Part shown: positions 1-64,000 of the stretch, piece after piece
Layout of the letters: the number at the start of each line of letters is the position of its first letter
Numbering within the stretch: the stretch's first letter is position 1
Source: an uncultured Rhodobiaceae bacterium
GTDB lineage: Bacteria; Pseudomonadota; Alphaproteobacteria; RS24
Direction: 5' to 3'
DNA: 64,000 nt
NCBI GenBank assembly: GCA_937907245.1
Contig: CALCUM010000003.1
Location: 869,501 to 933,500 of the forward strand
Notes under the pieces: model-generated
What the model saw: the letters and a program-made list of their open reading frames with translations, nothing else
Databases searched by the model: none
Told to the model about the DNA's origin: nothing
Made by a program: the position numbers and the translations under genes

Positions 1-1
1 G

Positions 2-796
2 CGCGGCAATTATCCGGCCAATCAAGAATTGGTGACGGAGACCCTATTGGCTTTGGCTGATTTAAAAGCCGTAGAGGCGCGCACGCAAAAGCCGAAATGG
101 CATCGCGCGCTAGGCCTTGTTGTGCCCGAAGATTTGGGCCGAGCGATGCGCTTTAAAGTCCGCACCCAAGACGGCACCGTGTTGACCAGCCTATTGTTGG
201 GCAATGAACAAGAAAGCGAAGCGGAAGCCAAGCAGGACGTGAAAACATATGGCCCTGAATTGCGCCAATTCTATGCGCGCCAAGAAGGCGACAATCAAAC
301 ATGGTTGGCGCGCGGGCGCCTGCCTCGTAATCCCAACGTCGCCGCTTGGTTAGATAGTGCTTTGCCGCGGTATGAGCTGGAGCAATTGAAAGCTGTGTCT
401 TTTGGCAAGGGCGCACAAAAATTTAAGCTTCTGCGCGTAACCCCTGTGAGCTGGTCGATGGGGGGCGGCGACACGTGGGTTTCCGACTTTAAAGGCTTAA
501 AACCCGATGATGTGTCGCTAGAAGACAGCATCAACTTTGAAACCGCGCAGCCGATGGTTTTGCGCTATGCCAATGGCTTGGTAATCACCTATGAAAATGT
601 CGGCGCGGCGACGGTTATCTGGACGCGAATTTCGGCAAGTGTTGAAACCGTTCGGGGTCAAAATAAAACGGCCAGAGACGAAGTTCGCTCTCTGGCCGCA
701 GATATTAATGCTCGTTATAAAGGATGGGCGCTGCGCTTTAGCGCCGATCGCGCCCCCATTTTATTGCCGAGCCAAGCAATGCTGGAAGGCCGTTAA
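2..796 (+). CDS. DUF4340 domain-containing protein, 5'-truncated
   Basis: The frame is open from base 2, so the true start lies outside the window; 264 residues are visible. The N-terminal part reads RGNYPANQ followed by LLALADLKAVEARTQ, a pattern I associate with DUF4340. Members of this family are usually encoded beside an ABC-2 permease and a GldG-like protein and are thought to be envelope-associated, but their reaction is unknown. No signal peptide or membrane segment is visible because the N-terminus is missing. The gene converges on acnA with only 17 bases between the stop codons, and its stop lies in a hairpin loop (separate entry). Family assignment is by pattern recognition only; no catalytic motif is seen. 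Confidence 0.7.
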   Translation, partial: RGNYPANQELVTETLLALADLKAVEARTQKPKWHRALGLVVPEDLGRAMRFKVRTQDGTVLTSLLLGNEQESEAEAKQDVKTYGPELRQFYARQEGDNQTWLARGRLPRNPNVAAWLDSALPRYELEQLKAVSFGKGAQKFKLLRVTPVSWSMGGGDTWVSDFKGLKPDDVSLEDSINFETAQPMVLRYANGLVITYENVGAATVIWTRISASVETVRGQNKTARDEVRSLAADINARYKGWALRFSADRAPILLPSQAMLEGR

Positions 797-815
797 GCCT
801 TCCAACTTTCTCTTT
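783..815 (+). terminator. Intrinsic terminator embedding the DUF4340 gene stop codon
   Basis: TGGAAGGC (783-790) pairs perfectly with GCCTTCCA (797-804) across the 6-nt loop cgttaa, which contains the TAA stop at 794-796. A T-rich run (actttctcttt) follows. The element sits between convergent genes and runs into the end of acnA. Confidence 0.65.
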
Positions 816-3594
816 AGGCGGCAAGTGAGCGCAGCACATATTGCAGGATACCGCCGTTGAGGTAGTAATCCACCTCATCAGCTGTATCGATGCGGCTTTG
901 CAGTTTCACGGTGCGCTTCTTGCCCTTGGCATCCGTAATCACCATGTCATATTTGGCGCGCGGGCGAATTTTGCCGCCGAGGCCTTCGATGGTGATGGTT
1001 TCTGTGCCATTCAGCTTCAGGCTGGCCCAGCTGTCTTTGCCAATGAACTGCAAAGGTGCCACGCCCATACCGACCAAGTTCGAGCGGTGAATACGCTCAA
1101 AGCTCTCGGCCACAACAGCTTGCACACCAAGCAGGCGTGTGCCTTTGGCGGCCCAGTCACGGCTGGAGCCGGTGCCATATTCTTTGCCTGCGAATACCAC
1201 CAGAGGGGTCTTCTTCTTGGCATATTCCATGGCCGCATCATAAATCGCCATCACTTTGCCAGACGGCTGATGCTTGGTCACACCGCCTTCTGTGCCGGGT
1301 GCCATTTGGTTGCGAATGCGAATATTGGCAAATGTGCCGCGCATCATAATTTCATGGTTCCCGCGACGCGAGCCATAGGAGTTATAATCCAGAGGCTTCA
1401 CTTTATTTTTGCTGAGATATTTACCAGCCGGGCTATCGGCTTTGATGGAGCCCGCAGGAGAAATATGGTCCGTCGTAATACTGTCGCCAAGGAGAGCCAA
1501 GATGCGCGCATCTTCAATGCTCGCGCCTTTGCCGTCTGTGGCTACTGCATCCGAAGTTAGACCGTCAAAGAAAGTTGGGCGTTGAACGTAAGTGGATTTT
1601 TTATCCCAATCGAAAGTTTGGCCCGATTGCGACTTCACTTTACGCCAAGCCGTATCGCCTTTGAACACATCGGCATAGCGCTCGCGGAACATAGCCGGCG
1701 TCACGCAAGAGCGCACCGTCTCGGCAATTTCTTTATTGCTCGGCCAAATGTCTTTCAAATAAACTGGGTTGCCTTTTTTATCCATGCCAAGTGGCTCGGT
1801 TGCCAAGTTCACATTCACCGAACCGGCAATGGCATATGCCACAACCAGCATTGGCGAAGCCAGATAATTGGCCCGCACATCTGGGCTCACACGGCCTTCG
1901 AAGTTACGGTTGCCGGAAAGCACGGAAGTGACGACCAGATCGTTTTTCGCAACCGCATCTGAGATGGCTGGCGAAAGAGGACCGGAGTTACCGATGCAGG
2001 TTGTGCAACCATATCCAACTAGGTTGAAACCCAATTTGTTCAGGTCTTTTTGCAAGCCCGCTTTTTTGAGATATTCGGTTACCACTTGGCTACCCGGTGC
2101 CAGTGAGGTTTTTACCCAAGGCTTGACGCTCAAGCCCAATTTGGCGGCATTGCGAGCTACCAGACCCGCGCCCAGCATTACGCTAGGGTTGGAGGTGTTG
2201 GTGCAAGAGGTAATGGCGGCAATCACAACATCGCCATTGCCGAGGTCGTGTTTGGCGCCTTTTACGGGCACGCGTTTGGCCGAAGCTTTAACGCTTACAC
2301 CTTGGTCTTTCAGGGCTGTTTTAAAGCCGCCTACCATGTCTTCCAAAAGCACGCGATCTTGCGGGCGTTTCGGGCCAGCTAGGCTTGGGCGAACGGAGTT
2401 CAAGTCCAAGTCCAGCGTGGAGGTGAACACAGGGTCGGCCGAGGCTTTGGTGCGGAACATGCCTTGGGCTTTCGAATATTTTTCCACCAGATCAATGCGC
2501 GCTTTTTTGCGGCCGGTGGCTTTCAAATAAGCCAATGTGTCATTGTCTACCGGGAAGAAACCGCACGTGGCGCCATATTCAGGGGCCATATTGGCGATGG
2601 TGGCTTGGTCTTCCAGCGATAGGCTCTCAAGGCCAGGGCCGTAAAACTCAACGAATTTACCGACAACGCCTTTTTTGCGCAGCATTTCCACAATCGTCAA
2701 AACCAAATCAGTAGCGGTGGCACCTTCTGGCACTTTACCTGTCAGCTTGAAGCCAACCACTTCTGGCAGCAACATGGTGACCGGCTGGCCGAGCATTGCC
2801 GCTTCGGCCTCAATGCCGCCCACACCCCAGCCGAGAACGGCCATACCGTTGACCATTGTGGTGTGGCTATCGGTGCCAACAAGCGTGTCTGGGTAGGCGA
2901 CTTCAACCGATTTGCCATTCACGCGCTCGCGTTTGGTCCAAACGGTTTGTGCCAAATGCTCGAGGTTCACTTGGTGGCAAATGCCCATTCCGGGGGGGAC
3001 CACGCGGAAGTTTTCAAACGCTTGGCTGCCCCAACGCAAAAACTCGTAGCGCTCGCCATTGCGCGAATACTCAAGACCAACATTGGTTTTCAGCGAGTCC
3101 TTGCTGCCGAAAGTATCTACCATGACCGAGTGGTCAATAACCAAATCAACGGGGGTCAGCGGGTTAATTTTTTTGGCGTTGCCGCCCATTTCTTGCATGG
3201 CGTTGCGCATGGTTGCCAAATCGACAACGGCAGGCACGCCGGTAAAGTCTTGCATCAAAACGCGGGCTGGACGATAGGCAATCTCGCGATTGGATTTACG
3301 CTTAGTCAACCATTGTTGCACGGCCTTAATGTCCTCTGCGTTCACCGTGCGGCCGTCTTCGTGGCGCAACAGGTTTTCGAGTAGAACTTTCATCGAATTC
3401 GGGAGTTTGGAAATGCCCTTCAAGCCATTTTTCTCGGCCGCTTTCAGGCTGAAATAGACGTAGGACTTATTGCCAACTTTCAGCACTTTGCGGGATTTAA
3501 AACTATCCGGATGCTGGTCGGTGTTCTTTGAAGATTTCACTTGTGGCTTTTTGGCTGGTGCCTTTTTTGCTTGTGGCTTTTTTGCTTGTGGCAT
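814..3594 (-). CDS. acnA: Aconitate hydratase AcnA
   Basis: Converts citrate to isocitrate in the TCA cycle using a 4Fe-4S cluster, in the cytoplasm; 926 aa. The cluster cysteines are C464 (SCTNTS motif) and C530/C533 (GYGCTTC motif). Their spacing of 66 and 3 residues matches E. coli AcnA C435/C501/C504. The ATG at 3594 is chosen because AGGAG lies about 10 nt upstream; the frame continues upstream to 3714 without a comparable site. Residues 2-25 form a Lys/Ala/Pro-rich extension of AKKP-type repeats that is absent from typical AcnA and puts the cysteines about 29 residues later than in E. coli. The gene is divergent from ccmA, 73 nt apart. The swivel domain (QKGT-type region replaced by GKEYGTGSSRDWAAKG) is intact near the C-terminus. 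Confidence 0.97.
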   Translation of the reverse strand: MPQAKKPQAKKAPAKKPQVKSSKNTDQHPDSFKSRKVLKVGNKSYVYFSLKAAEKNGLKGISKLPNSMKVLLENLLRHEDGRTVNAEDIKAVQQWLTKRKSNREIAYRPARVLMQDFTGVPAVVDLATMRNAMQEMGGNAKKINPLTPVDLVIDHSVMVDTFGSKDSLKTNVGLEYSRNGERYEFLRWGSQAFENFRVVPPGMGICHQVNLEHLAQTVWTKRERVNGKSVEVAYPDTLVGTDSHTTMVNGMAVLGWGVGGIEAEAAMLGQPVTMLLPEVVGFKLTGKVPEGATATDLVLTIVEMLRKKGVVGKFVEFYGPGLESLSLEDQATIANMAPEYGATCGFFPVDNDTLAYLKATGRKKARIDLVEKYSKAQGMFRTKASADPVFTSTLDLDLNSVRPSLAGPKRPQDRVLLEDMVGGFKTALKDQGVSVKASAKRVPVKGAKHDLGNGDVVIAAITSCTNTSNPSVMLGAGLVARNAAKLGLSVKPWVKTSLAPGSQVVTEYLKKAGLQKDLNKLGFNLVGYGCTTCIGNSGPLSPAISDAVAKNDLVVTSVLSGNRNFEGRVSPDVRANYLASPMLVVAYAIAGSVNVNLATEPLGMDKKGNPVYLKDIWPSNKEIAETVRSCVTPAMFRERYADVFKGDTAWRKVKSQSGQTFDWDKKSTYVQRPTFFDGLTSDAVATDGKGASIEDARILALLGDSITTDHISPAGSIKADSPAGKYLSKNKVKPLDYNSYGSRRGNHEIMMRGTFANIRIRNQMAPGTEGGVTKHQPSGKVMAIYDAAMEYAKKKTPLVVFAGKEYGTGSSRDWAAKGTRLLGVQAVVAESFERIHRSNLVGMGVAPLQFIGKDSWASLKLNGTETITIEGLGGKIRPRAKYDMVITDAKGKKRTVKLQSRIDTADEVDYYLNGGILQYVLRSLAA

Positions 3595-3667
3595 AGGTCG
3601 TGCTCCTGCAATAGTCTCAAAAATTAAAACCCGCCCTATTTGGCAGGCATCTGCGTTATAAAGAAGT

Positions 3668-4348
3668 ATGACCGAAAATACTATGGCGAAGCCGCAAAAA
3701 TTTTTTCTACCCAACCCCTATGCAGAGCCCGCCCATTTGCAGCTGCAGGGTCTGGCGTGTTCGCGTGGGCTGCGCTTGCTGTTTGAGGGGATATCGCAAA
3801 CGCTAAAAGGCGGCGAGGCGCTGGCGCTTTATGGTGCGAATGGCAGTGGTAAAACCTCTTTGCTGCGCCAAATTGCGGGGCTGCTTCCGGCAGATATAGG
3901 CACAATTTCCTTTGGTGATGCCCCCTCGCATGCTCCCTCGCATACCCCCTCTAGGCGTGTGCATTTTATAGGCCATGCCGACGGTTTGAAAAACGCCTTG
4001 AGTGTCGGTGAGACTTTGGTTTTTGACGCGGCCCTTTGGGGCGCCCCGAAAGCGGCTGGAAACACAAATGACTTATTAGCTCTTTTGGGTCTGAAAAATC
4101 GCGCTTGGCAAGCCGTCGGCGACCTTTCGGCGGGGCAAAGGCGCCGCTTGGCGCTGGCGAAATTATGCCTCGCGCCGCGCCCCATCTGGTTACTGGACGA
4201 ACCGATGACCGCGCTCGATGAAGCCGGGCAACAGCTCATCGATACGTTGGCGGGCGAGCATTTGGCCGCGGGCGGCATGATTGTCGCCTCGAGCCATGTG
4301 CCCTTGGGCTTTGCCACCCAAACGCTGACTTTGGGAGCTTCGACATGA
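3668..4348 (+). CDS. ccmA: Cytochrome c biogenesis heme exporter ATP-binding protein CcmA
   Basis: ATPase subunit of the CcmABCD complex, which releases holo-CcmE during System I cytochrome c maturation at the inner membrane; 226 aa. Walker A GANGSGKT is at 56-63, the ABC signature LSAGQ at 153-157 and Walker B WLLDEP at 174-179, with a Q-loop-like GHAD region between. Residues around 82-92 hold a short repeat, APSHAPSHTPS, encoded by a 12-bp tandem duplication and lying between Walker A and the signature, where length variation is tolerated. The start at 3668 has AAGAAG upstream; ATG at 3683 is an alternative. It overlaps ccmB by 4 nt (ATGA), implying translational coupling. Confidence 0.93.
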   Translation: MTENTMAKPQKFFLPNPYAEPAHLQLQGLACSRGLRLLFEGISQTLKGGEALALYGANGSGKTSLLRQIAGLLPADIGTISFGDAPSHAPSHTPSRRVHFIGHADGLKNALSVGETLVFDAALWGAPKAAGNTNDLLALLGLKNRAWQAVGDLSAGQRRRLALAKLCLAPRPIWLLDEPMTALDEAGQQLIDTLAGEHLAAGGMIVASSHVPLGFATQTLTLGAST

Positions 4349-5007
4349 GCGTCTTCTGGGCCATCTGCCGCCAGCACGTTGTTTTGGCGTGGCGCGGCGG
4401 GCATGCAACTTTGGCCGTTGCCTTCTTGTTTATCGGCGTCACGCTTATGCCGTTTGGTTTGGGCCCAGAATTGGCACTTTTGCAAGCGCTCGCGCCGGGT
4501 CTTTTATGGGTGGTGCTGATTATGGCGCTTTTAACCTCGCTCGACCGAGTGTTTCAAGCCGACTATGAAGATGGCTCGCTCGACCAAATGCTGCTGATGC
4601 CTTTGCCGCTGGAATTCGTGGTTCTGGCAAAATTACTGGGTCATTATATCGCCCTCGTGCTGCCTTTGCTTTTGGCGGTGCCCTTGGCGGGTCTTTTGTT
4701 AAATCTGGCGCCTGCCCATTTGCCGATGCTTTTGCTGGCCATGTTGGCGGGCAGTCCGGCGCTAGTTTTATTGGGTGGCATTGGCGCAAGCCTTGCGGTG
4801 AGCGTTCGTCGGGGTGGGCTGCTGACGGTTTTGCTGAGCCTGCCGTTTTATGTGCCGGTGATGATTTTTGGCGCAGGCGCCACCAAACAAGCGTTAGCGG
4901 GAGAGATAGATGAGGCGCGCCTCGCCATTTTAGGGCTGATAAGTCTGGCCAGTTTGCTGGCTGCGCCTGTGGCGATAGCTGCGGCGTTACGCAACGCTGT
5001 GCGCTAG
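4345..5007 (+). CDS. ccmB: Heme exporter protein CcmB
   Basis: Membrane permease partner of CcmA in cytochrome c maturation; 220 aa, close to the usual CcmB length. About six hydrophobic segments are visible. The conserved cytoplasmic stretch DYEDGSLDQMLLMPLP after the second segment is characteristic of CcmB. It overlaps ccmA by 4 nt and is followed after 25 nt by ccmC, so it is part of one operon. Confidence 0.93.
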   Translation: MSVFWAICRQHVVLAWRGGHATLAVAFLFIGVTLMPFGLGPELALLQALAPGLLWVVLIMALLTSLDRVFQADYEDGSLDQMLLMPLPLEFVVLAKLLGHYIALVLPLLLAVPLAGLLLNLAPAHLPMLLLAMLAGSPALVLLGGIGASLAVSVRRGGLLTVLLSLPFYVPVMIFGAGATKQALAGEIDEARLAILGLISLASLLAAPVAIAAALRNAVR

Positions 5008-5032
5008 CGCAGAACAGGCTATAAGAGAGACT

Positions 5033-5767
5033 ATGCTAAAGGCACTTGAAAATATCTCGGCTTTTTACGCCAACCCCACGCGCTTTATGAAACTCGCGGC
5101 GCGCCTGCACGCGCCCCTATGGGCCGTGGCTTTGGCGCTTTTGGCCTATGGCCTGTTTCGCGCGCTCCATGTGCCAGAAGATTATCAGCAAGGCGAGACG
5201 GTAAAAATTATGTTCGTCCATGTGCCCGCCGCTTGGATGGCTTTATTTGGCTATAGTTTCATTTTCTTTGCCAGCGTCACGGCGCTTATTTTTCGCCATC
5301 CTTTGGGCCATGTCGCCGCGCGCGCGGCAGCCCCCGTGGGCGCCACCTTTACGCTCATCGCTTTGGTGACTGGCAGCCTTTGGGGCCAACCCATGTGGGG
5401 CACTTGGTGGGTATGGGATGCGCGGCTCACGTCTATGTTGGTGCTACTTTTTATCTATATCGGCTATATCGCCATTTGGCAGGCCATTGACGAGCCGACG
5501 CGCGCGGCGCGCACCGCAGCGCTTTTGGCGATTGTCGGATTTGTAAATGTGCCGATTGTGAAGTTTTCCGTCGATTGGTGGAATACGCTACATCAGCCAG
5601 CCAGCGTGTCGCGTTTGGCGCGGCCTGCATTGCATGCTGATTTTCTATATCCGCTGCTGATTATGGGCGTGGCTTTTTTCGCGCTGTTCTTCGCGCTGAC
5701 GCTAACGCGCATGCAGATGGAAATTTTGCGGCAAAAATTGCGGGTTCGCCGCATGCGCGGAAACTAG
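5033..5767 (+). CDS. ccmC: Heme exporter / heme-handling protein CcmC
   Basis: Inner-membrane protein that presents heme to CcmE; 244 aa with six predicted membrane segments. The tryptophan-rich heme-handling motif WGTWWVWD is at 122-129. The two periplasmic histidines of the family correspond to H63 (VHVPAAW) and H187 (WNTLHQ). It lies between ccmB and ccmD in the expected order and carries a purine-rich ribosome-binding region (AGAGAGA) before the ATG. Confidence 0.96.
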   Translation: MLKALENISAFYANPTRFMKLAARLHAPLWAVALALLAYGLFRALHVPEDYQQGETVKIMFVHVPAAWMALFGYSFIFFASVTALIFRHPLGHVAARAAAPVGATFTLIALVTGSLWGQPMWGTWWVWDARLTSMLVLLFIYIGYIAIWQAIDEPTRAARTAALLAIVGFVNVPIVKFSVDWWNTLHQPASVSRLARPALHADFLYPLLIMGVAFFALFFALTLTRMQMEILRQKLRVRRMRGN

Positions 5768-5790
5768 AGACGCGAGAGGAGATACCCGAA

Positions 5791-5919
5791 ATGCCTGGAG
5801 TGTATGACACTTATATATACGCGAGCTATGGCGCTACGTTTTTGCCTTTGGCGATACTCATCGCCAGTAGTTTTGCCCAATGGCGCAAAGCTAAAGCCGA
5901 AATAGCAGACAGCGAATGA
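5791..5919 (+). CDS. ccmD: Heme exporter protein CcmD (small membrane protein)
   Basis: A 42-aa reading frame between ccmC and ccmG. It has the CcmD layout: a short periplasmic N-terminus with YIYASYG, one hydrophobic segment (FLPLAILIASSFA, about residues 17-29), then a basic QWRKAKAE tail. CcmD tethers CcmE to the CcmABC complex. GAGAGGAGAT lies upstream of the ATG as a ribosome-binding site. The stop overlaps the next start as ATGA (5916-5919). It is easily missed because of its size; the position within the ccm operon is decisive. Confidence 0.88.
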   Translation: MPGVYDTYIYASYGATFLPLAILIASSFAQWRKAKAEIADSE

Positions 5920-6467
5920 GCCCGTCGCCCCCCAAAGAGCTAAGGGCGTCTTTATGGCGATTTGCCCCTTTGGCCGTTGCCCTGGGATTGGCCGTGGTGT
6001 TTTTCGCCGGTCTTTTTTTGGGCGATCCGTCGCGCTTACCCTCCGCCTATGAAGGCAAGAAGCTGCCCGAGTTTTCGCTGGATGGCTTAACGCAAGATGG
6101 CGGGTTTGCCAGTTCTGATTTGGCACAAGGGCGTCCGGTATTGATTAATGTCTGGGCCAGTTGGTGCGGCCCGTGCCGCGACGAGCATCCGGCTCTCATG
6201 CAATTGGCCGCCCTAGGGGTGCCGATTTTTGGGCTGAACTACAAAGACAATCCAGGCGCAGCCAAAAGGTTTTTGGGGCGCTTGGGAAACCCCTACACAG
6301 CCGTTGGCGCCGACACCAGCGGGCGCGTGGCGCTTGATTTAGGTGTCTATGGCGTGCCCGAGACCTTTGTGTTGGACGGGCAAGCGCGCGTGGTATACCG
6401 CCACGTTGGCCCGCTGGATGCGGCCTCTTTGAAAACTAAAATCCTACCTTTTTTCACCACCCCCTAA
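5916..6467 (+). CDS. ccmG: Thiol:disulfide interchange protein CcmG/DsbE
   Basis: Periplasmic thioredoxin-like protein that reduces the CXXCH cysteines of apocytochrome c before heme attachment; 183 aa. It has an N-terminal anchor (hydrophobic residues about 16-35), a thioredoxin fold, and the active site WCGPC with C84 and C87. The cis-proline region is GVYGVPETFV near residue 148, typical of DsbE. It overlaps ccmD by 4 nt. No ccmE, ccmF or ccmH lies in the window, so the rest of the pathway must be elsewhere. Confidence 0.95.
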   Translation: MSPSPPKELRASLWRFAPLAVALGLAVVFFAGLFLGDPSRLPSAYEGKKLPEFSLDGLTQDGGFASSDLAQGRPVLINVWASWCGPCRDEHPALMQLAALGVPIFGLNYKDNPGAAKRFLGRLGNPYTAVGADTSGRVALDLGVYGVPETFVLDGQARVVYRHVGPLDAASLKTKILPFFTTP

Positions 6468-6482
6468 CTCGCAGGAGAAAGC

Positions 6483-7094
6483 ATGCCCTTTCGCGATACA
6501 TCGCAAGACTACGGCCATGAAATTTCATTCGGTAAACGCGTGCCCAAAGACGACAGCTTTGAGCGCGAGATTTGCAATCACTGCGGGCTTATTGATTATG
6601 TAAACCCTAAAATTATCGCCGGCGTTGTGGCCACATGGGAAGATAAAATTCTTATGTGTAAGCGCGCCATTGAGCCGCGCAAAGGGTTTTGGACTTTGCC
6701 TGCTGGCTTCATGGAACAACGCGAAACAACAGCGCAAGGCGCCGCGCGCGAAGCCATGGAAGAGGCGGGGGCGGATATAGAAACGGGCGCCCTTATTGGC
6801 ATTTATAATGTCGAGCGGATTAGCCAAGTGCAGATGTTTTATCGCGGCGTTTTGCGCAACCCTAATATCGCCGCTGGGCCTGAAAGCCAAGAAGTGGCTT
6901 TACTGGCGTGGGATGAAATACCTTGGGATGAGCTGGCGTTTCCTGCCGTCTATTATGCTTTGCAACATTGGCATGAGACACGTGAGATGGAAAACTTCGC
7001 GCCTTTTTCAGAGCCAGAAAATTGGGCCGATACGCCAGGCTTTGAAGCTATGCGGGCGCGATATGCGACGTCTGAAAACAGCAAAAAGAAGTAA
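6483..7094 (+). CDS. NUDIX hydrolase with an N-terminal CxxC half zinc ribbon
   Basis: Pyrophosphohydrolase of the NUDIX superfamily; 203 aa. The complete Nudix box GX5EX7REUXEEXGU runs from G75 to A97 (G75, E81, R89, E90, E93, E94, G96). Upstream, ICNHCG provides C31 and C34, resembling half of the zinc ribbon of NudC or ADP-ribose/NADH pyrophosphatases; I see no second CxxC pair. The substrate cannot be told from sequence. GCAGGAGA precedes the ATG. It follows ccmG by 15 nt and may be cotranscribed with it, and converges on yciB. Confidence 0.85.
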   Translation: MPFRDTSQDYGHEISFGKRVPKDDSFEREICNHCGLIDYVNPKIIAGVVATWEDKILMCKRAIEPRKGFWTLPAGFMEQRETTAQGAAREAMEEAGADIETGALIGIYNVERISQVQMFYRGVLRNPNIAAGPESQEVALLAWDEIPWDELAFPAVYYALQHWHETREMENFAPFSEPENWADTPGFEAMRARYATSENSKKK

Positions 7095-7120
7095 GCAAAA
7101 ATAATATCTCGCGTTTCGAC

Positions 7121-7714
7121 CTAGGCCTGGGAGTCGTCTTTGGGGTCGGATAGCGCGCCGTGTTTTTTTAGTAAGGGAATTTGCAAAATCATAAAACCGA
7201 AAGTCAGTGGTAAAGTGGCGAAGACTTTGAAATTGACCCAAGTGTCGGTCGATTGCGTGCGCCAAACGATTTCATTGAGAACGGCCAGAAAGATAAAAAA
7301 CAAGGCCCAGCGCCGCGTTAAAACCAGCCATCCGGCGGGCGCCATCGGCAACATATCGCCCATTAGTTTTTGCAAATAAGATTGCCCGCGCAGCAGCCCA
7401 AAACCTAAAATGGCCGCAAATAAAATATAGACCAAGGTTGGTTTTATTTTGATGAAAGTCTCATCTTGCAAAAACAAAGTAATGCCACCGAAGACGAAAA
7501 TAAATCCGGCAGAGGCTAGCGTCATATTATTGGGTTTAGCCCCGCGCGAATAGGTAGAGATAAGCGCCACTGCTATGGCCACCATAAAACCTGCGGTGGC
7601 GATCAACAGGCCATCGCTTTCGGGGCGGCCGAACCATTGGGGGCCACGAAAGTTCAAGACAAAGAAAGTCGCGAGTGGAGCAAATTCTTCGATAATTTTA
7701 CGCCATCCTGCCAT
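7121..7714 (-). CDS. yciB: Inner membrane-spanning protein YciB (septation protein A family)
   Basis: Polytopic inner-membrane protein linked to septation and envelope synthesis; 197 aa with about five or six hydrophobic segments. FAPLATFFVLNFRGP near the N-terminus and the RRWALFFIFLAVLNEIVWR stretch near residue 135 are hallmarks of the IspZ/YciB family. Its start overlaps the end of ftsY (the ftsY stop begins at 7714), so the genes are probably coupled in one minus-strand operon, mtaB-ftsY-yciB. Confidence 0.9.
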   Translation of the reverse strand: MAGWRKIIEEFAPLATFFVLNFRGPQWFGRPESDGLLIATAGFMVAIAVALISTYSRGAKPNNMTLASAGFIFVFGGITLFLQDETFIKIKPTLVYILFAAILGFGLLRGQSYLQKLMGDMLPMAPAGWLVLTRRWALFFIFLAVLNEIVWRTQSTDTWVNFKVFATLPLTFGFMILQIPLLKKHGALSDPKDDSQA

Positions 7715-8637
7715 TAGTTTGTCTCTCCGGTTGCGCCCGTCAGGGCGAGGGAAAATTGTTTGGCGTTAAAACTTTGCAAGTCGTCTGCCTGTTCACCGAC
7801 GCCGATGAAATAAATCGGCAATTGTAGTTTTTGCGAGATGGCCACTAGCCCGCCGCCGCGCGCTGTGCCATCGAGTTTGGTCATAATCAGGCCCGAGACA
7901 TTGGCGCGTTTTAAAAACGCCTCCGCTTGGGTCAGCGCGTTTTGACCGGTCGTCGCATCCAGCACCAATAGGCTTTCATGCGGGGCTGTGTCGTCTAGTT
8001 TTGCAATCACGCGGATGATTTTTTCTAACTCGGCCATCAGGTTATCGTTCGACTGTAAGCGCCCTGCCGTGTCGATCATCAACACATCTATGCCCTCGGC
8101 TTTGGCCCGTTCCAGCGCCTCATAAGACAGCGCCGCCGCATCGGCACCCGTTGCGCCAGACACGACTTCGACCCCAGCGCGTTCGCCCCAAACTTGTAAT
8201 TGCTCGCCCGCGGCGGCGCGAAATGTATCGCCTGCCGCCAGCATGACGGTTTTGCCTTCCGCGATAAACTTTTTGGCCAATTTACCAATTGTTGTGGTTT
8301 TTCCAGCGCCATTGACACCGCTCATTAAAATAACTGCCGGCTTCGTGTCAGGCAATTGAAAGGGTTTTTCCACGGGCGTCAGCAGCGCGGTAATTTCGCG
8401 GGCCAAAGCCTCGCGTAATCCACTTTCATCTAGCTCGGCCAAGTCGCGACGGGCGCGCAAATTCTCGACAATTTTACCCGCCGTCGCCACGCCAAGGTCG
8501 GCCATGATGAGGGCATCTTCCAATTCGCCCAATTGACTGGCGGATAATTTTTTGCCGCTCAAAAACGACAGGCTATCGCCTAACGCTTTGCTCGACTTGG
8601 TGAGCCCTGATTTCAGGGAGGCAAAAAACCCGCTCAT
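7714..8637 (-). CDS. ftsY: Signal recognition particle receptor FtsY
   Basis: SRP receptor GTPase that docks ribosome-nascent-chain complexes at the inner membrane; 307 aa. It has a short helical N domain (residues about 1-85) and a G domain with G1 GVNGAGKTTT at 107-116, a DTFRAAA element, DTAGR and TKLDGTARGG. The acidic A domain of E. coli FtsY is absent, as in many shorter orthologues. It overlaps mtaB by 4 nt. The SRP partner ffh lies 2.3 kb away on the other strand. Confidence 0.96.
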   Translation of the reverse strand: MSGFFASLKSGLTKSSKALGDSLSFLSGKKLSASQLGELEDALIMADLGVATAGKIVENLRARRDLAELDESGLREALAREITALLTPVEKPFQLPDTKPAVILMSGVNGAGKTTTIGKLAKKFIAEGKTVMLAAGDTFRAAAGEQLQVWGERAGVEVVSGATGADAAALSYEALERAKAEGIDVLMIDTAGRLQSNDNLMAELEKIIRVIAKLDDTAPHESLLVLDATTGQNALTQAEAFLKRANVSGLIMTKLDGTARGGGLVAISQKLQLPIYFIGVGEQADDLQSFNAKQFSLALTGATGETN

Positions 8638-9923
8638 AAAACATCTCCGCTTAACATCAAACCATCGTTGCCAGACACGCGCAGCGAAACCAGCTCGCCA
8701 GGCTGATAAATAGGCGGCAGCAGCACGCGGGCAAAATTGCCGCTGCGGCCTTCACTTTTGGTGTCGCCTTGTTTCTCAACCAATACACTCAGTGTTTGTC
8801 CCGTTTGCGCATCCAGCCAGCGCTGGCGTTGGGTGTCGCCAGCTTGTCGCAAGGCGGCGGCGCGCGCTTTGATGGTCGGGCCATCCAATTGTGGCATACG
8901 TGCGGCTGGCGTATCGGGGCGCGGCGAATAGGGAAACACATGCAGCCAAGTCAGCTCGCACTGTTCGACGAGTTTGATAGAATTTTCAAACATCGCGTCG
9001 GTCTCGGTTGGAAAGCCGGCGATTAAATCGGCGCCAAAGGCAATGTCGGGGCGCGCTTGTTTCAGTTTAGCGCAAAAGGCAATCGCTTCTTCGCGCGTAT
9101 GGCGGCGTTTCATCCGCTTCAAAATCATATTGTCGCCAGCTTGCAAAGATAAATGCAAATGCGGCATCAAGCGCGGCTCGGCGATGACCATATCCAAAAG
9201 ATTGGCATCTATTTCCACCGCGTCGATAGACGATAGGCGCAAGCGCGGCAACTCGGGCACTTGGGCGAGGATAGCGCGCACCAAAGCGCCCAATCCCGCC
9301 TCGCCAATGTCTGGCCCATAAGAGGTGACGTCGACGCCCGTTAGAACAATTTCTTTGTGGCCTTGCTCGACCAAAAGCTGGCACCGCGCCACCACTTCAG
9401 GGATAGGAACGGAGCGCGAGTTGCCGCGCCCAAAAGGAATGATACAAAAAGTGCAGCGGTGGTCGCATCCGGTTTGCACTTGCACGAAAGCGCGCGAGCG
9501 TCCGGTTTGCGGTGTCGGCGGTAAAGGCGTTGCGGTCTCTAGCGACATGATGTCGGAGACGGCGTTCATTACTTTTGGGTCCGGTGCTTTTTGATAGCTA
9601 TTGGCTTGATATGTATTGGCGCGCAATTTTTCTTCATTGCCGATAACGCGGTCGACCTCGGGCATGGCGATAAATTGCTCAGCATCGGTTTGCGCCGCGC
9701 ATCCCGTCACGATGACTTGTCCCTCGGGGTTGGCGCGTTTGGCTTTGCGTGCCGCTTGGCGGGCTTGGCGCATGGCTTCGCCGGTGACGGCGCACCCATT
9801 GATGATAGTGGTGTTTCGCAGACCCGCCGCTTGCGCCAAGGCTTGCACGCTATCGCCTTCTAGCGCGTTGAGGCGGCAGCCAAAATTCTCGACTTTTACA
9901 TCTGATACATCTGTCGCGCTCAT
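8634..9923 (-). CDS. mtaB: tRNA t6A37 methylthiotransferase MtaB
   Basis: Radical-SAM enzyme that converts t6A37 to ms2t6A in tRNAs reading ANN codons; 429 aa. The N-terminal cluster cysteines are C16, C44 and C75. The radical-SAM CX3CX2C motif is C153, C157 and C160 within CDHRCTFC. A TRAM-like C-terminal domain follows (VLVEKQGD to the end). MtaB is favoured over MiaB because of the VENFGCRLN start and the overall domain pattern. It overlaps both ftsY and dapF by 4 nt, as often seen in alphaproteobacteria. Confidence 0.93.
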   Translation of the reverse strand: MSATDVSDVKVENFGCRLNALEGDSVQALAQAAGLRNTTIINGCAVTGEAMRQARQAARKAKRANPEGQVIVTGCAAQTDAEQFIAMPEVDRVIGNEEKLRANTYQANSYQKAPDPKVMNAVSDIMSLETATPLPPTPQTGRSRAFVQVQTGCDHRCTFCIIPFGRGNSRSVPIPEVVARCQLLVEQGHKEIVLTGVDVTSYGPDIGEAGLGALVRAILAQVPELPRLRLSSIDAVEIDANLLDMVIAEPRLMPHLHLSLQAGDNMILKRMKRRHTREEAIAFCAKLKQARPDIAFGADLIAGFPTETDAMFENSIKLVEQCELTWLHVFPYSPRPDTPAARMPQLDGPTIKARAAALRQAGDTQRQRWLDAQTGQTLSVLVEKQGDTKSEGRSGNFARVLLPPIYQPGELVSLRVSGNDGLMLSGDVL

Positions 9924-10765
9924 AGGCTCAGCTCACCGTCAAATTCAAACTGCGCAGGCCCGGTCATAATTAAATGCGTGTCGGGTTGATAATCGATAAT
10001 AATGACATCGTGCGCATTGTCGTCTTGGTTAAATGGCGGGCGAACTGTTATCGCGCCCGGCGCACAAAGTTGGCTGTGAACCGCCGCCGCCGCCGTGGCG
10101 CATGCGCCTGTGCCGCAAGCTAAGGTGAGGCCCGCGCCGCGTTCCCACGTATCGAGCCGCAAAGTCTGAGGGGCCGCGAGGCGGGCAAAATTAATATTGG
10201 CCCCGTCTGGAAACGCCGCATGGTGTTCGAGGGCTGGGCCGCTATTGGCGGCATGGGCTTTCGTGTCGGCGTCCATAATCAAGACGGCATGGGGATTGCC
10301 CATATTGACCGGCAAGGCCTCTGGCAAATCTTCCTGCAAGGCTACCGGCGTGCCAAATACGGGCAGTGGCATATGAATGCTTACCTGCGCCATATCTGCG
10401 TCTAACTGAGTGGCACATTGTAACGTGCCGCCTAGGGTTTCTAGCGTGATTTGGGGGCGGCCATCGTGGGTCGTCGAGGGGCGTGCCAAAAACGCGGCTA
10501 CGGCGCGGGCGCCATTTCCGCAAGCCTCTACCTCGCTGCCGTCGGCATTGAAGATTTGCATGAAAACGGCTTGCTCGTTGGCTTGGCGAGAGGCATGTAT
10601 CACCAAAACTTGGTCACAGCCTTGCGTGTCTGGGTTCGAGGCATCGGCGATGGCGCGCACCTCATCGCCCGTTACCTGCAACGGCTGCGAGCGAGCGTCG
10701 ATTACCACGAAGGCATTGCCAAGGCCGTTCATTTTGCAAAACGCGATATGGGTTTCCTGTGCCAT
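9920..10765 (-). CDS. dapF: Diaminopimelate epimerase
   Basis: Interconverts LL- and meso-diaminopimelate for lysine and peptidoglycan synthesis; 281 aa from the ATG at 10765. The catalytic cysteine pair is C82 (ACGNGAR) and C217 (ACGTGA). The N-terminal KMNGLGNAFVV motif is typical. An in-frame ATG 33 nt upstream (10798) would add MFAGASAYIKA; the shorter start fits family alignments better. It overlaps mtaB by 4 nt and heads the minus-strand operon dapF-mtaB-ftsY-yciB. It is divergent from ffh. Confidence 0.95.
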   Translation of the reverse strand: MAQETHIAFCKMNGLGNAFVVIDARSQPLQVTGDEVRAIADASNPDTQGCDQVLVIHASRQANEQAVFMQIFNADGSEVEACGNGARAVAAFLARPSTTHDGRPQITLETLGGTLQCATQLDADMAQVSIHMPLPVFGTPVALQEDLPEALPVNMGNPHAVLIMDADTKAHAANSGPALEHHAAFPDGANINFARLAAPQTLRLDTWERGAGLTLACGTGACATAAAAVHSQLCAPGAITVRPPFNQDDNAHDVIIIDYQPDTHLIMTGPAQFEFDGELSL

Positions 10766-10805
10766 GGCTTTTATATAAGCGCTCGCGCCCGCAAACACCA
10801 GACGC

Positions 10806-10834
10806 TTGACTTAAACGCTTCCTCTGCCTAGATT
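10806..10834 (+). promoter_or_regulatory. Sigma70-type promoter for ffh
   Basis: TTGACT at 10806-10811 and TAGATT at 10829-10834 are separated by exactly 17 nt. The predicted transcript starts near 10841, giving an ffh 5' leader of about 113 nt. This is one of the best promoter matches I found in the window. Confidence 0.6.
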
Positions 10835-10954
10835 GGCGCCACTTCTGAACAGAAGCGATATTTATTTTGGTCTTCGCCCAATGGGGCAAGGTCGCCACCC
10901 GCCAGCAAGCTTTGCCCGCGGGTGCACTTTTGGTTGAGGCAAAACGCGAAACGT

Positions 10955-12466
10955 ATGTTTGACACGCTGAGCGAAAATTTAGGGTCGATATTTGACCGCC
11001 TACGCGGACGCGGAGCGCTGTCTGAAAAAGACGTCGACGTCGCGCTAGGCGAAATTCGCACTGCGCTTTTGGAAGCCGATGTGGCTTTGCCCGTGGCGCG
11101 TGCCTTCCTAGATAATGTGCGCCCCGCCGCGATTGGCGCGCAGGTTTTAAAATCAGTGACGCCCGGCCAGCAAATGGTCAAAATCGTCAATGATGGTCTC
11201 ATCGAAATGTTGGGCGCGGCGGAGCCTCTATCCTTTGATGCGGTGCCGCCTGTCGTTATGATGATGGTGGGTCTGCAAGGCTCGGGTAAAACCACCTCGA
11301 CCGCAAAGTTAGCCAAATTCATTACCGCTCAAGAAAAACGCAAAGTCCTCATGGCCTCGCTGGACACACAACGCCCAGCCGCGATGGAACAATTGAAAGT
11401 TCTGGGTCAACAAATTGAGGTTGAAACCCTGCCCATCGTCGACGGGCAATCGCCGGTCGATATTGCCAAGCGTGCGGTGCAAGCCGGTAAGCTGGGCGGC
11501 TTTGATGTGGTGATGCTCGATACCGCAGGCCGCACCAATATCGATGAAGCCTTGATGGGCGAAATGGCCGCGATTGAAGCGGCGGCGGCGCCGAAAGAAG
11601 TTTTGCTGGTTGCCGATAGTTTGACCGGCCAAGAGGCGGTGACCATTGCGGCACAATTTGGCGCCCGCGTTTCCCTGACCGGTATTGTTTTGACCCGCGC
11701 CGATGGCGATGGCCGCGGCGGCGCAGCTTTATCTATGCGCTATGTGACGGGCGTGCCGATTAAGTTTTTGGGCGTCGGCGAAGCGGTCGATAAATTAGAA
11801 GTGTTTGACCCGACGCGCGTCGCCAATCGCATTCTCGGCATGGGCGATGTTGTTGGGCTGGTTGAAAAAGCTGCCGAAACGATGGATGCGGAAAAAGCCG
11901 ATAAAATGGCAGCCCGCATGAAAAAAGGCGTGTTTACGCTGGATGATATGGCCGAACAATTAAAGCAAATGCAGCGTATGGGCGGCATGTCGGGCGTCTT
12001 GGGCATGTTGCCGGGCATGGGCAAAATGAAAAAACAAGTCGCCGCCATGGGCATGGATGAGCGCGAATTATTGCGCCAAGCAGCGATTGTCTCCTCGATG
12101 ACATCGGGCGAACGGGAAAACCCAAAACTATTAAATGCCAGTCGCAAAAAACGCGTCGCGGCGGGCTCGGGCACCAGCGTGCAAGAGGTCAATAAAATTC
12201 TCAAAATGCATCGGCAAATGGCCGACATGATGAAGAAACTCGGCAAAGGCGGCATGAAAGGTCTGGCAGGTATGCTGGGCGGCATGGGCGGCGGTGGACA
12301 ACCTAATATGCCGAATATGCCGAGCCTAACCGATATGCAAAACATGGCGGCCCAACAAGACCTGACAAAAGGGTCTGGGGCGCTTCCAGATTTAACCAAA
12401 TTGGGTGGGGCCAGTGCGCCGCCAGATTTTTTAAAAGGTTTGGGGCTTCCCCCGAAAAAGAAATAG
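10955..12466 (+). CDS. ffh: Signal recognition particle protein Ffh (SRP54)
   Basis: GTPase and signal-sequence-binding subunit of SRP; 503 aa from the ATG at 10955. It has the N domain, the G domain with G1 GLQGSGKTTS from 106, DTQRPAA, DTAGR and TRADGDGRGG, and a methionine-rich M domain from about residue 300 (RMGGMSGVLGMLPGMGKMKK). The tail is rich in Met, Gly, Pro and Asn (NMPNMPS) and longer than minimal Ffh. A GTG 33 nt upstream (10922) is in frame but gives a non-family N-terminus. It starts the ffh-rpsP-rimM-trmD-rplS series. Confidence 0.97.
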   Translation: MFDTLSENLGSIFDRLRGRGALSEKDVDVALGEIRTALLEADVALPVARAFLDNVRPAAIGAQVLKSVTPGQQMVKIVNDGLIEMLGAAEPLSFDAVPPVVMMMVGLQGSGKTTSTAKLAKFITAQEKRKVLMASLDTQRPAAMEQLKVLGQQIEVETLPIVDGQSPVDIAKRAVQAGKLGGFDVVMLDTAGRTNIDEALMGEMAAIEAAAAPKEVLLVADSLTGQEAVTIAAQFGARVSLTGIVLTRADGDGRGGAALSMRYVTGVPIKFLGVGEAVDKLEVFDPTRVANRILGMGDVVGLVEKAAETMDAEKADKMAARMKKGVFTLDDMAEQLKQMQRMGGMSGVLGMLPGMGKMKKQVAAMGMDERELLRQAAIVSSMTSGERENPKLLNASRKKRVAAGSGTSVQEVNKILKMHRQMADMMKKLGKGGMKGLAGMLGGMGGGGQPNMPNMPSLTDMQNMAAQQDLTKGSGALPDLTKLGGASAPPDFLKGLGLPPKKK

Positions 12467-12543
12467 AGAAACAGGCCGAGCCCAAGCGTGGGGCGGCCAG
12501 CTAACAGATTGACTAATTTATTGTTCGTTGAAAGGAACTAAAA

Positions 12544-13128
12544 ATGGCTTTGAAAATTCGTATGTCGCGTGGCGGCTCTAAAAAGCGTCCATTCTATCGC
12601 ATCGTTGTGGCCGATAGCCGTATGCCTCGCGATGGTCGTTATATTGAAAAACTCGGTACATATAATCCATTGCTGCCAAAAGACGGCGGCGAGCGTGTGG
12701 TGCTAGACGCCGATCGCGCCAAACATTGGATTGAGCAAGGTGCCAAGCCCTCCGACCGTGTGTCACGGTTTTTGCAAGATGTTGGTCTTTGGAAGCGTGA
12801 AGAGCGCAACAATCCAAACAAAGGCAAGCCAGGCCAAAAAGCGCTAGAGCGTTTGGAAGCTCAAAAAGAAGCTGAAGAAGCTGCCAAAGCCGCCGCAGAA
12901 GAAGCCGCCGCCGAAGCCGCTGCCGCCGCCGCTGCCCCTGTTGAGGAAGCGCCTGCTGAAGAGGCTCCAGCCGAGGAAGCCCCAGCCGAAGAAGCTCCAG
13001 CCGAGGAAGCTGCCGCTGAGGAAGCTCCTGCCGAAGAAGCTGCCGCTGAGGAAGCTCCTGCCGAAGAAGCACCAGCCGAAGAAGCTCCAGCTGAAGAAGC
13101 TGCTGAGGCTTCTGAAAAAGACGCTTAA
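12544..13128 (+). CDS. rpsP: 30S ribosomal protein S16 with a long Ala/Glu/Pro C-terminal tail
   Basis: Small-subunit assembly protein. Residues 1-90 are a normal S16 ([20 protein letters not shown] start, [15 protein letters not shown]). The remaining roughly 100 residues are low complexity: a Lys/Glu/Ala helix-forming region, then about eleven copies of EEAPA or EEAAA (residues 134-187). At 194 aa it is more than twice the usual length. AAAGGAAC precedes the ATG. The repeat is maintained with varied codons but also contains a perfect 30-bp duplication, so recent expansion is likely. rimM follows directly. Confidence 0.95.
12943..13104 (+). repeat. 15-bp coding tandem repeat in the rpsP tail
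   Basis: About eleven 15-bp units encode EEAPA or EEAAA. Within them, the 30-bp block at 13009-13038 is repeated identically at 13039-13068. Other copies differ at third codon positions (gaa/gag, gct/gcc), so older and newer copies coexist. Confidence 0.9.
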
Positions 13129-13680
13129 TTGGCATCGCGCGCTCCAGCGATACCCGACACGCTCGTTTGTTTGGGCGTGGTCGGGGCTCCGCATGGCGTG
13201 CGCGGCGCTATGAAGGTGCGAACCTTCACGCAATCGCCGCAAGATATCGCGGCCTATGGACCGCTCTCCGATAAACTCGGGGAGCGGGTCTTTGTTTTGA
13301 CCTCCTGCAAGGCCGATAAAGGCAATGCGGAAAGCGCGCGCGTGACTGTCAAAGGCATCGATGACCGAGATGCAGCGGTCGCCTTGCGCGGTGTCGAGCT
13401 ATATGTCTCGCGCGATAAATTGCCCAAATTAGCTCAAGAAGATGACTTTTATTATGCCGATCTCATCGGCCTAAAGGTAGTCAGCCCCGAGGGGGAGGGC
13501 TTGGGCGAAGTGGCGGCGGTTCATAATTTCGGGGCGGGCGATTTATTAGAAATCGACGGCTCGTTTTACCCGTTCACCAAACAAGTAGTGCCCCATGTGG
13601 ATATGGCGGGCGGGCAGCTAACGCTTGTGCCACCGCAAGAAACCGAAGCCTCTCCTGAAGAAGCTGGAGAGATTAAATGA
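13129..13680 (+). CDS. rimM: Ribosome maturation factor RimM
   Basis: Assists 30S head assembly around S19 in partnership with S16; 183 aa. The N-terminal VVGAPHGVRGAMKVRTFT motif and the PRC-barrel region (DDFYYADLIGLKV, then FGAGDLLEI and PFTKQVVPHVD) are diagnostic. The apparent start is TTG immediately after the rpsP stop (TAATTG); no ATG is available before the conserved region. The ribosome-binding site is weak, suggesting coupling to rpsP translation. It overlaps trmD by 4 nt. Confidence 0.93.
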   Translation: MASRAPAIPDTLVCLGVVGAPHGVRGAMKVRTFTQSPQDIAAYGPLSDKLGERVFVLTSCKADKGNAESARVTVKGIDDRDAAVALRGVELYVSRDKLPKLAQEDDFYYADLIGLKVVSPEGEGLGEVAAVHNFGAGDLLEIDGSFYPFTKQVVPHVDMAGGQLTLVPPQETEASPEEAGEIK

Positions 13681-14396
13681 GCTGGAACGCCCATATCATC
13701 ACTGGTTTTCCAACCATGTTTCCGGGCACGCTGGGCGAAAGTCTGGCCGGACGCGCGCGAGAAGACGGCCTGTGGTCGCTGACTACCCATGATGTGCGCG
13801 CGCATGGCCAAGGCAAACATAAAAATATCGACGATACGCCGGCTGGCGGCGGCGCCGGCATGGTGATGCGCGCCGATGTGGCGGCATCCGCCTTAGACAG
13901 CGTGACGGCGCAGCATAATTTGCCGGTGCTTTTACCGAGCCCGCGCGGTGTGCCTTGGACGCAAGATTTAGCGCAGGAGCTGGCCGAAGGTGCGGGTGCG
14001 ATTTTCTTTTGCAATCGCTATGAGGGCATCGACGAACGCTTTATCGAGGCGCGCGCGCCCCTAGAAGTCTCGCTCGGCGATTATATCCTCTCGGGCGGCG
14101 AGCCAGCTGCTTTGGTCATGTTAGATAGCATTATCCGCCTTTTGCCGGGCGTGATGGGCAAGGTGGAAAGCGGCTTGCAAGAGAGCTTTTCCTCCCAATC
14201 TGGCGGTTTGCTCGAGCATCCCCAATATACCCGCCCGCAAGTCTGGGAAGGGATGGAAGTTCCCGAAGTTGTGATCTCTGGGGACCATGAAAAAATAGCC
14301 AAATGGCGCCATCAACGGGCGCTGGAGATTACGCAAGAACGCCGACCCGATTTACTAGAGGATTTGCCGCAAAACGACAGCAAGTCCAAAAAGTGA
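13677..14396 (+). CDS. trmD: tRNA (guanine37-N1)-methyltransferase TrmD
   Basis: SPOUT methyltransferase making m1G37 from SAM; 239 aa. The trefoil-knot motifs are present: RYEGIDERF (Y115 region) and LGDYILSGGE (133-142), followed by LLEHPQYTRP. The N-terminal TPAGGGAGM loop is also conserved. It is coupled to rimM by an ATGA overlap. A structured 112-nt gap leads to rplS. Confidence 0.97.
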   Translation: MSWNAHIITGFPTMFPGTLGESLAGRAREDGLWSLTTHDVRAHGQGKHKNIDDTPAGGGAGMVMRADVAASALDSVTAQHNLPVLLPSPRGVPWTQDLAQELAEGAGAIFFCNRYEGIDERFIEARAPLEVSLGDYILSGGEPAALVMLDSIIRLLPGVMGKVESGLQESFSSQSGGLLEHPQYTRPQVWEGMEVPEVVISGDHEKIAKWRHQRALEITQERRPDLLEDLPQNDSKSKK

Positions 14397-14422
14397 AAAA
14401 ACAATGGTGAATCGCCCGAAAA

Positions 14423-14459
14423 GGGGTGACATGGCCCTAAAGCCATGGTAAATCCCCCC
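14423..14459 (+). promoter_or_regulatory. Structured leader hairpin upstream of rplS
   Basis: A two-part stem: an outer GGGG (14423-14426) with CCCC (14454-14459 region), and an inner CATGGC (14430-14435) with GCCATG (14442-14447) closing the 6-nt loop cctaaa. Asymmetric internal loops tga and gtaaat separate the stems. The position 50 nt before an r-protein gene suggests an autoregulatory leader or an attenuator between trmD and rplS. No T-run follows, so it is not a standard terminator. Confidence 0.45.
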
Positions 14460-14508
14460 ATCCGGTGAGACAGGTGTCAAACCGAAAAACGCCCAAATGG
14501 TGACGCAA

Positions 14509-14943
14509 ATGAATGTTATTGAAGAATTAGAACGCGAACACATGGCTGAACTGACCGCCGAGAAATCCGTACCGGATTTCCAACCTGGCGACACAGTGAA
14601 GGTGAATGTAAAAGTAATCGAAGGTTCGCGCGAGCGTATTCAGGCTTTTGAAGGCGTGTGCATTGCGCGCGCTGGCGGTGGCTTGAATGAAAATTTCACT
14701 GTGCGTAAAATTTCTTATGGCGAGGGTGTGGAACGGGTTTTCCCAATTTACTCTCCGCTCGTAGACAGCATCGATCTGGTTCGCCGCGGTCGTGTGCGTC
14801 GTGCCAAACTTTATTATTTGCGTGGCCTAACGGGTAAAGCCGCTCGAATTACCGAGCGTCGCTTGAAATCAACCAAGGCAGACGCAAAAAAGACACCAAA
14901 AGCAGCGGCCAAGGAGGCTCCTAGCGTCGACACTGACGCCTAA
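14509..14943 (+). CDS. rplS: 50S ribosomal protein L19
   Basis: Large-subunit protein at the 30S/50S interface; 144 aa from the ATG at 14509. This start gives [11 protein letters not shown], matching the family, and has GGTGA 6 nt upstream; the in-frame ATG at 14497 lacks a ribosome-binding site. The core [20 protein letters not shown], the [11 protein letters not shown] stretch and [18 protein letters not shown] are conserved. A Lys/Ala-rich tail of about 25 residues ([15 protein letters not shown]) extends past the usual end. Confidence 0.96.
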
Positions 14944-15032
14944 GTTTTCTTTCGAGAGCCGCAAACTCCATTCATTCCCCAAAATTCGGGGGCGGGGGGT
15001 AGGCAGCCCTCGTAAAAATAAAGGCAACAGGT

Positions 15033-16454
15033 ATGACCGGAACCACTCTTTACGATAAAATTTGGAATGCTCATATGGTAGATGAGCAAGCAGACGGAAA
15101 TTGCTTGCTCTATATCGACCGTCACTTGGTGCATGAAGTAACCAGCCCACAAGCTTTCGAAGGCTTGCGGATGACCAGCCGAAAAGTGCGCGCCCCGCAT
15201 AAAGTTTTGGCGCTTGCCGATCACAATATTCCGACGACTGACCGCACTGGCGGGGTCGATGCGATTGCCGATCCGGAAAGCAAATTACAAATCCAAACCT
15301 TGGAAAAAAACTGCGCTGAATTTGGCATTGAATATGTCGCTATGGACGATATTCGCCAAGGCATCGTGCATGTTACCGGCCCCGAGCAAGGCTTTACTTT
15401 GCCAGGCCTCACCATTGTTTGCGGCGATAGCCACACCTCCACCCATGGTGCTTTTGGCGCTTTGGCACATGGTATTGGCACCTCGGAAGTAGAACATGTT
15501 TTGGCAACCCAAACGCTGATCCAATCGAAAGCCAAAAACTTCCGCATTAATGTGGTAGGCGAAGCGCCCGATTATATCACCGCCAAAGATATCGCTCTTG
15601 CCATTATCGGCGAGATTGGCACGGCTGGCGGCACCGGTTATGTGCTGGAATATGCAGGCCCCGCCATTGAAGCGCTATCGATGGAAGGGCGCATGACCCT
15701 GTGCAATATGTCTATCGAAGCAGGCGCACGCGCGGGCCTCGTGGCACCGGATGAGAAAACTTACGCTTTCCTAGAAGGTCGAGCCAAGGCGCCCAAAGGC
15801 GAAGATTGGGATGAAGCGGTAGCCTATTGGCGCACGCTGGTTTCGGATGCGGATGCGGTTTTCGATAAAGAAATCACCATTGATGCGTCTGACTTGCCGC
15901 CTCTGGTAACTTGGGGCACCAGCCCGCAAGACGTTATCTCCATCGCAGGCGCGGTGCCAAATCCGGCTGATATTGCGGATGAAGCGCGTCGTAAATCTAC
16001 CGAGCGGGCGCTTGATTATATGGGCCTGAAAGCCGGCACACCGATGCAAGAAGTGGCCATCGACCGCGTGTTCATCGGGTCTTGCACCAATAGCCGTATC
16101 GAAGATTTGCGCGCCGCTGCGGCCATTGCCAAGGGCAAAACGGTGGCGTCTCGCGTCTCGGCCATGGTTGTGCCGGGCTCTGGCTTGATTAAGCAACAGG
16201 CGGAAAAAGAAGGTTTGGATAAAATATTTATCGAAGCTGGTTTTGAATGGCGCGAGCCAGGCTGCTCCATGTGTCTGGCGATGAATGCCGATAAATTGGC
16301 GCCAGGCGAACGCTGTGCCTCGACCTCCAATCGCAATTTTGAAGGTCGCCAAGGACGCGGGGGACGCACCCATTTGGTATCCCCAGAAATGGCGGCTGCG
16401 GCGGCTGTGACGGGTCACTTCACGGATATTCGCAACCTGAAAGTGGAGGGCTAA
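15033..16454 (+). CDS. leuC: 3-isopropylmalate dehydratase large subunit
   Basis: Aconitase-superfamily subunit that isomerises 2- to 3-isopropylmalate in leucine synthesis, with LeuD; 473 aa. The 4Fe-4S ligands are C351 (GSCTNSR) and C411/C414 (GCSMC). [17 protein letters not shown] near residue 130 is the family signature. It is separated from leuD by 3 nt. The 89-nt gap after rplS has a CCCC-loop-GGGG hairpin (about 14977-14991) but no clear terminator, so readthrough from the ribosomal genes is possible. Confidence 0.97.
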
Positions 16455-16457
16455 CCC

Positions 16458-17060
16458 ATGCAAAAGTTCAATCAATTGACCGGGATTGCTGCGCCGCTAG
16501 ATATTTTAAATGTCGATACGGATATGATTATCCCGAAGCAGTTTTTAAAAACCATTCAGCGTTCTGGCTTGGGCAAAAACTTATTCGACGAAATGCGCTA
16601 TACGCCGGAAGGCGATGAAGTGCCTGATTTTGTGCTCAATCAATCGGCCTATCGCGGCGCCGAAATTTTGGTGGCGGGCGATAATTTTGGCTGCGGCTCG
16701 AGCCGTGAACATGCACCTTGGGCGCTGTTGGATTTTGGTATCCGCTGCATTATTTCCACAAGCTATGCCGATATTTTTTACAATAATTGCTTCAAGAACG
16801 GCATTTTGCCGATTGTTCTGCCGCAAGCCGATGTCGATAAATTGATGGATGACGCTAAACGCGGCGCCAATGCCACGGTGACGATTGATTTGGAAAGCCA
16901 AACCATTCAAGGCCCAGATGGTGGCACGATTTCTTTTGAAGTCGATGCCTTTCGCAAAAAATGCTTACTCGAAGGCCTCGATGACATTGGCCTGACGATG
17001 AAAAAAGGCGCGGCCATCGACGCCTATGAAAACGATTTGGCTGCACAGCCTTGGCGCTAA
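16458..17060 (+). CDS. leuD: 3-isopropylmalate dehydratase small subunit
   Basis: Swivel-domain subunit of isopropylmalate isomerase; 200 aa, the normal length. [15 protein letters not shown] near residue 18 and [15 protein letters not shown] near residue 76 are diagnostic for LeuD. It directly follows leuC, so the two subunits are probably made in equal amounts. leuB follows after 44 nt. Confidence 0.97.
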
Positions 17061-17104
17061 TCAAACACAGTTCCCAAATTTAGGGATGCCAGTAAGGACT
17101 TAAA

Positions 17105-18211
17105 ATGGAAAATATTCTCATCTTGCCAGGCGACGGCATTGGCCCCGAAGTAATGGGCGAAGTGCGCCGCATCATCGATTGGTTTGGCGAGGCCCGCGGG
17201 TTTCAGGTAAACCTCGACGAGGACCTTGTCGGTGGTGCCGCTTATGATGTGCATGGCGCGGCCATCTCGGATGCGGCGATGGAAAAAGCCATGCAGTCGG
17301 ATGCGGTGCTATTTGGCGCCGTTGGCGGGCCGCAGTGGGATAATGTGGCCTATGAAGCGCGCCCCGAGGCAGGTCTTTTGCGCTTGCGCTCGGACATGGG
17401 ATTATTTGCTAACTTGCGTCCGGCGATTTGTTTTCCGGCTCTCGCCGATGCGTCTTCTTTGAAACGCGAATTGGTCGAAGGCCTCGATATTATGATTGTG
17501 CGCGAGCTCACGGGCGGGGTTTATTTTGGTGAGCCACGCGGCATTGAAGACCTTGGCAATGGCCAACGTCGTGGCGTGAATACGCAAGTTTACGAAACCT
17601 ATGAGATTGAGCGCATTGCGCGTGTGGCGGGCGATTTGGCGATGAAACGCGGCAAGCGTTTGGCATCTTCTGAGAAACGCAATGTCATGGAATCGGGCCT
17701 CTTGTGGAATGAAGAAGTGACCAAAATCATCACCTCCGAATTTCCTGAATTGGAGCTGGAGCACGTGTTGGCGGATAATTGCGCCATGCAATTAGTGCGC
17801 AATCCGAAACAATATGACGTGCTGGTGACCGATAATTTGTTCGGCGATATTTTGTCGGACATTGCGGCCATGCTAACCGGTTCGTTGGGCATGTTGCCTT
17901 CGGCTTCCTTAGGCGCGCCTGATGCGACGACGGGTCGGTCGAAATCTTTATACGAGCCGGTACACGGCTCAGCGCCAGATATTGCGGGTCAGGGCAAAGC
18001 CAATCCGATTGCCTCGATTATGAGTTTTGCCATGGCGCTGCGGTATACGTTTGAGCGCGGCGACGATGCGGACTTGCTGGAAAATGCGGTCACTCATGTA
18101 TTGGACAAAGGCGTTCGCACGGGCGACATTATGCAAGCCGGTTGCCAAGAAGTTGGCACCAGCGGCATGGGCGATGCTGTTTTGGCAGCGCTTACAGAAT
18201 TAGGGAAATAA
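17105..18211 (+). CDS. leuB: 3-isopropylmalate dehydrogenase
   Basis: NAD-dependent oxidative decarboxylation of 3-isopropylmalate in leucine synthesis; 368 aa. [10 protein letters not shown] at the N-terminus, [29 protein letters not shown] and the C-terminal [18 protein letters not shown] are the beta-decarboxylating dehydrogenase motifs, and NAD preference is expected for this family. AAGGACT lies before the ATG. asd begins 4 nt after its stop. Confidence 0.97.
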
Positions 18212-18215
18212 GTTC

Positions 18216-19253
18216 ATGTCTTATGTAGTGGCTGTGGTTGGCGCGACCGGAAATGTGGGTCGAGAAATTCTCAATATTTTGGATGAACGCAAGTTCCCCT
18301 TGGCACGCCTCGATTGCGTGGCCTCGCGCAAAAGCCAAGGTAAGGAAATGAGCTTTGGCGATCGCACGGTGAAAGCGCAGGCACTCGAGTTTTATGATTT
18401 TTCGCAAGCCGATATTGCTTTGTTCGCCTGTGGCTCTGGCCCCACCAAAGAATATGCGCCAAAGGCGGCGGCGGCGGGGTGCATTGTCATTGATAATTCG
18501 TCGCTCTATCGGATGGACGACGACGTGCCGTTAATCGTGCCGGAAGTAAATCCGGAGGCACTGGCGGGCTATACCCAACGCAATATTATTGCCAATCCAA
18601 ATTGCTCGACAGCGCAATTAATGGTGGCGCTAAAGCCGTTGCATGATGTCGCCAAAATCAAACGTCTGGTAGTCTCGACCTATCAGTCTGTCTCGGGCGC
18701 GGGCACGGCGGCGATGGATGAATTATTCACCCAAACCCGGGCGGTGTTTGTGAATGACGAATTGAAGCGCGAGAATTTTACCAAGCAGATTGCCTTTAAT
18801 GTCATCCCGCATATCGATGAATTTATGAAGGGCGGCAGCACCAAAGAAGAATGGAAAATGCAGGTTGAGACGAAAAAAATTCTCGATCCTAATATTGCCA
18901 TGGCGGTAACTTGTGTCCGCGTGCCGGTTTTTGTTGGCCACTCGGAAGCGGTGAACATTGAGTTTGAAACCGCGATATCCGAGACCCAAGCCTATGATGC
19001 GCTCGAAGCCGCAGATGGCGTATTGGTTGTCGACCGACGCGAGGATGAAGGCTATGTCACGCCCATCGAATGTGTTGGCGATTATGAGACTTTCGTCTCT
19101 CGTTTGCGCATAGACCCGACGGTCGAACACGGGCTTTCCATCTGGGTCGTCTCGGATAATTTACGCAAAGGCGCGGCTTTAAACGCTGTCCAAATTGCTG
19201 AATTATTGATCGAAAAATACCTGACCAAGAGCCGCGTTAAGGTGGACGCTTAA
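18216..19253 (+). CDS. asd: Aspartate-semialdehyde dehydrogenase
   Basis: Reduces aspartyl phosphate to aspartate semialdehyde for lysine, DAP, threonine and methionine; 345 aa. The N-terminal GATGNVGREI is the NADP-binding loop. The catalytic cysteine is C130 in NPNCSTAQ. PHIDEF and TCVRVPVFVGHSEAVNIE are also conserved. It lies 4 nt after leuB, the usual alphaproteobacterial arrangement. It converges on pdxY with a 3-nt overlap of the stop regions (19250-19253). Confidence 0.97.
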   Translation: MSYVVAVVGATGNVGREILNILDERKFPLARLDCVASRKSQGKEMSFGDRTVKAQALEFYDFSQADIALFACGSGPTKEYAPKAAAAGCIVIDNSSLYRMDDDVPLIVPEVNPEALAGYTQRNIIANPNCSTAQLMVALKPLHDVAKIKRLVVSTYQSVSGAGTAAMDELFTQTRAVFVNDELKRENFTKQIAFNVIPHIDEFMKGGSTKEEWKMQVETKKILDPNIAMAVTCVRVPVFVGHSEAVNIEFETAISETQAYDALEAADGVLVVDRREDEGYVTPIECVGDYETFVSRLRIDPTVEHGLSIWVVSDNLRKGAALNAVQIAELLIEKYLTKSRVKVDA

Positions 19254-20086
19254 AGGTTTATTTTTTCCTGAATGGCCGCGGGTGCCAATCGCACGGGCCC
19301 GTGTGGCAATTGCGTGGTTTCCAAGTTACCGCTCGCAATTTGCGCCAGCGTGGCACAAGCGACGCCTAAAGCTTTCGGCTCGCCTTTGAGATGCAGACCC
19401 AAATATAGAGCAGAAAATAAATCCCCCATGCCATGCGGGGCTTTGGGCGCGCGCGCGGTTTCACAGCGCAAAACATCCTCGCCTGCTACCTGCAAAACAG
19501 CGATGCGCCCGTCCTCGGGCGCTGGCGCTGAAGTGACAAGCACTTGCGGCACCCCGAGCGCGCGAGCGGCTTCGATGCTTTGTTGCGTATCGGCCAGCGG
19601 CGACATGGCGCTGACTTGGGAAAGCTCAAATAAGTTTGGCGTGGCAATATCAGCCAAAGGCAAGAGCGATTGCCTTAGGCTGTCGACCACGGTCTCGGGT
19701 AAATAGAGGCGCCCGTTGTCGCCACAAATAGGGTCCAAGGCATAAAGGATATCCGGATTGCGAGTTTTTAGTTTGGTAACAATTTGGGCGGCGGCTTCCA
19801 CATGTTCAGGGCTTGGCAAATAGCCTGTTAATATAGCGGCGCACGCGTCTAGGGCGCCGGCCTCGAGCAGCCAATCGACCATCTCCAGCATTTGGCTGGC
19901 TGGCAAAGCCCCGCCCGCAGGTTTGCCATGTTCTGGAAACGCAGCCGGATGAGCCGCCAGTAAAGTGGTTGGTAGGGTCACGGTTTCTAGCTCTAAGGCC
20001 CGAAAAGCGGGCAATATGGCTTTCAGCCCAACTTGGCCACTTACAACTTGGCTCGAAATAACCAGCACGATGGGTTTACGCTTCAT
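19250..20086 (-). CDS. pdxY: Pyridoxal kinase (PdxY/PdxK type)
   Basis: Ribokinase-fold kinase phosphorylating pyridoxal in PLP salvage; 278 aa from the ATG at 20086, preceded by AAAGGGA. A longer frame to 20149 lacks family similarity. Conserved elements include SSQVVSGQVGLKA at the N-terminus, the GYLP segment, DPICGDNG and the catalytic-base region PHGMGDLFSAL with D222. Most homologues read GTGD here; the HGMGD variant is mildly unusual. It is divergent from the malyl-CoA thioesterase gene. Confidence 0.9.
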   Translation of the reverse strand: MKRKPIVLVISSQVVSGQVGLKAILPAFRALELETVTLPTTLLAAHPAAFPEHGKPAGGALPASQMLEMVDWLLEAGALDACAAILTGYLPSPEHVEAAAQIVTKLKTRNPDILYALDPICGDNGRLYLPETVVDSLRQSLLPLADIATPNLFELSQVSAMSPLADTQQSIEAARALGVPQVLVTSAPAPEDGRIAVLQVAGEDVLRCETARAPKAPHGMGDLFSALYLGLHLKGEPKALGVACATLAQIASGNLETTQLPHGPVRLAPAAIQEKINL

Positions 20087-20161
20087 CTTGTCCCTTTGTC
20101 TAAAATCAGTAGTCTGCTCACTATACATCTGCTTATCCTCTGACTGCACGGGAATTTAAAA

Positions 20162-21043
20162 ATGATATCTACCCCCTCCACTCGACCTCGCCGCTCGGCG
20201 CTTTATATGCCCGGTGCCAATGCGCGTGCCTTAGAAAAAGCGCGCTCGCTCGATGCCGATTGCTTGCTGCTAGATTTAGAAGACGCGGTGGCCCCCGAGG
20301 CTAAAGCGGAGGCGCGCGATTTGGTTTGCGCGGCTTTGCGTGAGGGCGGCTATGGCGCCAGCGAGACGATAGTGCGCATCAATGCTTTGGGTACCCCGTG
20401 GGGCGCACAAGATTTGGCAGCGCTGCATAATTTGGCCGACGGGCAATGCCCCGATGCGGTTTTGGCACCCAAAGTCTCGACGCCGGAACAGATTATGGCT
20501 CTGCAAGAGGCAATACCTGAGCTTTGCGATTTATGGATTATGATTGAAACGCCGCAAGCGATTTTCAATCTGCAAGCCTTGGCGGCTTGTGCCCAGAGCA
20601 CGCGGCTAACCACTTTTGTTATGGGCACCAATGATTTAGCCAAAGAAATGCGCGCCAATTTAGAGCCCGGGCGTGCGCCTATGCTAACCAGCCTCACCCT
20701 ATCTTTATTGGCCGCGCGCCAGTTCGGCCTGACGATTTTAGACGGCGTGTATAATCATATTTCCGATACGGCCGGCTTTGAGGCAGAGTGCCAGCAGGGC
20801 GCAGATATGGGATTTGACGGCAAGACGCTCATTCACCCCAGTCAGTTGGATATATGCCACACAGCTTTTGGCCCTTCCGATTTGGAAGTCGAGCAAGCCC
20901 GAAAAATCGTAGCGGCTTTTGCGGATCCTGAAAACGCTGGCAAAGGCGTGTTGAAAGTAGATGGCAAGATGACGGAATTATTGCACCGAGATATCGCCGC
21001 CCGCACGCTAGAGATAGCAGAAGCGATTGCGTCTCGAAGGTAA
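20162..21043 (+). CDS. mct: CitE-type HpcH/HpaI lyase family protein, probable (3S)-malyl-CoA thioesterase
   Basis: Alpha/beta-barrel CoA-ester enzyme; 293 aa. RSALYMPGANARALEKARSL, LLDLEDAVAPEAK, IETPQA and MGTNDLAKEMRANL follow the family. The last two, with GLTILDGVYNHISD and GFDGKTLIHPSQL, closely resemble what I remember of Rhodobacter Mcl2/Mct, which hydrolyses malyl-CoA in the ethylmalonyl-CoA pathway. The adjacent mesaconyl-CoA hydratase gene supports this. A malyl- or citramalyl-CoA lyase role cannot be excluded. It is 18 nt upstream of mch. Confidence 0.8.
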   Translation: MISTPSTRPRRSALYMPGANARALEKARSLDADCLLLDLEDAVAPEAKAEARDLVCAALREGGYGASETIVRINALGTPWGAQDLAALHNLADGQCPDAVLAPKVSTPEQIMALQEAIPELCDLWIMIETPQAIFNLQALAACAQSTRLTTFVMGTNDLAKEMRANLEPGRAPMLTSLTLSLLAARQFGLTILDGVYNHISDTAGFEAECQQGADMGFDGKTLIHPSQLDICHTAFGPSDLEVEQARKIVAAFADPENAGKGVLKVDGKMTELLHRDIAARTLEIAEAIASRR

Positions 21044-21061
21044 ACCTTTATCATTGTCTCT

Positions 21062-22126
21062 ATGACCCAAAGCTATTTCCCCAACGGCCGATATTTTGAA
21101 GACTTCACTGCGGGGGAAACCCTGCTTCACGCCAGCCCACGCACCTTGAGCGATGGCGACGCGGCGCTGTATCAAGCGCTCTATGGCGGGCGCAACCCGT
21201 TACATTCATCCGCGCCTTTCGCGCAACAACTTGGCTTGCCTGGCCGCCCGCTGGAAGATTGGCTGGTGTTTCATATTGTATTCGGCAAATCCGTGCCGGA
21301 CGTCTCGCGTCATGCGTTGGCCAATTTAGGCTATGGCGAGGGCGTGTTCGGCGTGCCGGTTTTCGCTGGTGATAGTTTGTCGGCCAGCTCGCAAGTCATT
21401 GGCTTGCGCGAAAACAAAAGTGGCGAAACCGGAATTGTGATGGTGCGAACCCGTGGGGTCAATCAGCAGGCGGCGGAGGTTCTGTCTTATGTGCGCTGGG
21501 TGATGGTGAAAAAACGCGATGCGGCCTCCCCAGCCCCAGAACCGGTTTGGCCAGATATTGCCCCCCATGTGGCTGCGCCTGACTTGCCTCCACCAACAGC
21601 CAAATATGGCGCTTGGGACACTGTTGCCGCAGGCAGCCCGCGCCGCTGGGAGAGTTTTGAGATAGGCGAAAAAATTGCCCATGGTGGCGGCGTCACCCTC
21701 GAGGATGCCGAGCATATGATGGCGACACGGCTCTATCAAAATACCGCAGAAGTGCATTTCGATGCGCAATTGCAAGCCGATAGCCGCTTCGGCAAACGGC
21801 TGATTTATGGCGGTCACATTATTTCTCATGCCACGGCCATGCGGTTTAACGGTTTTGAAAATGCGGGCGCCATGGCCACACTCAATAGCGGCACCCATGC
21901 GGCGCCCGCTTTCGCTGGGGATACAATTTATGGCTGGTCTGAGGTTTTGGACAAAGCCAGCTTTGAAACGCGCCCCGATGTCGGCGCGCTGCGCCTGCGC
22001 CAGATTATGATAAAAGGGCGTGAGGGTCTAAGTAACGACGCTTTTCCGCATCTGGACGCGGATGGTAAGCGTCTGCCCGAGGTTATTCTGGAGCTGGATA
22101 TCTGGGTCTATATGGCGCGCGGATAG
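21062..22126 (+). CDS. mch: Mesaconyl-CoA hydratase, MaoC-like double hot-dog dehydratase
   Basis: Predicted to interconvert mesaconyl-CoA and beta-methylmalyl-CoA; 354 aa, close to the known enzyme. It has two hot-dog halves. The first includes GRYFEDFTAGETL and LVFHIVFGKSVPDVS; the second has TRLYQNTAEVHFDA and the YGGHIISHATAM segment. These match my memory of Rhodobacter Mch over most of the length. It forms a pair with mct and lies immediately upstream of sdhC, so the products could feed directly into succinate and malate metabolism. Confidence 0.82.
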   Translation: MTQSYFPNGRYFEDFTAGETLLHASPRTLSDGDAALYQALYGGRNPLHSSAPFAQQLGLPGRPLEDWLVFHIVFGKSVPDVSRHALANLGYGEGVFGVPVFAGDSLSASSQVIGLRENKSGETGIVMVRTRGVNQQAAEVLSYVRWVMVKKRDAASPAPEPVWPDIAPHVAAPDLPPPTAKYGAWDTVAAGSPRRWESFEIGEKIAHGGGVTLEDAEHMMATRLYQNTAEVHFDAQLQADSRFGKRLIYGGHIISHATAMRFNGFENAGAMATLNSGTHAAPAFAGDTIYGWSEVLDKASFETRPDVGALRLRQIMIKGREGLSNDAFPHLDADGKRLPEVILELDIWVYMARG

Positions 22127-22184
22127 GGTTTTGTGGGCGGCTAGGCCCGCTTTTATCGTGCGACAGCATGGCGCGATATGAGGT

Positions 22185-22215
22185 TTGGCATTTTCCATAT
22201 TTTTGCGTGTATACT
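22185..22215 (+). promoter_or_regulatory. Weak candidate promoter for sdhCDAB
   Basis: TTGGCA (22185-22190) and TATACT (22210-22215) are separated by 19 nt, longer than ideal. A small hairpin, CCCTC/GAGGG (22226-22242), and the GGGAG ribosome-binding site of sdhC follow. The 139-nt gap after mch makes a separate sdh promoter plausible. Confidence 0.3.
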
Positions 22216-22265
22216 CTTTGCCTGTCCCTCGTTTTGTGAGGGGTTCGAGCTTTGGGAGCTACCGA

Positions 22266-22670
22266 ATGACCGATCAAACAACTCGCGCGAGACCTTTGTC
22301 GCCACATATCCAGATTTATCGCTGGACGCTGACAATGATGCTCTCGATTTTACACCGCGCTACCGGCGTCGCTTTATATGCTGGCACCGTGCTTTTGGCT
22401 TGGTGGCTATTGGCCGCCGCCACGGGCCCTGAAAGCTATGCGCAAGTGCAAGCCGTGTCTGCGGCTTGGTACGGCCGCTTGGTTTTGTTTGGCTATAGCT
22501 GGGCTTTGTTCCACCACATGTTTGGCGGCTTGCGCCATTTCATTTGGGATACGGGTCGCGGCTTTGATCTCAAGCACGTTGAAATTATTGCCCGCGTCAC
22601 CAGCATTTTGCCGCTCCTTTTGACGGCCGGTGTTTGGGTTGCGGCCTATGCTTACATGGGAGCGTTTTAA
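22266..22670 (+). CDS. sdhC: Succinate dehydrogenase cytochrome b556 subunit
   Basis: Membrane anchor of complex II; 134 aa from the ATG at 22266, preceded by GGGAG. RPLSPHIQIYRW is the conserved N-terminal motif. SILHRATG (H30, R31) contributes to the quinone site. The axial heme ligand is expected in HMFGGLRHFIWD (H84). Three hydrophobic segments are visible. The stop and the sdhD start share one base (TAATG). Confidence 0.95.
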   Translation: MTDQTTRARPLSPHIQIYRWTLTMMLSILHRATGVALYAGTVLLAWWLLAAATGPESYAQVQAVSAAWYGRLVLFGYSWALFHHMFGGLRHFIWDTGRGFDLKHVEIIARVTSILPLLLTAGVWVAAYAYMGAF

Positions 22671-23050
22671 TGTCTGATATGCGAACCCCTCTGTCGCGTG
22701 TGCGCGGCCTCGGCTCGGCCAAAAAAGGCACGGAGCATTTTTTCATGCAGCGTGTTACCGCCCTAGCGAATATTCCTTTAACGCTGTTTCTGGTTGGCGC
22801 TTTGGTTGTCCATGCGGGCTCTGATTACGCCACGATGACAGCCTTTCTAGGCAATCCATTTATCGGCCTGATTATGCTGCTGCTGATTGTTTCGGCGGTT
22901 TATCACATGCGCCTTGGGTTACAGGTGGTCATCGAAGACTATGTGCATGGCGAAGCCACAAAACTATTGGCGCTGATTGCCAATCAATTTTTTGCCTTCA
23001 CGATTGGTGTCGCCTGTGTTTTGGCGGTTCTCAAACTAGTTATAGGCTAA
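22670..23050 (+). CDS. sdhD: Succinate dehydrogenase membrane anchor subunit
   Basis: Second membrane anchor of complex II; 126 aa with three hydrophobic segments. The N-terminal RTPLSRVRGLGSAKKGTEHF pattern and VYHMRLGLQVVIEDYVH near residue 78 are typical of alphaproteobacterial SdhD; the latter holds the heme and quinone residues. It is translationally coupled to sdhC by the TAATG overlap. Confidence 0.93.
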   Translation: MSDMRTPLSRVRGLGSAKKGTEHFFMQRVTALANIPLTLFLVGALVVHAGSDYATMTAFLGNPFIGLIMLLLIVSAVYHMRLGLQVVIEDYVHGEATKLLALIANQFFAFTIGVACVLAVLKLVIG

Positions 23051-23114
23051 GTGATTTAAATTAATGGCGGGCGCCACAAGCGCAGCCAAAAGTGAAAGAA
23101 AGCTGGAGAGTTTT

Positions 23115-24896
23115 ATGAGTTACGAATTCACAGACCATCAATTCGATGCCATTGTTGTTGGCGCTGGCGGGTCTGGTCTGCGAGCGGCCCTTGGCTGTTC
23201 GGAGCGCGGACTTAAAACCGCCTGTATTTCAAAGGTTTTCCCAACTCGCTCGCACACGGTCGCCGCGCAAGGCGGCATTTCCGCAGCGCTCGGTAATATG
23301 GGCGACGACGATTGGCGCTGGCACATGTATGACACCGTAAAGGGGTCAGACTGGTTGGGCGACCAAGACGCGATTGAATATCTTTGCCGCAATGCGGCCG
23401 AGGCGGTTTATGAACTCGAGCATTTTGGCGTGCCATTTTCGCGCACCGAAGAAGGTAAAATTTACCAGCGTCCCTTTGGTGGCATGACCACCAATTTCGG
23501 CGAAGGCATTGCCCAGCGCACTTGCGCGGCTGCCGACCGCACAGGCCACGCCATTTTGCACACGCTTTATGGCCAGTCTTTGCGCCATGACACAGAGTTT
23601 TTCATCGAATATTTCGCGCTCGACTTGATTATGGACGAAGACCGCTGTGTCGGTGTCATCGCGCTAGAAATGTCGACCGGAAAGCTGCACCGTTTCCAAG
23701 CCAAGCAAGTTATTTTGGCAACAGGTGGCTACGGGCGCGCTTATTTCTCGGCGACCTCGGCCCACACCTGCACAGGCGATGGCTCGGCGATGGTTATTCG
23801 CGCTGGCCTGCCTTTGCAAGATATGGAATTTGTTCAATTCCACCCAACCGGAATTTACGGCGCGGGTTGCCTGATTACGGAAGGCTCGCGAGGCGAAGGT
23901 GGTATTTTGATCAACTCCGAAGGCGAACGCTTCATGGAGCGCTATGCGCCATCGGCCAAAGACTTGGCTTCGCGCGATGTGGTGTCGCGTTCGATGACCA
24001 TCGAAATTCGCGAAGGCCGCGGCGTTGGCCCCAATAAAGATCATATCTATCTGCATCTCGACCACCTCGACCCAGATATTCTGGCTGAGCGTCTGCCGGG
24101 TATTTCGGAAAGCGCCAAAGTATTTGCCGGCGTCGATGTGACCAAGGAGCCAATTCCAGTTTTGCCGACTGTGCATTACAATATGGGCGGCATTCCAACC
24201 AATTATAATGGTGAAGTTTTGAACCCAACCGAAGGCGATGAGGGACGCATTGTGCCGGGTCTGATGGCGATTGGGGAGGCGGCTTGCGTGTCGGTTCACG
24301 GCGCCAACCGTTTGGGCTCGAACTCCTTGATTGACCTTGTGGTGTTTGGCCGTGCGGCCGCCATTCGCGCGTCTGAAGTGGTAACGCCGGGTGAGGGCCA
24401 TGCGCCTTTGGCCAGCGATGCGGGACATGCAGCCGTTGACCGTCTAGAGCGTTTCCGTAACGCCGATGGCTCTACCCCCACATCAGAGCTACGCGGCGAA
24501 ATGCAGCGGGCCATGCAAGAAAACTGTGCTGTTTTCCGCACCGGTGAAATTTTGGAAGAAGGCTGCAAGCGCATGCAAGATGTGGTTCGTGGCATGGACG
24601 ATATTGGCATTGCCGACCGTTCGCTCATCTGGAATTCAGACCTCATTGAGACGCTAGAATTTGATAATCTTATTGTGCAAGCCATCGCTACGGTGGAAGG
24701 CGCCAATGCGCGCAAAGAAAGCCGAGGCGGGCATGCTCGCGAAGACTTCCCAGAGCGCGATGATGAAAACTATATGAAACACACGCTGGCTTATGTCGAT
24801 GCCAAAGGCAAAGCCACCATCGGCTATCGCGGCGTGCATGATTACACTCTGACCAATGAAGTCAGCTATATCGAGCCGAAAGCTCGAGTTTACTAA
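23115..24896 (+). CDS. sdhA: Succinate dehydrogenase flavoprotein subunit
   Basis: Catalytic subunit of complex II, oxidising succinate to fumarate; 593 aa from the ATG at 23115, which has GGAGAG upstream. A longer frame from 23064 lacks a site. The FAD dinucleotide fold is [13 protein letters not shown]47 in [10 protein letters not shown] is the covalent FAD attachment. [17 protein letters not shown], the HYNMGG segment and ANRLGSNSL carry active-site residues. The C-terminal EYMKHT-like stretch reads ENYMKHT. It lies between sdhD and sdhB. Confidence 0.98.
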
Positions 24897-24911
24897 GGGA
24901 GCGCGAAGATT

Positions 24912-25691
24912 ATGGTTGAGATTGCACTGCCAGCAAATTCAAAAATCGACAAGGGCGTAGTTCACGCGGCCGAGGGAACCATTGCGAACCCACGGACGTT
25001 GAAAATATATCGCTGGAATCCAGACGATGAAGCCAATCCGCGGGTCGATACCTATACGATCGATGCCGATGATTGCGGCCCGATGGTGCTCGATGCGCTG
25101 ATTAAGGTGAAAAATGAAGTCGATTCGACTTTGACTTTCCGTCGCTCGTGCCGCGAGGGCATTTGTGGATCTTGCGCCATGAACATCGACGGTCAAAACA
25201 CTTTGGCCTGCACCAAAGGTCTGGAGGATGTGAAGGGCGATATTGCGATCTATCCTTTGCCGCATATGCCGGTCATTAAAGATTTGGTGCCCGACCTCAG
25301 CAATTTATACGCGCAATATGAATCGATTGAGCCTTGGCTCAAAACCGATACGCCGACCCCGCAAGGTGAATGGAAGCAAAGCAAAGAAGACCGTGAACAA
25401 CTCGACGGTCTCTATGAGTGCATCCTATGTGCTTGCTGCTCGACCTCTTGCCCAAGTTATTGGTGGAACTCCGACAAATACCTCGGCCCAGCAGTTCTGC
25501 TGCAAGCCTATCGTTGGTTGGCCGACAGCCGGGATGAGAAAACTGGCGAGCGTTTGGATGATTTAGAAGATCCGTTCCGCGTCTATCGTTGTCACACGAT
25601 TATGAATTGCGCGAAAGCCTGCCCGAAAGGTCTGTCCCCGGCCAAGGCGATTACCGAGATCAAAAAAATGATGGTGGAACGCACCGTTTAA
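24912..25691 (+). CDS. sdhB: Succinate dehydrogenase iron-sulfur subunit
   Basis: Electron-transfer subunit of complex II; 259 aa. 2Fe-2S ligands: C80, C85, C88 and C100. The 4Fe-4S and 3Fe-4S clusters use C170, C173, C176 and C180 ([11 protein letters not shown]) and C227, C233 and C237 ([11 protein letters not shown]). It is last in the operon; a strong terminator follows 50 nt later. Confidence 0.98.
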
Positions 25692-25705
25692 CTCGGGGCT
25701 TTTCC

Positions 25706-25741
25706 GCCGCAGAAATGGCCGCAGAAATGGCCGTAGAAATG
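25706..25741. repeat. Three tandem 12-bp units after sdhB
   Basis: gccgcagaaatg is repeated at 25706-25717 and 25718-25729, and a one-base variant (gccgtagaaatg) occupies 25730-25741. The block lies between the sdhB stop and its terminator hairpin. Confidence 0.85.
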
Positions 25742-25743
25742 AA

Positions 25744-25775
25744 AGAGGCCACTGCATGCAGTGGCCTCTCTTTTT
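25744..25775 (+). terminator. Intrinsic terminator of sdhCDAB
   Basis: A perfect 13-bp inverted repeat at 25744-25769 (arm AGAGGCCACTGCA) is followed by cTTTTT. The symmetric structure could also end transcription from the opposite strand, where the small lipoprotein gene terminates 15 nt away. Confidence 0.85.
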
Positions 25776-25790
25776 GGGTGGGGCTTCGAC

Positions 25791-25988
25791 TTACTCTTGG
25801 TCGAGTTTTTCAAAAGCCGCATCGGATTGTCGCTTGGCAGCGGCGGCCCCTGTTTGTTTTTCCATCTCTTGTTTGGCGGCCGCTAAATCCGCCAGACTGT
25901 ATTTTGAGCTACATGCCGTTAAGCCAAGTCCCATAGCCGCGGTTACAACCAGCGATATAACAACCGGTGTTTTGGTCCAGCCACGCAT
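25791..25988 (-). CDS. Small putative lipoprotein (65 aa)
   Basis: No family recognised. The N-terminus has a basic segment, a hydrophobic stretch and a lipobox, LTAC, with C26 as the lipidated residue. The remaining 39 residues are polar and helix-prone (LADLAAAKQEMEKQTGAAAA). The ATG at 25988 lies one base after the stop of the preceding LPP20-like gene; an earlier in-frame start at 26006 would overlap that gene. It is last of four consecutive lipoprotein genes and is presumably part of the same complex. Confidence 0.7.
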   Translation of the reverse strand: MRGWTKTPVVISLVVTAAMGLGLTACSSKYSLADLAAAKQEMEKQTGAAAAKRQSDAAFEKLDQE

Positions 25989-25989
25989 A

Positions 25990-26598
25990 TTACTGCTCGT
26001 CCGCAAGGTCGGCTTTCAACTGGTCAAAACTTTGCGACGCTTTGAAGCGTTGAAATTCAGCTGCTTCTCCTGCAAAAGCCGCTTCTGCAGCCTCGGCCAA
26101 CACGCCATCCAGAATGTCAGGGGTTAGCCCCACGATGACATAAGCCATGCCCGTTTTCGGGTTCCGGGTTTTGGTTAAAACACGACTGCCAACAAGGTCC
26201 GCTTGCGACAAAACTTTCTGGGTAATTTCAGCCGTAGAAATACTAGTTTCATTTCCAGCGGTCTGACTGCCGGTGCTCGCGCGATAATCTTTTATAGAGC
26301 TGGTGGCTTTCGACGAGATAGTCCGCGCTAGCTTTTGGCGGGCTCGAGACGTGGCCATCTCCACCATGAAATCATATCCCATGTTGGAATTTTGAAAAGA
26401 CCCAACGGCCGCCAGACTAACGCCTGGGAACGCTTCATTACAAACCCACATAGGCGCAGGTGTGTCATAGGGGCCTTGGCCATCGTTAAAGGCGCACATA
26501 GGCACTGGCGCTTGGGCCACAACAGGTGGCGCTGGTTTGGCACAACCAATAAGTGCCGTCGCAGCGGCGAGAAGGATAAGGTTATTTGATATTTTCAT
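25990..26598 (-). CDS. LPP20-family lipoprotein
   Basis: 202 aa with a lipobox LIGC and lipidated C19. After a Pro-rich spacer, PMWVCNEAFPGVSLAAVGS and SRARQKLARTISSKATSSIKDY match the LPP20 domain layout (Trp-containing start, repeated-alanine helix, then a core ending in MAYVIVGL). LPP20 proteins include the Helicobacter lipoprotein and the flagellar ring protein FlgP, but function varies. It is the third gene of the cluster, 42 nt after its longer paralogue. Confidence 0.72.
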   Translation of the reverse strand: MKISNNLILLAAATALIGCAKPAPPVVAQAPVPMCAFNDGQGPYDTPAPMWVCNEAFPGVSLAAVGSFQNSNMGYDFMVEMATSRARQKLARTISSKATSSIKDYRASTGSQTAGNETSISTAEITQKVLSQADLVGSRVLTKTRNPKTGMAYVIVGLTPDILDGVLAEAAEAAFAGEAAEFQRFKASQSFDQLKADLADEQ

Positions 26599-26640
26599 TT
26601 TCAGTTTCCTATAAGTTAGTGGTGAATCTGTCCGGTTTAC

Positions 26641-27531
26641 TTATTTCTCAAGGCGTTCTCGTAAAATTGGGGTGAGGCTGCGCATAGCCGAGCGAATAGC
26701 CTTGGCAGCGAGGGCGGCTTGGCTGGCTTGGCTGAAGCTGACGCCTTTGGCTGGCGTAACCTGTTGCCAAATAGGGGTTTGATTGGGGGCGATAATTTGC
26801 GTGCGTAATTCGCCGCGCATGGCGGTGCCCATATCGAGTTGGGTCACTTGGAAAGTGAATTTAATCTGATGCGCGGAAGGGGCGGGTGAGGGCACAATCT
26901 TGCGGATACCGACTTCAGACAATACTTGGCCGGCTGCGCTATCTAATAAGGCGCGATAGGCGGGATCCGTATCTTGCGTGTTCACATAATAGGTTTGATT
27001 GCCCAAACGCGCCGCTTCTGCTTTGGCAATTTTTTGTTTACTGGCTTCAATTTGACGAGTAGCGATTTGCACGCGGGCATAAATGCGGCACGAAGTGCTA
27101 TCGACCCAACGATCGGTAATGCGGCTGTTTTCTAAAACGCCTTGCGATACCAAAGACGATTGGATGGAGGCCTTAGAGGCTCCAACGCCGCCACCATAAG
27201 AGGTACGCGTATCTGTTATACGGCTGCTTACCTGTGTGTTCAGGATACGCGCCAATTTGCTCCGAGCGGAGAGGTCTGCCTTATTGACATCTATGTTTTG
27301 AAGTCCTGTGCATTGGCTCGTCCCGCTGGTTTGATAGGTCTGGCTCGTCACCGTGTCGCCGGCATTAACCCACGCGGGGCGGGGGCTAGGCTCAAAGTAG
27401 GTATCACAAACACAGCGAGCGGGTACCGGCTTCGCGCCAGATGATAAAGCTCCAGGCAAGGGAAGCGCCGCGCAGCTGGCCGTGACCGCTAGAGCGACGA
27501 CAGAAAAAATAACTCGGGGTAAGCTGTGCAT
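26641..27531 (-). CDS. LPP20-like lipoprotein with an extra C-terminal domain
   Basis: 296 aa. Lipobox TASC with C20. The middle part (PRPAWVNAGD, then LSARSKLARILNTQVSSRITD and RIYARVQI) resembles the LPP20 domain of the next gene. A second domain (residues about 185-296) has IKFTFQVTQLDMGTAMRGEL and PIWQQV, reminiscent of LpoB/CsgG-type beta-alpha folds, but this is weak. Its ATG abuts the stop of the CsgG-like gene (TAGATG), so the two are probably cotranslated. No enzymatic motif is seen. Confidence 0.65.
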   Translation of the reverse strand: MHSLPRVIFSVVALAVTASCAALPLPGALSSGAKPVPARCVCDTYFEPSPRPAWVNAGDTVTSQTYQTSGTSQCTGLQNIDVNKADLSARSKLARILNTQVSSRITDTRTSYGGGVGASKASIQSSLVSQGVLENSRITDRWVDSTSCRIYARVQIATRQIEASKQKIAKAEAARLGNQTYYVNTQDTDPAYRALLDSAAGQVLSEVGIRKIVPSPAPSAHQIKFTFQVTQLDMGTAMRGELRTQIIAPNQTPIWQQVTPAKGVSFSQASQAALAAKAIRSAMRSLTPILRERLEK

Positions 27532-28569
27532 CTAACGCAACTGATTTTGTAAAGTCGAGCGGCCAGCAATTGTGTCTTGGACGCGTTTCAACGCGGTACC
27601 GATAATTTTATTCGGCGATGCGGTGAGGCGGTCAGCCCTTTGATAGAAGGCCAGGGCGCGATCAAAATCCCCCTCGGTTTCGGCACATACGCCGACATTA
27701 TGATAAATCGCGGGAGACTGATCATACATGCCCGCTGCCTTGCGGAAGAACTCGCAACTGCGCGGGATGCGTTCGCTTTTGACGAATTCTAGGCCAGATG
27801 CAAAGGCCTCTTTTACCTCGGCCTGGTCGCCAAACCCGCTCGCGTCGCGCGTCATAAACTTAATGTCGAAAGTGACGGGGTATGGGGCAATGTCTCGGCG
27901 TACTTGCGATAGAACGCTAGCAATGACTTTGTTTTGCATGTCACTCTTGGCTTGAAGTCCGGCTTTAAAGATTTGGTTATCGCACCATGAATGTTGGGTT
28001 GTCGCGCCATAAGATTGCGTGAAAGAGACGACGCCTCTTTCGACATCGGTGGCTCGTAAGTTCAGCTGTGCCGAGGCGCTTTGGGCGTGGCAATTGACCA
28101 ATTTAGTTGCGTATTTCTCACATGCGAAATTTTCCCCCCAGACCGAGCAGAATTGAACCGATTTTTGTGTTCTCGTGTGGTCGTAATTAGGCTCAAAAGA
28201 TCCTCCCAATAGAGTATCCGCTGTTGTGAGATTGCCCAACTCTGCGGCCGTCTCGGCCGAAAACATGGCGCTGTCGCCAAGGCGTTGTTCATTAAGCAGG
28301 GTCTTTCGGTCTAGGTCGACCAGAGTAAAATAAGGTTTATCATTAACTTGAATGGCCGCGACGAAGCTGCGAAGGCGATCGCCCATCGTGCCATTATAGT
28401 CGCCTTTCAAAGGGGCGATGCCAACGCGCTGCGCGTTGACCATACCACTTTGATTAGCCGGCATTAAAATAGTCGTTTTTACCGAGGGACTTGCACACGC
28501 AGCCAATAAGCTGCCACATAGGCCAAGGACGATAGAAAATCTTGGTAAGTTAAGACCTAAAGGTTTCAT
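27532..28569 (-). CDS. CsgG-like lipoprotein with C-terminal TPR repeat
   Basis: 345 aa from the ATG at 28569. Lipobox LAAC with C25. Residues about 48-125 (RVGIAPLKGD, LVDLDRKTLLNEQRLGD, ELGNLTTADTLLGGSF) follow the CsgG/FlgO-type pattern of outer-membrane assembly lipoproteins. Residues about 295-330 (PAIYHNVGVCAETEGDFDRALAFYQRAD) form a TPR unit. It has many cysteines for a periplasmic protein (FCSVWGENFACEKY, C in VNCHAQ, SWCDNQ), possibly disulfide-bonded. It is first of the operon; the 129-nt gap to zapE holds no convincing promoter, only an AACGTT dyad near 28606. Confidence 0.65.
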   Translation of the reverse strand: MKPLGLNLPRFSIVLGLCGSLLAACASPSVKTTILMPANQSGMVNAQRVGIAPLKGDYNGTMGDRLRSFVAAIQVNDKPYFTLVDLDRKTLLNEQRLGDSAMFSAETAAELGNLTTADTLLGGSFEPNYDHTRTQKSVQFCSVWGENFACEKYATKLVNCHAQSASAQLNLRATDVERGVVSFTQSYGATTQHSWCDNQIFKAGLQAKSDMQNKVIASVLSQVRRDIAPYPVTFDIKFMTRDASGFGDQAEVKEAFASGLEFVKSERIPRSCEFFRKAAGMYDQSPAIYHNVGVCAETEGDFDRALAFYQRADRLTASPNKIIGTALKRVQDTIAGRSTLQNQLR

Positions 28570-28698
28570 AATTTGAACTTCTACTTTAAAAAGTTTTTTA
28601 CAAGATAACGTTACCAGCCTTATTTCTATTTGGAAATAGCGGGCAAGAATTTTCTCTGCGCTTGCCAAATAAGCCTAGGGGCTTTAACCCTCGCTTTT

Positions 28699-29832
28699 AT
28701 GACTAGCGATAGGCAGATAGAAGGTCCGGTAAGCCAGCGTTACCAAAGCTTGGTTCAACAGGGCCATGTGAACCATGATGAGGCTCAGGTTCTTGCCGCG
28801 CGTGCGCTCGACCGGGTTTATGCGGAGCTTGAAAATCAGGCCAGCCAAGGCTGGTTGGCTCGGCTCGGAATTAAAAAGGCCAATGTCCCGCGCGGGCTTT
28901 ATATATTTGGCGAAGTTGGGCGCGGCAAATCTATGTTGATGGATATGTTCGTCGACATGGCACCTGTCGCCAAAAAGCGGCGGGTTCACTTCCATGCTTT
29001 TATGCAAGAGACCCACGCGCGCATTCATGCCTATCGCCAAGCTCATCCCAAGGCTGGCGACCCAATGCCTGCCGTCGCCAAAAGGCTGGCGCGCGAAGTC
29101 TCGCTGCTTTGCTTCGACGAATTTCAAGTTAAAGACATCGCCGATGCCTCTATTCTAGGGCGTCTATTCTCGCTGTTGCTCGACGCGGGCATAGTTGTGA
29201 TTTCCACCTCTAACCGCCATCCAGACGATCTATATAAAGGCGGTCTCCACCGGCAGCGGTTTATGCCGTTTATCGACTTGATGAAGCAGCGTCTCGATAT
29301 TCACGAGCTGAGTGCCGAAACCGATTATCGGTTGGCCAGACTGCAAGCGGCGCCCGTTTGGTTTACGCCGTGCGGCCCGCGCGCTCGTAAAGCGCTGGAC
29401 GAGAGATTTGCAAGCCTTACCGAAGGTGTGGTGGCGGCCCCTATGCGGCTTGATTTAAAAGGGCGCGAGCTTCCCATAGGCCAAGCGGCGGGCGGTGTGG
29501 CGCGCCTAAGTTTTGCTGAATTATGCGTGGAATCTCGCGGCGCGCCCGATTATTTGGCGCTAGCCAGCCATTTTCATACTGTGGTCATTGATGCTATCCC
29601 CCAGTTGGAGCCGCAAAAGAAAAATGAAGCGGTGCGCTTTGTAACGCTCATTGATGCCCTCTATGAAGCCAAAGTAAAACTTCTGGCCTCCGCCGATGGC
29701 GAGCCGCAAACGCTTTATCCGAGCGGCGATGAGGCCTTTGAGTTTGAGCGCACAGTCTCGCGATTGATGGAGATGCAGAGCCGCGATTATCTCGCCTTGC
29801 CGCATTTGCCGCCTAAACCCCTCGGCAGCTAA
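28699..29832 (+). CDS. zapE: Cell division protein ZapE (AFG1-like ATPase)
   Basis: P-loop ATPase that in E. coli modulates the FtsZ ring and in mitochondria (AFG1) handles respiratory-chain proteins; 377 aa from the ATG at 28699. Walker A GEVGRGKS is at 71-78 and Walker B LLCFDEF ends with D140/E141. FMQETHARIH and STSNRHPDDLY are family signatures. The ribosome-binding site is poor. Position upstream of mdh is common in alphaproteobacteria. Confidence 0.93.
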   Translation: MTSDRQIEGPVSQRYQSLVQQGHVNHDEAQVLAARALDRVYAELENQASQGWLARLGIKKANVPRGLYIFGEVGRGKSMLMDMFVDMAPVAKKRRVHFHAFMQETHARIHAYRQAHPKAGDPMPAVAKRLAREVSLLCFDEFQVKDIADASILGRLFSLLLDAGIVVISTSNRHPDDLYKGGLHRQRFMPFIDLMKQRLDIHELSAETDYRLARLQAAPVWFTPCGPRARKALDERFASLTEGVVAAPMRLDLKGRELPIGQAAGGVARLSFAELCVESRGAPDYLALASHFHTVVIDAIPQLEPQKKNEAVRFVTLIDALYEAKVKLLASADGEPQTLYPSGDEAFEFERTVSRLMEMQSRDYLALPHLPPKPLGS

Positions 29833-29865
29833 GCTGCCTAACTCTTACTCCCTCTCTTGCGCTGA

Positions 29866-30879
<1,014 letters not shown>

Positions 30880-30956
30880 GGACTAAGCGGCGAAGCAATA
30901 GTCTTCGCCCCCTCATGTTGACGCTTAGGGCGTCATTCAGTAGCCTAAATTTTAAG

Positions 30957-30986
30957 GGCGCGGCTTGCGCCGCGCCTTTTTTATTT
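30957..30986 (+). terminator. Intrinsic terminator of mdh
   Basis: GGCGCGGC (30957-30964) pairs with GCCGCGCC (30969-30976) over loop ttgc and is followed by TTTTTTATTT. Two other perfect hairpins precede it: 30889-30909 (7 bp, GGCGAAG/CTTCGCC) and 30920-30934 (5 bp, GACGC/GCGTC). Confidence 0.85.
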
Positions 30987-31033
30987 ACCTTCAAGAAAGC
31001 AGGCGTCGGCCTAAAAAGAAGAGAGCAAATATC

Positions 31034-32101
31034 ATGACATCTAAAGTTTTACGTTTTGGCGGCGCAACCCTTGGCGGTTTTTTTGTCTTGGCCTTGGGCT
31101 TTTATCTTGTGTTGATCAATAGCCCAGGCCTGCAAGACCGTTTGGTGGAGCGTGGTATAGCCGCGCGTCTGTCGCAAGGGCCGACTGACTTAGGTGGCGA
31201 TGCCATCGATGTCGTGTTTTGCGGCACGGCCTCGCCCATGGGCCAAGGGGCTGCGCAATCGTGTGTCGCGGTGTTGGCTGGCGATAGGTTTTTCCTCGTT
31301 GATACGGGCGCGCGCTCGGCCGATATGGCAACGCAATTGGGTTTGCCGATGGGGCGCTTAGATGGCGTTTTGCTAACCCATTTCCATTCTGACCATATTG
31401 CTGCTTTGGGCGAAATGCATCTCGCCAGTTGGGTGCGCGGTCGGCCGCAAAAGCTCGATGTCTATGGCGGGCCTGGTGTGGCGCAAGTGGTCGATGGGTT
31501 CAACCTCGCCTATGGTCTCGATTACGGCTATCGCACGGCGCATCACACAGAGGCCATTGTGCCCAGTAAAACCGCAGGGTTGGTGGCCAAAACCATCAAG
31601 GGTGATAGCGTTATTTATAATGCGGACGGGCTAAAAATCACTGCCGTCACGGTCAACCACCCGCCGATTGAGCCCGCCTATGGCTATCGGTTTGACTATC
31701 AGGGACGCTCCATCCTCATCAGTGGGGACACGACAAAAGATGGCAATCTGATTGCCGCCGCCAAAGGGGTCGATGTTTTAATCCATGAAGTGCTGCAAGA
31801 TGATTTGGTGAAGGCGACCTCCAAAGGGCTGCGAGCGAACGGACAAGATAATCTGGCTCAATTATTGAGCGACACTTTGGATTATCACACCACCCCAATA
31901 GAGGCAGCCGAAGCGGCCAATGAAGCGGGCGCGCAATTGCTAGTGTTTTATCATTACGCGCCGGTGCCGCAGAACGGTTTGCTACGGCGAATATTTATGC
32001 GCGGCGTCGATAGCGTGAGACCTGAGGGCGTTTTGGCGGCGTCAGATGGCACGCGAATATCGCTGAAAGGCAATTCACGCAGCCTTGAGGTTACGCCGTA
32101 A
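31034..32101 (+). CDS. Membrane-anchored metallo-beta-lactamase-fold hydrolase
   Basis: 355 aa. Hydrophobic residues about 10-30 form an N-terminal anchor or uncleaved signal, placing the domain in the periplasm. The MBL metal motif HFHSDH is at 116-121, with the DTGARS loop before it. Further candidates for metal ligands are in SGDTTKDGN and the C-terminal LLVFYHYAP. The arrangement resembles RNase Z-like or arylsulfatase (AtsA-type) members, but substrate is unknown. It interrupts the usual mdh-sucC neighbourhood, with a terminator before it, so it is probably transcribed independently or as readthrough. Confidence 0.85.
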   Translation: MTSKVLRFGGATLGGFFVLALGFYLVLINSPGLQDRLVERGIAARLSQGPTDLGGDAIDVVFCGTASPMGQGAAQSCVAVLAGDRFFLVDTGARSADMATQLGLPMGRLDGVLLTHFHSDHIAALGEMHLASWVRGRPQKLDVYGGPGVAQVVDGFNLAYGLDYGYRTAHHTEAIVPSKTAGLVAKTIKGDSVIYNADGLKITAVTVNHPPIEPAYGYRFDYQGRSILISGDTTKDGNLIAAAKGVDVLIHEVLQDDLVKATSKGLRANGQDNLAQLLSDTLDYHTTPIEAAEAANEAGAQLLVFYHYAPVPQNGLLRRIFMRGVDSVRPEGVLAASDGTRISLKGNSRSLEVTP

Positions 32102-32152
32102 CTCTAGGCCTAAATTTAAGCTTATTTTTTCCAGTTCTGGAGTGAATTTTCA

Positions 32153-32179
32153 CTTGCGCGGCAAGCGAAGACGCGCAAG
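32153..32179 (+). promoter_or_regulatory. Hairpin in the sucC leader
   Basis: CTTGCGCG (32153-32160) and CGCGCAAG (32172-32179) form an 8-bp perfect inverted repeat with an 11-nt loop, 40 nt before the sucC start. It could be an operator or a leader RNA structure; no T-run follows. Confidence 0.35.
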
Positions 32180-32218
32180 GTTCATGGCTAGAATTAACTT
32201 CAGCGACATGAGGAAAAT

Positions 32219-33388
32219 ATGAATATCCACGAATACCAAGCCAAACAGGTCTTGAAAGAATTTGGCGTGCCAGTGCCCAAGGGCGGGGTCGCGTTTAGCG
32301 TTGATGAGGCTGTGAAAGTGGCCGAAGACTTGGGCGGGCCCGTTTGGGTTGTGAAAGCTCAAATCCATGCCGGCGGGCGCGGCAAAGGCGGCGGGGTAAC
32401 CGTGGTTAAATCTATCGATGATGTGCGTAACCAGAGCGAGCGAATTTTGGGCATGACGTTGATCACGCCGCAAACCGGCCCGGAAGGCAAACATGTCGGA
32501 CGGATTTATGTTGAAGAAGGGTCCGATATTGCGCGCGAACTTTATCTCTCGGCTTTGGTCGATCGCGCCACGTCGCGCATCTCGTTTATCGCTTCCACCG
32601 AAGGCGGCATGGACATCGAAGAAGTTGCGGAACATACGCCGGAAAAAATTCTCACCGTCAGCGTTGATCCTGCCTCGGGTATCTCGGCGCATCACGGTCG
32701 CCAAATTGCTTTTGCTTTGGGGCTAGAGGGCGACCAGGTCAAGCAAATGACCAAGCTGATTGCCAATCTCTACCAAGCGGTCATCGAGAAAGACATGTCG
32801 CTTCTCGAGATTAACCCTCTTGTGGTAACGGCGGCTGGCGATATTATTTGTCTCGATGCGAAAGTCGATTTCGATAGTAATGCGCTATATCGCCATCCAG
32901 ATATTATGGAGCTGCGCGATTTTGACGAAGAAGATCCGGCCGAAATTGAAGCTTCCAAATATGACCTGTCTTACATCAAGCTAGACGGCAAAATTGGTTG
33001 CATGGTTAATGGCGCTGGCTTGGCCATGGCGACCATGGACATCATTAAATTATATGGCTCAGAGCCTGCCAACTTCCTAGATGTTGGCGGCGGGGCGACC
33101 AAAGAAAAAGTCACCGAAGCGTTTAAAATCATCCTGTCGGATGAAAACGTAGAAGGCATTTTGGTGAATATTTTTGGCGGCATTATGCGCTGCGACATCA
33201 TCGCGGAAGGCGTTGTGGCTGCGGCAAAAGAGCTGAGCCTAGACGTGCCCTTGGTGGTGCGCCTAGAGGGCACCAATGTAGATTTGGGCAAGGAAATTAT
33301 GGCTAACTCTGGCCTGCCGATTATCCCTGCCGACAACTTAAATGACGCGGCAGAAAAAATTGTGGCCGCTGTGAAGGAGGCCGCGTAA
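32219..33388 (+). CDS. sucC: Succinyl-CoA synthetase subunit beta
   Basis: ATP-grasp subunit of succinate-CoA ligase (substrate-level phosphorylation in the TCA cycle); 389 aa. [20 protein letters not shown] is the family N-terminus. [15 protein letters not shown] and [15 protein letters not shown] are conserved. Preceded by GAGGAAAAT. Stop and sucD start overlap by 1 nt. Confidence 0.98.
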
Positions 33389-34263
33389 TGTCTGTATTGG
33401 TCAACAAAGACACCAAAGTAATTTGCCAAGGGTTCACCGGTAGCCAAGGCACTTTCCACTCCGAACAAGCGATTGCTTACGGCACGAAAATGGTCGGCGG
33501 CGTAACGCCAGGTCGCGGTGGCTCGAGCCATCTTGATTTGCCCGTGTTTGACACGGTTGGCGCTGCCGTTGAAAAAACCGGCGCCACCGCGTCAGCGATT
33601 TATGTGCCGCCGCCTTTTGCAGCCGATGCCATTTTGGAAGCTATCGAAGCCGGCATTGAGCTTGCGGTTTGCATTACCGAAGGCATTCCGGTTACCGATA
33701 TGATCCGCGTGAAGCGCGCCCTCGAAGGCTCGAACACGCGCCTTGTCGGCCCCAATTGCCCAGGCGTAATTACCCCTGGCGAATGCAAAATCGGCATTAT
33801 GCCCGGCCACATTCACCGTCGCGGCTCGGTTGGTATTGTTTCGCGTTCGGGCACATTGACCTATGAGGCTGTGGCACAAACCACGGCAGCGGGTCTGGGC
33901 CAATCGACGTGTATCGGTATCGGCGGCGACCCCGTCAACGGAACGAATTTCATCGATTGCTTGGACATGTTCCTCGGCGATGATGAAACCGAAAGCATCA
34001 TCATGATTGGCGAGATTGGCGGTTCGGCCGAAGAGGAAGCGGCTGAATTCTTGAAAGCGTCGAAAGTGAAGAAACCGATGGTTGGCTTTATTGCGGGCGT
34101 TACAGCGCCTCCGGGACGTCGTATGGGCCATGCTGGCGCGATTATTGCGGGTGGCAAAGGCGGTGCGGAAGACAAGATGGAAGCCATGCGGTCGGCAGGT
34201 ATTACGGTTTCGCCGTCGCCAGCTTCTTTGGGCACGACTTTGGTCGAAGTCCTGGGCGCATAA
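33388..34263 (+). CDS. sucD: Succinyl-CoA synthetase subunit alpha
   Basis: CoA-binding and phosphohistidine subunit; 291 aa. The active-site histidine is H248 in GHAGAII, within the [15 protein letters not shown] signature. [15 protein letters not shown] forms the CoA-binding N-terminus. It is followed by a strong hairpin without a downstream T-run, so transcription may continue to sucA. Confidence 0.98.
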
Positions 34264-34267
34264 ATAT

Positions 34268-34300
34268 TTTTTACCGGCACCTTTTCGGTGCCGGTAAAAA
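34268..34300. promoter_or_regulatory. Long hairpin between sucD and sucA
   Basis: ACCGGCACC (34273-34281) pairs with GGTGCCGGT (34287-34295) over loop ttttc, and the stem continues as T-run/A-run pairs on both sides, about 13-14 bp in all. Because the T residues are on the 5' arm, neither strand has the U-tract after the stem that an intrinsic terminator needs. It may be a processing or attenuation element. Confidence 0.6.
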
Positions 34301-34319
34301 CACTACATTAAGGATTGGC

Positions 34320-34349
34320 TTAAGCCGGAACGCTCGGCTATTGTATAAA
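34320..34349 (+). promoter_or_regulatory. Candidate promoter for sucAB
   Basis: TTAAGC (34320-34325) and TATAAA (34344-34349) are 18 nt apart, 24 nt before the start codon. The -10 is good, the -35 poor. Confidence 0.3.
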
Positions 34350-34372
34350 CAGAGTTAAATCGGAAGTTGAAG

Positions 34373-37360
34373 ATGTCTGAAGAAACATCAAATTCAAATA
34401 ACGTTAACACCGCATCCCAGAGCTTTTCCGAAAGCCTGTTGGATGGCTCCAACGTCTTATACCTTGAACAAGTTTACGCCCGCTATAAAGCTGGCGACAC
34501 CACCCTCGAAGCCGAGTGGGGCGCCTATTTTGCGGCTATGGAAGCTGGCGAGCCGGCTCCTGCTGCTCCCCATATTCCAAGCTGGCAGCGCGAAGACTGG
34601 CCCCCGACCATCAATGGCGAGCTAACGTCAGCCCTCGATGCGAATTGGCCAAGCGAGCCGGTTGATGATTTGCCATCGCCCGATCGCTTGGGCGCGGCTC
34701 TTTCTTCGCGTATTAGCAATGAGGCAGAAGTTCGCGCCGCCACCCTAGACAGTGTGCGTGCCATTATGATGATCCGTGCCTATCGGTTTCGGGGTCATTT
34801 GGCCGCTGATTTGGACCCTCTCGGCATAGAGCCTCCTGGCTCGCACCCTGAGCTAGACCCGACCTCTTATGGCTTTACCGAAGCCGATTTTGATCGGCCG
34901 ATTTTCATCGATTTTGTGTTGGGCCTAGAGACCGCCACGATACGCGAGATGCTAGAAATTTTGCGCCGTACTTATTGTGGCACCGTGGCTTTGGAATTCA
35001 TGCATATTTCCGACCCAGAAGAAAAAGCCTGGCTGCAAGAGCGCATCGAGGGTCCAGACAAAGAGATTGCCTTTACCAAAGAAGGTAAATTGGCGATTTT
35101 CCAAAAACTGGTCGAAGCCGAAGGGCTAGAGAAATTTATCGACGTTAAATATACCGGCACCAAACGTTTCGGGCTGGATGGCGGCGAGGCGATGATTCCG
35201 GCTTTGGAGCAAATTATCAAACGCGGCGGCAACCTTGGTGTCGAAGAAATTCTTTTCGGCATGCCGCATCGCGGGCGCTTAAATGTTTTGACCAATGTGA
35301 TGGGCAAACCTTTTGAAGCTCTGTTTCATGAGTTCAAAGGTGGCTCGGCCAACCCCGAAGATATTGAGGGCTCGGGCGATGTGAAATATCACCTCGGCGC
35401 GTCCTCGGACCGCGAGTTTGACGGCAATAAAGTGCATCTGTCGCTTTCGCCCAACCCGTCGCATCTCGAAGCCGTAGATCCTGTGGTGTTGGGCAAGGCC
35501 CGCGCCAAGCAAGACCAATATAAAGAAACCCCTCGCGCCATGGCCGACCGGACAAAAGTCATTCCGTTGCTATTGCACGGCGATGCCGCCTTTGCTGGCC
35601 AAGGCATTGTTGCGGAATGCTTGGGTCTATCGGGGCTGATTGGCCATAAGTCGGGCGGCTCTATTCATTTTATCGTCAATAATCAAATTGGCTTCACCAC
35701 CAATCCGCGGTTTTCGCGCTCGTCTCCGTATCCGTCGGATGTGGCGAAAATGGTGGAAGCACCGATTTTTCACGTCAATGGCGATGACCCAGAGGCGGTT
35801 GTTTTTGCCGCCAAAGTGGCGACGGAGTTTCGTCAGAAATTCCAAAAGCCTGTGGTCATCGATATGTTCTGCTATCGCCGCTATGGCCATAATGAGGGCG
35901 ATGAGCCGGCGTTCACGCAGCCGACCATGTATGCCAAAATTAAGCAGCATGAAACCGTCGTGCAAAAATATGGTACGCGCCTGAAAGCCGAGGGCCTGCT
36001 GGACGACCAAGGCATTGAAACGGCTCGGGCTAGCTACCGTGCAACTTTGGATGAGGCCTTCGAGATAGCCAATACCTATCGGCCAGATAAAGCCGATTGG
36101 CTGGATGGCAAATGGTCTGGGCTAGAGCAAAAGCGGCGTGAATTTGTTCGCGCAGAAACCGGAGTAGAGCGCGACGTCTTGTTAGAAATTGGTCGCGGGC
36201 TTACGCGTGTGCCCGAAGGCTTTAATTTGCATCGCGCGCTGGTTCGTCAGCTCAAGGCAAAAGATGAAATGTTCGCAACGGGCGAGGGCTTTGATTGGGC
36301 GACCGCCGAGGCCTTGGCTTTTGGATCCTTGGTTTTAGAGCATAATACGGTGCGCCTATCTGGCCAAGATAGTGAGCGCGGCACTTTCTCTCAGCGTCAT
36401 TCGTCTTGGATCGACCAAAAAACCGAGCGCCGCTACAAACCGCTGAAATATATTCGCGAAGACCAAGCCTTGTTTGAGGTTATCAACTCCATGCTTTCGG
36501 AAGTGGCGGTTTTGGGATTTGAATATGGCTACTCTTTGGCCGACCCGAATGCGCTGGTTTTATGGGAAGCGCAATTTGGCGATTTCGCCAATGGCGCGCA
36601 GGTTCTCGTCGACCAATTTATTGCGTCGGGTGAGATTAAATGGCTGCGCATGTCGGGGCTCGTTATGCTGCTGCCGCATGGTTATGAGGGGCAAGGGCCG
36701 GAACATTCTTCGGCTCGGCTCGAGCGTTATTTGCAGCTTTGTGCGGAAGAGAATATGCAAGTTGCCAATTGCACGACGCCCGCGAATTATTTCCACATCT
36801 TGCGCCGTCAACAAAAACGAAATTTCCGTAAACCGTTAATTTTAATGACGCCGAAGTCTTTATTGCGGCATAAAAAATGCGTCTCGACGCTAGCCGAAAT
36901 GGAAACCGGTTCATCGTTCCATCGCGTTTTATGGGACGATAAGGATGAGCGTTTGGCCGGTGGTCTTGTGGCGCCTGAAAAAATGCGTCGCGTGGTAATG
37001 TGTTCGGGCAAGGTTTATTTCGACTTGCTGGAAGCGCGCGATGCGGCGGGCATTGACGATGTTTACATCATGCGGGTGGAGCAATTATATCCCGTTCCGG
37101 TTGGGCCTTTGTTGGCTGAACTAGAGCCTTATGCGCATGCGGAAATGGTTTGGTGCCAAGAGGAGCCGCGCAATATGGGCGCCTGGAGCTTCATTGAGCC
37201 TGAGCTGGAAAACGTATTAAAAACTTTGAGCGCTGCGCATTCGCGCCCTGCCTATGCAGGTCGAGCGGCGGCAGCCTCGACGGCCACGGGCCAAATGAGC
37301 CGCCATTTGAAACAGCGCGATGCGTTATTACAAAGCGCCTTACTTGATCCTCTAGACTAG
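34373..37360 (+). CDS. sucA: 2-oxoglutarate dehydrogenase E1 component
   Basis: Thiamine-diphosphate decarboxylase of the 2-oxoglutarate dehydrogenase complex; 995 aa. The ATG at 34373 has GGAAG 6 nt before it; TTG at 34367 is less likely. An N-terminal E2-binding helix (SLLDGSNVLYLEQVYARYKAG) is present. LHGDAAFAGQG (about 403) to NNQIGFTTNP is the ThDP/Mg motif. FGMPHRGRLNVL and PHGYEGQGPEHSSARLER are conserved. sucB follows after 21 nt. Confidence 0.98.
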   Translation: MSEETSNSNNVNTASQSFSESLLDGSNVLYLEQVYARYKAGDTTLEAEWGAYFAAMEAGEPAPAAPHIPSWQREDWPPTINGELTSALDANWPSEPVDDLPSPDRLGAALSSRISNEAEVRAATLDSVRAIMMIRAYRFRGHLAADLDPLGIEPPGSHPELDPTSYGFTEADFDRPIFIDFVLGLETATIREMLEILRRTYCGTVALEFMHISDPEEKAWLQERIEGPDKEIAFTKEGKLAIFQKLVEAEGLEKFIDVKYTGTKRFGLDGGEAMIPALEQIIKRGGNLGVEEILFGMPHRGRLNVLTNVMGKPFEALFHEFKGGSANPEDIEGSGDVKYHLGASSDREFDGNKVHLSLSPNPSHLEAVDPVVLGKARAKQDQYKETPRAMADRTKVIPLLLHGDAAFAGQGIVAECLGLSGLIGHKSGGSIHFIVNNQIGFTTNPRFSRSSPYPSDVAKMVEAPIFHVNGDDPEAVVFAAKVATEFRQKFQKPVVIDMFCYRRYGHNEGDEPAFTQPTMYAKIKQHETVVQKYGTRLKAEGLLDDQGIETARASYRATLDEAFEIANTYRPDKADWLDGKWSGLEQKRREFVRAETGVERDVLLEIGRGLTRVPEGFNLHRALVRQLKAKDEMFATGEGFDWATAEALAFGSLVLEHNTVRLSGQDSERGTFSQRHSSWIDQKTERRYKPLKYIREDQALFEVINSMLSEVAVLGFEYGYSLADPNALVLWEAQFGDFANGAQVLVDQFIASGEIKWLRMSGLVMLLPHGYEGQGPEHSSARLERYLQLCAEENMQVANCTTPANYFHILRRQQKRNFRKPLILMTPKSLLRHKKCVSTLAEMETGSSFHRVLWDDKDERLAGGLVAPEKMRRVVMCSGKVYFDLLEARDAAGIDDVYIMRVEQLYPVPVGPLLAELEPYAHAEMVWCQEEPRNMGAWSFIEPELENVLKTLSAAHSRPAYAGRAAAASTATGQMSRHLKQRDALLQSALLDPLD

Positions 37361-37381
37361 ATAGAGAGAGCGGAGAACCCT

Positions 37382-38671
37382 ATGTCCAATGAAATTCGCG
37401 TCCCAGAATTAGGCGAATCGATTACCGAAGCCACCATCGCGCAATGGTATAAAAAACCAGGCGACACGGTAGCCGTCGACGAGCCGCTTTGTGAGTTAGA
37501 AACCGATAAAGTCACCATCGAAGTGCCAGCTCAATCGGCGGGTGTTTTGGCGGAGGTTATGGTGAAGGAAGGCGACACGGTTGAAGTGGGCGCGCTTTTG
37601 GGCACGCTCGGCGAAGGCTCCGGAGCATCCACTCCGGCTCCCGCTCCAGCTCCGGCTCCATCTCCATCTCCGGCCCCAGCCTCTACTACTCCATCTGCTC
37701 CACCTGCGCCAGAAGTTGCGGCGCCGGTTGCCGCTTCCGTTGTTGCCGCCGATACATCCGATCTATCCTCTCTATCTCCGGCGGTGCGCCGTGTGGTGGA
37801 AGAACATGGCCTCAACCCTGCCGATATTTCGGGCACGGGCAAAGGCGGTCGCTTGACCAAAGAAGATGCGATGAACGCGGCCAAAGGCACTCCGCCTTTA
37901 AGTGGGCCTTTAAGTGGGCCAGCAAGCAGCGGCCCCATGCCCGCCACATCCGCCCCCGTGGGCGACCCTTCGGCAGGCGAAGAGCGGGTAAAAATGACCC
38001 GTCTGCGCAAAACCATCGCGGCGCGTTTGAAAGAAAGCCAAAACACGGCAGCTCAACTGACTACTTTCAACGAAGTGGACATGGGCGCGTTGATGGAATT
38101 GCGGCGCAGCTATAAAGACTTGTTCGAGAAGAAATACGGCGCGCGGCTTGGCTTCATGAGCTTTTTTGTGCGTGCCTGTGTCACGGCCTTGACCGAAATT
38201 CCGGCGGTGAACGCAGAAATTCAAGGCGATGAATTGGTCTATAAAAAATACGTCAATATGGGAGTTGCTGTCGGCACTGAAAAAGGCCTTGTGGTGCCTG
38301 TGGTGCGCGATGTCCAGAAAATGAATTTGGCGGAAGTTGAATTGGCGATTGCGGCCTACGGCGTGAAAGCGCGCGATGGTAAATTGGGCATTGCTGATTT
38401 GCAGGGCGGCACGTTTACTTTGTCCAACGGCGGCGTCTATGGCTCCTTGATGAGCACGCCGATTTTGAACACGCCGCAATCGGGTATTCTGGGTATTCAT
38501 AAAATTCAAGACCGCCCGGTGGTTGTCGACGGCGAGATTAAAATTCGCCCGATGATGTATCTCGCCCTGTCTTATGACCACCGCATTGTCGATGGCAAAG
38601 AGGCAGTCACTTTCTTGGTGCGCATCAAAGAATGTCTAGAAAACCCTGAGCGTATGCTGCTCGATATTTAA
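37382..38671 (+). CDS. sucB: Dihydrolipoyllysine-residue succinyltransferase (E2)
   Basis: Acyltransferase core of the 2-oxoglutarate dehydrogenase complex; 429 aa. Lipoyl domain with K43 ([10 protein letters not shown]). Flexible linker of Pro-Ala/Pro-Ser repeats (about 82-120), then an E3-binding domain, [19 protein letters not shown], and a second linker containing a duplicated PLSG (12-bp tandem duplication at 37895-37918). The catalytic domain ends with H400 and D404 ([13 protein letters not shown]). Linker length is modestly repeat-expanded. Confidence 0.97.
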
Positions 38672-38698
38672 TTCGATTTCAAAAATGAGGAAACACGC

Positions 38699-40108
38699 AT
38701 GAGCGACGATAGTTTCGATCTTGTCATCATCGGCGCCGGACCTGGCGGATATGTCTGTGCTTTGCGCGCGGCTCAACTGGGTTTGAAAACCGCCTGTATC
38801 GATAAACGCGGCGAACCAGGCGGCACCTGTTTAAATGTTGGCTGCATTCCCTCAAAAGCGCTTTTGCATGCCTCAGAAGTTTTTGCCCAAGCTCAACATG
38901 CCGGCGACATGGGTATTAAACTTGGCTCGGTCAAACTCGATCTTGAAAAAATGATGGCCTATAAGCAATCCGGCATTGATGGCAATACGCAAGGCGTGAG
39001 CTTTCTTTTAAAGAAAAATAAAGTCGAAGAAATTAAAGGGGCGGCAACGCTCACCGCGCCCGGAAAAGTGGACGTGGCGTTGCTGGATGGCGGCACGCGC
39101 CAGTTGAGCGCAAAAAATATCGTCATTGCCACAGGCTCCGAAGTAACGCCTTTGCCAGGTATTGAGATTGATGAAGAGCGCATTGTCTCATCGATGGGCG
39201 CGCTTTCGTTTGACGCCGTGCCAAAACATTTGGCGATTGTTGGCGCGGGCATTATTGGGCTGGAGCTTGGCTCGGTTTGGCGTCGTTTGGGTGCGGAAGT
39301 GACTGTGGTGGAATTTCTCGACCGCATTACGCCAGGTGTCGATGCCGATTTGGCGAAGAACTTTCAGCGGGTATTGAAAAAACAGGGCATAAAATTCATG
39401 CTCGGCAAAAAAGTTACGGGCGCGAAAGCCTTAAAGGCCTCGGCCAAATTGACCCTAGCGCCGGCCTCTGGCGACGGCGAAGAAGAAACACTCACAGCAG
39501 ATCGCGTTTTGATTTCCATTGGCCGCCGACCGCACACACAGGGCTTGGGCCTTGAGGCGGTGGGCGTGGTGCGCGATAGCGCGGGTCGCATTGAAACCGA
39601 TGCGCATTTTAAAACCAATATCGACGGCATTTACGCGCTTGGCGATGTGATTTCTGGCCCTATGTTGGCGCATAAAGCCGAAGACGAAGGCGTCGCCTTA
39701 GCCGAACATTTGGCCGGCAAACCGTCGCATGTGAACTACGATGTTATTCCGGGCGTCATCTACACGGCACCAGAAGTGGCTTGGGTTGGCAAAAGCGAAG
39801 AAGAGCTGAAGGACGCGGGCACCGAGTATAAAGTCGGCAAGTTTCCGTTCACTGCCAATGGCCGCGCCAAAGTAAATGGCACCACTGATGGGTTCGTGAA
39901 AATTCTGGCCGATGCCCATACGGATAAAGTATTGGGCGTGCATATTCTGGGCGCGCAGGCTGGCGACATGATTGCGGAAGCGGCTGTGGCGATGGAGTTC
40001 TCGGCCAGTGCTGAGGATATCGCGCGCACCTGCCACGCGCACCCGACACTTACCGAAGCGGTTAAGGAAGCGGCGTTAGCGGTCGATGGCCGCGCGCTGC
40101 ATATGTAG
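38699..40108 (+). CDS. lpdA: Dihydrolipoyl dehydrogenase (E3)
   Basis: FAD enzyme reoxidising lipoamide for 2-oxoacid dehydrogenases; 469 aa. FAD-binding [17 protein letters not shown], redox disulfide C44/C49 (GGTCLNVGC), NAD-binding [17 protein letters not shown] and the C-terminal active-site [13 protein letters not shown] are all present. It ends the sucAB-lpdA block. Its stop codon is the first base of the 25-bp tandem repeat array that follows. Confidence 0.98.
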
Positions 40109-40219
40109 CTAATTCTTAGCTCCATCTTTGGCGCTAACTCTTAGCTCTATTTTGGCGCTAATTCTTAGCTCTATCTCTGGCGCTAATTCTTAGCTCTATC
40201 TTTGGCGCTAACTCTTAGC
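40108..40219. repeat. 25-bp tandem repeat array between lpdA and xerC
   Basis: Four units (40108-40132, 40133-40156, 40157-40181, 40182-40206) plus a half unit to 40219. The consensus reads gctaaTtcttagctctatct... ending ttggc; the second copy has one deletion. Each unit contains the dyad GCTAA-nnn-TTAGC. The array begins on the last base of the lpdA stop and ends inside the xerC 3' end, whose stop lies in the partial copy. Confidence 0.9.
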
Positions 40220-41194
40220 GCGGGGATGCGCCTTATCGTAAATATCCATCAAAGCATTGGTATCGATTTGCGTGTAAATCTGCGTTGAGCTTAATTGCGC
40301 ATGACCGAGTAGCTCCTGAATGGTTCGCAAGTCTCCGCCGGCGGAAAGCAAGTGCGTAGCAAAACTATGGCGCAAGGCATGCGGCGTTACGGTGTCGGGC
40401 AAGTTGAGGGCGCGGCGTAAACCCGCCACCATCATTTGCACTTGGCGCGGCGATAAAACGCCGCCGCGCTTGCCACGAAATAGTGGATCTTGCGCACGCA
40501 TATCGAATGGCGCGGCTTCCAAATAATCCATCAGCGCTTTATGCATCATTGGCAACAGCGGCACGTCGCGCATTTTACCGCCTTTTCCCATCACCCGAAG
40601 CCCCGCCTCGGCGTGTTTAGGAAGAGCCGCACAGGTCAGGCTCAAGGCTTCTGAGATACGAAGCCCCGCGCCATAAAGCAGTGCCAAAAGCGCGCCATCG
40701 CGCAAGCCCACCCATGGCTCTTTCGGGCTCACCAAAGCCAATTCGATAAGCCGCAAAGCATCGTCTGCCGCCACCGGGCGAGGCAGGCTCCGTTTGGCTT
40801 TGGGCGGGTTCAACAGGTGGAAGGCTTCGCTGGTTGGGATGTCTTGCGCGGTCAAATGAGTGATGAAACTGCGAACCCCCGACAGGCTGCGCAATAGCGA
40901 GCGACTGGTTGTGCCCTGTTTGCGCCGCATGGCCATGAAAGCTCGTAAATCGCGCAGCTTAACTTTGGCAAAAAATACCAGTTCTAGCTCGCCATCCGCG
41001 CTGTCCTCTCCATCCGCGCCATCCGCGCCATCCGCGCCAGGCACCATAGACCCTAAAAATTGGCGCATATCGCGCGTATAGGCTTCTAATGTATGTGGGC
41101 TTACACGGGCTTGGTCTTTCAGCGTTTGCGTCCACCGCGCAAGCTGCTCGCGCAAATCCTCGGCCAAGGCCAATTTATCGAACGCCCCACTCAT
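40208..41194 (-). CDS. xerC: Tyrosine recombinase XerC
   Basis: Site-specific recombinase for chromosome dimer resolution at dif; 328 aa. Catalytic residues: R179 (GAGLRISE), K in GKGGK (about 204-207), H272 and R275 (PHALRHSFATHLL), H298 (LLGHA) and Y307 (QIYTQI). The N-terminal SAM-like domain is interrupted at residues 52-69 by an acidic insert, PGADGADGADGEDSADGE, encoded by 9-bp repeats. XerC rather than XerD is inferred from position near priA; the two are hard to separate by eye. The stop is within a tandem repeat array. Confidence 0.88.
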   Translation of the reverse strand: MSGAFDKLALAEDLREQLARWTQTLKDQARVSPHTLEAYTRDMRQFLGSMVPGADGADGADGEDSADGELELVFFAKVKLRDLRAFMAMRRKQGTTSRSLLRSLSGVRSFITHLTAQDIPTSEAFHLLNPPKAKRSLPRPVAADDALRLIELALVSPKEPWVGLRDGALLALLYGAGLRISEALSLTCAALPKHAEAGLRVMGKGGKMRDVPLLPMMHKALMDYLEAAPFDMRAQDPLFRGKRGGVLSPRQVQMMVAGLRRALNLPDTVTPHALRHSFATHLLSAGGDLRTIQELLGHAQLSSTQIYTQIDTNALMDIYDKAHPRAKS

Positions 41195-41212
41195 GATTTT
41201 AGCAGTGCTTGT

Positions 41213-41869
41213 TTAGGCAATCGATTGGCCTGTTTTTTTCCAATCCGCCAAAAACGCGTCCAGCCCTTTATCGGTGAGGGGATGGGCGATGAGCGAGCGC
41301 AAAACCTCTGGCGGCAGCGTTGCCACATCGGCCCCGATAAGGGCGGCGGCGCGCATATGCTCTGGGCTGCGAACGGAGGCCACAAGAATCTCGGTTTCAA
41401 GGTCGGGGTAATTGTCATAAATCTGGCGAATGTCGGCTATCAGCCCCATGCCATCGGCACCAATATCATCGAGGCGGCCGACAAAAGGCGAAATATAGGC
41501 GGCGCCCGCTTTGGCGGCCAGCAGCGCTTGATTGGCTGAAAAACAAAGGGTGACATTTACTTTTTTGCCACGGTCAGCCAGCGTGCGAGTGGCTTTTAGC
41601 CCGTCCCAGGTCAGCGGTACTTTGATGCAAACATTCTCAGCAATGGCCAGCAGCTCGTCCGCTTCTTTCAGCATGGCGTCGGCGTCCAGCGCGGTCACTT
41701 CGGCGGATACGGGGCCAGGCACTAAGTCGCAAATCTGCGCGATCAGCGTTTTGAAATCTTGTCCAGATTTTGCCACCAGCGATGGATTGGTGGTTACTCC
41801 GTCTACCATGCCCGTGTCGGCTAGGTCTTTAATGGCCTGTAAATCGGCGCTATCGACAAAAAACTGCAT
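41213..41869 (-). CDS. tal: Transaldolase, small Fsa/TalC type
   Basis: Class I aldolase-family transaldolase of the pentose phosphate pathway; 218 aa. The Schiff-base lysine is K83 in [24 protein letters not shown] and [13 protein letters not shown] are signatures. The ATG at 41869 is chosen because AGGAG lies upstream; a longer frame exists to 41905. The real substrate may be fructose-6-phosphate or sedoheptulose-7-phosphate. It lies 18 nt upstream of xerC on the same strand and is divergent from priA. Confidence 0.9.
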
Positions 41870-41987
41870 TTGGCTCTCCTGTATCTGGTTTATAAAATGC
41901 ACCACTGCTCCTCATTCGGCAAGGGGGTTCGGTGTCGGGTATTTTGCCCCGCTTGCCATTTCCCAACCGTTGTTAGAAACTGCGCCC

Positions 41988-44171
41988 ATGCAAATTGTTT
42001 CCGTGCTGATTCCCCTTGGCCTGCCCGGGCCTTACGATTACGCCGTGCCGCCAGATATGGATGTGCAGGTTGGAGATTTCGTGCGCGTGCCTTTGGGGCC
42101 GCGCCGAGTCAATGGAGTGGTTTGGCAGGCACCAAGAACTCTCGGCAAGGGCGATATCGAGCCGAAAAAAATAAAATCCATTGTCGAACATCTCGACGTG
42201 CCTGCCTTGTCTGAGCAATTGCGCGAATTCGTCGATTGGGTGGCCGCTTATGTCATGTCGCCGCCGGGCTCGGTGTTGCGCCAAGTGATGCGCGTGCCCA
42301 CAGCGTTTGAGCCAGCTAAGCCTTTACTGGCTTATCGTGCCAGTGCGCAACGACCCGATAAAATGACGCCTGCGCGCACCCGCGTGTTCGAAGCCTTGGC
42401 CGAGCTGCCCCAGGGCGTGGGCCTTACCAGCCCTGATTTGGCGCGCGAAGCCAAAGTCAGCGCCTCGGTTATCAAAGGGCTTTTTGAGGGCGGGTTTTTG
42501 CAGAGCTATAACCTGCCCGGTCATAAAGCGTTTGCCCAGCCCGAACCCGACCATTTGACCCGCAGCTTCTCCGGCGACCAAAAAATCGTTACGCGAGATT
42601 TAAGCGCGGCCGTGGGCGAGCGCAGCTTTACGACGCATTTGCTAGACGGCGTTACTGGCTCTGGCAAAACTGAAGTTTATTTCGAGGCGATTGCGCAAGC
42701 CTTGCGAGAAAACCGGCAGGCGCTGATTTTGCTGCCTGAAATATCGTTGACGACGCAGTTCTTGGAGCGTTTTGAAACGCGCTTTGGCTGCGCGCCTGCC
42801 CTATGGCACTCGGGGCTTGGGCCCAGTGAGCGGCGCCGCACGTGGCGCGAGATATCTGAGGGCCGTGTGCAAGTTCTGGTTGGCGCGCGCTCGGCTTTGT
42901 TTTTGCCGTGGCAAGATTTGGGCGTCATCATTGTCGATGAAGAACACGACGGCGGTTTCAAGCAAGAAGACGGGGTGATTTATAACGCCCGCGATATGTC
43001 CGTAGTGCGCGCGCGGCTCGCTTCGTGCCCCGTCATTTTGTCATCAGCGACGCCGTCTTTGGAGAGCTATGTTAACGGGCGCGAGGGGCGTTATGAGATT
43101 CATAAATTAGCCTCGCGTCATGGCGGCGCGTCCATGCCGAAAATGCAATTGGTCGATATGCGCGCCAGCCCGCCGCCGCGCGGCGCTTGGATGGTGCCTG
43201 AAATGCTGGCCAGCGTTGGCGCTGCCTTGGAGCGCGGCGAGCAAGCCCTATTGTTTTTAAACCGTCGCGGCTATGCGCCCTTAACGCTGTGTCGCGGTTG
43301 CGGCCACCGCTACGCTTGCCCCGATTGCGATTCTTGGATGGTGGAACACCGCTTCCGCAAGCAATTGCAGTGCCATCATTGTGGCCATCTCGAGCCGGTG
43401 CCAGAGGTCTGCACACAATGTAACGAACCGGATAAATTGGCCGCCTGTGGCCCGGGCGTCGAGCGGATTACGGAAGAAATCATCTCCCATTTCCCGGAAG
43501 CTCGTACCGTAATTTTATCGTCAGACATGGCAGGTGGCACGCAGGCCTTGCGCGACACCATCCAGCAGATTGCTGCGGGGGAGGCAGATATTATTGTCGG
43601 CACGCAAATTGTTGCCAAAGGTCACCATTTTCCCAAGCTTAGTTTTGTCGGCGTCGTGGATGCCGACCTTGGGCTCGGCAATGGAGATTTGCGCGCGGCG
43701 GAGCGTACCTATCAATTGCTAAGCCAAGTGGCAGGCCGCTCGGGTCGCTCGGCCGAGGCTGAGGGTTTCGCTATGTTGCAAACCCATATGCCCGAGCATC
43801 CGGTGTTGCAAGCGTTGGCGGCGGGAGACCGAGATGGGTTTTTCACCCGCGAAGTTTTGTCGCGTGAAATTGCTGGAATGCCGCCATACGGACGCTTAGC
43901 CGCGCTGATTATCTCAGCCACCGACCCGAATGAAGCCTTGGCATTTGTGCGAGATTTGGCGAGCAAAATGCCAATTCATGGCGATATTCGGGTGTTGGGG
44001 CCGGCGCCAGCGCCAATTGCGCGCATCCGCAATCGCTATCGCTTTCGGTTTTTGCTTAAAGGTCCCAAAAATGCCCCTATGCAGGCCTATATTGGCCAAT
44101 GGCTGGCGCCCATAAAAACCCGAGGATCTGTGCGGCTTTCCATCGATATTGACCCCTATAGCTTCTTGTAG
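41988..44171 (+). CDS. priA: Primosomal protein N' (replication restart helicase PriA)
   Basis: 3'-5' DNA helicase for replication restart; 727 aa. N-terminal DNA-binding domain, LPGPYDYAVP and GDFVRVPLGPR. Walker A GVTGSGKTEVY starts at 221 (K227), and DEEH begins at 317. Zinc-binding cysteines lie at about 435-480 (CRGCGHRYACPDC, CHHCGH, CTQC). The frame stays open upstream to 41532, but the part before 41988 is antisense to tal and has no PriA similarity. Start region begins MQIVSVLIPLGLPGPYDY. Confidence 0.95.
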   Translation: MQIVSVLIPLGLPGPYDYAVPPDMDVQVGDFVRVPLGPRRVNGVVWQAPRTLGKGDIEPKKIKSIVEHLDVPALSEQLREFVDWVAAYVMSPPGSVLRQVMRVPTAFEPAKPLLAYRASAQRPDKMTPARTRVFEALAELPQGVGLTSPDLAREAKVSASVIKGLFEGGFLQSYNLPGHKAFAQPEPDHLTRSFSGDQKIVTRDLSAAVGERSFTTHLLDGVTGSGKTEVYFEAIAQALRENRQALILLPEISLTTQFLERFETRFGCAPALWHSGLGPSERRRTWREISEGRVQVLVGARSALFLPWQDLGVIIVDEEHDGGFKQEDGVIYNARDMSVVRARLASCPVILSSATPSLESYVNGREGRYEIHKLASRHGGASMPKMQLVDMRASPPPRGAWMVPEMLASVGAALERGEQALLFLNRRGYAPLTLCRGCGHRYACPDCDSWMVEHRFRKQLQCHHCGHLEPVPEVCTQCNEPDKLAACGPGVERITEEIISHFPEARTVILSSDMAGGTQALRDTIQQIAAGEADIIVGTQIVAKGHHFPKLSFVGVVDADLGLGNGDLRAAERTYQLLSQVAGRSGRSAEAEGFAMLQTHMPEHPVLQALAAGDRDGFFTREVLSREIAGMPPYGRLAALIISATDPNEALAFVRDLASKMPIHGDIRVLGPAPAPIARIRNRYRFRFLLKGPKNAPMQAYIGQWLAPIKTRGSVRLSIDIDPYSFL

Positions 44172-44281
44172 GAGCGGCGGTTTGGGGCGCTTGTGTGGCA
44201 GGGCCGCGAAACCATGGACAAGAAGGCGTAAATGGGGTGTTGCCAGCGCTGGTCTGACGTGATATCTCAACAGCCAGATTG

Positions 44282-44306
44282 GACGGAAAGGCACTTAATT
44301 TCCGTC
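44282..44306 (+). promoter_or_regulatory. 8-bp hairpin in the priA-atpH gap
   Basis: GACGGAAA (44282-44289) and TTTCCGTC (44299-44306) are perfectly complementary with a 9-nt loop. A T-rich stretch, CTCTTTT, starts about ten bases later, so it may be a weak priA terminator or part of the atp leader. No convincing promoter was found in this 215-nt gap. Confidence 0.4.
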
Positions 44307-44386
44307 ATAAATCGCTCTTTTGGATTTATTTTTCGCGTCCGGTTTTACGTGTCCTTAACCGCCGCTAACATGAATGGGATAATCTG

Positions 44387-44950
44387 TTGTCTGCTGACGA
44401 AAGTGTAATTGGGGGTTTGGCCGGGCGTTACGCCGTAGCGCTATTCGAATTGACCCAAGAGCTACCCGCCGCGCAAGCCAAAATTGTGGCTGGCGATGTA
44501 GCGGCGTTGAAAGCTTTAATTCAAGACAATGAGAGCCTCCAAAAACTGATTAAAAGCCCCGTCATTAGCGCCGCCGAACAGGCCGCCGCGCTGTCTGCCG
44601 TGCTCGATAAAGCTGGCGCCCATGACTTGCTGAAAAATTTTGCGTCTCTTGTGGTTTCCAAACGCCGCGCCTTTGCGCTGGTCGATATGGCAAGCCAGTT
44701 TAATGCGCTGTCTGAGCTATCTCGTGATGAGATTACCGCTTATGTGACGGCCGCCCGCGATTTGACCGCGGCACAAATTAAAACGCTGAAAAGCGAACTT
44801 AATAAGGCTTCGGGCAAGACGGTTAATATCGAAGCTGAGACGGATGCGGCCCTTTTGGGTGGCATGGTTGTTAAAATTGGCAGTCGTATGATTGACGGCT
44901 CGCTGCGGACTAAATTGAATTCTCTAAAAACCGCTCTCAGCGAAGGCTGA
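44387..44950 (+). CDS. atpH: ATP synthase subunit delta
   Basis: Stator subunit linking F1 to subunit b; 187 aa. GLAGRYAVALFELTQE near the N-terminus and TETDAALLGGMVVKIGSRMIDGSLRTKLNSL-like C-terminus (GGMVVKIGSRMIDGS) are family signatures. The only usable start is TTG at 44387: upstream in frame are no ATG or GTG before a TAA at 44366. GGGAT provides a weak ribosome-binding site. It is first of atpHAGDC; the Fo genes are elsewhere. Confidence 0.93.
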   Translation: MSADESVIGGLAGRYAVALFELTQELPAAQAKIVAGDVAALKALIQDNESLQKLIKSPVISAAEQAAALSAVLDKAGAHDLLKNFASLVVSKRRAFALVDMASQFNALSELSRDEITAYVTAARDLTAAQIKTLKSELNKASGKTVNIEAETDAALLGGMVVKIGSRMIDGSLRTKLNSLKTALSEG

Positions 44951-44976
44951 GCGGCACTTTAAAGTGAGGCACACTG

Positions 44977-46506
44977 ATGGACATTAAAGCATCGGAAATT
45001 TCTTCCATCCTAAAAGAGCAAATTAAAGGCTTTGACCAAAAATCGGAGGTCTCCGAAATTGGCCAAGTTCTGTCCGTAGGGGACGGTATTGCTCGTATTT
45101 ACGGCCTAGACAATGTTCAGGCTGGTGAAATGGTGGAATTCCCAGGCGGCATTCGCGGCATGGCCCTTAATCTTGAAGAAGATAATGTGGGCGCTGTGAT
45201 TTTTGGCTCTGACCGGAATATTCGCGAAGGCGATACGGTAAAACGGACCGGCGATATTGTGTCTGTTCCCGTTGGTAAAGGCTTGTTAGGCCGCGTCGTT
45301 GATGCGCTCGGTAACCCGCTAGACGGCAAAGGCCCGATTGAAGCTGAAGCGCACATGAAAGTGGACGTGAAGGCGCCGGGCATTATCCCGCGTAAATCTG
45401 TGCATGAGCCAATGCAAACCGGCCTCAAGGCTGTGGATGCGCTTATTCCTGTTGGTCGTGGCCAGCGCGAGCTGATTATTGGTGACCGCCAAACTGGGAA
45501 GACAGCGATTGCGATTGATGCGATTTTGAACCAAAAAGCAGCCAATGAAGGCGATGACGAAAGCGCAAAACTTTATTGTGTTTATGTCGCTATTGGCCAG
45601 AAGCGTTCGACTGTGGCGCAGATTGTGAAAACACTGGAAGAAAACGATGCGATGAAATATTCCATCGTTGTGGCCGCGACCGCTTCGGAAGCGGCGCCTA
45701 TGCAGTTCTTGGCTCCGTTTGCGGGTTGCACCATGGCGGAATATTTCCGCGACAATGGCATGCACGCTCTCATTACTTACGATGACTTGTCGAAACAGGC
45801 TGTGGCCTATCGTCAAATGTCTCTATTGCTGCGTCGTCCACCGGGCCGCGAAGCTTATCCTGGGGATGTGTTCTTCTTGCACTCTCGTTTGCTCGAGCGC
45901 GCTGCGAAATTGAACGAAGATTCGGGTAGTGGTTCGATGACGGCTCTGCCAATCATTGAAACGCAAGCCAATGACGTATCCGCTTATATTCCAACCAATG
46001 TAATCTCGATTACCGATGGTCAGATCTTCCTAGAAACAGACTTGTTCTACCAAGGCATTCGTCCTGCGGTAAACGTGGGTCTGTCGGTGTCTCGTGTGGG
46101 CTCTTCGGCGCAAATTAAAGCGATGAAGCAGGTTGCGGGTAAAATTAAGGGTGAGCTGGCGCAATATCGTGAAATGGCTGCCTTTGCTCAGTTTGGTTCC
46201 GATTTGGATGCCTCGACCCAGCAATTGCTGCGCCGTGGTGAACGCCTCACCGAGCTATTGAAACAAGCGCAATTCTCGCCCCTGAAAGTGGAAGAGCAAG
46301 TTGTGGTTATTTACGCCGGTGTGAACGGCTATCTTGATGCGATTGAAACGTCGCAAGTTGGCGCTTTTGAAAGTGGTCTTCTGCAGCTGGTTCACAATAG
46401 CCATAGCGCTATCTTGGACAGTGTTCGCGCCGAGAAAGCCTTGTCGGACACAACCGAAGCGGCCTTGAAAAAAGTCGTGGACGAATATGCTGCGAGTTTC
46501 GCGTAA
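44977..46506 (+). CDS. atpA: ATP synthase subunit alpha
   Basis: Non-catalytic nucleotide-binding F1 subunit; 509 aa. Walker [10 protein letters not shown] at 169-177. The N-terminal beta-barrel has [17 protein letters not shown]. The C-terminal part includes [13 protein letters not shown] and [21 protein letters not shown]. Normal length and full conservation. Separated by 26 nt from atpH. Confidence 0.98.
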
Positions 46507-46534
46507 CCGTTTGATTGAGCAAGAGGGCCGATAA

Positions 46535-47425
46535 ATGGCATCTTTGAAAGAGCTTCGTAACCGAATTGCAAGCGTGCAAGCCACGCAGAAGATTACGCGC
46601 GCCATGCAAATGGTGGCGGCATCTAAATTGCGTCGGGCTCAAGAAGCGGCTGAAGCAGCCCGCCCCTATGCCGATCGTATGGGCGCGGTGTTGGCTAATT
46701 TGGCAGCCGGCATTACCGATACCACCAGCGCACCGCGGCTTTTGGCCGGCACGGGCAAAGACCAACGTCATTTGCTAATTGTTGCCACCGCCGAGCGGGG
46801 GCTTTGTGGCGGTTTTAATTCGTCGATTTCGCGTCTGGCTCGCGCCGACGCCAAACGTCTTATGGACGAGGGCAAGCAAGTACAAATTCTATGCGTGGGT
46901 CGTAAAGGCCATGATGCGCTGAAGCGTACGTTTGAGAAAGAATTGCTGGAGCCGATTACCTACCAAGGTTTGAAAAGCATTGGTTTCGAGCAAGCGCATC
47001 ATGTGGCGGAACAAGTATTGGCTGATTTTGAGGCTGATAAATTCGATATTTGCACGCTATATTTCTCGCGCTTCGAGAATGTTATCAGCCAAATTCCAAC
47101 TGGTTTGCAAATTATTCCTGCCAATATTGAAACGTCGGAAGCCGATGATTTGGCAGGGGCGTTGCAAGGTGCGGCCTATGATTATGAGCCAGAAGAAAAT
47201 GAAATTCTGGATGCGCTTTTGCCGCGCAACATTACCGTACAGGTTTTGCGGGCTCTGCTAGAAAACGCAGCCAGTGAACAAGGCGCTCGGATGAGCGCGA
47301 TGGACAATGCGACCCGCAATGCAGGCGAGATGATTGACAGCCTAAGCATTACTTACAACCGATCGCGTCAGGCCCAAATTACCAAAGAATTGATTGAGAT
47401 TATTTCCGGCGCAGAAGCGCTTTAA
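46535..47425 (+). CDS. atpG: ATP synthase subunit gamma
   Basis: Central rotor shaft of F1; 296 aa. N-terminal [30 protein letters not shown] and the C-terminal [16 protein letters not shown] coiled-coil segment are diagnostic. [10 protein letters not shown] is also conserved. Preceded by GAGGG. Falls between atpA and atpD as expected. Confidence 0.97.
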
Positions 47426-47457
47426 AGACGTCAGCGCCAAAAGCGCTATCGAGATAG

Positions 47458-48897
<1,440 letters not shown>

Positions 48898-48921
48898 AGC
48901 GATTTCGGGTTAGGAAATACA

Positions 48922-49197
48922 ATGGCCGATAAACTACAATTTGACTTGGTAAGCCCCGAAAAGCTGGTGTTTTCCGCAAGAGTCGACGGTGTTCAAATAC
49001 CGGGTGCGGAAGGTGACTTCGGCGTTCTGCCAAATCACAGCCCAGTTATGGCCATGATCCGTGCCGGAACTCTGGTCATAGAAAACGATGGCAAAACCCA
49101 AGAGTTCACGCTCGACGGTGGTTTTGTCGACGTAACGCCGCAAGGGGTAACCGTCTTGGCCGAAACCATTGGCGAAGGGGCGGCCCAAGAGGCTTAA
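48922..49197 (+). CDS. atpC: ATP synthase subunit epsilon, short form
   Basis: F1 central stalk subunit; only 91 aa against roughly 130 for common bacterial forms. The beta-sandwich domain is complete (FDLVSPEKLVFS, GAEGDFGVLPNHSPV, GGFVDVTPQGVTVLAE). The C-terminal two-helix domain, which inhibits hydrolysis in E. coli, is missing: the protein ends GEGAAQEA. No frameshift is seen, since the following 60 nt hold a terminator. Last gene of atpHAGDC. Confidence 0.95.
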   Translation: MADKLQFDLVSPEKLVFSARVDGVQIPGAEGDFGVLPNHSPVMAMIRAGTLVIENDGKTQEFTLDGGFVDVTPQGVTVLAETIGEGAAQEA

Positions 49198-49221
49198 CCT
49201 TTCGCGACCGGATTTAAAATT

Positions 49222-49252
49222 GGCGCGCTTCGTAAGAAGTGGCGCCTTTTTT
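49222..49252. terminator. Terminator between atpC and purU, probably bidirectional
   Basis: GGCGC-G-CTTC (49222-49231) pairs with GAAG-TG-GCGCC (49236-49246) with a small bulge, followed by TTTTTT on the plus strand. On the minus strand the same hairpin is followed by AATTTTAAA, so it may also end purU. Confidence 0.75.
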
Positions 49253-49256
49253 ATGC

Positions 49257-50096
49257 CTATTCGAAGACTACGGTTTTATTGCCGTTTAAAAACACCCGTC
49301 GTTCCGTAAGCAAGCGAACGGCACGCGCTAGGGCGCGTCGCTCCGTATCGCGGCCCACATCAATAAAGCTGGCAACATCCATATCATGGCGCACCGGCTC
49401 GACGCCTTGGGTGATAATTGGGCCTTCATCTAAATCTGCCGTCACAAAATGCGCCGTCGCCCCGATGATTTTTACGCCGCGTTTGTGCGCCTGACTATAG
49501 GGTTCTGCGCCTTTGAAACTGGGGAGGAAGCTATGATGAATATTGATGATACGTCCGCTATGGCGGGCTACAAAGTCGGGCGTCAGCACTTGCATGTAGC
49601 GGGCAAGAATAACTAGGTCGATTTTCTCATCGGCAATCAAAGCGTCTAATTTGGCTTCATTATCTTGTTTGGCGTCCCGCCCTCCAAGCGTGTGATAAGC
49701 CAGCCCCGCATCCTGCGCCCAATGGCGGCCGGTTTCGTGGTTAGAGGCAATCCCCGCAATCTGCATTTTCAAACTGCCGACTTGCTGGCGGTAAATTAGA
49801 TCAATCAAGCAATGGTCGAATTTGGACAGTAAAATGAGAACGCGCGGGCGCGCCGTCGCATCGCCGACTTGTAAATTCATGTCAAATTCAGACGCTGTGT
49901 CAGCCAATAGGTCTTGCACGTGTTCGCAAGTGGTATCTCCTTCAAAGCCGATACGCATAAAAAACTGTCCAGTCTCGGGGGCGCCATATTGTTGGCTTTC
50001 GACAATATTGAGAGCCTGTTGCGCCAGAATTTGGGTAATCGCGGCCACAATTCCGGGACGGTCTGGGCACGAAAGGGTCAAGATAAAAGACTTCAT
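49257..50096 (-). CDS. purU: Formyltetrahydrofolate deformylase
   Basis: Hydrolyses 10-formyl-THF to THF and formate, balancing one-carbon pools; 279 aa. N-terminal ACT domain (ILTLSCPDRPGIVAAITQIL, residues about 5-80) and a formyltransferase domain with the catalytic Asn-His-Asp set: INIHHSFLPSFKGAEPY and ADLDEGPII. The ACT domain separates it from PurN. The start abuts the stop of the 2OG oxygenase gene (TAAATG). Confidence 0.95.
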   Translation of the reverse strand: MKSFILTLSCPDRPGIVAAITQILAQQALNIVESQQYGAPETGQFFMRIGFEGDTTCEHVQDLLADTASEFDMNLQVGDATARPRVLILLSKFDHCLIDLIYRQQVGSLKMQIAGIASNHETGRHWAQDAGLAYHTLGGRDAKQDNEAKLDALIADEKIDLVILARYMQVLTPDFVARHSGRIINIHHSFLPSFKGAEPYSQAHKRGVKIIGATAHFVTADLDEGPIITQGVEPVRHDMDVASFIDVGRDTERRALARAVRLLTERRVFLNGNKTVVFE

Positions 50097-51074
50097 TTAG
50101 CGCTCCTGCCGGTATTCAAAACTTTGTTCAATCTTCATCAGTAAATGTTCCAAGGCGGTCGCATCTTCATAGTGCCGCCCTTCGCCTTCCCGCAAGCAAT
50201 TGGGGAGGGGGGATAAATCTGCCGTGGCATCTGGGTCGAAAAAATAGGCCATCGAGTGGCGCGTTTTGCCCGAGCGATTAACCACACGGTGCCGCGTTGA
50301 CGCATATCTATCATTGGTCCAACGGGCCATCATATCGCCAATGTTCACCACCAAATGTTCCCGAGAGGCGGGTATCGCCATCCATTCCCCATGGGGGCTC
50401 CGCACTTCTAAGCCCGCTTCATCGCATTGCAACAATAGGGTTAAACAGCCAAAATCTGTATGGGCGCCCGCGCCCAATACATCCTCCTCGCGCATGGGCG
50501 GATATCGTAAAGGCGCTAATGTGGCCATCGGCAACTGAAGCCAAGGGTCAAAATGCGACGCTTGCAGACCCAGCGACAGGGCAAATGCCTGCATGAGTTG
50601 ACGCGAGAGGGCTTCGCAGTCTTGGTAAATCGCCTGCATAGCCGCCTTAAATGCGGCGCCACCCGCGGCCTCGCTTGGCCATTGGTTGGGGCCATGCAAC
50701 GCCATTCCGGCTTTCACCTGCGGGTGGTCGGTGGCCAAATCTCGGCCTATTTTCAACCCTTCTTTGTCGTCGCCTTGGCTTTGCGTTTCCCCGTCCAAAA
50801 CTTCTTGGCCATGGCCAAACCAGCCTCGATGGCAGGCCGATTTTTCGATGTTGATTTCTTGCTTTTGCGCAATCGGGAGGTCAAAAAATCTCGCCGCTTG
50901 CGTAAACGCCGCCTCTATAACGGGCGCTTTCAGGCCATGGTTGGCGAGCAGAAAAAAGCCGTTCTCTCGGCACGCCGTTCCAATGGCATCGGCGATGTCT
51001 TGGCGGGCCGCATCGCTTCCCCTTCGCCCATCTGGCGCGAAAGCATGAAAGTCGATGACCGGCAGGGTTTGCAT
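50097..51074 (-). CDS. 2-oxoglutarate/Fe(II)-dependent oxygenase, isopenicillin-N-synthase family
   Basis: 325 aa from the ATG at 51074, one base after the rppH stop. Non-heme iron ligands H205, D207 (GAHTDFG) and H262 (RHRVVN), and the 2-oxoglutarate-binding R272/S274 (TRHSMAYFF). The N-terminal DIOX_N region is LPVIDFHAF to NGFFLLANHGL. IPNS-fold enzymes oxidise very different small molecules, so the substrate is open. Placement between rppH and purU gives no clear pathway link. Confidence 0.88.
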   Translation of the reverse strand: MQTLPVIDFHAFAPDGRRGSDAARQDIADAIGTACRENGFFLLANHGLKAPVIEAAFTQAARFFDLPIAQKQEINIEKSACHRGWFGHGQEVLDGETQSQGDDKEGLKIGRDLATDHPQVKAGMALHGPNQWPSEAAGGAAFKAAMQAIYQDCEALSRQLMQAFALSLGLQASHFDPWLQLPMATLAPLRYPPMREEDVLGAGAHTDFGCLTLLLQCDEAGLEVRSPHGEWMAIPASREHLVVNIGDMMARWTNDRYASTRHRVVNRSGKTRHSMAYFFDPDATADLSPLPNCLREGEGRHYEDATALEHLLMKIEQSFEYRQER

Positions 51075-51075
51075 G

Positions 51076-51603
51076 TTAACTCTGAATTCCGCCAAGAAAG
51101 GCGAGGCGCCGATCCAGCTCAGTATAAATTGGTTTTTTAAAATCAATCACCATGGCAGCACATTCCGATAGCGGGCGCCATTGCCATTCATCAAATTCGA
51201 TTTGGCTATGCGAGGTCAGGTTAATCTCGCTGTCCGACCCCAAAAATTGCATCGCGAACCATTTCTGTTTCTGGCCCCGAAACCGCCCTTTGAGGGCAGA
51301 CCCGATCAAAGCCTCCGGCAAATCATAGGGCAGCCAATCTGGTAGCTCATAGATTAGTTTTGCCTTGGTAACCCCGGTTTCTTCGGCTAATTCCCGATAA
51401 GCCGCCGCCAAGGGCGTTTCGCCATCGTCGATACCCCCTTGGGGCAATTGCCATGGGGGAGCCGTCTCGGGTAATGTATCGGCACGCCTTTTGCCACTCC
51501 ACACTCGCCCCTCACGATTGAACAAAGCAATGCCCACACAAGGCCGATAGGCCAAGGCTTGAGCCGGGTGGTCATCCGAGTAATTAGGAACAGCGTAACT
51601 CAT
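51076..51603 (-). CDS. rppH: RNA 5'-pyrophosphohydrolase RppH
   Basis: NUDIX enzyme that removes pyrophosphate from mRNA 5' ends and starts decay; 175 aa. Nudix box from G56 to V78 (GGIDDGETPLAAAYRELAEE). YRPCVGIALFN and WQLPQGG at the N-terminus and the HSQIEFDEWQWRP segment distinguish RppH from other Nudix proteins. The ATG at 51603 is preceded by TTG in frame; ATG is preferred. Follows ctpA by 9 nt. Confidence 0.93.
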   Translation of the reverse strand: MSYAVPNYSDDHPAQALAYRPCVGIALFNREGRVWSGKRRADTLPETAPPWQLPQGGIDDGETPLAAAYRELAEETGVTKAKLIYELPDWLPYDLPEALIGSALKGRFRGQKQKWFAMQFLGSDSEINLTSHSQIEFDEWQWRPLSECAAMVIDFKKPIYTELDRRLAFLGGIQS

Positions 51604-51612
51604 CAAATAATC

Positions 51613-52953
51613 TCAAGAAGCAGGTTCAAACTCGGCTTTGGCTTTGTGTAGCCCAAGCAATAAGTCCACAGCCCGAGACAATTGCTTGTCGTCTTTCGGC
51701 TCTGGCGGAATGAAAGCAACGGCATTACGACGCTTTTTCTTTTTGCCTTTTTGATTGGATTTTCCATCGATGTTCTGGCCATCCAAAGCGCCGCGCAAAT
51801 CCGACTCGCGCCGGCCTTTGCGGTCTTTTAAGTCTTCCGGCAATTGTTGCTCGGCAATAATATCTGGCGTAATGCCCTTGGCTTGGATGGAACGACCCGA
51901 CGGCGTGAAATAGCGCGCCGTAGTCATCCGCAAAGCGCCCGAGTTAGGCAGTGGCATAATCGATTGCACAGACCCTTTGCCAAAACTTTGGGTGCCCATA
52001 ATCACACCCCGGTGATGGTCTTGTAAGGCGCCGGCAACAATCTCGGCAGCGGAGGCAGAGCCGCCGTTAATCATCACGACGATAGGATACCCACTTGCCA
52101 TGTCGCCACGCCGAGCGCTAAAGCGCGAGCTATCGTCTTCATTGCGGCCGCGGGTCGAGACAATTTCGCCTTTTTCCAGCATCGTATCGGAAACTGAAAT
52201 AGCCTCGCGCAACAGCCCGCCTGGGTTATTGCGAAGGTCAAGGATGTAGCCAGCCAGATTGTCTTTGCCAATTTGTGCGGGCAGCTCGTTGAAGGCTTTC
52301 TTTAAATTTTTTGTGGTCTGCTGGTTAAACGTCGTCAGTCGAATATAGCCGATGTTTTTGTCGGGCCCCTCTATGCGGGTGCGGACGGCGCGAATGCGAA
52401 TGGTGTCGCGCACGATGGTAATCTCGAGCGGCTCATCTTCGCCCTCGCGCAAAACTGTGAGGGTGATGGGCTTGCCTTTTTCACCGCGCATCAACTCAAC
52501 GGCTTGTGTCAAGGTCAGCCCCATAATCGGCTTTCCGTCTAGCTCCGCAATCAAATCATTGGGGCGCATGCCCGCCCGACTGGCCGGGGTCTCATCGATC
52601 GGCGCGATGACTTTCACCAGTCCATTTTCCATGGTCACTTCAATGCCCAGTCCACCAAATTCGCCCTTGGTTTCCACCTGCATGTCCTCAAAACCTTTGG
52701 GCGGCAAGTAAGACGAATGCGGGTCGAGCGATGTCATCAAGCCAGATAAAGCCGCCTCGATGAGTTCTTTGTCCGAAGGCGCATCGACATAATTGCGGCG
52801 CACTTGCTCGAGAACATCTCCGAATAAAGTGAGTTGTTCGTATAGCTCTTTTTCATCTGTACGGTCGGCCAGCGCTGGCGCCATGCAAAGCGTGGCTGTC
52901 ATCAGGGCGGCGCAGCTGAGCGTGCGAAGACTAGCAAAAAGGGGCAGGTTCAT
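51613..52953 (-). CDS. ctpA: S41 family C-terminal processing peptidase CtpA
   Basis: Periplasmic serine protease with a PDZ domain; 446 aa. Signal peptide about 1-29 (cleavage near ALA). PDZ domain roughly 95-175 (GLGIEVTMENGLVKVIAPI, GMRPNDLIAELDG). The catalytic dyad is S301 in NGGSASAAEI and K326 in GTQSFGKGSV, 25 residues apart as in E. coli Prc. A Lys-rich stretch (KGKKKKRR, about residue 405) precedes the C-terminus. Often works with an EnvC/NlpD-type regulator in peptidoglycan hydrolase turnover; envC lies immediately upstream. Confidence 0.95.
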   Translation of the reverse strand: MNLPLFASLRTLSCAALMTATLCMAPALADRTDEKELYEQLTLFGDVLEQVRRNYVDAPSDKELIEAALSGLMTSLDPHSSYLPPKGFEDMQVETKGEFGGLGIEVTMENGLVKVIAPIDETPASRAGMRPNDLIAELDGKPIMGLTLTQAVELMRGEKGKPITLTVLREGEDEPLEITIVRDTIRIRAVRTRIEGPDKNIGYIRLTTFNQQTTKNLKKAFNELPAQIGKDNLAGYILDLRNNPGGLLREAISVSDTMLEKGEIVSTRGRNEDDSSRFSARRGDMASGYPIVVMINGGSASAAEIVAGALQDHHRGVIMGTQSFGKGSVQSIMPLPNSGALRMTTARYFTPSGRSIQAKGITPDIIAEQQLPEDLKDRKGRRESDLRGALDGQNIDGKSNQKGKKKKRRNAVAFIPPEPKDDKQLSRAVDLLLGLHKAKAEFEPAS

Positions 52954-52987
52954 AAGTTTTCCGTTTCCAGCTCATCAAGAGCCCGAT

Positions 52988-54151
52988 TTATGATTTCAAC
53001 CAAGGCGTGGGGTCAATCGGTTCCCCTTTATATCGTAACTCCATATATAGCTGACTGCGGCCAGAAGACCCAGACCCCAATTGTTGATTTTCATCCAATA
53101 GGGTGCCGATCGGCTCGCCTGCTAATATCTCTTGGCCAACAAAACCCTGAACTTCTTCTAGTCCGGCCAAAATCATTTGATAGCCGCCAGCAACGCCCAA
53201 AATAATAATGCCGCCATATTGGCGAAACGGCCCGCTGTAGAGGACTTGAGCATCGTAAGGCGCGGTAATTTGCGCGCCCGCTCGCGCACTAATCGAGACG
53301 CCTTGTTGGGAGACACCGTTCTCATTTTTCTCTCCAAAGCCGCGGGTCACTTGGCCAGCCACGGGCAGGGGCAATAGGCCTCGCGCGCGCCCAAAAGTTC
53401 CGCTGCGCGCGACCGGTTTGGATTTTTGTCGCTTTTGTAACCGTTGTGTCAAATCTCGTAAATCACGCGCTTCGCGCACTAATTTAGCAATGGCTTGGGC
53501 TTCGAGCCGCGCTTCCTTACGGGCTTTTACCTCGTCGCGGGCTTTTTGGGCAATCGCCGTGTTCATGTCTTTGCGTGCGGTGGCGGCGTCCTGTTCAGCG
53601 ACAATCAGAGCCCTAGATTGCTTGTCCATGCGGCGACGAATGGCCGATAGCTCGGTTAATTGATCGCGCAATTGGCCCGCTCGCGCCTCCATGCCGGGCA
53701 CAATGGCACTCATCACCAAGGCGCCTTGCACGGCGTCCAGCGCGTCCTCGGCATGAACCGCAAACGCAGGCGCGGGTTGTTGTTGCATGGCTTGCAAGCC
53801 GGCTAGCAGCTTTGAGAGCGCGGCGCGGTCTCTTTGCAGGTCTTCATCTAATTGGTTTTCCGTGACAGCTAATTCGCTCAACCGAGTCTCCAATCGGTCA
53901 CGCTCCGCATCGATGTTTTGTAGGTCTTTGGCTAGGGCAATGATGCGTTTTCGCAAAGCGCGCTGCTGCACTTTCAAAGCTTCGGCGGCGGCCTGTAATT
54001 CAGCTTGGCGGGCTTTGCGGTCTTTAATTTCATCCGATAAGGCGTTTAACTTTTGCAGCTTATCTTGGCCCCAAACAGGCGACAGGGGCAGGCAGACAGC
54101 GAAGCAAAGCAGGGCTGCCATAAGGTTTGAAATTTTGCGCGCGCGTATCAT
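52988..54151 (-). CDS. envC: EnvC-like murein hydrolase activator with degenerate LytM domain
   Basis: 387 aa from the ATG at 54151. Signal peptide about 1-29. Residues about 30-245 form long coiled coils rich in Arg, Ala, Glu and Gln. The C-terminal LytM domain (about 265-387) lacks all zinc ligands: the usual HxxxD is QQGVSIS, the HG step is ILGVAGGYQ, and HxH is QLYMELRY. This fits an amidase activator, not an enzyme. The start overlaps the rlmH stop by 1 nt (TGATG). Confidence 0.88.
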   Translation of the reverse strand: MIRARKISNLMAALLCFAVCLPLSPVWGQDKLQKLNALSDEIKDRKARQAELQAAAEALKVQQRALRKRIIALAKDLQNIDAERDRLETRLSELAVTENQLDEDLQRDRAALSKLLAGLQAMQQQPAPAFAVHAEDALDAVQGALVMSAIVPGMEARAGQLRDQLTELSAIRRRMDKQSRALIVAEQDAATARKDMNTAIAQKARDEVKARKEARLEAQAIAKLVREARDLRDLTQRLQKRQKSKPVARSGTFGRARGLLPLPVAGQVTRGFGEKNENGVSQQGVSISARAGAQITAPYDAQVLYSGPFRQYGGIIILGVAGGYQMILAGLEEVQGFVGQEILAGEPIGTLLDENQQLGSGSSGRSQLYMELRYKGEPIDPTPWLKS

Positions 54152-54612
54152 CAATCCCGATGATAAGGGTGGTTGGCCAAAATGGAAATGGCTCGCCAAA
54201 TTTGTTCGGCCAATAAAACGCGTGCCAAAATATGCGGCCAAGTCATCGGCCCCAGCGCAATTAGCATATTGGCGCGTTGGCGAAGGGTCTCTGACAGGCC
54301 ATCGGCGGCGCCCAGCACAAAAATTACCTCGCGCGTGCCATCATCGCGCCAATGCGCCAGCTTTTCCGCAAAGGCTCGGCTGGCCAAAGATTTGCCGCGT
54401 TCATCCAGCGCCACCACAAAAGCATTGGGGGCAGCGGCTAGGGCATCTTCTATTTTGCTATTGGCGCCGGCTTGATCTTTTATTTCCGTGACGCCCAATC
54501 CGTCGAGGGCGAGGGCGCGTCCGGTCTTTGAGATGCGTGCCGCATAGGTGTCAAACAGGGGCGCTTCCTTTTGGCCACGCATTTGTCCGACCGCCAAGAC
54601 CGACAGTTTCAC
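54151..54612 (-). CDS. rlmH: 23S rRNA pseudouridine1915 N3-methyltransferase RlmH
   Basis: SPOUT methyltransferase acting on 70S ribosomes; 153 aa, normal length. MKLSVLAVGQMR at the N-terminus and the SAM-binding knot FVLGAADGLS with the C-terminal HILARVLLAEQIWRA-HPYHRD pattern are characteristic. rsfS is 5 nt upstream and envC overlaps downstream. Confidence 0.96.
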   Translation of the reverse strand: MKLSVLAVGQMRGQKEAPLFDTYAARISKTGRALALDGLGVTEIKDQAGANSKIEDALAAAPNAFVVALDERGKSLASRAFAEKLAHWRDDGTREVIFVLGAADGLSETLRQRANMLIALGPMTWPHILARVLLAEQIWRAISILANHPYHRD

Positions 54613-54617
54613 GGCCT

Positions 54618-55013
54618 TTAATCCGCTTTTTTGGGCGGATTATCGGGGGAATAGGAAACCAGTTCAGCATCGGTGGCCCACATTTTTTCTAGCGCGTAGA
54701 ACTCGCGAACTTCGGCGCGGAAAATATGCACCACGACATCGCCCGCATCGACCAATACCCAATCGCCGGTAGTTTGACCTTCGGTGCGAATGTCTTTTTG
54801 CCCAGCTGCTTTCAGCTTGCGTTGCAAGTGGTCGGCCAAAGCGGCGACGTGGCGTTTCGAGCGCCCCGTGGCAACCACCATATGGTCGGCCAGCGCTGTT
54901 TTACCGTTTAAATCGATGGTGACAATATCCTGCGCCAGATCGTCGTCTAGACTGGTCAGAACCATATCATGAAGCACGCCGTCATCCAGACCGGGTTGCT
55001 TGCTTTTTGCCAT
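54618..55013 (-). CDS. rsfS: Ribosomal silencing factor RsfS
   Basis: Binds L14 and blocks subunit joining during starvation; 131 aa. IDLNGKTALADHMVVATGRSKRHV and GDWVLVDAGDVVVHIFRAEVREFYALEKMW are family signatures. The C-terminal tail is short and charged (SPDNPPKKAD). Follows nadD after 108 nt, a gap larger than elsewhere in this run. Confidence 0.95.
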   Translation of the reverse strand: MAKSKQPGLDDGVLHDMVLTSLDDDLAQDIVTIDLNGKTALADHMVVATGRSKRHVAALADHLQRKLKAAGQKDIRTEGQTTGDWVLVDAGDVVVHIFRAEVREFYALEKMWATDAELVSYSPDNPPKKAD

Positions 55014-55063
55014 TGGCTTCGTGTCGCTCAGAGCGGTTTCCTCGCTTTGCTATACGCAAAATT

Positions 55064-55102
55064 ACTGATGATTCAGTGTTCGCGCAGTCTAACCATAGTT
55101 AG
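55064..55102. promoter_or_regulatory. Two small dyads in the nadD-rsfS gap
   Basis: ACTGA-TGAT-TCAGT (55064-55077) and CTAAC-CATA-GTTAG (55089-55102) are two perfect 5-4-5 inverted repeats separated by 11 nt. They could be operators or hairpins upstream of rsfS; no clean -10/-35 was recognised here. Confidence 0.3.
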
Positions 55103-55121
55103 GGTCAAAGTTCAATTGTCT

Positions 55122-55718
55122 TTACTTGCCCGCTTGTCGGTTACGCAACGCGGTGGAAGAAAGCGGCGACAACTCACCCTCCAATAGAACCCAAGCGGGC
55201 GCCGCTTTGGTTTTCAATTGGCTGGCCGCATCGCTGGGCAATTGGGCTTCTAAAAAAGCCATTGCTGCCGGGGCCTCGAGCGCTGCGCGAAGGTCGTCGC
55301 CGCGCGGATAGACCGCCACGGGTATCTCCCGCATCAGGCTTTGCCAATCTTTCCATTGATGCATTTGGCTCAAATTATCGGCGCCCAGCAGCCAGATAAA
55401 ACGCACGTCAGGGTGGCGGGCTTTCAAAGCTCGCACCGTGTCGATGGCATATTGCGTGCCCAACTCGGCCTCTATGGCGTCGACATGAAATTGGGCGTGT
55501 TTGGCCAAGTCACGGGTTGCGCTAAGGCGCGCTTTTAGCTCGTTGGCGGCATTGGTTTTCAATGGGTTTTGCGGGCTCACCATCCACCATATGTAATCTA
55601 CCCCAAGGGTCGACAGGGCGGCTTCGGCTACCAAGCGATGGCCAGCATGGGGCGGGTCAAAACTGCCGCCAAAAAGGGCGATGGTCTGACCAGAGCTTAA
55701 AAATGGCTGCACCTTCAC
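55122..55718 (-). CDS. nadD: Nicotinate-nucleotide adenylyltransferase
   Basis: Makes nicotinate adenine dinucleotide in NAD synthesis; 198 aa. The nucleotidyltransferase motif GGSFDPPHAGH spans 17-27, and the second motif is LSSTALRNRQ near the C-terminus. The chain ends a few residues later, slightly short of the family norm. The 69-nt gap after proA holds tandem repeats. Confidence 0.94.
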   Translation of the reverse strand: MKVQPFLSSGQTIALFGGSFDPPHAGHRLVAEAALSTLGVDYIWWMVSPQNPLKTNAANELKARLSATRDLAKHAQFHVDAIEAELGTQYAIDTVRALKARHPDVRFIWLLGADNLSQMHQWKDWQSLMREIPVAVYPRGDDLRAALEAPAAMAFLEAQLPSDAASQLKTKAAPAWVLLEGELSPLSSTALRNRQAGK

Positions 55719-55750
55719 ATACTTACCCTCACATCCTCTCTTTGCGCTTA

Positions 55751-55803
55751 TTCAGGCCGCGTTTGGCTCTACTTAGGCCGCGTGGCTCTACTTAGGCCGC
55801 GTC
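55751..55803. repeat. Tandem repeat spanning the proA stop
   Basis: Copies of a 19-21 bp unit (ttaggccgcgt plus ggctctac) lie at 55751-55772, 55773-55791 and, partially, from 55792. The first has two extra T residues and one substitution. The partial copy is part of the proA coding end, and the TAG stop (55788-55790) lies in the second copy. Confidence 0.8.
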
Positions 55804-57062
55804 TCGCCGTGCCCCCGCACGGCATATTTAAAGCTAGTCAATTGTTCTAGCCCCACAGGGCCGCGCGCATGAAAGCGCCCCGTAGCAATACCAATTTCCG
55901 CGCCCATGCCAAATTCGCCGCCATCGGCAAATTGGGTCGAGGCATTATGCATAACAATGGCGCTATCGACGCGGTTTAAAAATTCAGCCGCTTTCTCGGC
56001 GTCGTCGCTGACAATGGCTTCCGTGTGGCCCGAGCCATATTGCGCGATATGCGCCACGGCTTCGTCCAATCCTTGCACCACTTTGACGGCAATAATCGCG
56101 TCCAAATATTCTTCGTACCAATCTTGCTCGACGGCAGGCGTTACGCGCGCATCCGCGTTTTGCGCCTGCGCATCGCCGCGCACCGCGCAACCGGCATCTA
56201 GAAGTGCTTCCAGTAGCGGCTTTAAATGCGTATCCGCACATTTTGCATCGACCAAAAGCGTTTCAGCCGCGCCGCAAATTCCGGTGCGCCGCATTTTCGC
56301 ATTCACGACAATCTCGCGCGCCATATCCAAATCGCTCGCCGCTTCGACATAAACATGACAAACGCCGTCCAAATGCGCAAAAACCGGAACCCGTGCTTCT
56401 TCCTGCACGCGCCCCACCAACCCTTTGCCGCCACGCGGCACAATCACATCCACCGTGTCGCCGAGGCCCGCCAGCATCATGCCCACAGCTGCGCGGTCTG
56501 GCGTGTCGACAATTTGGACGCAATGTTCGTTTAACCCAGCCGCTTTTAGCGCGCGCGAAAAACACGCATGAATAAGGCGCGCTGAGTTTTGAATTTCAGA
56601 CGAGCCGCGCAAAATAACCGCATTGCCTGACTTCAAACAAAGCGCTGCCGCATCGGCGGTCACATTGGGGCGGCTTTCATAAATCACCCCAATAACGCCC
56701 AAAGGCACGCGCACGCGAGAGATATCCAGCCCACTTTCAACCTGCCAATTGGCCATCACATCCCCAACGGGGTCCGGGAGCTTGACGATGGCTTCTAGCG
56801 CTTTGGCAATGCCTTCGAGGCGGGCTTCGTCCAGCATAATGCGGTCGAGACGGGCGGCGCCCACATCTTGGTTTTGAGCCAGATGCAAATCTTTTTGGTT
56901 GGCCGCAATAATATTGGCGGCATCGGCGCGCAGCTCATTGGCGGCGTTTTGCAGGGCTGCGTCTTTTTGGGCGCTGGGGGCAATCGCTAATTGGCGAGCG
57001 GCTAATTTAGCTTGGCTGCCGAGGCGCAACATTTGGGTCTCTAGGGATTTTATATCGCTCAT
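55788..57062 (-). CDS. proA: Glutamate-5-semialdehyde dehydrogenase (gamma-glutamyl phosphate reductase)
   Basis: Second step of proline synthesis; 424 aa. Catalytic cysteine C263 in [29 protein letters not shown] and RGSSEIQNS are conserved. Overlaps proB by 4 nt, which is typical and supports channeling of the labile glutamyl phosphate. The last residues (ETRPK) are encoded in a tandem repeat. Confidence 0.97.
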
Positions 57063-58219
57063 TTTAGCTCTCCACTGGCGGTCGTCATCAGTACCATATC
57101 ATCGCGATGCACCATTTCGGTGCGCTCTAGATTATATTGCTCGACGTCTGGCAAAGCGGCAATGGCTTTGCTGTCTTTGCCGATAATCAAACGGGCCTCG
57201 GAGCTGGCATAAGCGCTAAGGCCACGCGCAATCTCTTGCCCGTCGGGGGCGATAATCGACAAGCAATCGCCGCGCTCAAACTCGCCCTCAAGACTTTGGA
57301 TGCCGACCGGCAGCAGCGAATTTCCAGCCGCCAAGGCGCGCACAGCCCCAGCATCCAAATGGACGGCGCCGGAGGGATGCAACGTGCTGGCAATCCAATT
57401 TTTGCGCGCCGTTAAAGGGTTGGCACGGGCGCGAAACAGCGTCGAGCGCGCGCCTTGTGCCAAGGCCCGGAGCGGCGATAGCCCGCGGCCACTGGCTAGC
57501 ACCATATGACATCCGGCGCTTTGGGCAATTTCGCCCGCTTGCAATTTAGTCACCATGCCGCCCGAGCCATGTTGCGAGCCACTAGGCCCGGCCATGGCCG
57601 TAATTTCGGGCGTAATTTCTTCCACCACATCTAAAAATTCTGCCGTATCTGTGTCTTGTGGATTGGCGGTGTAAAGCCCATCGATATCGCTGAACAACAC
57701 AAGGCAATCGGCCGAAACCATGGCCGCCACGCGCGCCGCCAAACGATCATTGTCGCCATAGCGCAGCTCTTGCGTGGCCAAAGTGTCATTCTCATTAATA
57801 ATCGGAATGGCGCCCATATCCAGAAGCGCATTGAGGGTTTGGCGCGCATTTAAATAGCGTCGGCGCTGTTCGGTGTCCTCAGCGGTTAATAAAACTTGGG
57901 CGGTGGTTATCCCATGGGCGCCCAGGGCTGCTTGCCAGCCACGCACCAATTCAATTTGGCCTGTTGCCGAAGCGGCTTGGCTTTGCGCCACATTTAAATC
58001 TTGGCGTTGAAGGTTTAATTTGGCGCAGCCCAGCGCCAAAGCACCAGAGGTCACGACGATGATTTTTTGTCCTTTGGCGCGCGCGTCCGCAATATCGCTG
58101 GCCATAGCGGCCAGCCATTCAACGTTCAAGCCTTGGGTGTCTTCATCGGTTTGGCTGAGCAGCAGGGACGAACCGATTTTGAGAACCAAAGTTGTTGCGG
58201 TTTGTATTTCGATACGCAT
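57059..58219 (-). CDS. proB: Glutamate 5-kinase with PUA domain
   Basis: First committed step of proline synthesis; 386 aa. Amino-acid-kinase domain about 1-260 ([38 protein letters not shown]) followed by a C-terminal PUA domain from about residue 285 ([24 protein letters not shown]). Feedback inhibition by proline is expected for the family. Follows obgE by 19 nt. Confidence 0.97.
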
Positions 58220-58238
58220 CGCTTCCTCACTTCTTTCT

Positions 58239-59300
58239 TTATTCGGCTTCGCGTAAGGGGTGCCAAGCCGCCTCTTGGGCTCCCTCTAAACTAGGAAGTT
58301 TGGCGGCATCAATGAGACCCAGCAATCTATCGTAAAGGTCTTGCAGCCCTTCTTTCGAGACCGAGGAAATTGCCAGAACCGGCGCATCGCAAACTTGCGC
58401 CAAAGCGGCTCTTTGCTCCTCGATTATCTCTGGGATAAGCGCATCACATTTGGTCAGCGCCACCACTTCTTGCTTGGCAGCAAGGCCATCATCATAGGCG
58501 GCTAATTCTCCGCGAATGGTCAAATAGCTTTCCGCGATATTGTCTTGGGTTGCATCAATTAGGTGCAAAAGCGCTGTGCAGCGCTCGACATGGCCCAAAA
58601 ACCGATGCCCTAGGCCTGCGCCTTCCGAAGCGCCAGCGATGAGGCCCGGAATATCAGCCATCACAAATTCGCGCCCTCCCTTGCGTTCAGGTGCGCCCAC
58701 GACCCCCAAATTAGGGTGCAATGTGGTGAAAGGATAATCGGCAATCTTGGGTCGGGCCCGACTGATGCTCGACAGTAACGTCGATTTACCTGCATTGGGT
58801 AGCCCCAAAAGGCCGACATCGGCGATCAGTTTCAGGCGCAGCCAAATCCAAGCCTCGCGGCCTTCGAGGCCAGGGTTGGCGTGGCGCGGCGATTGATTGA
58901 CCGGCCCTTTAAAATGCGTATTGCCAAAGCCGCCATTGCCGCCCGTCGCCAGCGTGATAACTTGGCCGACTTCGGTCAAATCTGCGAGCAGGGTCTCATT
59001 GTCCTCCCCAAAAATTTGCGTACCGACGGGGACGCGCAAGACTTTATCTTCGCCGTCGCCGCCTGTGCGGTTTCGGCCCATACCATGGGTGCCTGTGCCG
59101 GCTTTGAAATGCTGTTGATAGCGATAATCGATGAGCGTGTTCAGTCCATCCACGCATTCGACGCGGATATCGCCACCGCGACCGCCATCGCCGCCATCGG
59201 GGCCGCCATATTCAACATAGGCTTCGCGGCGAAACGAAATACAGCCCGCTCCGCCATCGCCGGAGCGGATATAGACTTTGGCTTGGTCGAGAAATTTCAT
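58239..59300 (-). CDS. obgE: GTPase ObgE/CgtA
   Basis: Essential GTPase in 50S maturation and stress signalling; 353 aa from the ATG at 59300 (GGAATTGGAA upstream). The glycine-rich Obg domain is 1-158 ([26 protein letters not shown]-like motifs), then the G domain with G1 GLPNAGKST at 166-174, DIPGL and TKCD. No long acidic C-terminal extension is present. rpmA lies 199 nt upstream with its terminator between. Confidence 0.97.
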
Positions 59301-59406
59301 CGGTTCCAATTCCTTACGCGTTGTCTTTAGTCTTACTTTAAACCTTGGATCTACCCTAACGCGCTCGTCCAAAAACGAGAAGCGGTAAAGCTTTGGGCCT
59401 GAAACG

Positions 59407-59438
59407 AAAAAAGGAGAGGCCTAGATAAGGCCATCTCC
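59407..59438 (-). terminator. Intrinsic terminator after rpmA
   Basis: Read on the minus strand, GGAGA-t-GGCC pairs with GGCCTCTCC around a short AT-rich loop, and TTTTTT follows (59412-59407). It separates rplU-rpmA from obgE, although partial readthrough is likely because no obgE promoter was recognised. Confidence 0.75.
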
Positions 59439-59499
59439 CTAATTTTTTAAGCGTAGCTTGCGGCCCAACCCAATTAAGGAGGGCAGCGCTAGCGACCCT

Positions 59500-59769
59500 T
59501 TATTCTGCGGCTTCAGCCAGCGGGCTTACGGAAACGACCGTACGATTACCGCGCGCTTGGCTATAGGTTACATTGCCTTCGACCACAGCAAAAATAGTGT
59601 GATCTTTACCAATGCCTACATTTTCGCCCGGGTGCCATTTGGTTCCGCGTTGACGAATAATAATGTTTCCAGGAATGACATGCTCGCCGCCATATTTTTT
59701 GACGCCAAGACGACGGCCCGCGGAATCGCGACCGTTACGGGATGAGCCACCAGCTTTTTTTGTCGACAT
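59500..59769 (-). CDS. rpmA: 50S ribosomal protein L27
   Basis: Large-subunit protein reaching the peptidyl transferase centre; 89 aa. [28 protein letters not shown] and [16 protein letters not shown] are fully conserved. A short Ala/Glu tail (AEAAE) ends it. Translated 12 nt after rplU. Confidence 0.98.
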
Positions 59770-59781
59770 GAGATACTGCTC

Positions 59782-60159
59782 CTAGCTTGCCGCTTCGTCT
59801 GAAGGGGCTTCTTCTGCTTTCGGCGCGGCCTTTTTAGCGGCAGCCTTGGCAGAGATGTTTGTAATTTTTAAAACCGTCTCGTGCTGACGGTGTCCTTTGG
59901 TGCGGTGATAGTTTTTCCGACGACGGAATTTAATCACGGTAATTTTATCGGCACGGCCTTGCTCCAGCACTTCCGCTGTTACGCTAGCGCCTTTCACAAT
60001 TGGCTCGCCAATGCTTGGGGCTTTGCCGTCTTCGCCGAGCATTAAAACTTCGTCGAATTTAATTTTATCACCGGCCTGGCCGTCAACACGCTCAATGGCG
60101 ATGACATCGTCTTTTGCGACGCGGTATTGTTTGCCGCCGGTGCGAATTACTGCATACAT
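59782..60159 (-). CDS. rplU: 50S ribosomal protein L21
   Basis: Large-subunit protein; 125 aa. MYAVIRTGGKQYRVAKDDVI, KIKFDEVLML and FRRRKNYHRTKGHRQ are conserved. After about residue 100 a tail rich in Ala, Lys and Glu (AKAAAKKAAPKAEEAPSDEAAS) extends beyond the normal end, as also seen in S16 and L19 of this window. Confidence 0.97.
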   Translation of the reverse strand: MYAVIRTGGKQYRVAKDDVIAIERVDGQAGDKIKFDEVLMLGEDGKAPSIGEPIVKGASVTAEVLEQGRADKITVIKFRRRKNYHRTKGHRQHETVLKITNISAKAAAKKAAPKAEEAPSDEAAS

Positions 60160-60247
60160 GGTTCAAATCCGTAAAGTTAAGGTCCCCGAGAGGACTATTA
60201 TCCATAAGCGTCTACCAAAAAGCGGGCTTTCTGGCTGCTGAGCGGCG

Positions 60248-60275
60248 AATATACAAGGGAAAACCCTTAAGTCAA
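60248..60275 (-). promoter_or_regulatory. Sigma70-type promoter for rplU-rpmA
   Basis: On the minus strand TTGACT (60275-60270) and TATATT (60253-60248) are 16 nt apart. A second TTGACT overlaps 5 bases further upstream. Predicted leader is about 80 nt and includes a small AGTCC/GGACT hairpin near 60182-60197. Confidence 0.6.
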
Positions 60276-60354
60276 GTCAAATCACCAGCCATATCTGACG
60301 CCAAAGAGGAGAAAAATCATGGGTTACCCTCATGGCCCGGCAAGCAGGGACGGG

Positions 60355-60386
60355 TTGGATGGCTTTAATAATACATTATAAAATGT
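60355..60386 (+). promoter_or_regulatory. cysD-cysNC promoter with operator-like dyad on the -10 box
   Basis: TTGGAT (60355-60360) and TATAAA (60377-60382) are 16 nt apart. ACATT-ATAA-AATGT (60373-60386) is a perfect dyad centred on the -10 element, the position expected for a repressor site. A second, low-complexity AATATT pair follows at 60395-60414. Confidence 0.45.
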
Positions 60387-60551
60387 AAATTAAAAATATT
60401 TATAAAAAAATATTGTAAAATAACCGATAAGCGTTTGAACTTAGAACTTTTTTGGGCTACCACTCGCTCCATAGAGCGGGGATTGGCTGCATAGGAGCGG
60501 CCTGAAAGTACCGCCTGAGAAACGGATAAAGGCAACGGTAAAGGCAACAGC

Positions 60552-61466
60552 ATGAGCGAGTTACCCCCTTCACGGCTAACCCATTTGCAAAGACTGGAAG
60601 CGGAAAGCATCCACATTATGCGCGAGATTGCGGCGCAGGCGGAAAAGCCTGTCATGCTGTATTCGGTCGGCAAAGACAGCGCGGCCATGCTGCATGTCGC
60701 CAAAAAAGCTTTCTTTCCATCGCCGCCGCCGTTTCCGCTGCTCCACGTCGACACGACCTGGAAATTTAAGGCCATGTATGCTTTGCGCGAAAAAGCGGCC
60801 CAAGAGGCAGGCATGGAATTGCTGGTGCATAAAAACCCAGAAGCCCAAGCCCAAGGTATTAATCCCTTTGACCATGGTGGCCTGCACACAGATATGTGGA
60901 AAACCGAAGGCCTCAAACAAGCCCTCGATAAATATGGTTTTGATGCGGCCTTTGGCGGCGCGCGCCGCGACGAAGAAAAATCGCGCGCCAAAGAACGCGT
61001 GTTCTCGTTCCGCTCAGCTGACCATCGCTGGGACCCCAAAAACCAGCGGCCGGAATTATGGAATTTATATAACGCCAAAAAAGCCAAGGGCGAGAGCTTG
61101 CGGGTTTTCCCGATGTCGAATTGGACGGAGCTAGATATTTGGCAATATATCCAATTGGAAAATATCGAAATTGTGCCGCTTTATTTCGCCGCGCCGCGCC
61201 CCACGGTTGAGCGCGATGGCATGTTGCTGATGGTCGATGACGAGCGTTTTCCTTTGCGCGATGGCGAGACGCCCGAGATGCGCTCCATTCGGTTTCGCAC
61301 CCTCGGCTGCTACCCGCTTACTGGCGCGGTAGAAAGCGAGGCGACGAACCTGTCGGAGGTCATCCAAGAAATGTTGCTGACGACGACCTCCGAACGCCAA
61401 GGCCGCGCCATTGACCATGATGCGTCTGCCTCGATGGAAAAGAAAAAGCAGGAAGGGTATTTCTAA
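60552..61466 (+). CDS. cysD: Sulfate adenylyltransferase subunit 2
   Basis: Catalytic subunit of ATP sulfurylase making APS from sulfate and ATP; 304 aa. PP-loop-like [11 protein letters not shown] (about 37-47), FHVDTTWKF-type motif ([12 protein letters not shown]), [19 protein letters not shown] and [13 protein letters not shown] are conserved. AAAGG precedes the ATG. Stop and cysNC start share one base. Confidence 0.97.
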
Positions 61467-63394
61467 TGTCTGAGCTTACCCCCCCAATATATGAAACCGA
61501 GGCACTGATTGGCGAAGATATCGACGCCTATTTGGAGTTGCATCAGCACAAATCTATGCTGCGCTTTATTACTTGCGGCAGTGTTGACGATGGCAAGTCC
61601 ACCCTCATTGGCCGGCTTTTGTATGACAGCAAAATGATTTTCGAAGACCAATTGGCCAGCCTCGAAGCCGACAGTAAAAAGCTTGGCACGCAAGGCCAAG
61701 AAATTGATTTCGCGCTTCTAGTCGACGGGTTGGCCGCCGAGCGAGAACAAGGCATTACCATTGATGTGGCCTATCGGTTTTTTGCGACCGAAAAACGCAA
61801 ATTCATCGTCGCCGATACACCAGGTCATGAACAATATACCCGCAACATGGTAACCGGTGCCTCGACGGCAGATTTGGCGGTTATTCTTATTGATGCGCGC
61901 CAAGGCATTTTAACCCAGACCCGACGCCATTCCTATCTGGCGCATCTGCTGGGTATTCAACATATCGTGCTGGCGGTTAATAAAATGGATTTGGTGGATT
62001 ATGACCAAGCCCGTTTCGACGAAATTGTGAGCCAATATCGCGACTTTGCGGATGGCCTTGGCATGAAAGCTTTCACGGCCATTCCTCTATCGGGTCTGGC
62101 GGGCGATAATGTCACGCAAAACTCGGACAATATGGCTTGGTATCAAGGCTCGGCTTTGCTGCCACATTTGGAGAGCGTTGAGTTGCAACAAGAAGCCGCA
62201 CAGGCCGCAAGTTTTGCGATGCCAGTGCAGTGGGTTAACCGCCCCAATCTTGATTTTCGCGGCTTCAGCGGCCTCATCGCGACCGGTCGTGTGGCGCCAG
62301 GAGATGCCATTCGTGTGGTGCCTTCGGGTAAAAATTCTACCATTAAATCCATCGTCACCATGGCTAAGGATGGAACCGAGCAAAGGCTGGATGAGGCAGT
62401 GGCTGGCCAATCGGTTACGCTGACTTTGGATACGGAAATTGATTGCTCGCGTGGCGATATTATCGCCACTGCCGATAATCCTCCCGCCGTCGCCGACCGC
62501 TTTGAGGCGACCCTCATTTGGATGGACGAAGAAGCTCTTTTGCCTGGGCGTTCGTATGAGATGAAAATAGGCACGCAAACGGTTGCGGCCAGTGTGCAAA
62601 CCCCTAAATATCAGGTCAACGTCAATACGATGGAGCATCTGGCAACCAAAACACTGGAGCTAAATGCCATTGGCGTTGTGGAAATCTCCACGACCCAGAA
62701 AATCAGCTTTGCGCCTTATGCCGAAAACCGCGCTCTGGGAAGTTTTGTGCTCATCGATAAAATGTCCAACGCGACGGTAGCGGCCGGACTTTTGCATTTT
62801 AGTTTGCGCCGCGCCGATAATATTCATTGGCAGGCCACGGATATCGATCGCAATGCCCATGCGCAGTTAAAAAATCAGAAACCGCTTTTGCTATGGTTCA
62901 CTGGCTTGTCTGGCTCTGGAAAATCGACGATTGCCAATGAGCTAGAAAAAATTCTGCACACGATGAACCGACATACGTTTTTACTGGATGGCGATAATGT
63001 GCGCCACGGATTGAACAAAGACTTGGGCTTTACCGATGCCGACCGCGTGGAAAATATTCGCCGCATTGGAGAAGTGTCTAAGCTTATGGTTGATGCGGGT
63101 CTGATTGTACTCAGCGCCTTTATTTCGCCGTTTAGAGCCGAGCGTGACATGGTGCGCGAGATGCTGCCCGAAGGCGAATTTATCGAGATTTTTGTCGATA
63201 CGCCGCTAGAGGTGGCCGAGCAGCGCGACGTCAAAGGCTTATATAAAAAGGCCCGTGCGGGTGAGTTGAAAAACTTCACGGGTATCGATAGCCCATACGA
63301 GCCGCCGCTCAATCCAGATATTCGGGTCAATACCGCTCAGATGAGTGCCCAAGAAGCGGCGCAACATATCGTCAACCAATTGTTCGGGCTTTAG
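61466..63394 (+). CDS. cysNC: Bifunctional sulfate adenylyltransferase subunit 1 / adenylylsulfate kinase
   Basis: 642 aa fusion. Residues 1-450 are the CysN GTPase (G1 GSVDDGKST at 38-46, [17 protein letters not shown]), which drives ATP sulfurylase. Residues about 460-642 are APS kinase (CysC) with Walker [10 protein letters not shown] at 480-488, [15 protein letters not shown] and [14 protein letters not shown]. The fusion makes PAPS directly. No reductase genes (cysH, cysI) are nearby, so the fate of PAPS, reduction or sulfation, is not decided here. Confidence 0.97.
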
Positions 63395-63402
63395 GTGGCT
63401 TT

Positions 63403-63441
63403 ATAAAGACGGGCCATAAAGACGGGTCATAAAGACGGGTC
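63403..63441. repeat. 13-bp tandem repeat at the end of the oxidoreductase gene
   Basis: Three units, ataaagacgggcc (63403-63415), ataaagacgggtc (63416-63428) and ataaagacgggtc (63429-63441). Read on the minus strand, each resembles the coding end DPSL-stop of the neighbouring gene, whose TGA is at 63427-63429. Confidence 0.85.
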
Positions 63442-63999
63442 GATGATAATTCGTCCAACCACTTCGCGCTCTTGCATCTGACGGAAGGCTTCGCGCCATT
63501 GCTCTAGCGGCAAGGTGGTGTGGACATGTGGGCTGATTTTGCCCTCTGCCGCCAGCTTCCAAATCGTGGCTTGGTTTTCGTGGCCCTTTTCGGGGTCGCG
63601 GCGGCCAAATTCGCCAGCTCTGACGCCGACCACAGAAAAACCTTTGATCAAAGGCATATTGACCGAAATATCTGGGATGCGCCCTGACGCAAAACCGACC
63701 ACCAATAGTCGTCCGCCCCAAGCAATGCAGCGTACGCTTTCGTCAAACACATCGCCGCCCACGGGATCGTAAATCACATCGGCGCCGCCGCCAGTTATCT
63801 GTTTTACTTGGGTGCGAAACCCGTCGTTGATATTGAGCACTGCGTCGGGGGCATATTTATTTTGCACGATGGCCAGTTTCTCCGCCGAGGAGGCGGTGGC
63901 GATGACTTTGGCGCCCATATGTTTAGCCAAATCAACGGCTGCCAGCCCAACGCCCCCCGCTGCGCCATGCACCAGAACCCATTCATCGGCTTGCAAATA
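63427..63999 (-). CDS. NADPH:quinone oxidoreductase, MDR family, truncated by window edge
   Basis: C-terminal part (about 190 residues) of a medium-chain dehydrogenase/reductase; the frame is open to the window end, so the N-terminal catalytic domain is missing. The nucleotide-binding motif HGAAGGVGLAAVDLAKHMGA lies at the start of the visible part. GADVIYDPVGGDVFDES and ends with the family-like REVVGRIIIDP. The AAGGVG type loop and lack of visible zinc ligands favour the quinone-reductase/QOR group. The specific substrate is unknown. Confidence 0.85.
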   Translation of the reverse strand, partial: YLQADEWVLVHGAAGGVGLAAVDLAKHMGAKVIATASSAEKLAIVQNKYAPDAVLNINDGFRTQVKQITGGGADVIYDPVGGDVFDESVRCIAWGGRLLVVGFASGRIPDISVNMPLIKGFSVVGVRAGEFGRRDPEKGHENQATIWKLAAEGKISPHVHTTLPLEQWREAFRQMQEREVVGRIIIDPSL

Positions 64000-64000
64000 G

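Follow-up and report, generated by a model that had tools for sequence, protein, structure and literature searches.

LPP20 proteins are widespread and, to our knowledge, have no clear function apart from that of FlgP. A limited literature search for the LPP20 family, for COG3014 and for LPP20 together with CsgG found no papers. In Vibrio, FlgP forms the H-ring together with FlgO and FlgT (PMC7990780). Other envelope lipoproteins act on the cell wall: LpoP of P. aeruginosa, an outer-membrane TPR lipoprotein, activates PBP1B (PMC7267771), and HP0018, a TPR lipoprotein of H. pylori, co-immunoprecipitated with MltD and AmiA, while its homologues can share an operon with a homologue of LpoB (PMC11394524). 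The co-purification of HP0018 therefore provides a precedent for a link between a TPR lipoprotein and peptidoglycan enzymes. A lipoprotein operon of Campylobacter has been linked to adherence, not to the cell wall (PMC3100323). Here we describe a cluster of four lipoprotein genes that is not flagellar and that is close in its parts to known envelope lipoprotein modules.

The cluster lies in a 64,000-nucleotide stretch of DNA (the window), where four consecutive, co-directional lipoprotein ORFs were confirmed on the minus strand between positions 25791 and 28569, as the original prediction had described them. Gene 1 (P0001, 27532–28569, 345 aa) encodes a lipoprotein with a CsgG-like domain and a C-terminal TPR; gene 2 (P0002, 26641–27531, 296 aa) has an LPP20-like N-terminal half and a PelC/CsgG/FlgT-type C-terminal domain (residues about 172–296); gene 3 (P0003, 25990–26598, 202 aa) encodes a stand-alone LPP20-family lipoprotein; and gene 4 (P0004, 25791–25988, 65 aa) a tiny lipoprotein, the mature part of which is charged and alanine-rich. 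The gaps between them are 0, 42 and 1 nt, so the tight spacing claimed earlier holds for two of the three junctions but not for all. A hairpin terminator (25744–25769), with an 11-pair stem on the plus strand followed by CTTTTT, separates sdhB from the cluster's 3′ end; its palindromic stem may serve both strands. No convincing sigma-70 promoter for the cluster was found above the level of shuffled sequence.

Each protein carries the signal segment and the cysteine expected from the original prediction (C25, C20, C19 and C26 in P0001–P0004, respectively), and lipidation of all four is predicted from their lipoboxes. That of P0002 is weak (TASC, with T at −3); its C20 is nonetheless invariant in four orthologues. 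A crude lipobox regular expression, which itself missed P0002, was run over the 57 window ORFs of at least 100 aa and gave one further match, probably a false positive; with only this other match, the grouping of four lipoproteins is not a product of chance. In all four genes pN is far below pS between orthologues, with dN/dS of about 0.05–0.35 where dS is unsaturated, and the four genes are thus under purifying selection. P0004, for which no family match exceeded the cut-off, has a dN/dS of 0.24–0.25 between orthologues and is a genuine lipoprotein of 65 aa, though one that evolves fast. The operon is confirmed as real and conserved.

P0003 alone reached no Pfam family. More is learned from distant relatives, found in three other genomes of alphaproteobacteria: two of them match LPP20 at 1e-9 to 1e-11 (L052, L053), and the third (L054) aligns over most of its length. 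A profile of seven members of the P0003 family (A4) matched H. pylori LPP20 (5ok8) over most of its length with an E-value of 1.3e-12. Because the family profile matches 5ok8 and the relatives exceed the Pfam cut-off, we take P0003 to be a full-length LPP20 protein, which bears out the earlier assignment. It differs from the H. pylori protein in the family's extra invariant cysteines, C35 and C53, which are conserved in seven relatives, and in an AP-x-WVC motif. As a minor observation, the LPP20 protein of one of the distant relatives (L054:9335-9832, genome G229) ends about 30 residues early, and the profile match continues across the TAA.

The evidence that P0002 is LPP20-like is less firm than for gene 3. 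It scored 16.1 bits against Pfam LPP20 (E 0.015), below the cut-off of 25.9; hhalign to the P0003 LPP20 family gave a probability of 96% and an E-value of 2e-9, and P0002 and P0003 retrieve each other in whole-genome searches (E about 1e-5). On these comparisons the two proteins are distant paralogues, and the earlier description of gene 2 as LPP20-like is supported, if less firmly than that of gene 3. The N-terminal half of its structural model is unreliable, while the C-terminal domain is modelled with a pLDDT of about 80–93. Residues 172–295 match PelC (Z 11.0, rmsd 3.4, 117 aligned), a result with which Foldseek agrees (E 2.5e-6), and the domain also matches CsgG (Z 10.1), LptE and FlgT (Z 9.0). 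Taken together, the hhalign and structural matches indicate that in P0002 an LPP20-like part is combined with a domain of PelC/CsgG/FlgT type; the predicted resemblance to FlgT is one of the fold of a single domain.

P0001 passes the Pfam CsgG cut-off (27.5 bits against 20.8), in a partial match covering positions 64–156 of the 210 in the profile, and its C-terminal TPR gave a sub-threshold profile match; the description of gene 1 as CsgG-like with TPR therefore stands. Full-length homologues were found at seven loci (L007, L008, L009, L055, L056, L057 and L010), and profile searches located homologues of the same layout in other alphaproteobacterial families (f13, f146). Class-wide matches to the A1 and A8 profiles were mostly to TPR only and were set aside; full-length matches to these profiles occurred in only five genomes of the sample searched. 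Across eight family members 18 residues are invariant, among them six cysteines (C141, C150, C160, C196, C272 and C295), of which C272 and C295 lie in the TPR region. The alphaproteobacterial family to which P0001 belongs apparently has no name; of all the components of the cluster, this family, with the pattern of its cysteines, is the most novel. Four members of the family gave weak matches to LpoB (best 7.6e-4) and three matched CsgG. P0001 scored 13.4 bits against the LpoB profile (E 0.07; cut-off 22.3), and since it falls below this cut-off and the hhalign comparison was weak, we rejected the possibility that it is an LpoB orthologue. In addition to the window's own gene, secreted or lipoprotein CsgG-like/TPR proteins of this family are encoded at L055:7051-8178, L056:7581-8624, L057:6199-7092 and L010:8890-9849.

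The AlphaFold model of P0001 is poor (mean pLDDT 53) and with Foldseek returned essentially TPR matches, so that the CsgG-like assignment is one made from sequence. Alignment with K-12 CsgG brings the strands that flank the first transmembrane hairpin (TM1) into register, and at the position of TM1 P0001 has a charged, cysteine-rich segment with three invariant cysteines. We read this segment as more like a disulfide-held loop, a hairpin also being possible. These features bear on the main rival to the reading we favour below, namely that the cluster encodes a small outer-membrane export machine, in which P0001 would form a CsgG-like pore, P0002 and P0003 a collar like those of PelC and FlgT, and the TPR would bind a secreted protein or polysaccharide. 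It draws on likenesses to the ring-forming lipoproteins CsgG and PelC: P0001 scores above the threshold for CsgG and can be aligned to the K-12 protein on both sides of TM1, its poorly scored model places long strands (residues 128–144, 150–173 and 183–196) where CsgG has its hairpins, and the PelC ring is the best fold match of P0002. However, the TM1 position is occupied by a segment that is rich in charged residues and contains three invariant cysteines, the CsgG match extends over less than half of the profile, and no substrate, curli or Pel gene was seen by eye next to the cluster. Moreover, three relatives of P0001 (L055, L057 and L010) have, as judged by eye, ordinary signal peptides rather than a lipobox. 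A secretion role for the cluster is thus a possible candidate, and in our estimate an unlikely one.

The same list of parts, a CsgG-type lipoprotein, a FlgP-like LPP20 protein and an LPP20-like protein with a domain that fits FlgT, recalls the Vibrio H-ring, and could mean that the cluster is a relative of the flagellar H-ring or basal disk (FlgO/FlgP/FlgT) that serves a flagellum now or did so formerly. We consider this very improbable: FlgH was found in none of the 12 genomes of the genus, including the complete genome analysed here, while control genomes were positive. The cluster also has no flagellar neighbour, and gene 1 differs from the H-ring proteins in its TPR and cysteine pattern. 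Because of the lack of FlgH across the genus, we regard the flagellar parallel as one of parts, not of function. The original prediction of a non-flagellar outer-membrane ring or export assembly accordingly holds for its non-flagellar character, and a ring is plausible from the PelC/CsgG/FlgT fold, but export has found no direct support.

The gene neighbourhoods of relatives were read as well. L053 and L054, which come from two genera of a different alphaproteobacterial family, carry a relative of P0003 in the order LPP20, TPR lipoprotein, LpoB and LPP20/PEGA protein. The LpoB of L053 matches TIGR02722 with 134.5 bits (cut-off 110.55), and its L054 counterpart is 70% identical. A phylum-wide search added two loci (L145, L147) at which LPP20, an LpoB-like protein, a TPR lipoprotein and a larger LPP20 protein occur together, the LpoB-like and TPR lipoproteins being assigned by BLAST to those of L053 and L054. 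These operons and the window's cluster have four parts in common: a lipoprotein of CsgG/LpoB type, a TPR, an LPP20 protein akin to P0003 and, besides it, a larger protein of LPP20 type. The cluster differs from them in that the CsgG-like domain and the TPR are in one chain, in that the CsgG-like part scores under the LpoB cut-off, in the added tiny lipoprotein, and in its host, where the PBPs that were found lack UB2H. We do not take P0002 for an orthologue of the LPP20/PEGA protein of L053 and L054, to which it has no profile similarity, nor of larger LPP20 proteins elsewhere, for which only a 45% probability over the N-terminal part was obtained. In our reading, the cluster is a variant of the LpoB/LPP20/TPR kind with its parts rearranged. 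By their published descriptions, Campylobacter Cj0089–Cj0091 and Helicobacter HP0018/HP1457 are comparable, being small co-transcribed lipoprotein sets that include a TPR and an LpoB-like protein.

A second arrangement was found in four genomes of two families elsewhere in the phylum (L139, L141, L142 and L143), in which a larger LPP20 protein (LPP20b), a lipoprotein of about 330–350 aa and a relative of gene 3 (LPP20a) are followed by an SLT lytic transglycosylase. The SLT matches downstream of LPP20a have E-values of 7e-27 to 3e-22, and one of these proteins also has an Mltc_N match. These operons lie at L139:3428-7665, L141:4464-8543, L142:3155-7246 and L143:3363-7446, and their middle lipoprotein is without a family assignment; no paper on this gene order was found with the terms tried. 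We considered whether P0001 is homologous to this middle lipoprotein in L139 and L142, and detected no similarity. Two relatives of gene 1 (L055, L057) lie upstream of acpP–fabF–mltG; two others (L010, L056) do not, and the proximity to mltG may be due to chance. Of the relatives of gene 3 that were read, about half lack an informative neighbour. Beside the window's own cluster there is no peptidoglycan gene; it is the gene contexts of the relatives, not that of the operon itself, that tie its parts to the cell wall.

The reading we favour, tentatively and as somewhat short of probable, is that the cluster encodes a non-flagellar periplasmic lipoprotein complex, anchored in the outer membrane, that docks peptidoglycan enzymes and links the outer membrane with the synthesis or remodelling of the cell wall; its outer-membrane location, its oligomerization and its peptidoglycan-enzyme partner are all things we infer. 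The three core proteins and the small accessory lipoprotein would come together at the inner surface of the outer membrane, where they would probably form a ring or an oligomeric scaffold. Periplasmic partners, for which peptidoglycan synthases and lytic transglycosylases are the likeliest candidates, would bind to the TPR of gene 1 and to the LPP20 modules, and in its coupling of membrane and wall the complex would work like the LpoB/TPR-lipoprotein/LPP20 operons. That it recruits or tunes peptidoglycan enzymes is suggested by the LpoB/TPR, SLT and acpP–fabF–mltG contexts of the relatives, and the C-terminal PelC/CsgG/FlgT fold of P0002 also speaks for such a scaffold. Against it we count the LpoB score of P0001, which is below the cut-off, the weak LpoB profile comparison, and a number of class A PBPs that is independent of the cluster: two are found in 11 of the 12 genomes of the genus, whether the cluster is present or not, and a single one is found in the remaining genome (G006, 77% complete). 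In the genome analysed here (G000) both class A PBPs that were found lack a UB2H domain, and classical docking as by LpoB in E. coli or LpoP in P. aeruginosa is for this reason unlikely here.

A more specific proposal is that the cluster encodes a ring or scaffold at the outer membrane that is limited to this genus and has not been described before. It would consist of a CsgG-like/TPR lipoprotein from a new cysteine-rich family and an LPP20 pair, one member of which has a PelC-like domain, and would couple the outer membrane to peptidoglycan enzymes by something other than UB2H-type docking; this we regard as possible, with more doubt than the general form. The original prediction had also seen here a candidate for an undescribed system. 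This is right only in part, since the LpoB/TPR/SLT contexts of the relatives tie the parts to a known kind, that of cell-wall regulation. The recurrence of LPP20 with LpoB and TPR, or with SLT, points to a general and directly testable role in coupling the outer membrane to the cell wall. In the window, the LPP20/LpoB/TPR kit takes a compact form in a marine alphaproteobacterium that lacks FlgH, which sets the cluster apart from the more familiar flagellar role.

Within the genus, the cluster is present in three other genomes (G001, G005 and G007), always between sdhB and zapE, the latter being a label given by eye to the gene next to the cluster; a contig scan with profile A3 recovered the same three. 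G001 and G005 have the complete four-gene order, with the position of P0004 conserved; in G007 the three large genes are accompanied by what is left of the fourth, without the lipobox cysteine. That small gene (L009:1400-1690) is apparently degenerate and recognizable in its C-terminal part only. The four-gene block was found in none of the 385 sampled genomes of the class outside the genus; a search for its order across alphaproteobacteria, as first proposed, thus traced it to a single genus, to which, as far as sampled, the four-gene form is limited.

The site was also read in seven more genomes of the genus. In G004 it is empty, with 124 bp separating sdhB and zapE and a similar terminator stem kept after sdhB; in G003 and G008 it comprises about 33 bp; G002, G010 and G011 have an acyl-CoA dehydrogenase gene there, and G009 has one together with an aquaporin-like gene (all named by eye). 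A tree built from five flanking proteins, with midpoint rooting only, makes G004 the sister of G001 (support 98), which places an empty site inside a cluster-bearing clade, and groups G007 with the empty-site genomes G003 and G008 (98). Because one loss falls within a cluster-bearing clade, the simplest reading of these sequences looks to be a cluster ancestral to the genus and lost several times; independent insertions at the same site are less likely.

Such patchy presence and repeated loss, along with a divergence that is fast relative to that of SdhB, would also suit a set of surface or periplasmic lipoproteins for adhesion, vesiculation or stress, which would form no defined machine and be held in an operon for co-regulation only; the Campylobacter lipoprotein operon tied to adherence (PMC3100323) is a case in point. 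We think this improbable, to about the same degree as export, since gene order is strict, purifying selection persists down to about 40% identity, and the combination of LPP20 with LpoB and TPR, or with SLT, recurs in other genomes. The sdhB–zapE site itself (window 25692–28704; L110–L116) is variable in the genus, holding the cluster, an acyl-CoA dehydrogenase gene with or without the aquaporin-like gene, or nearly nothing.
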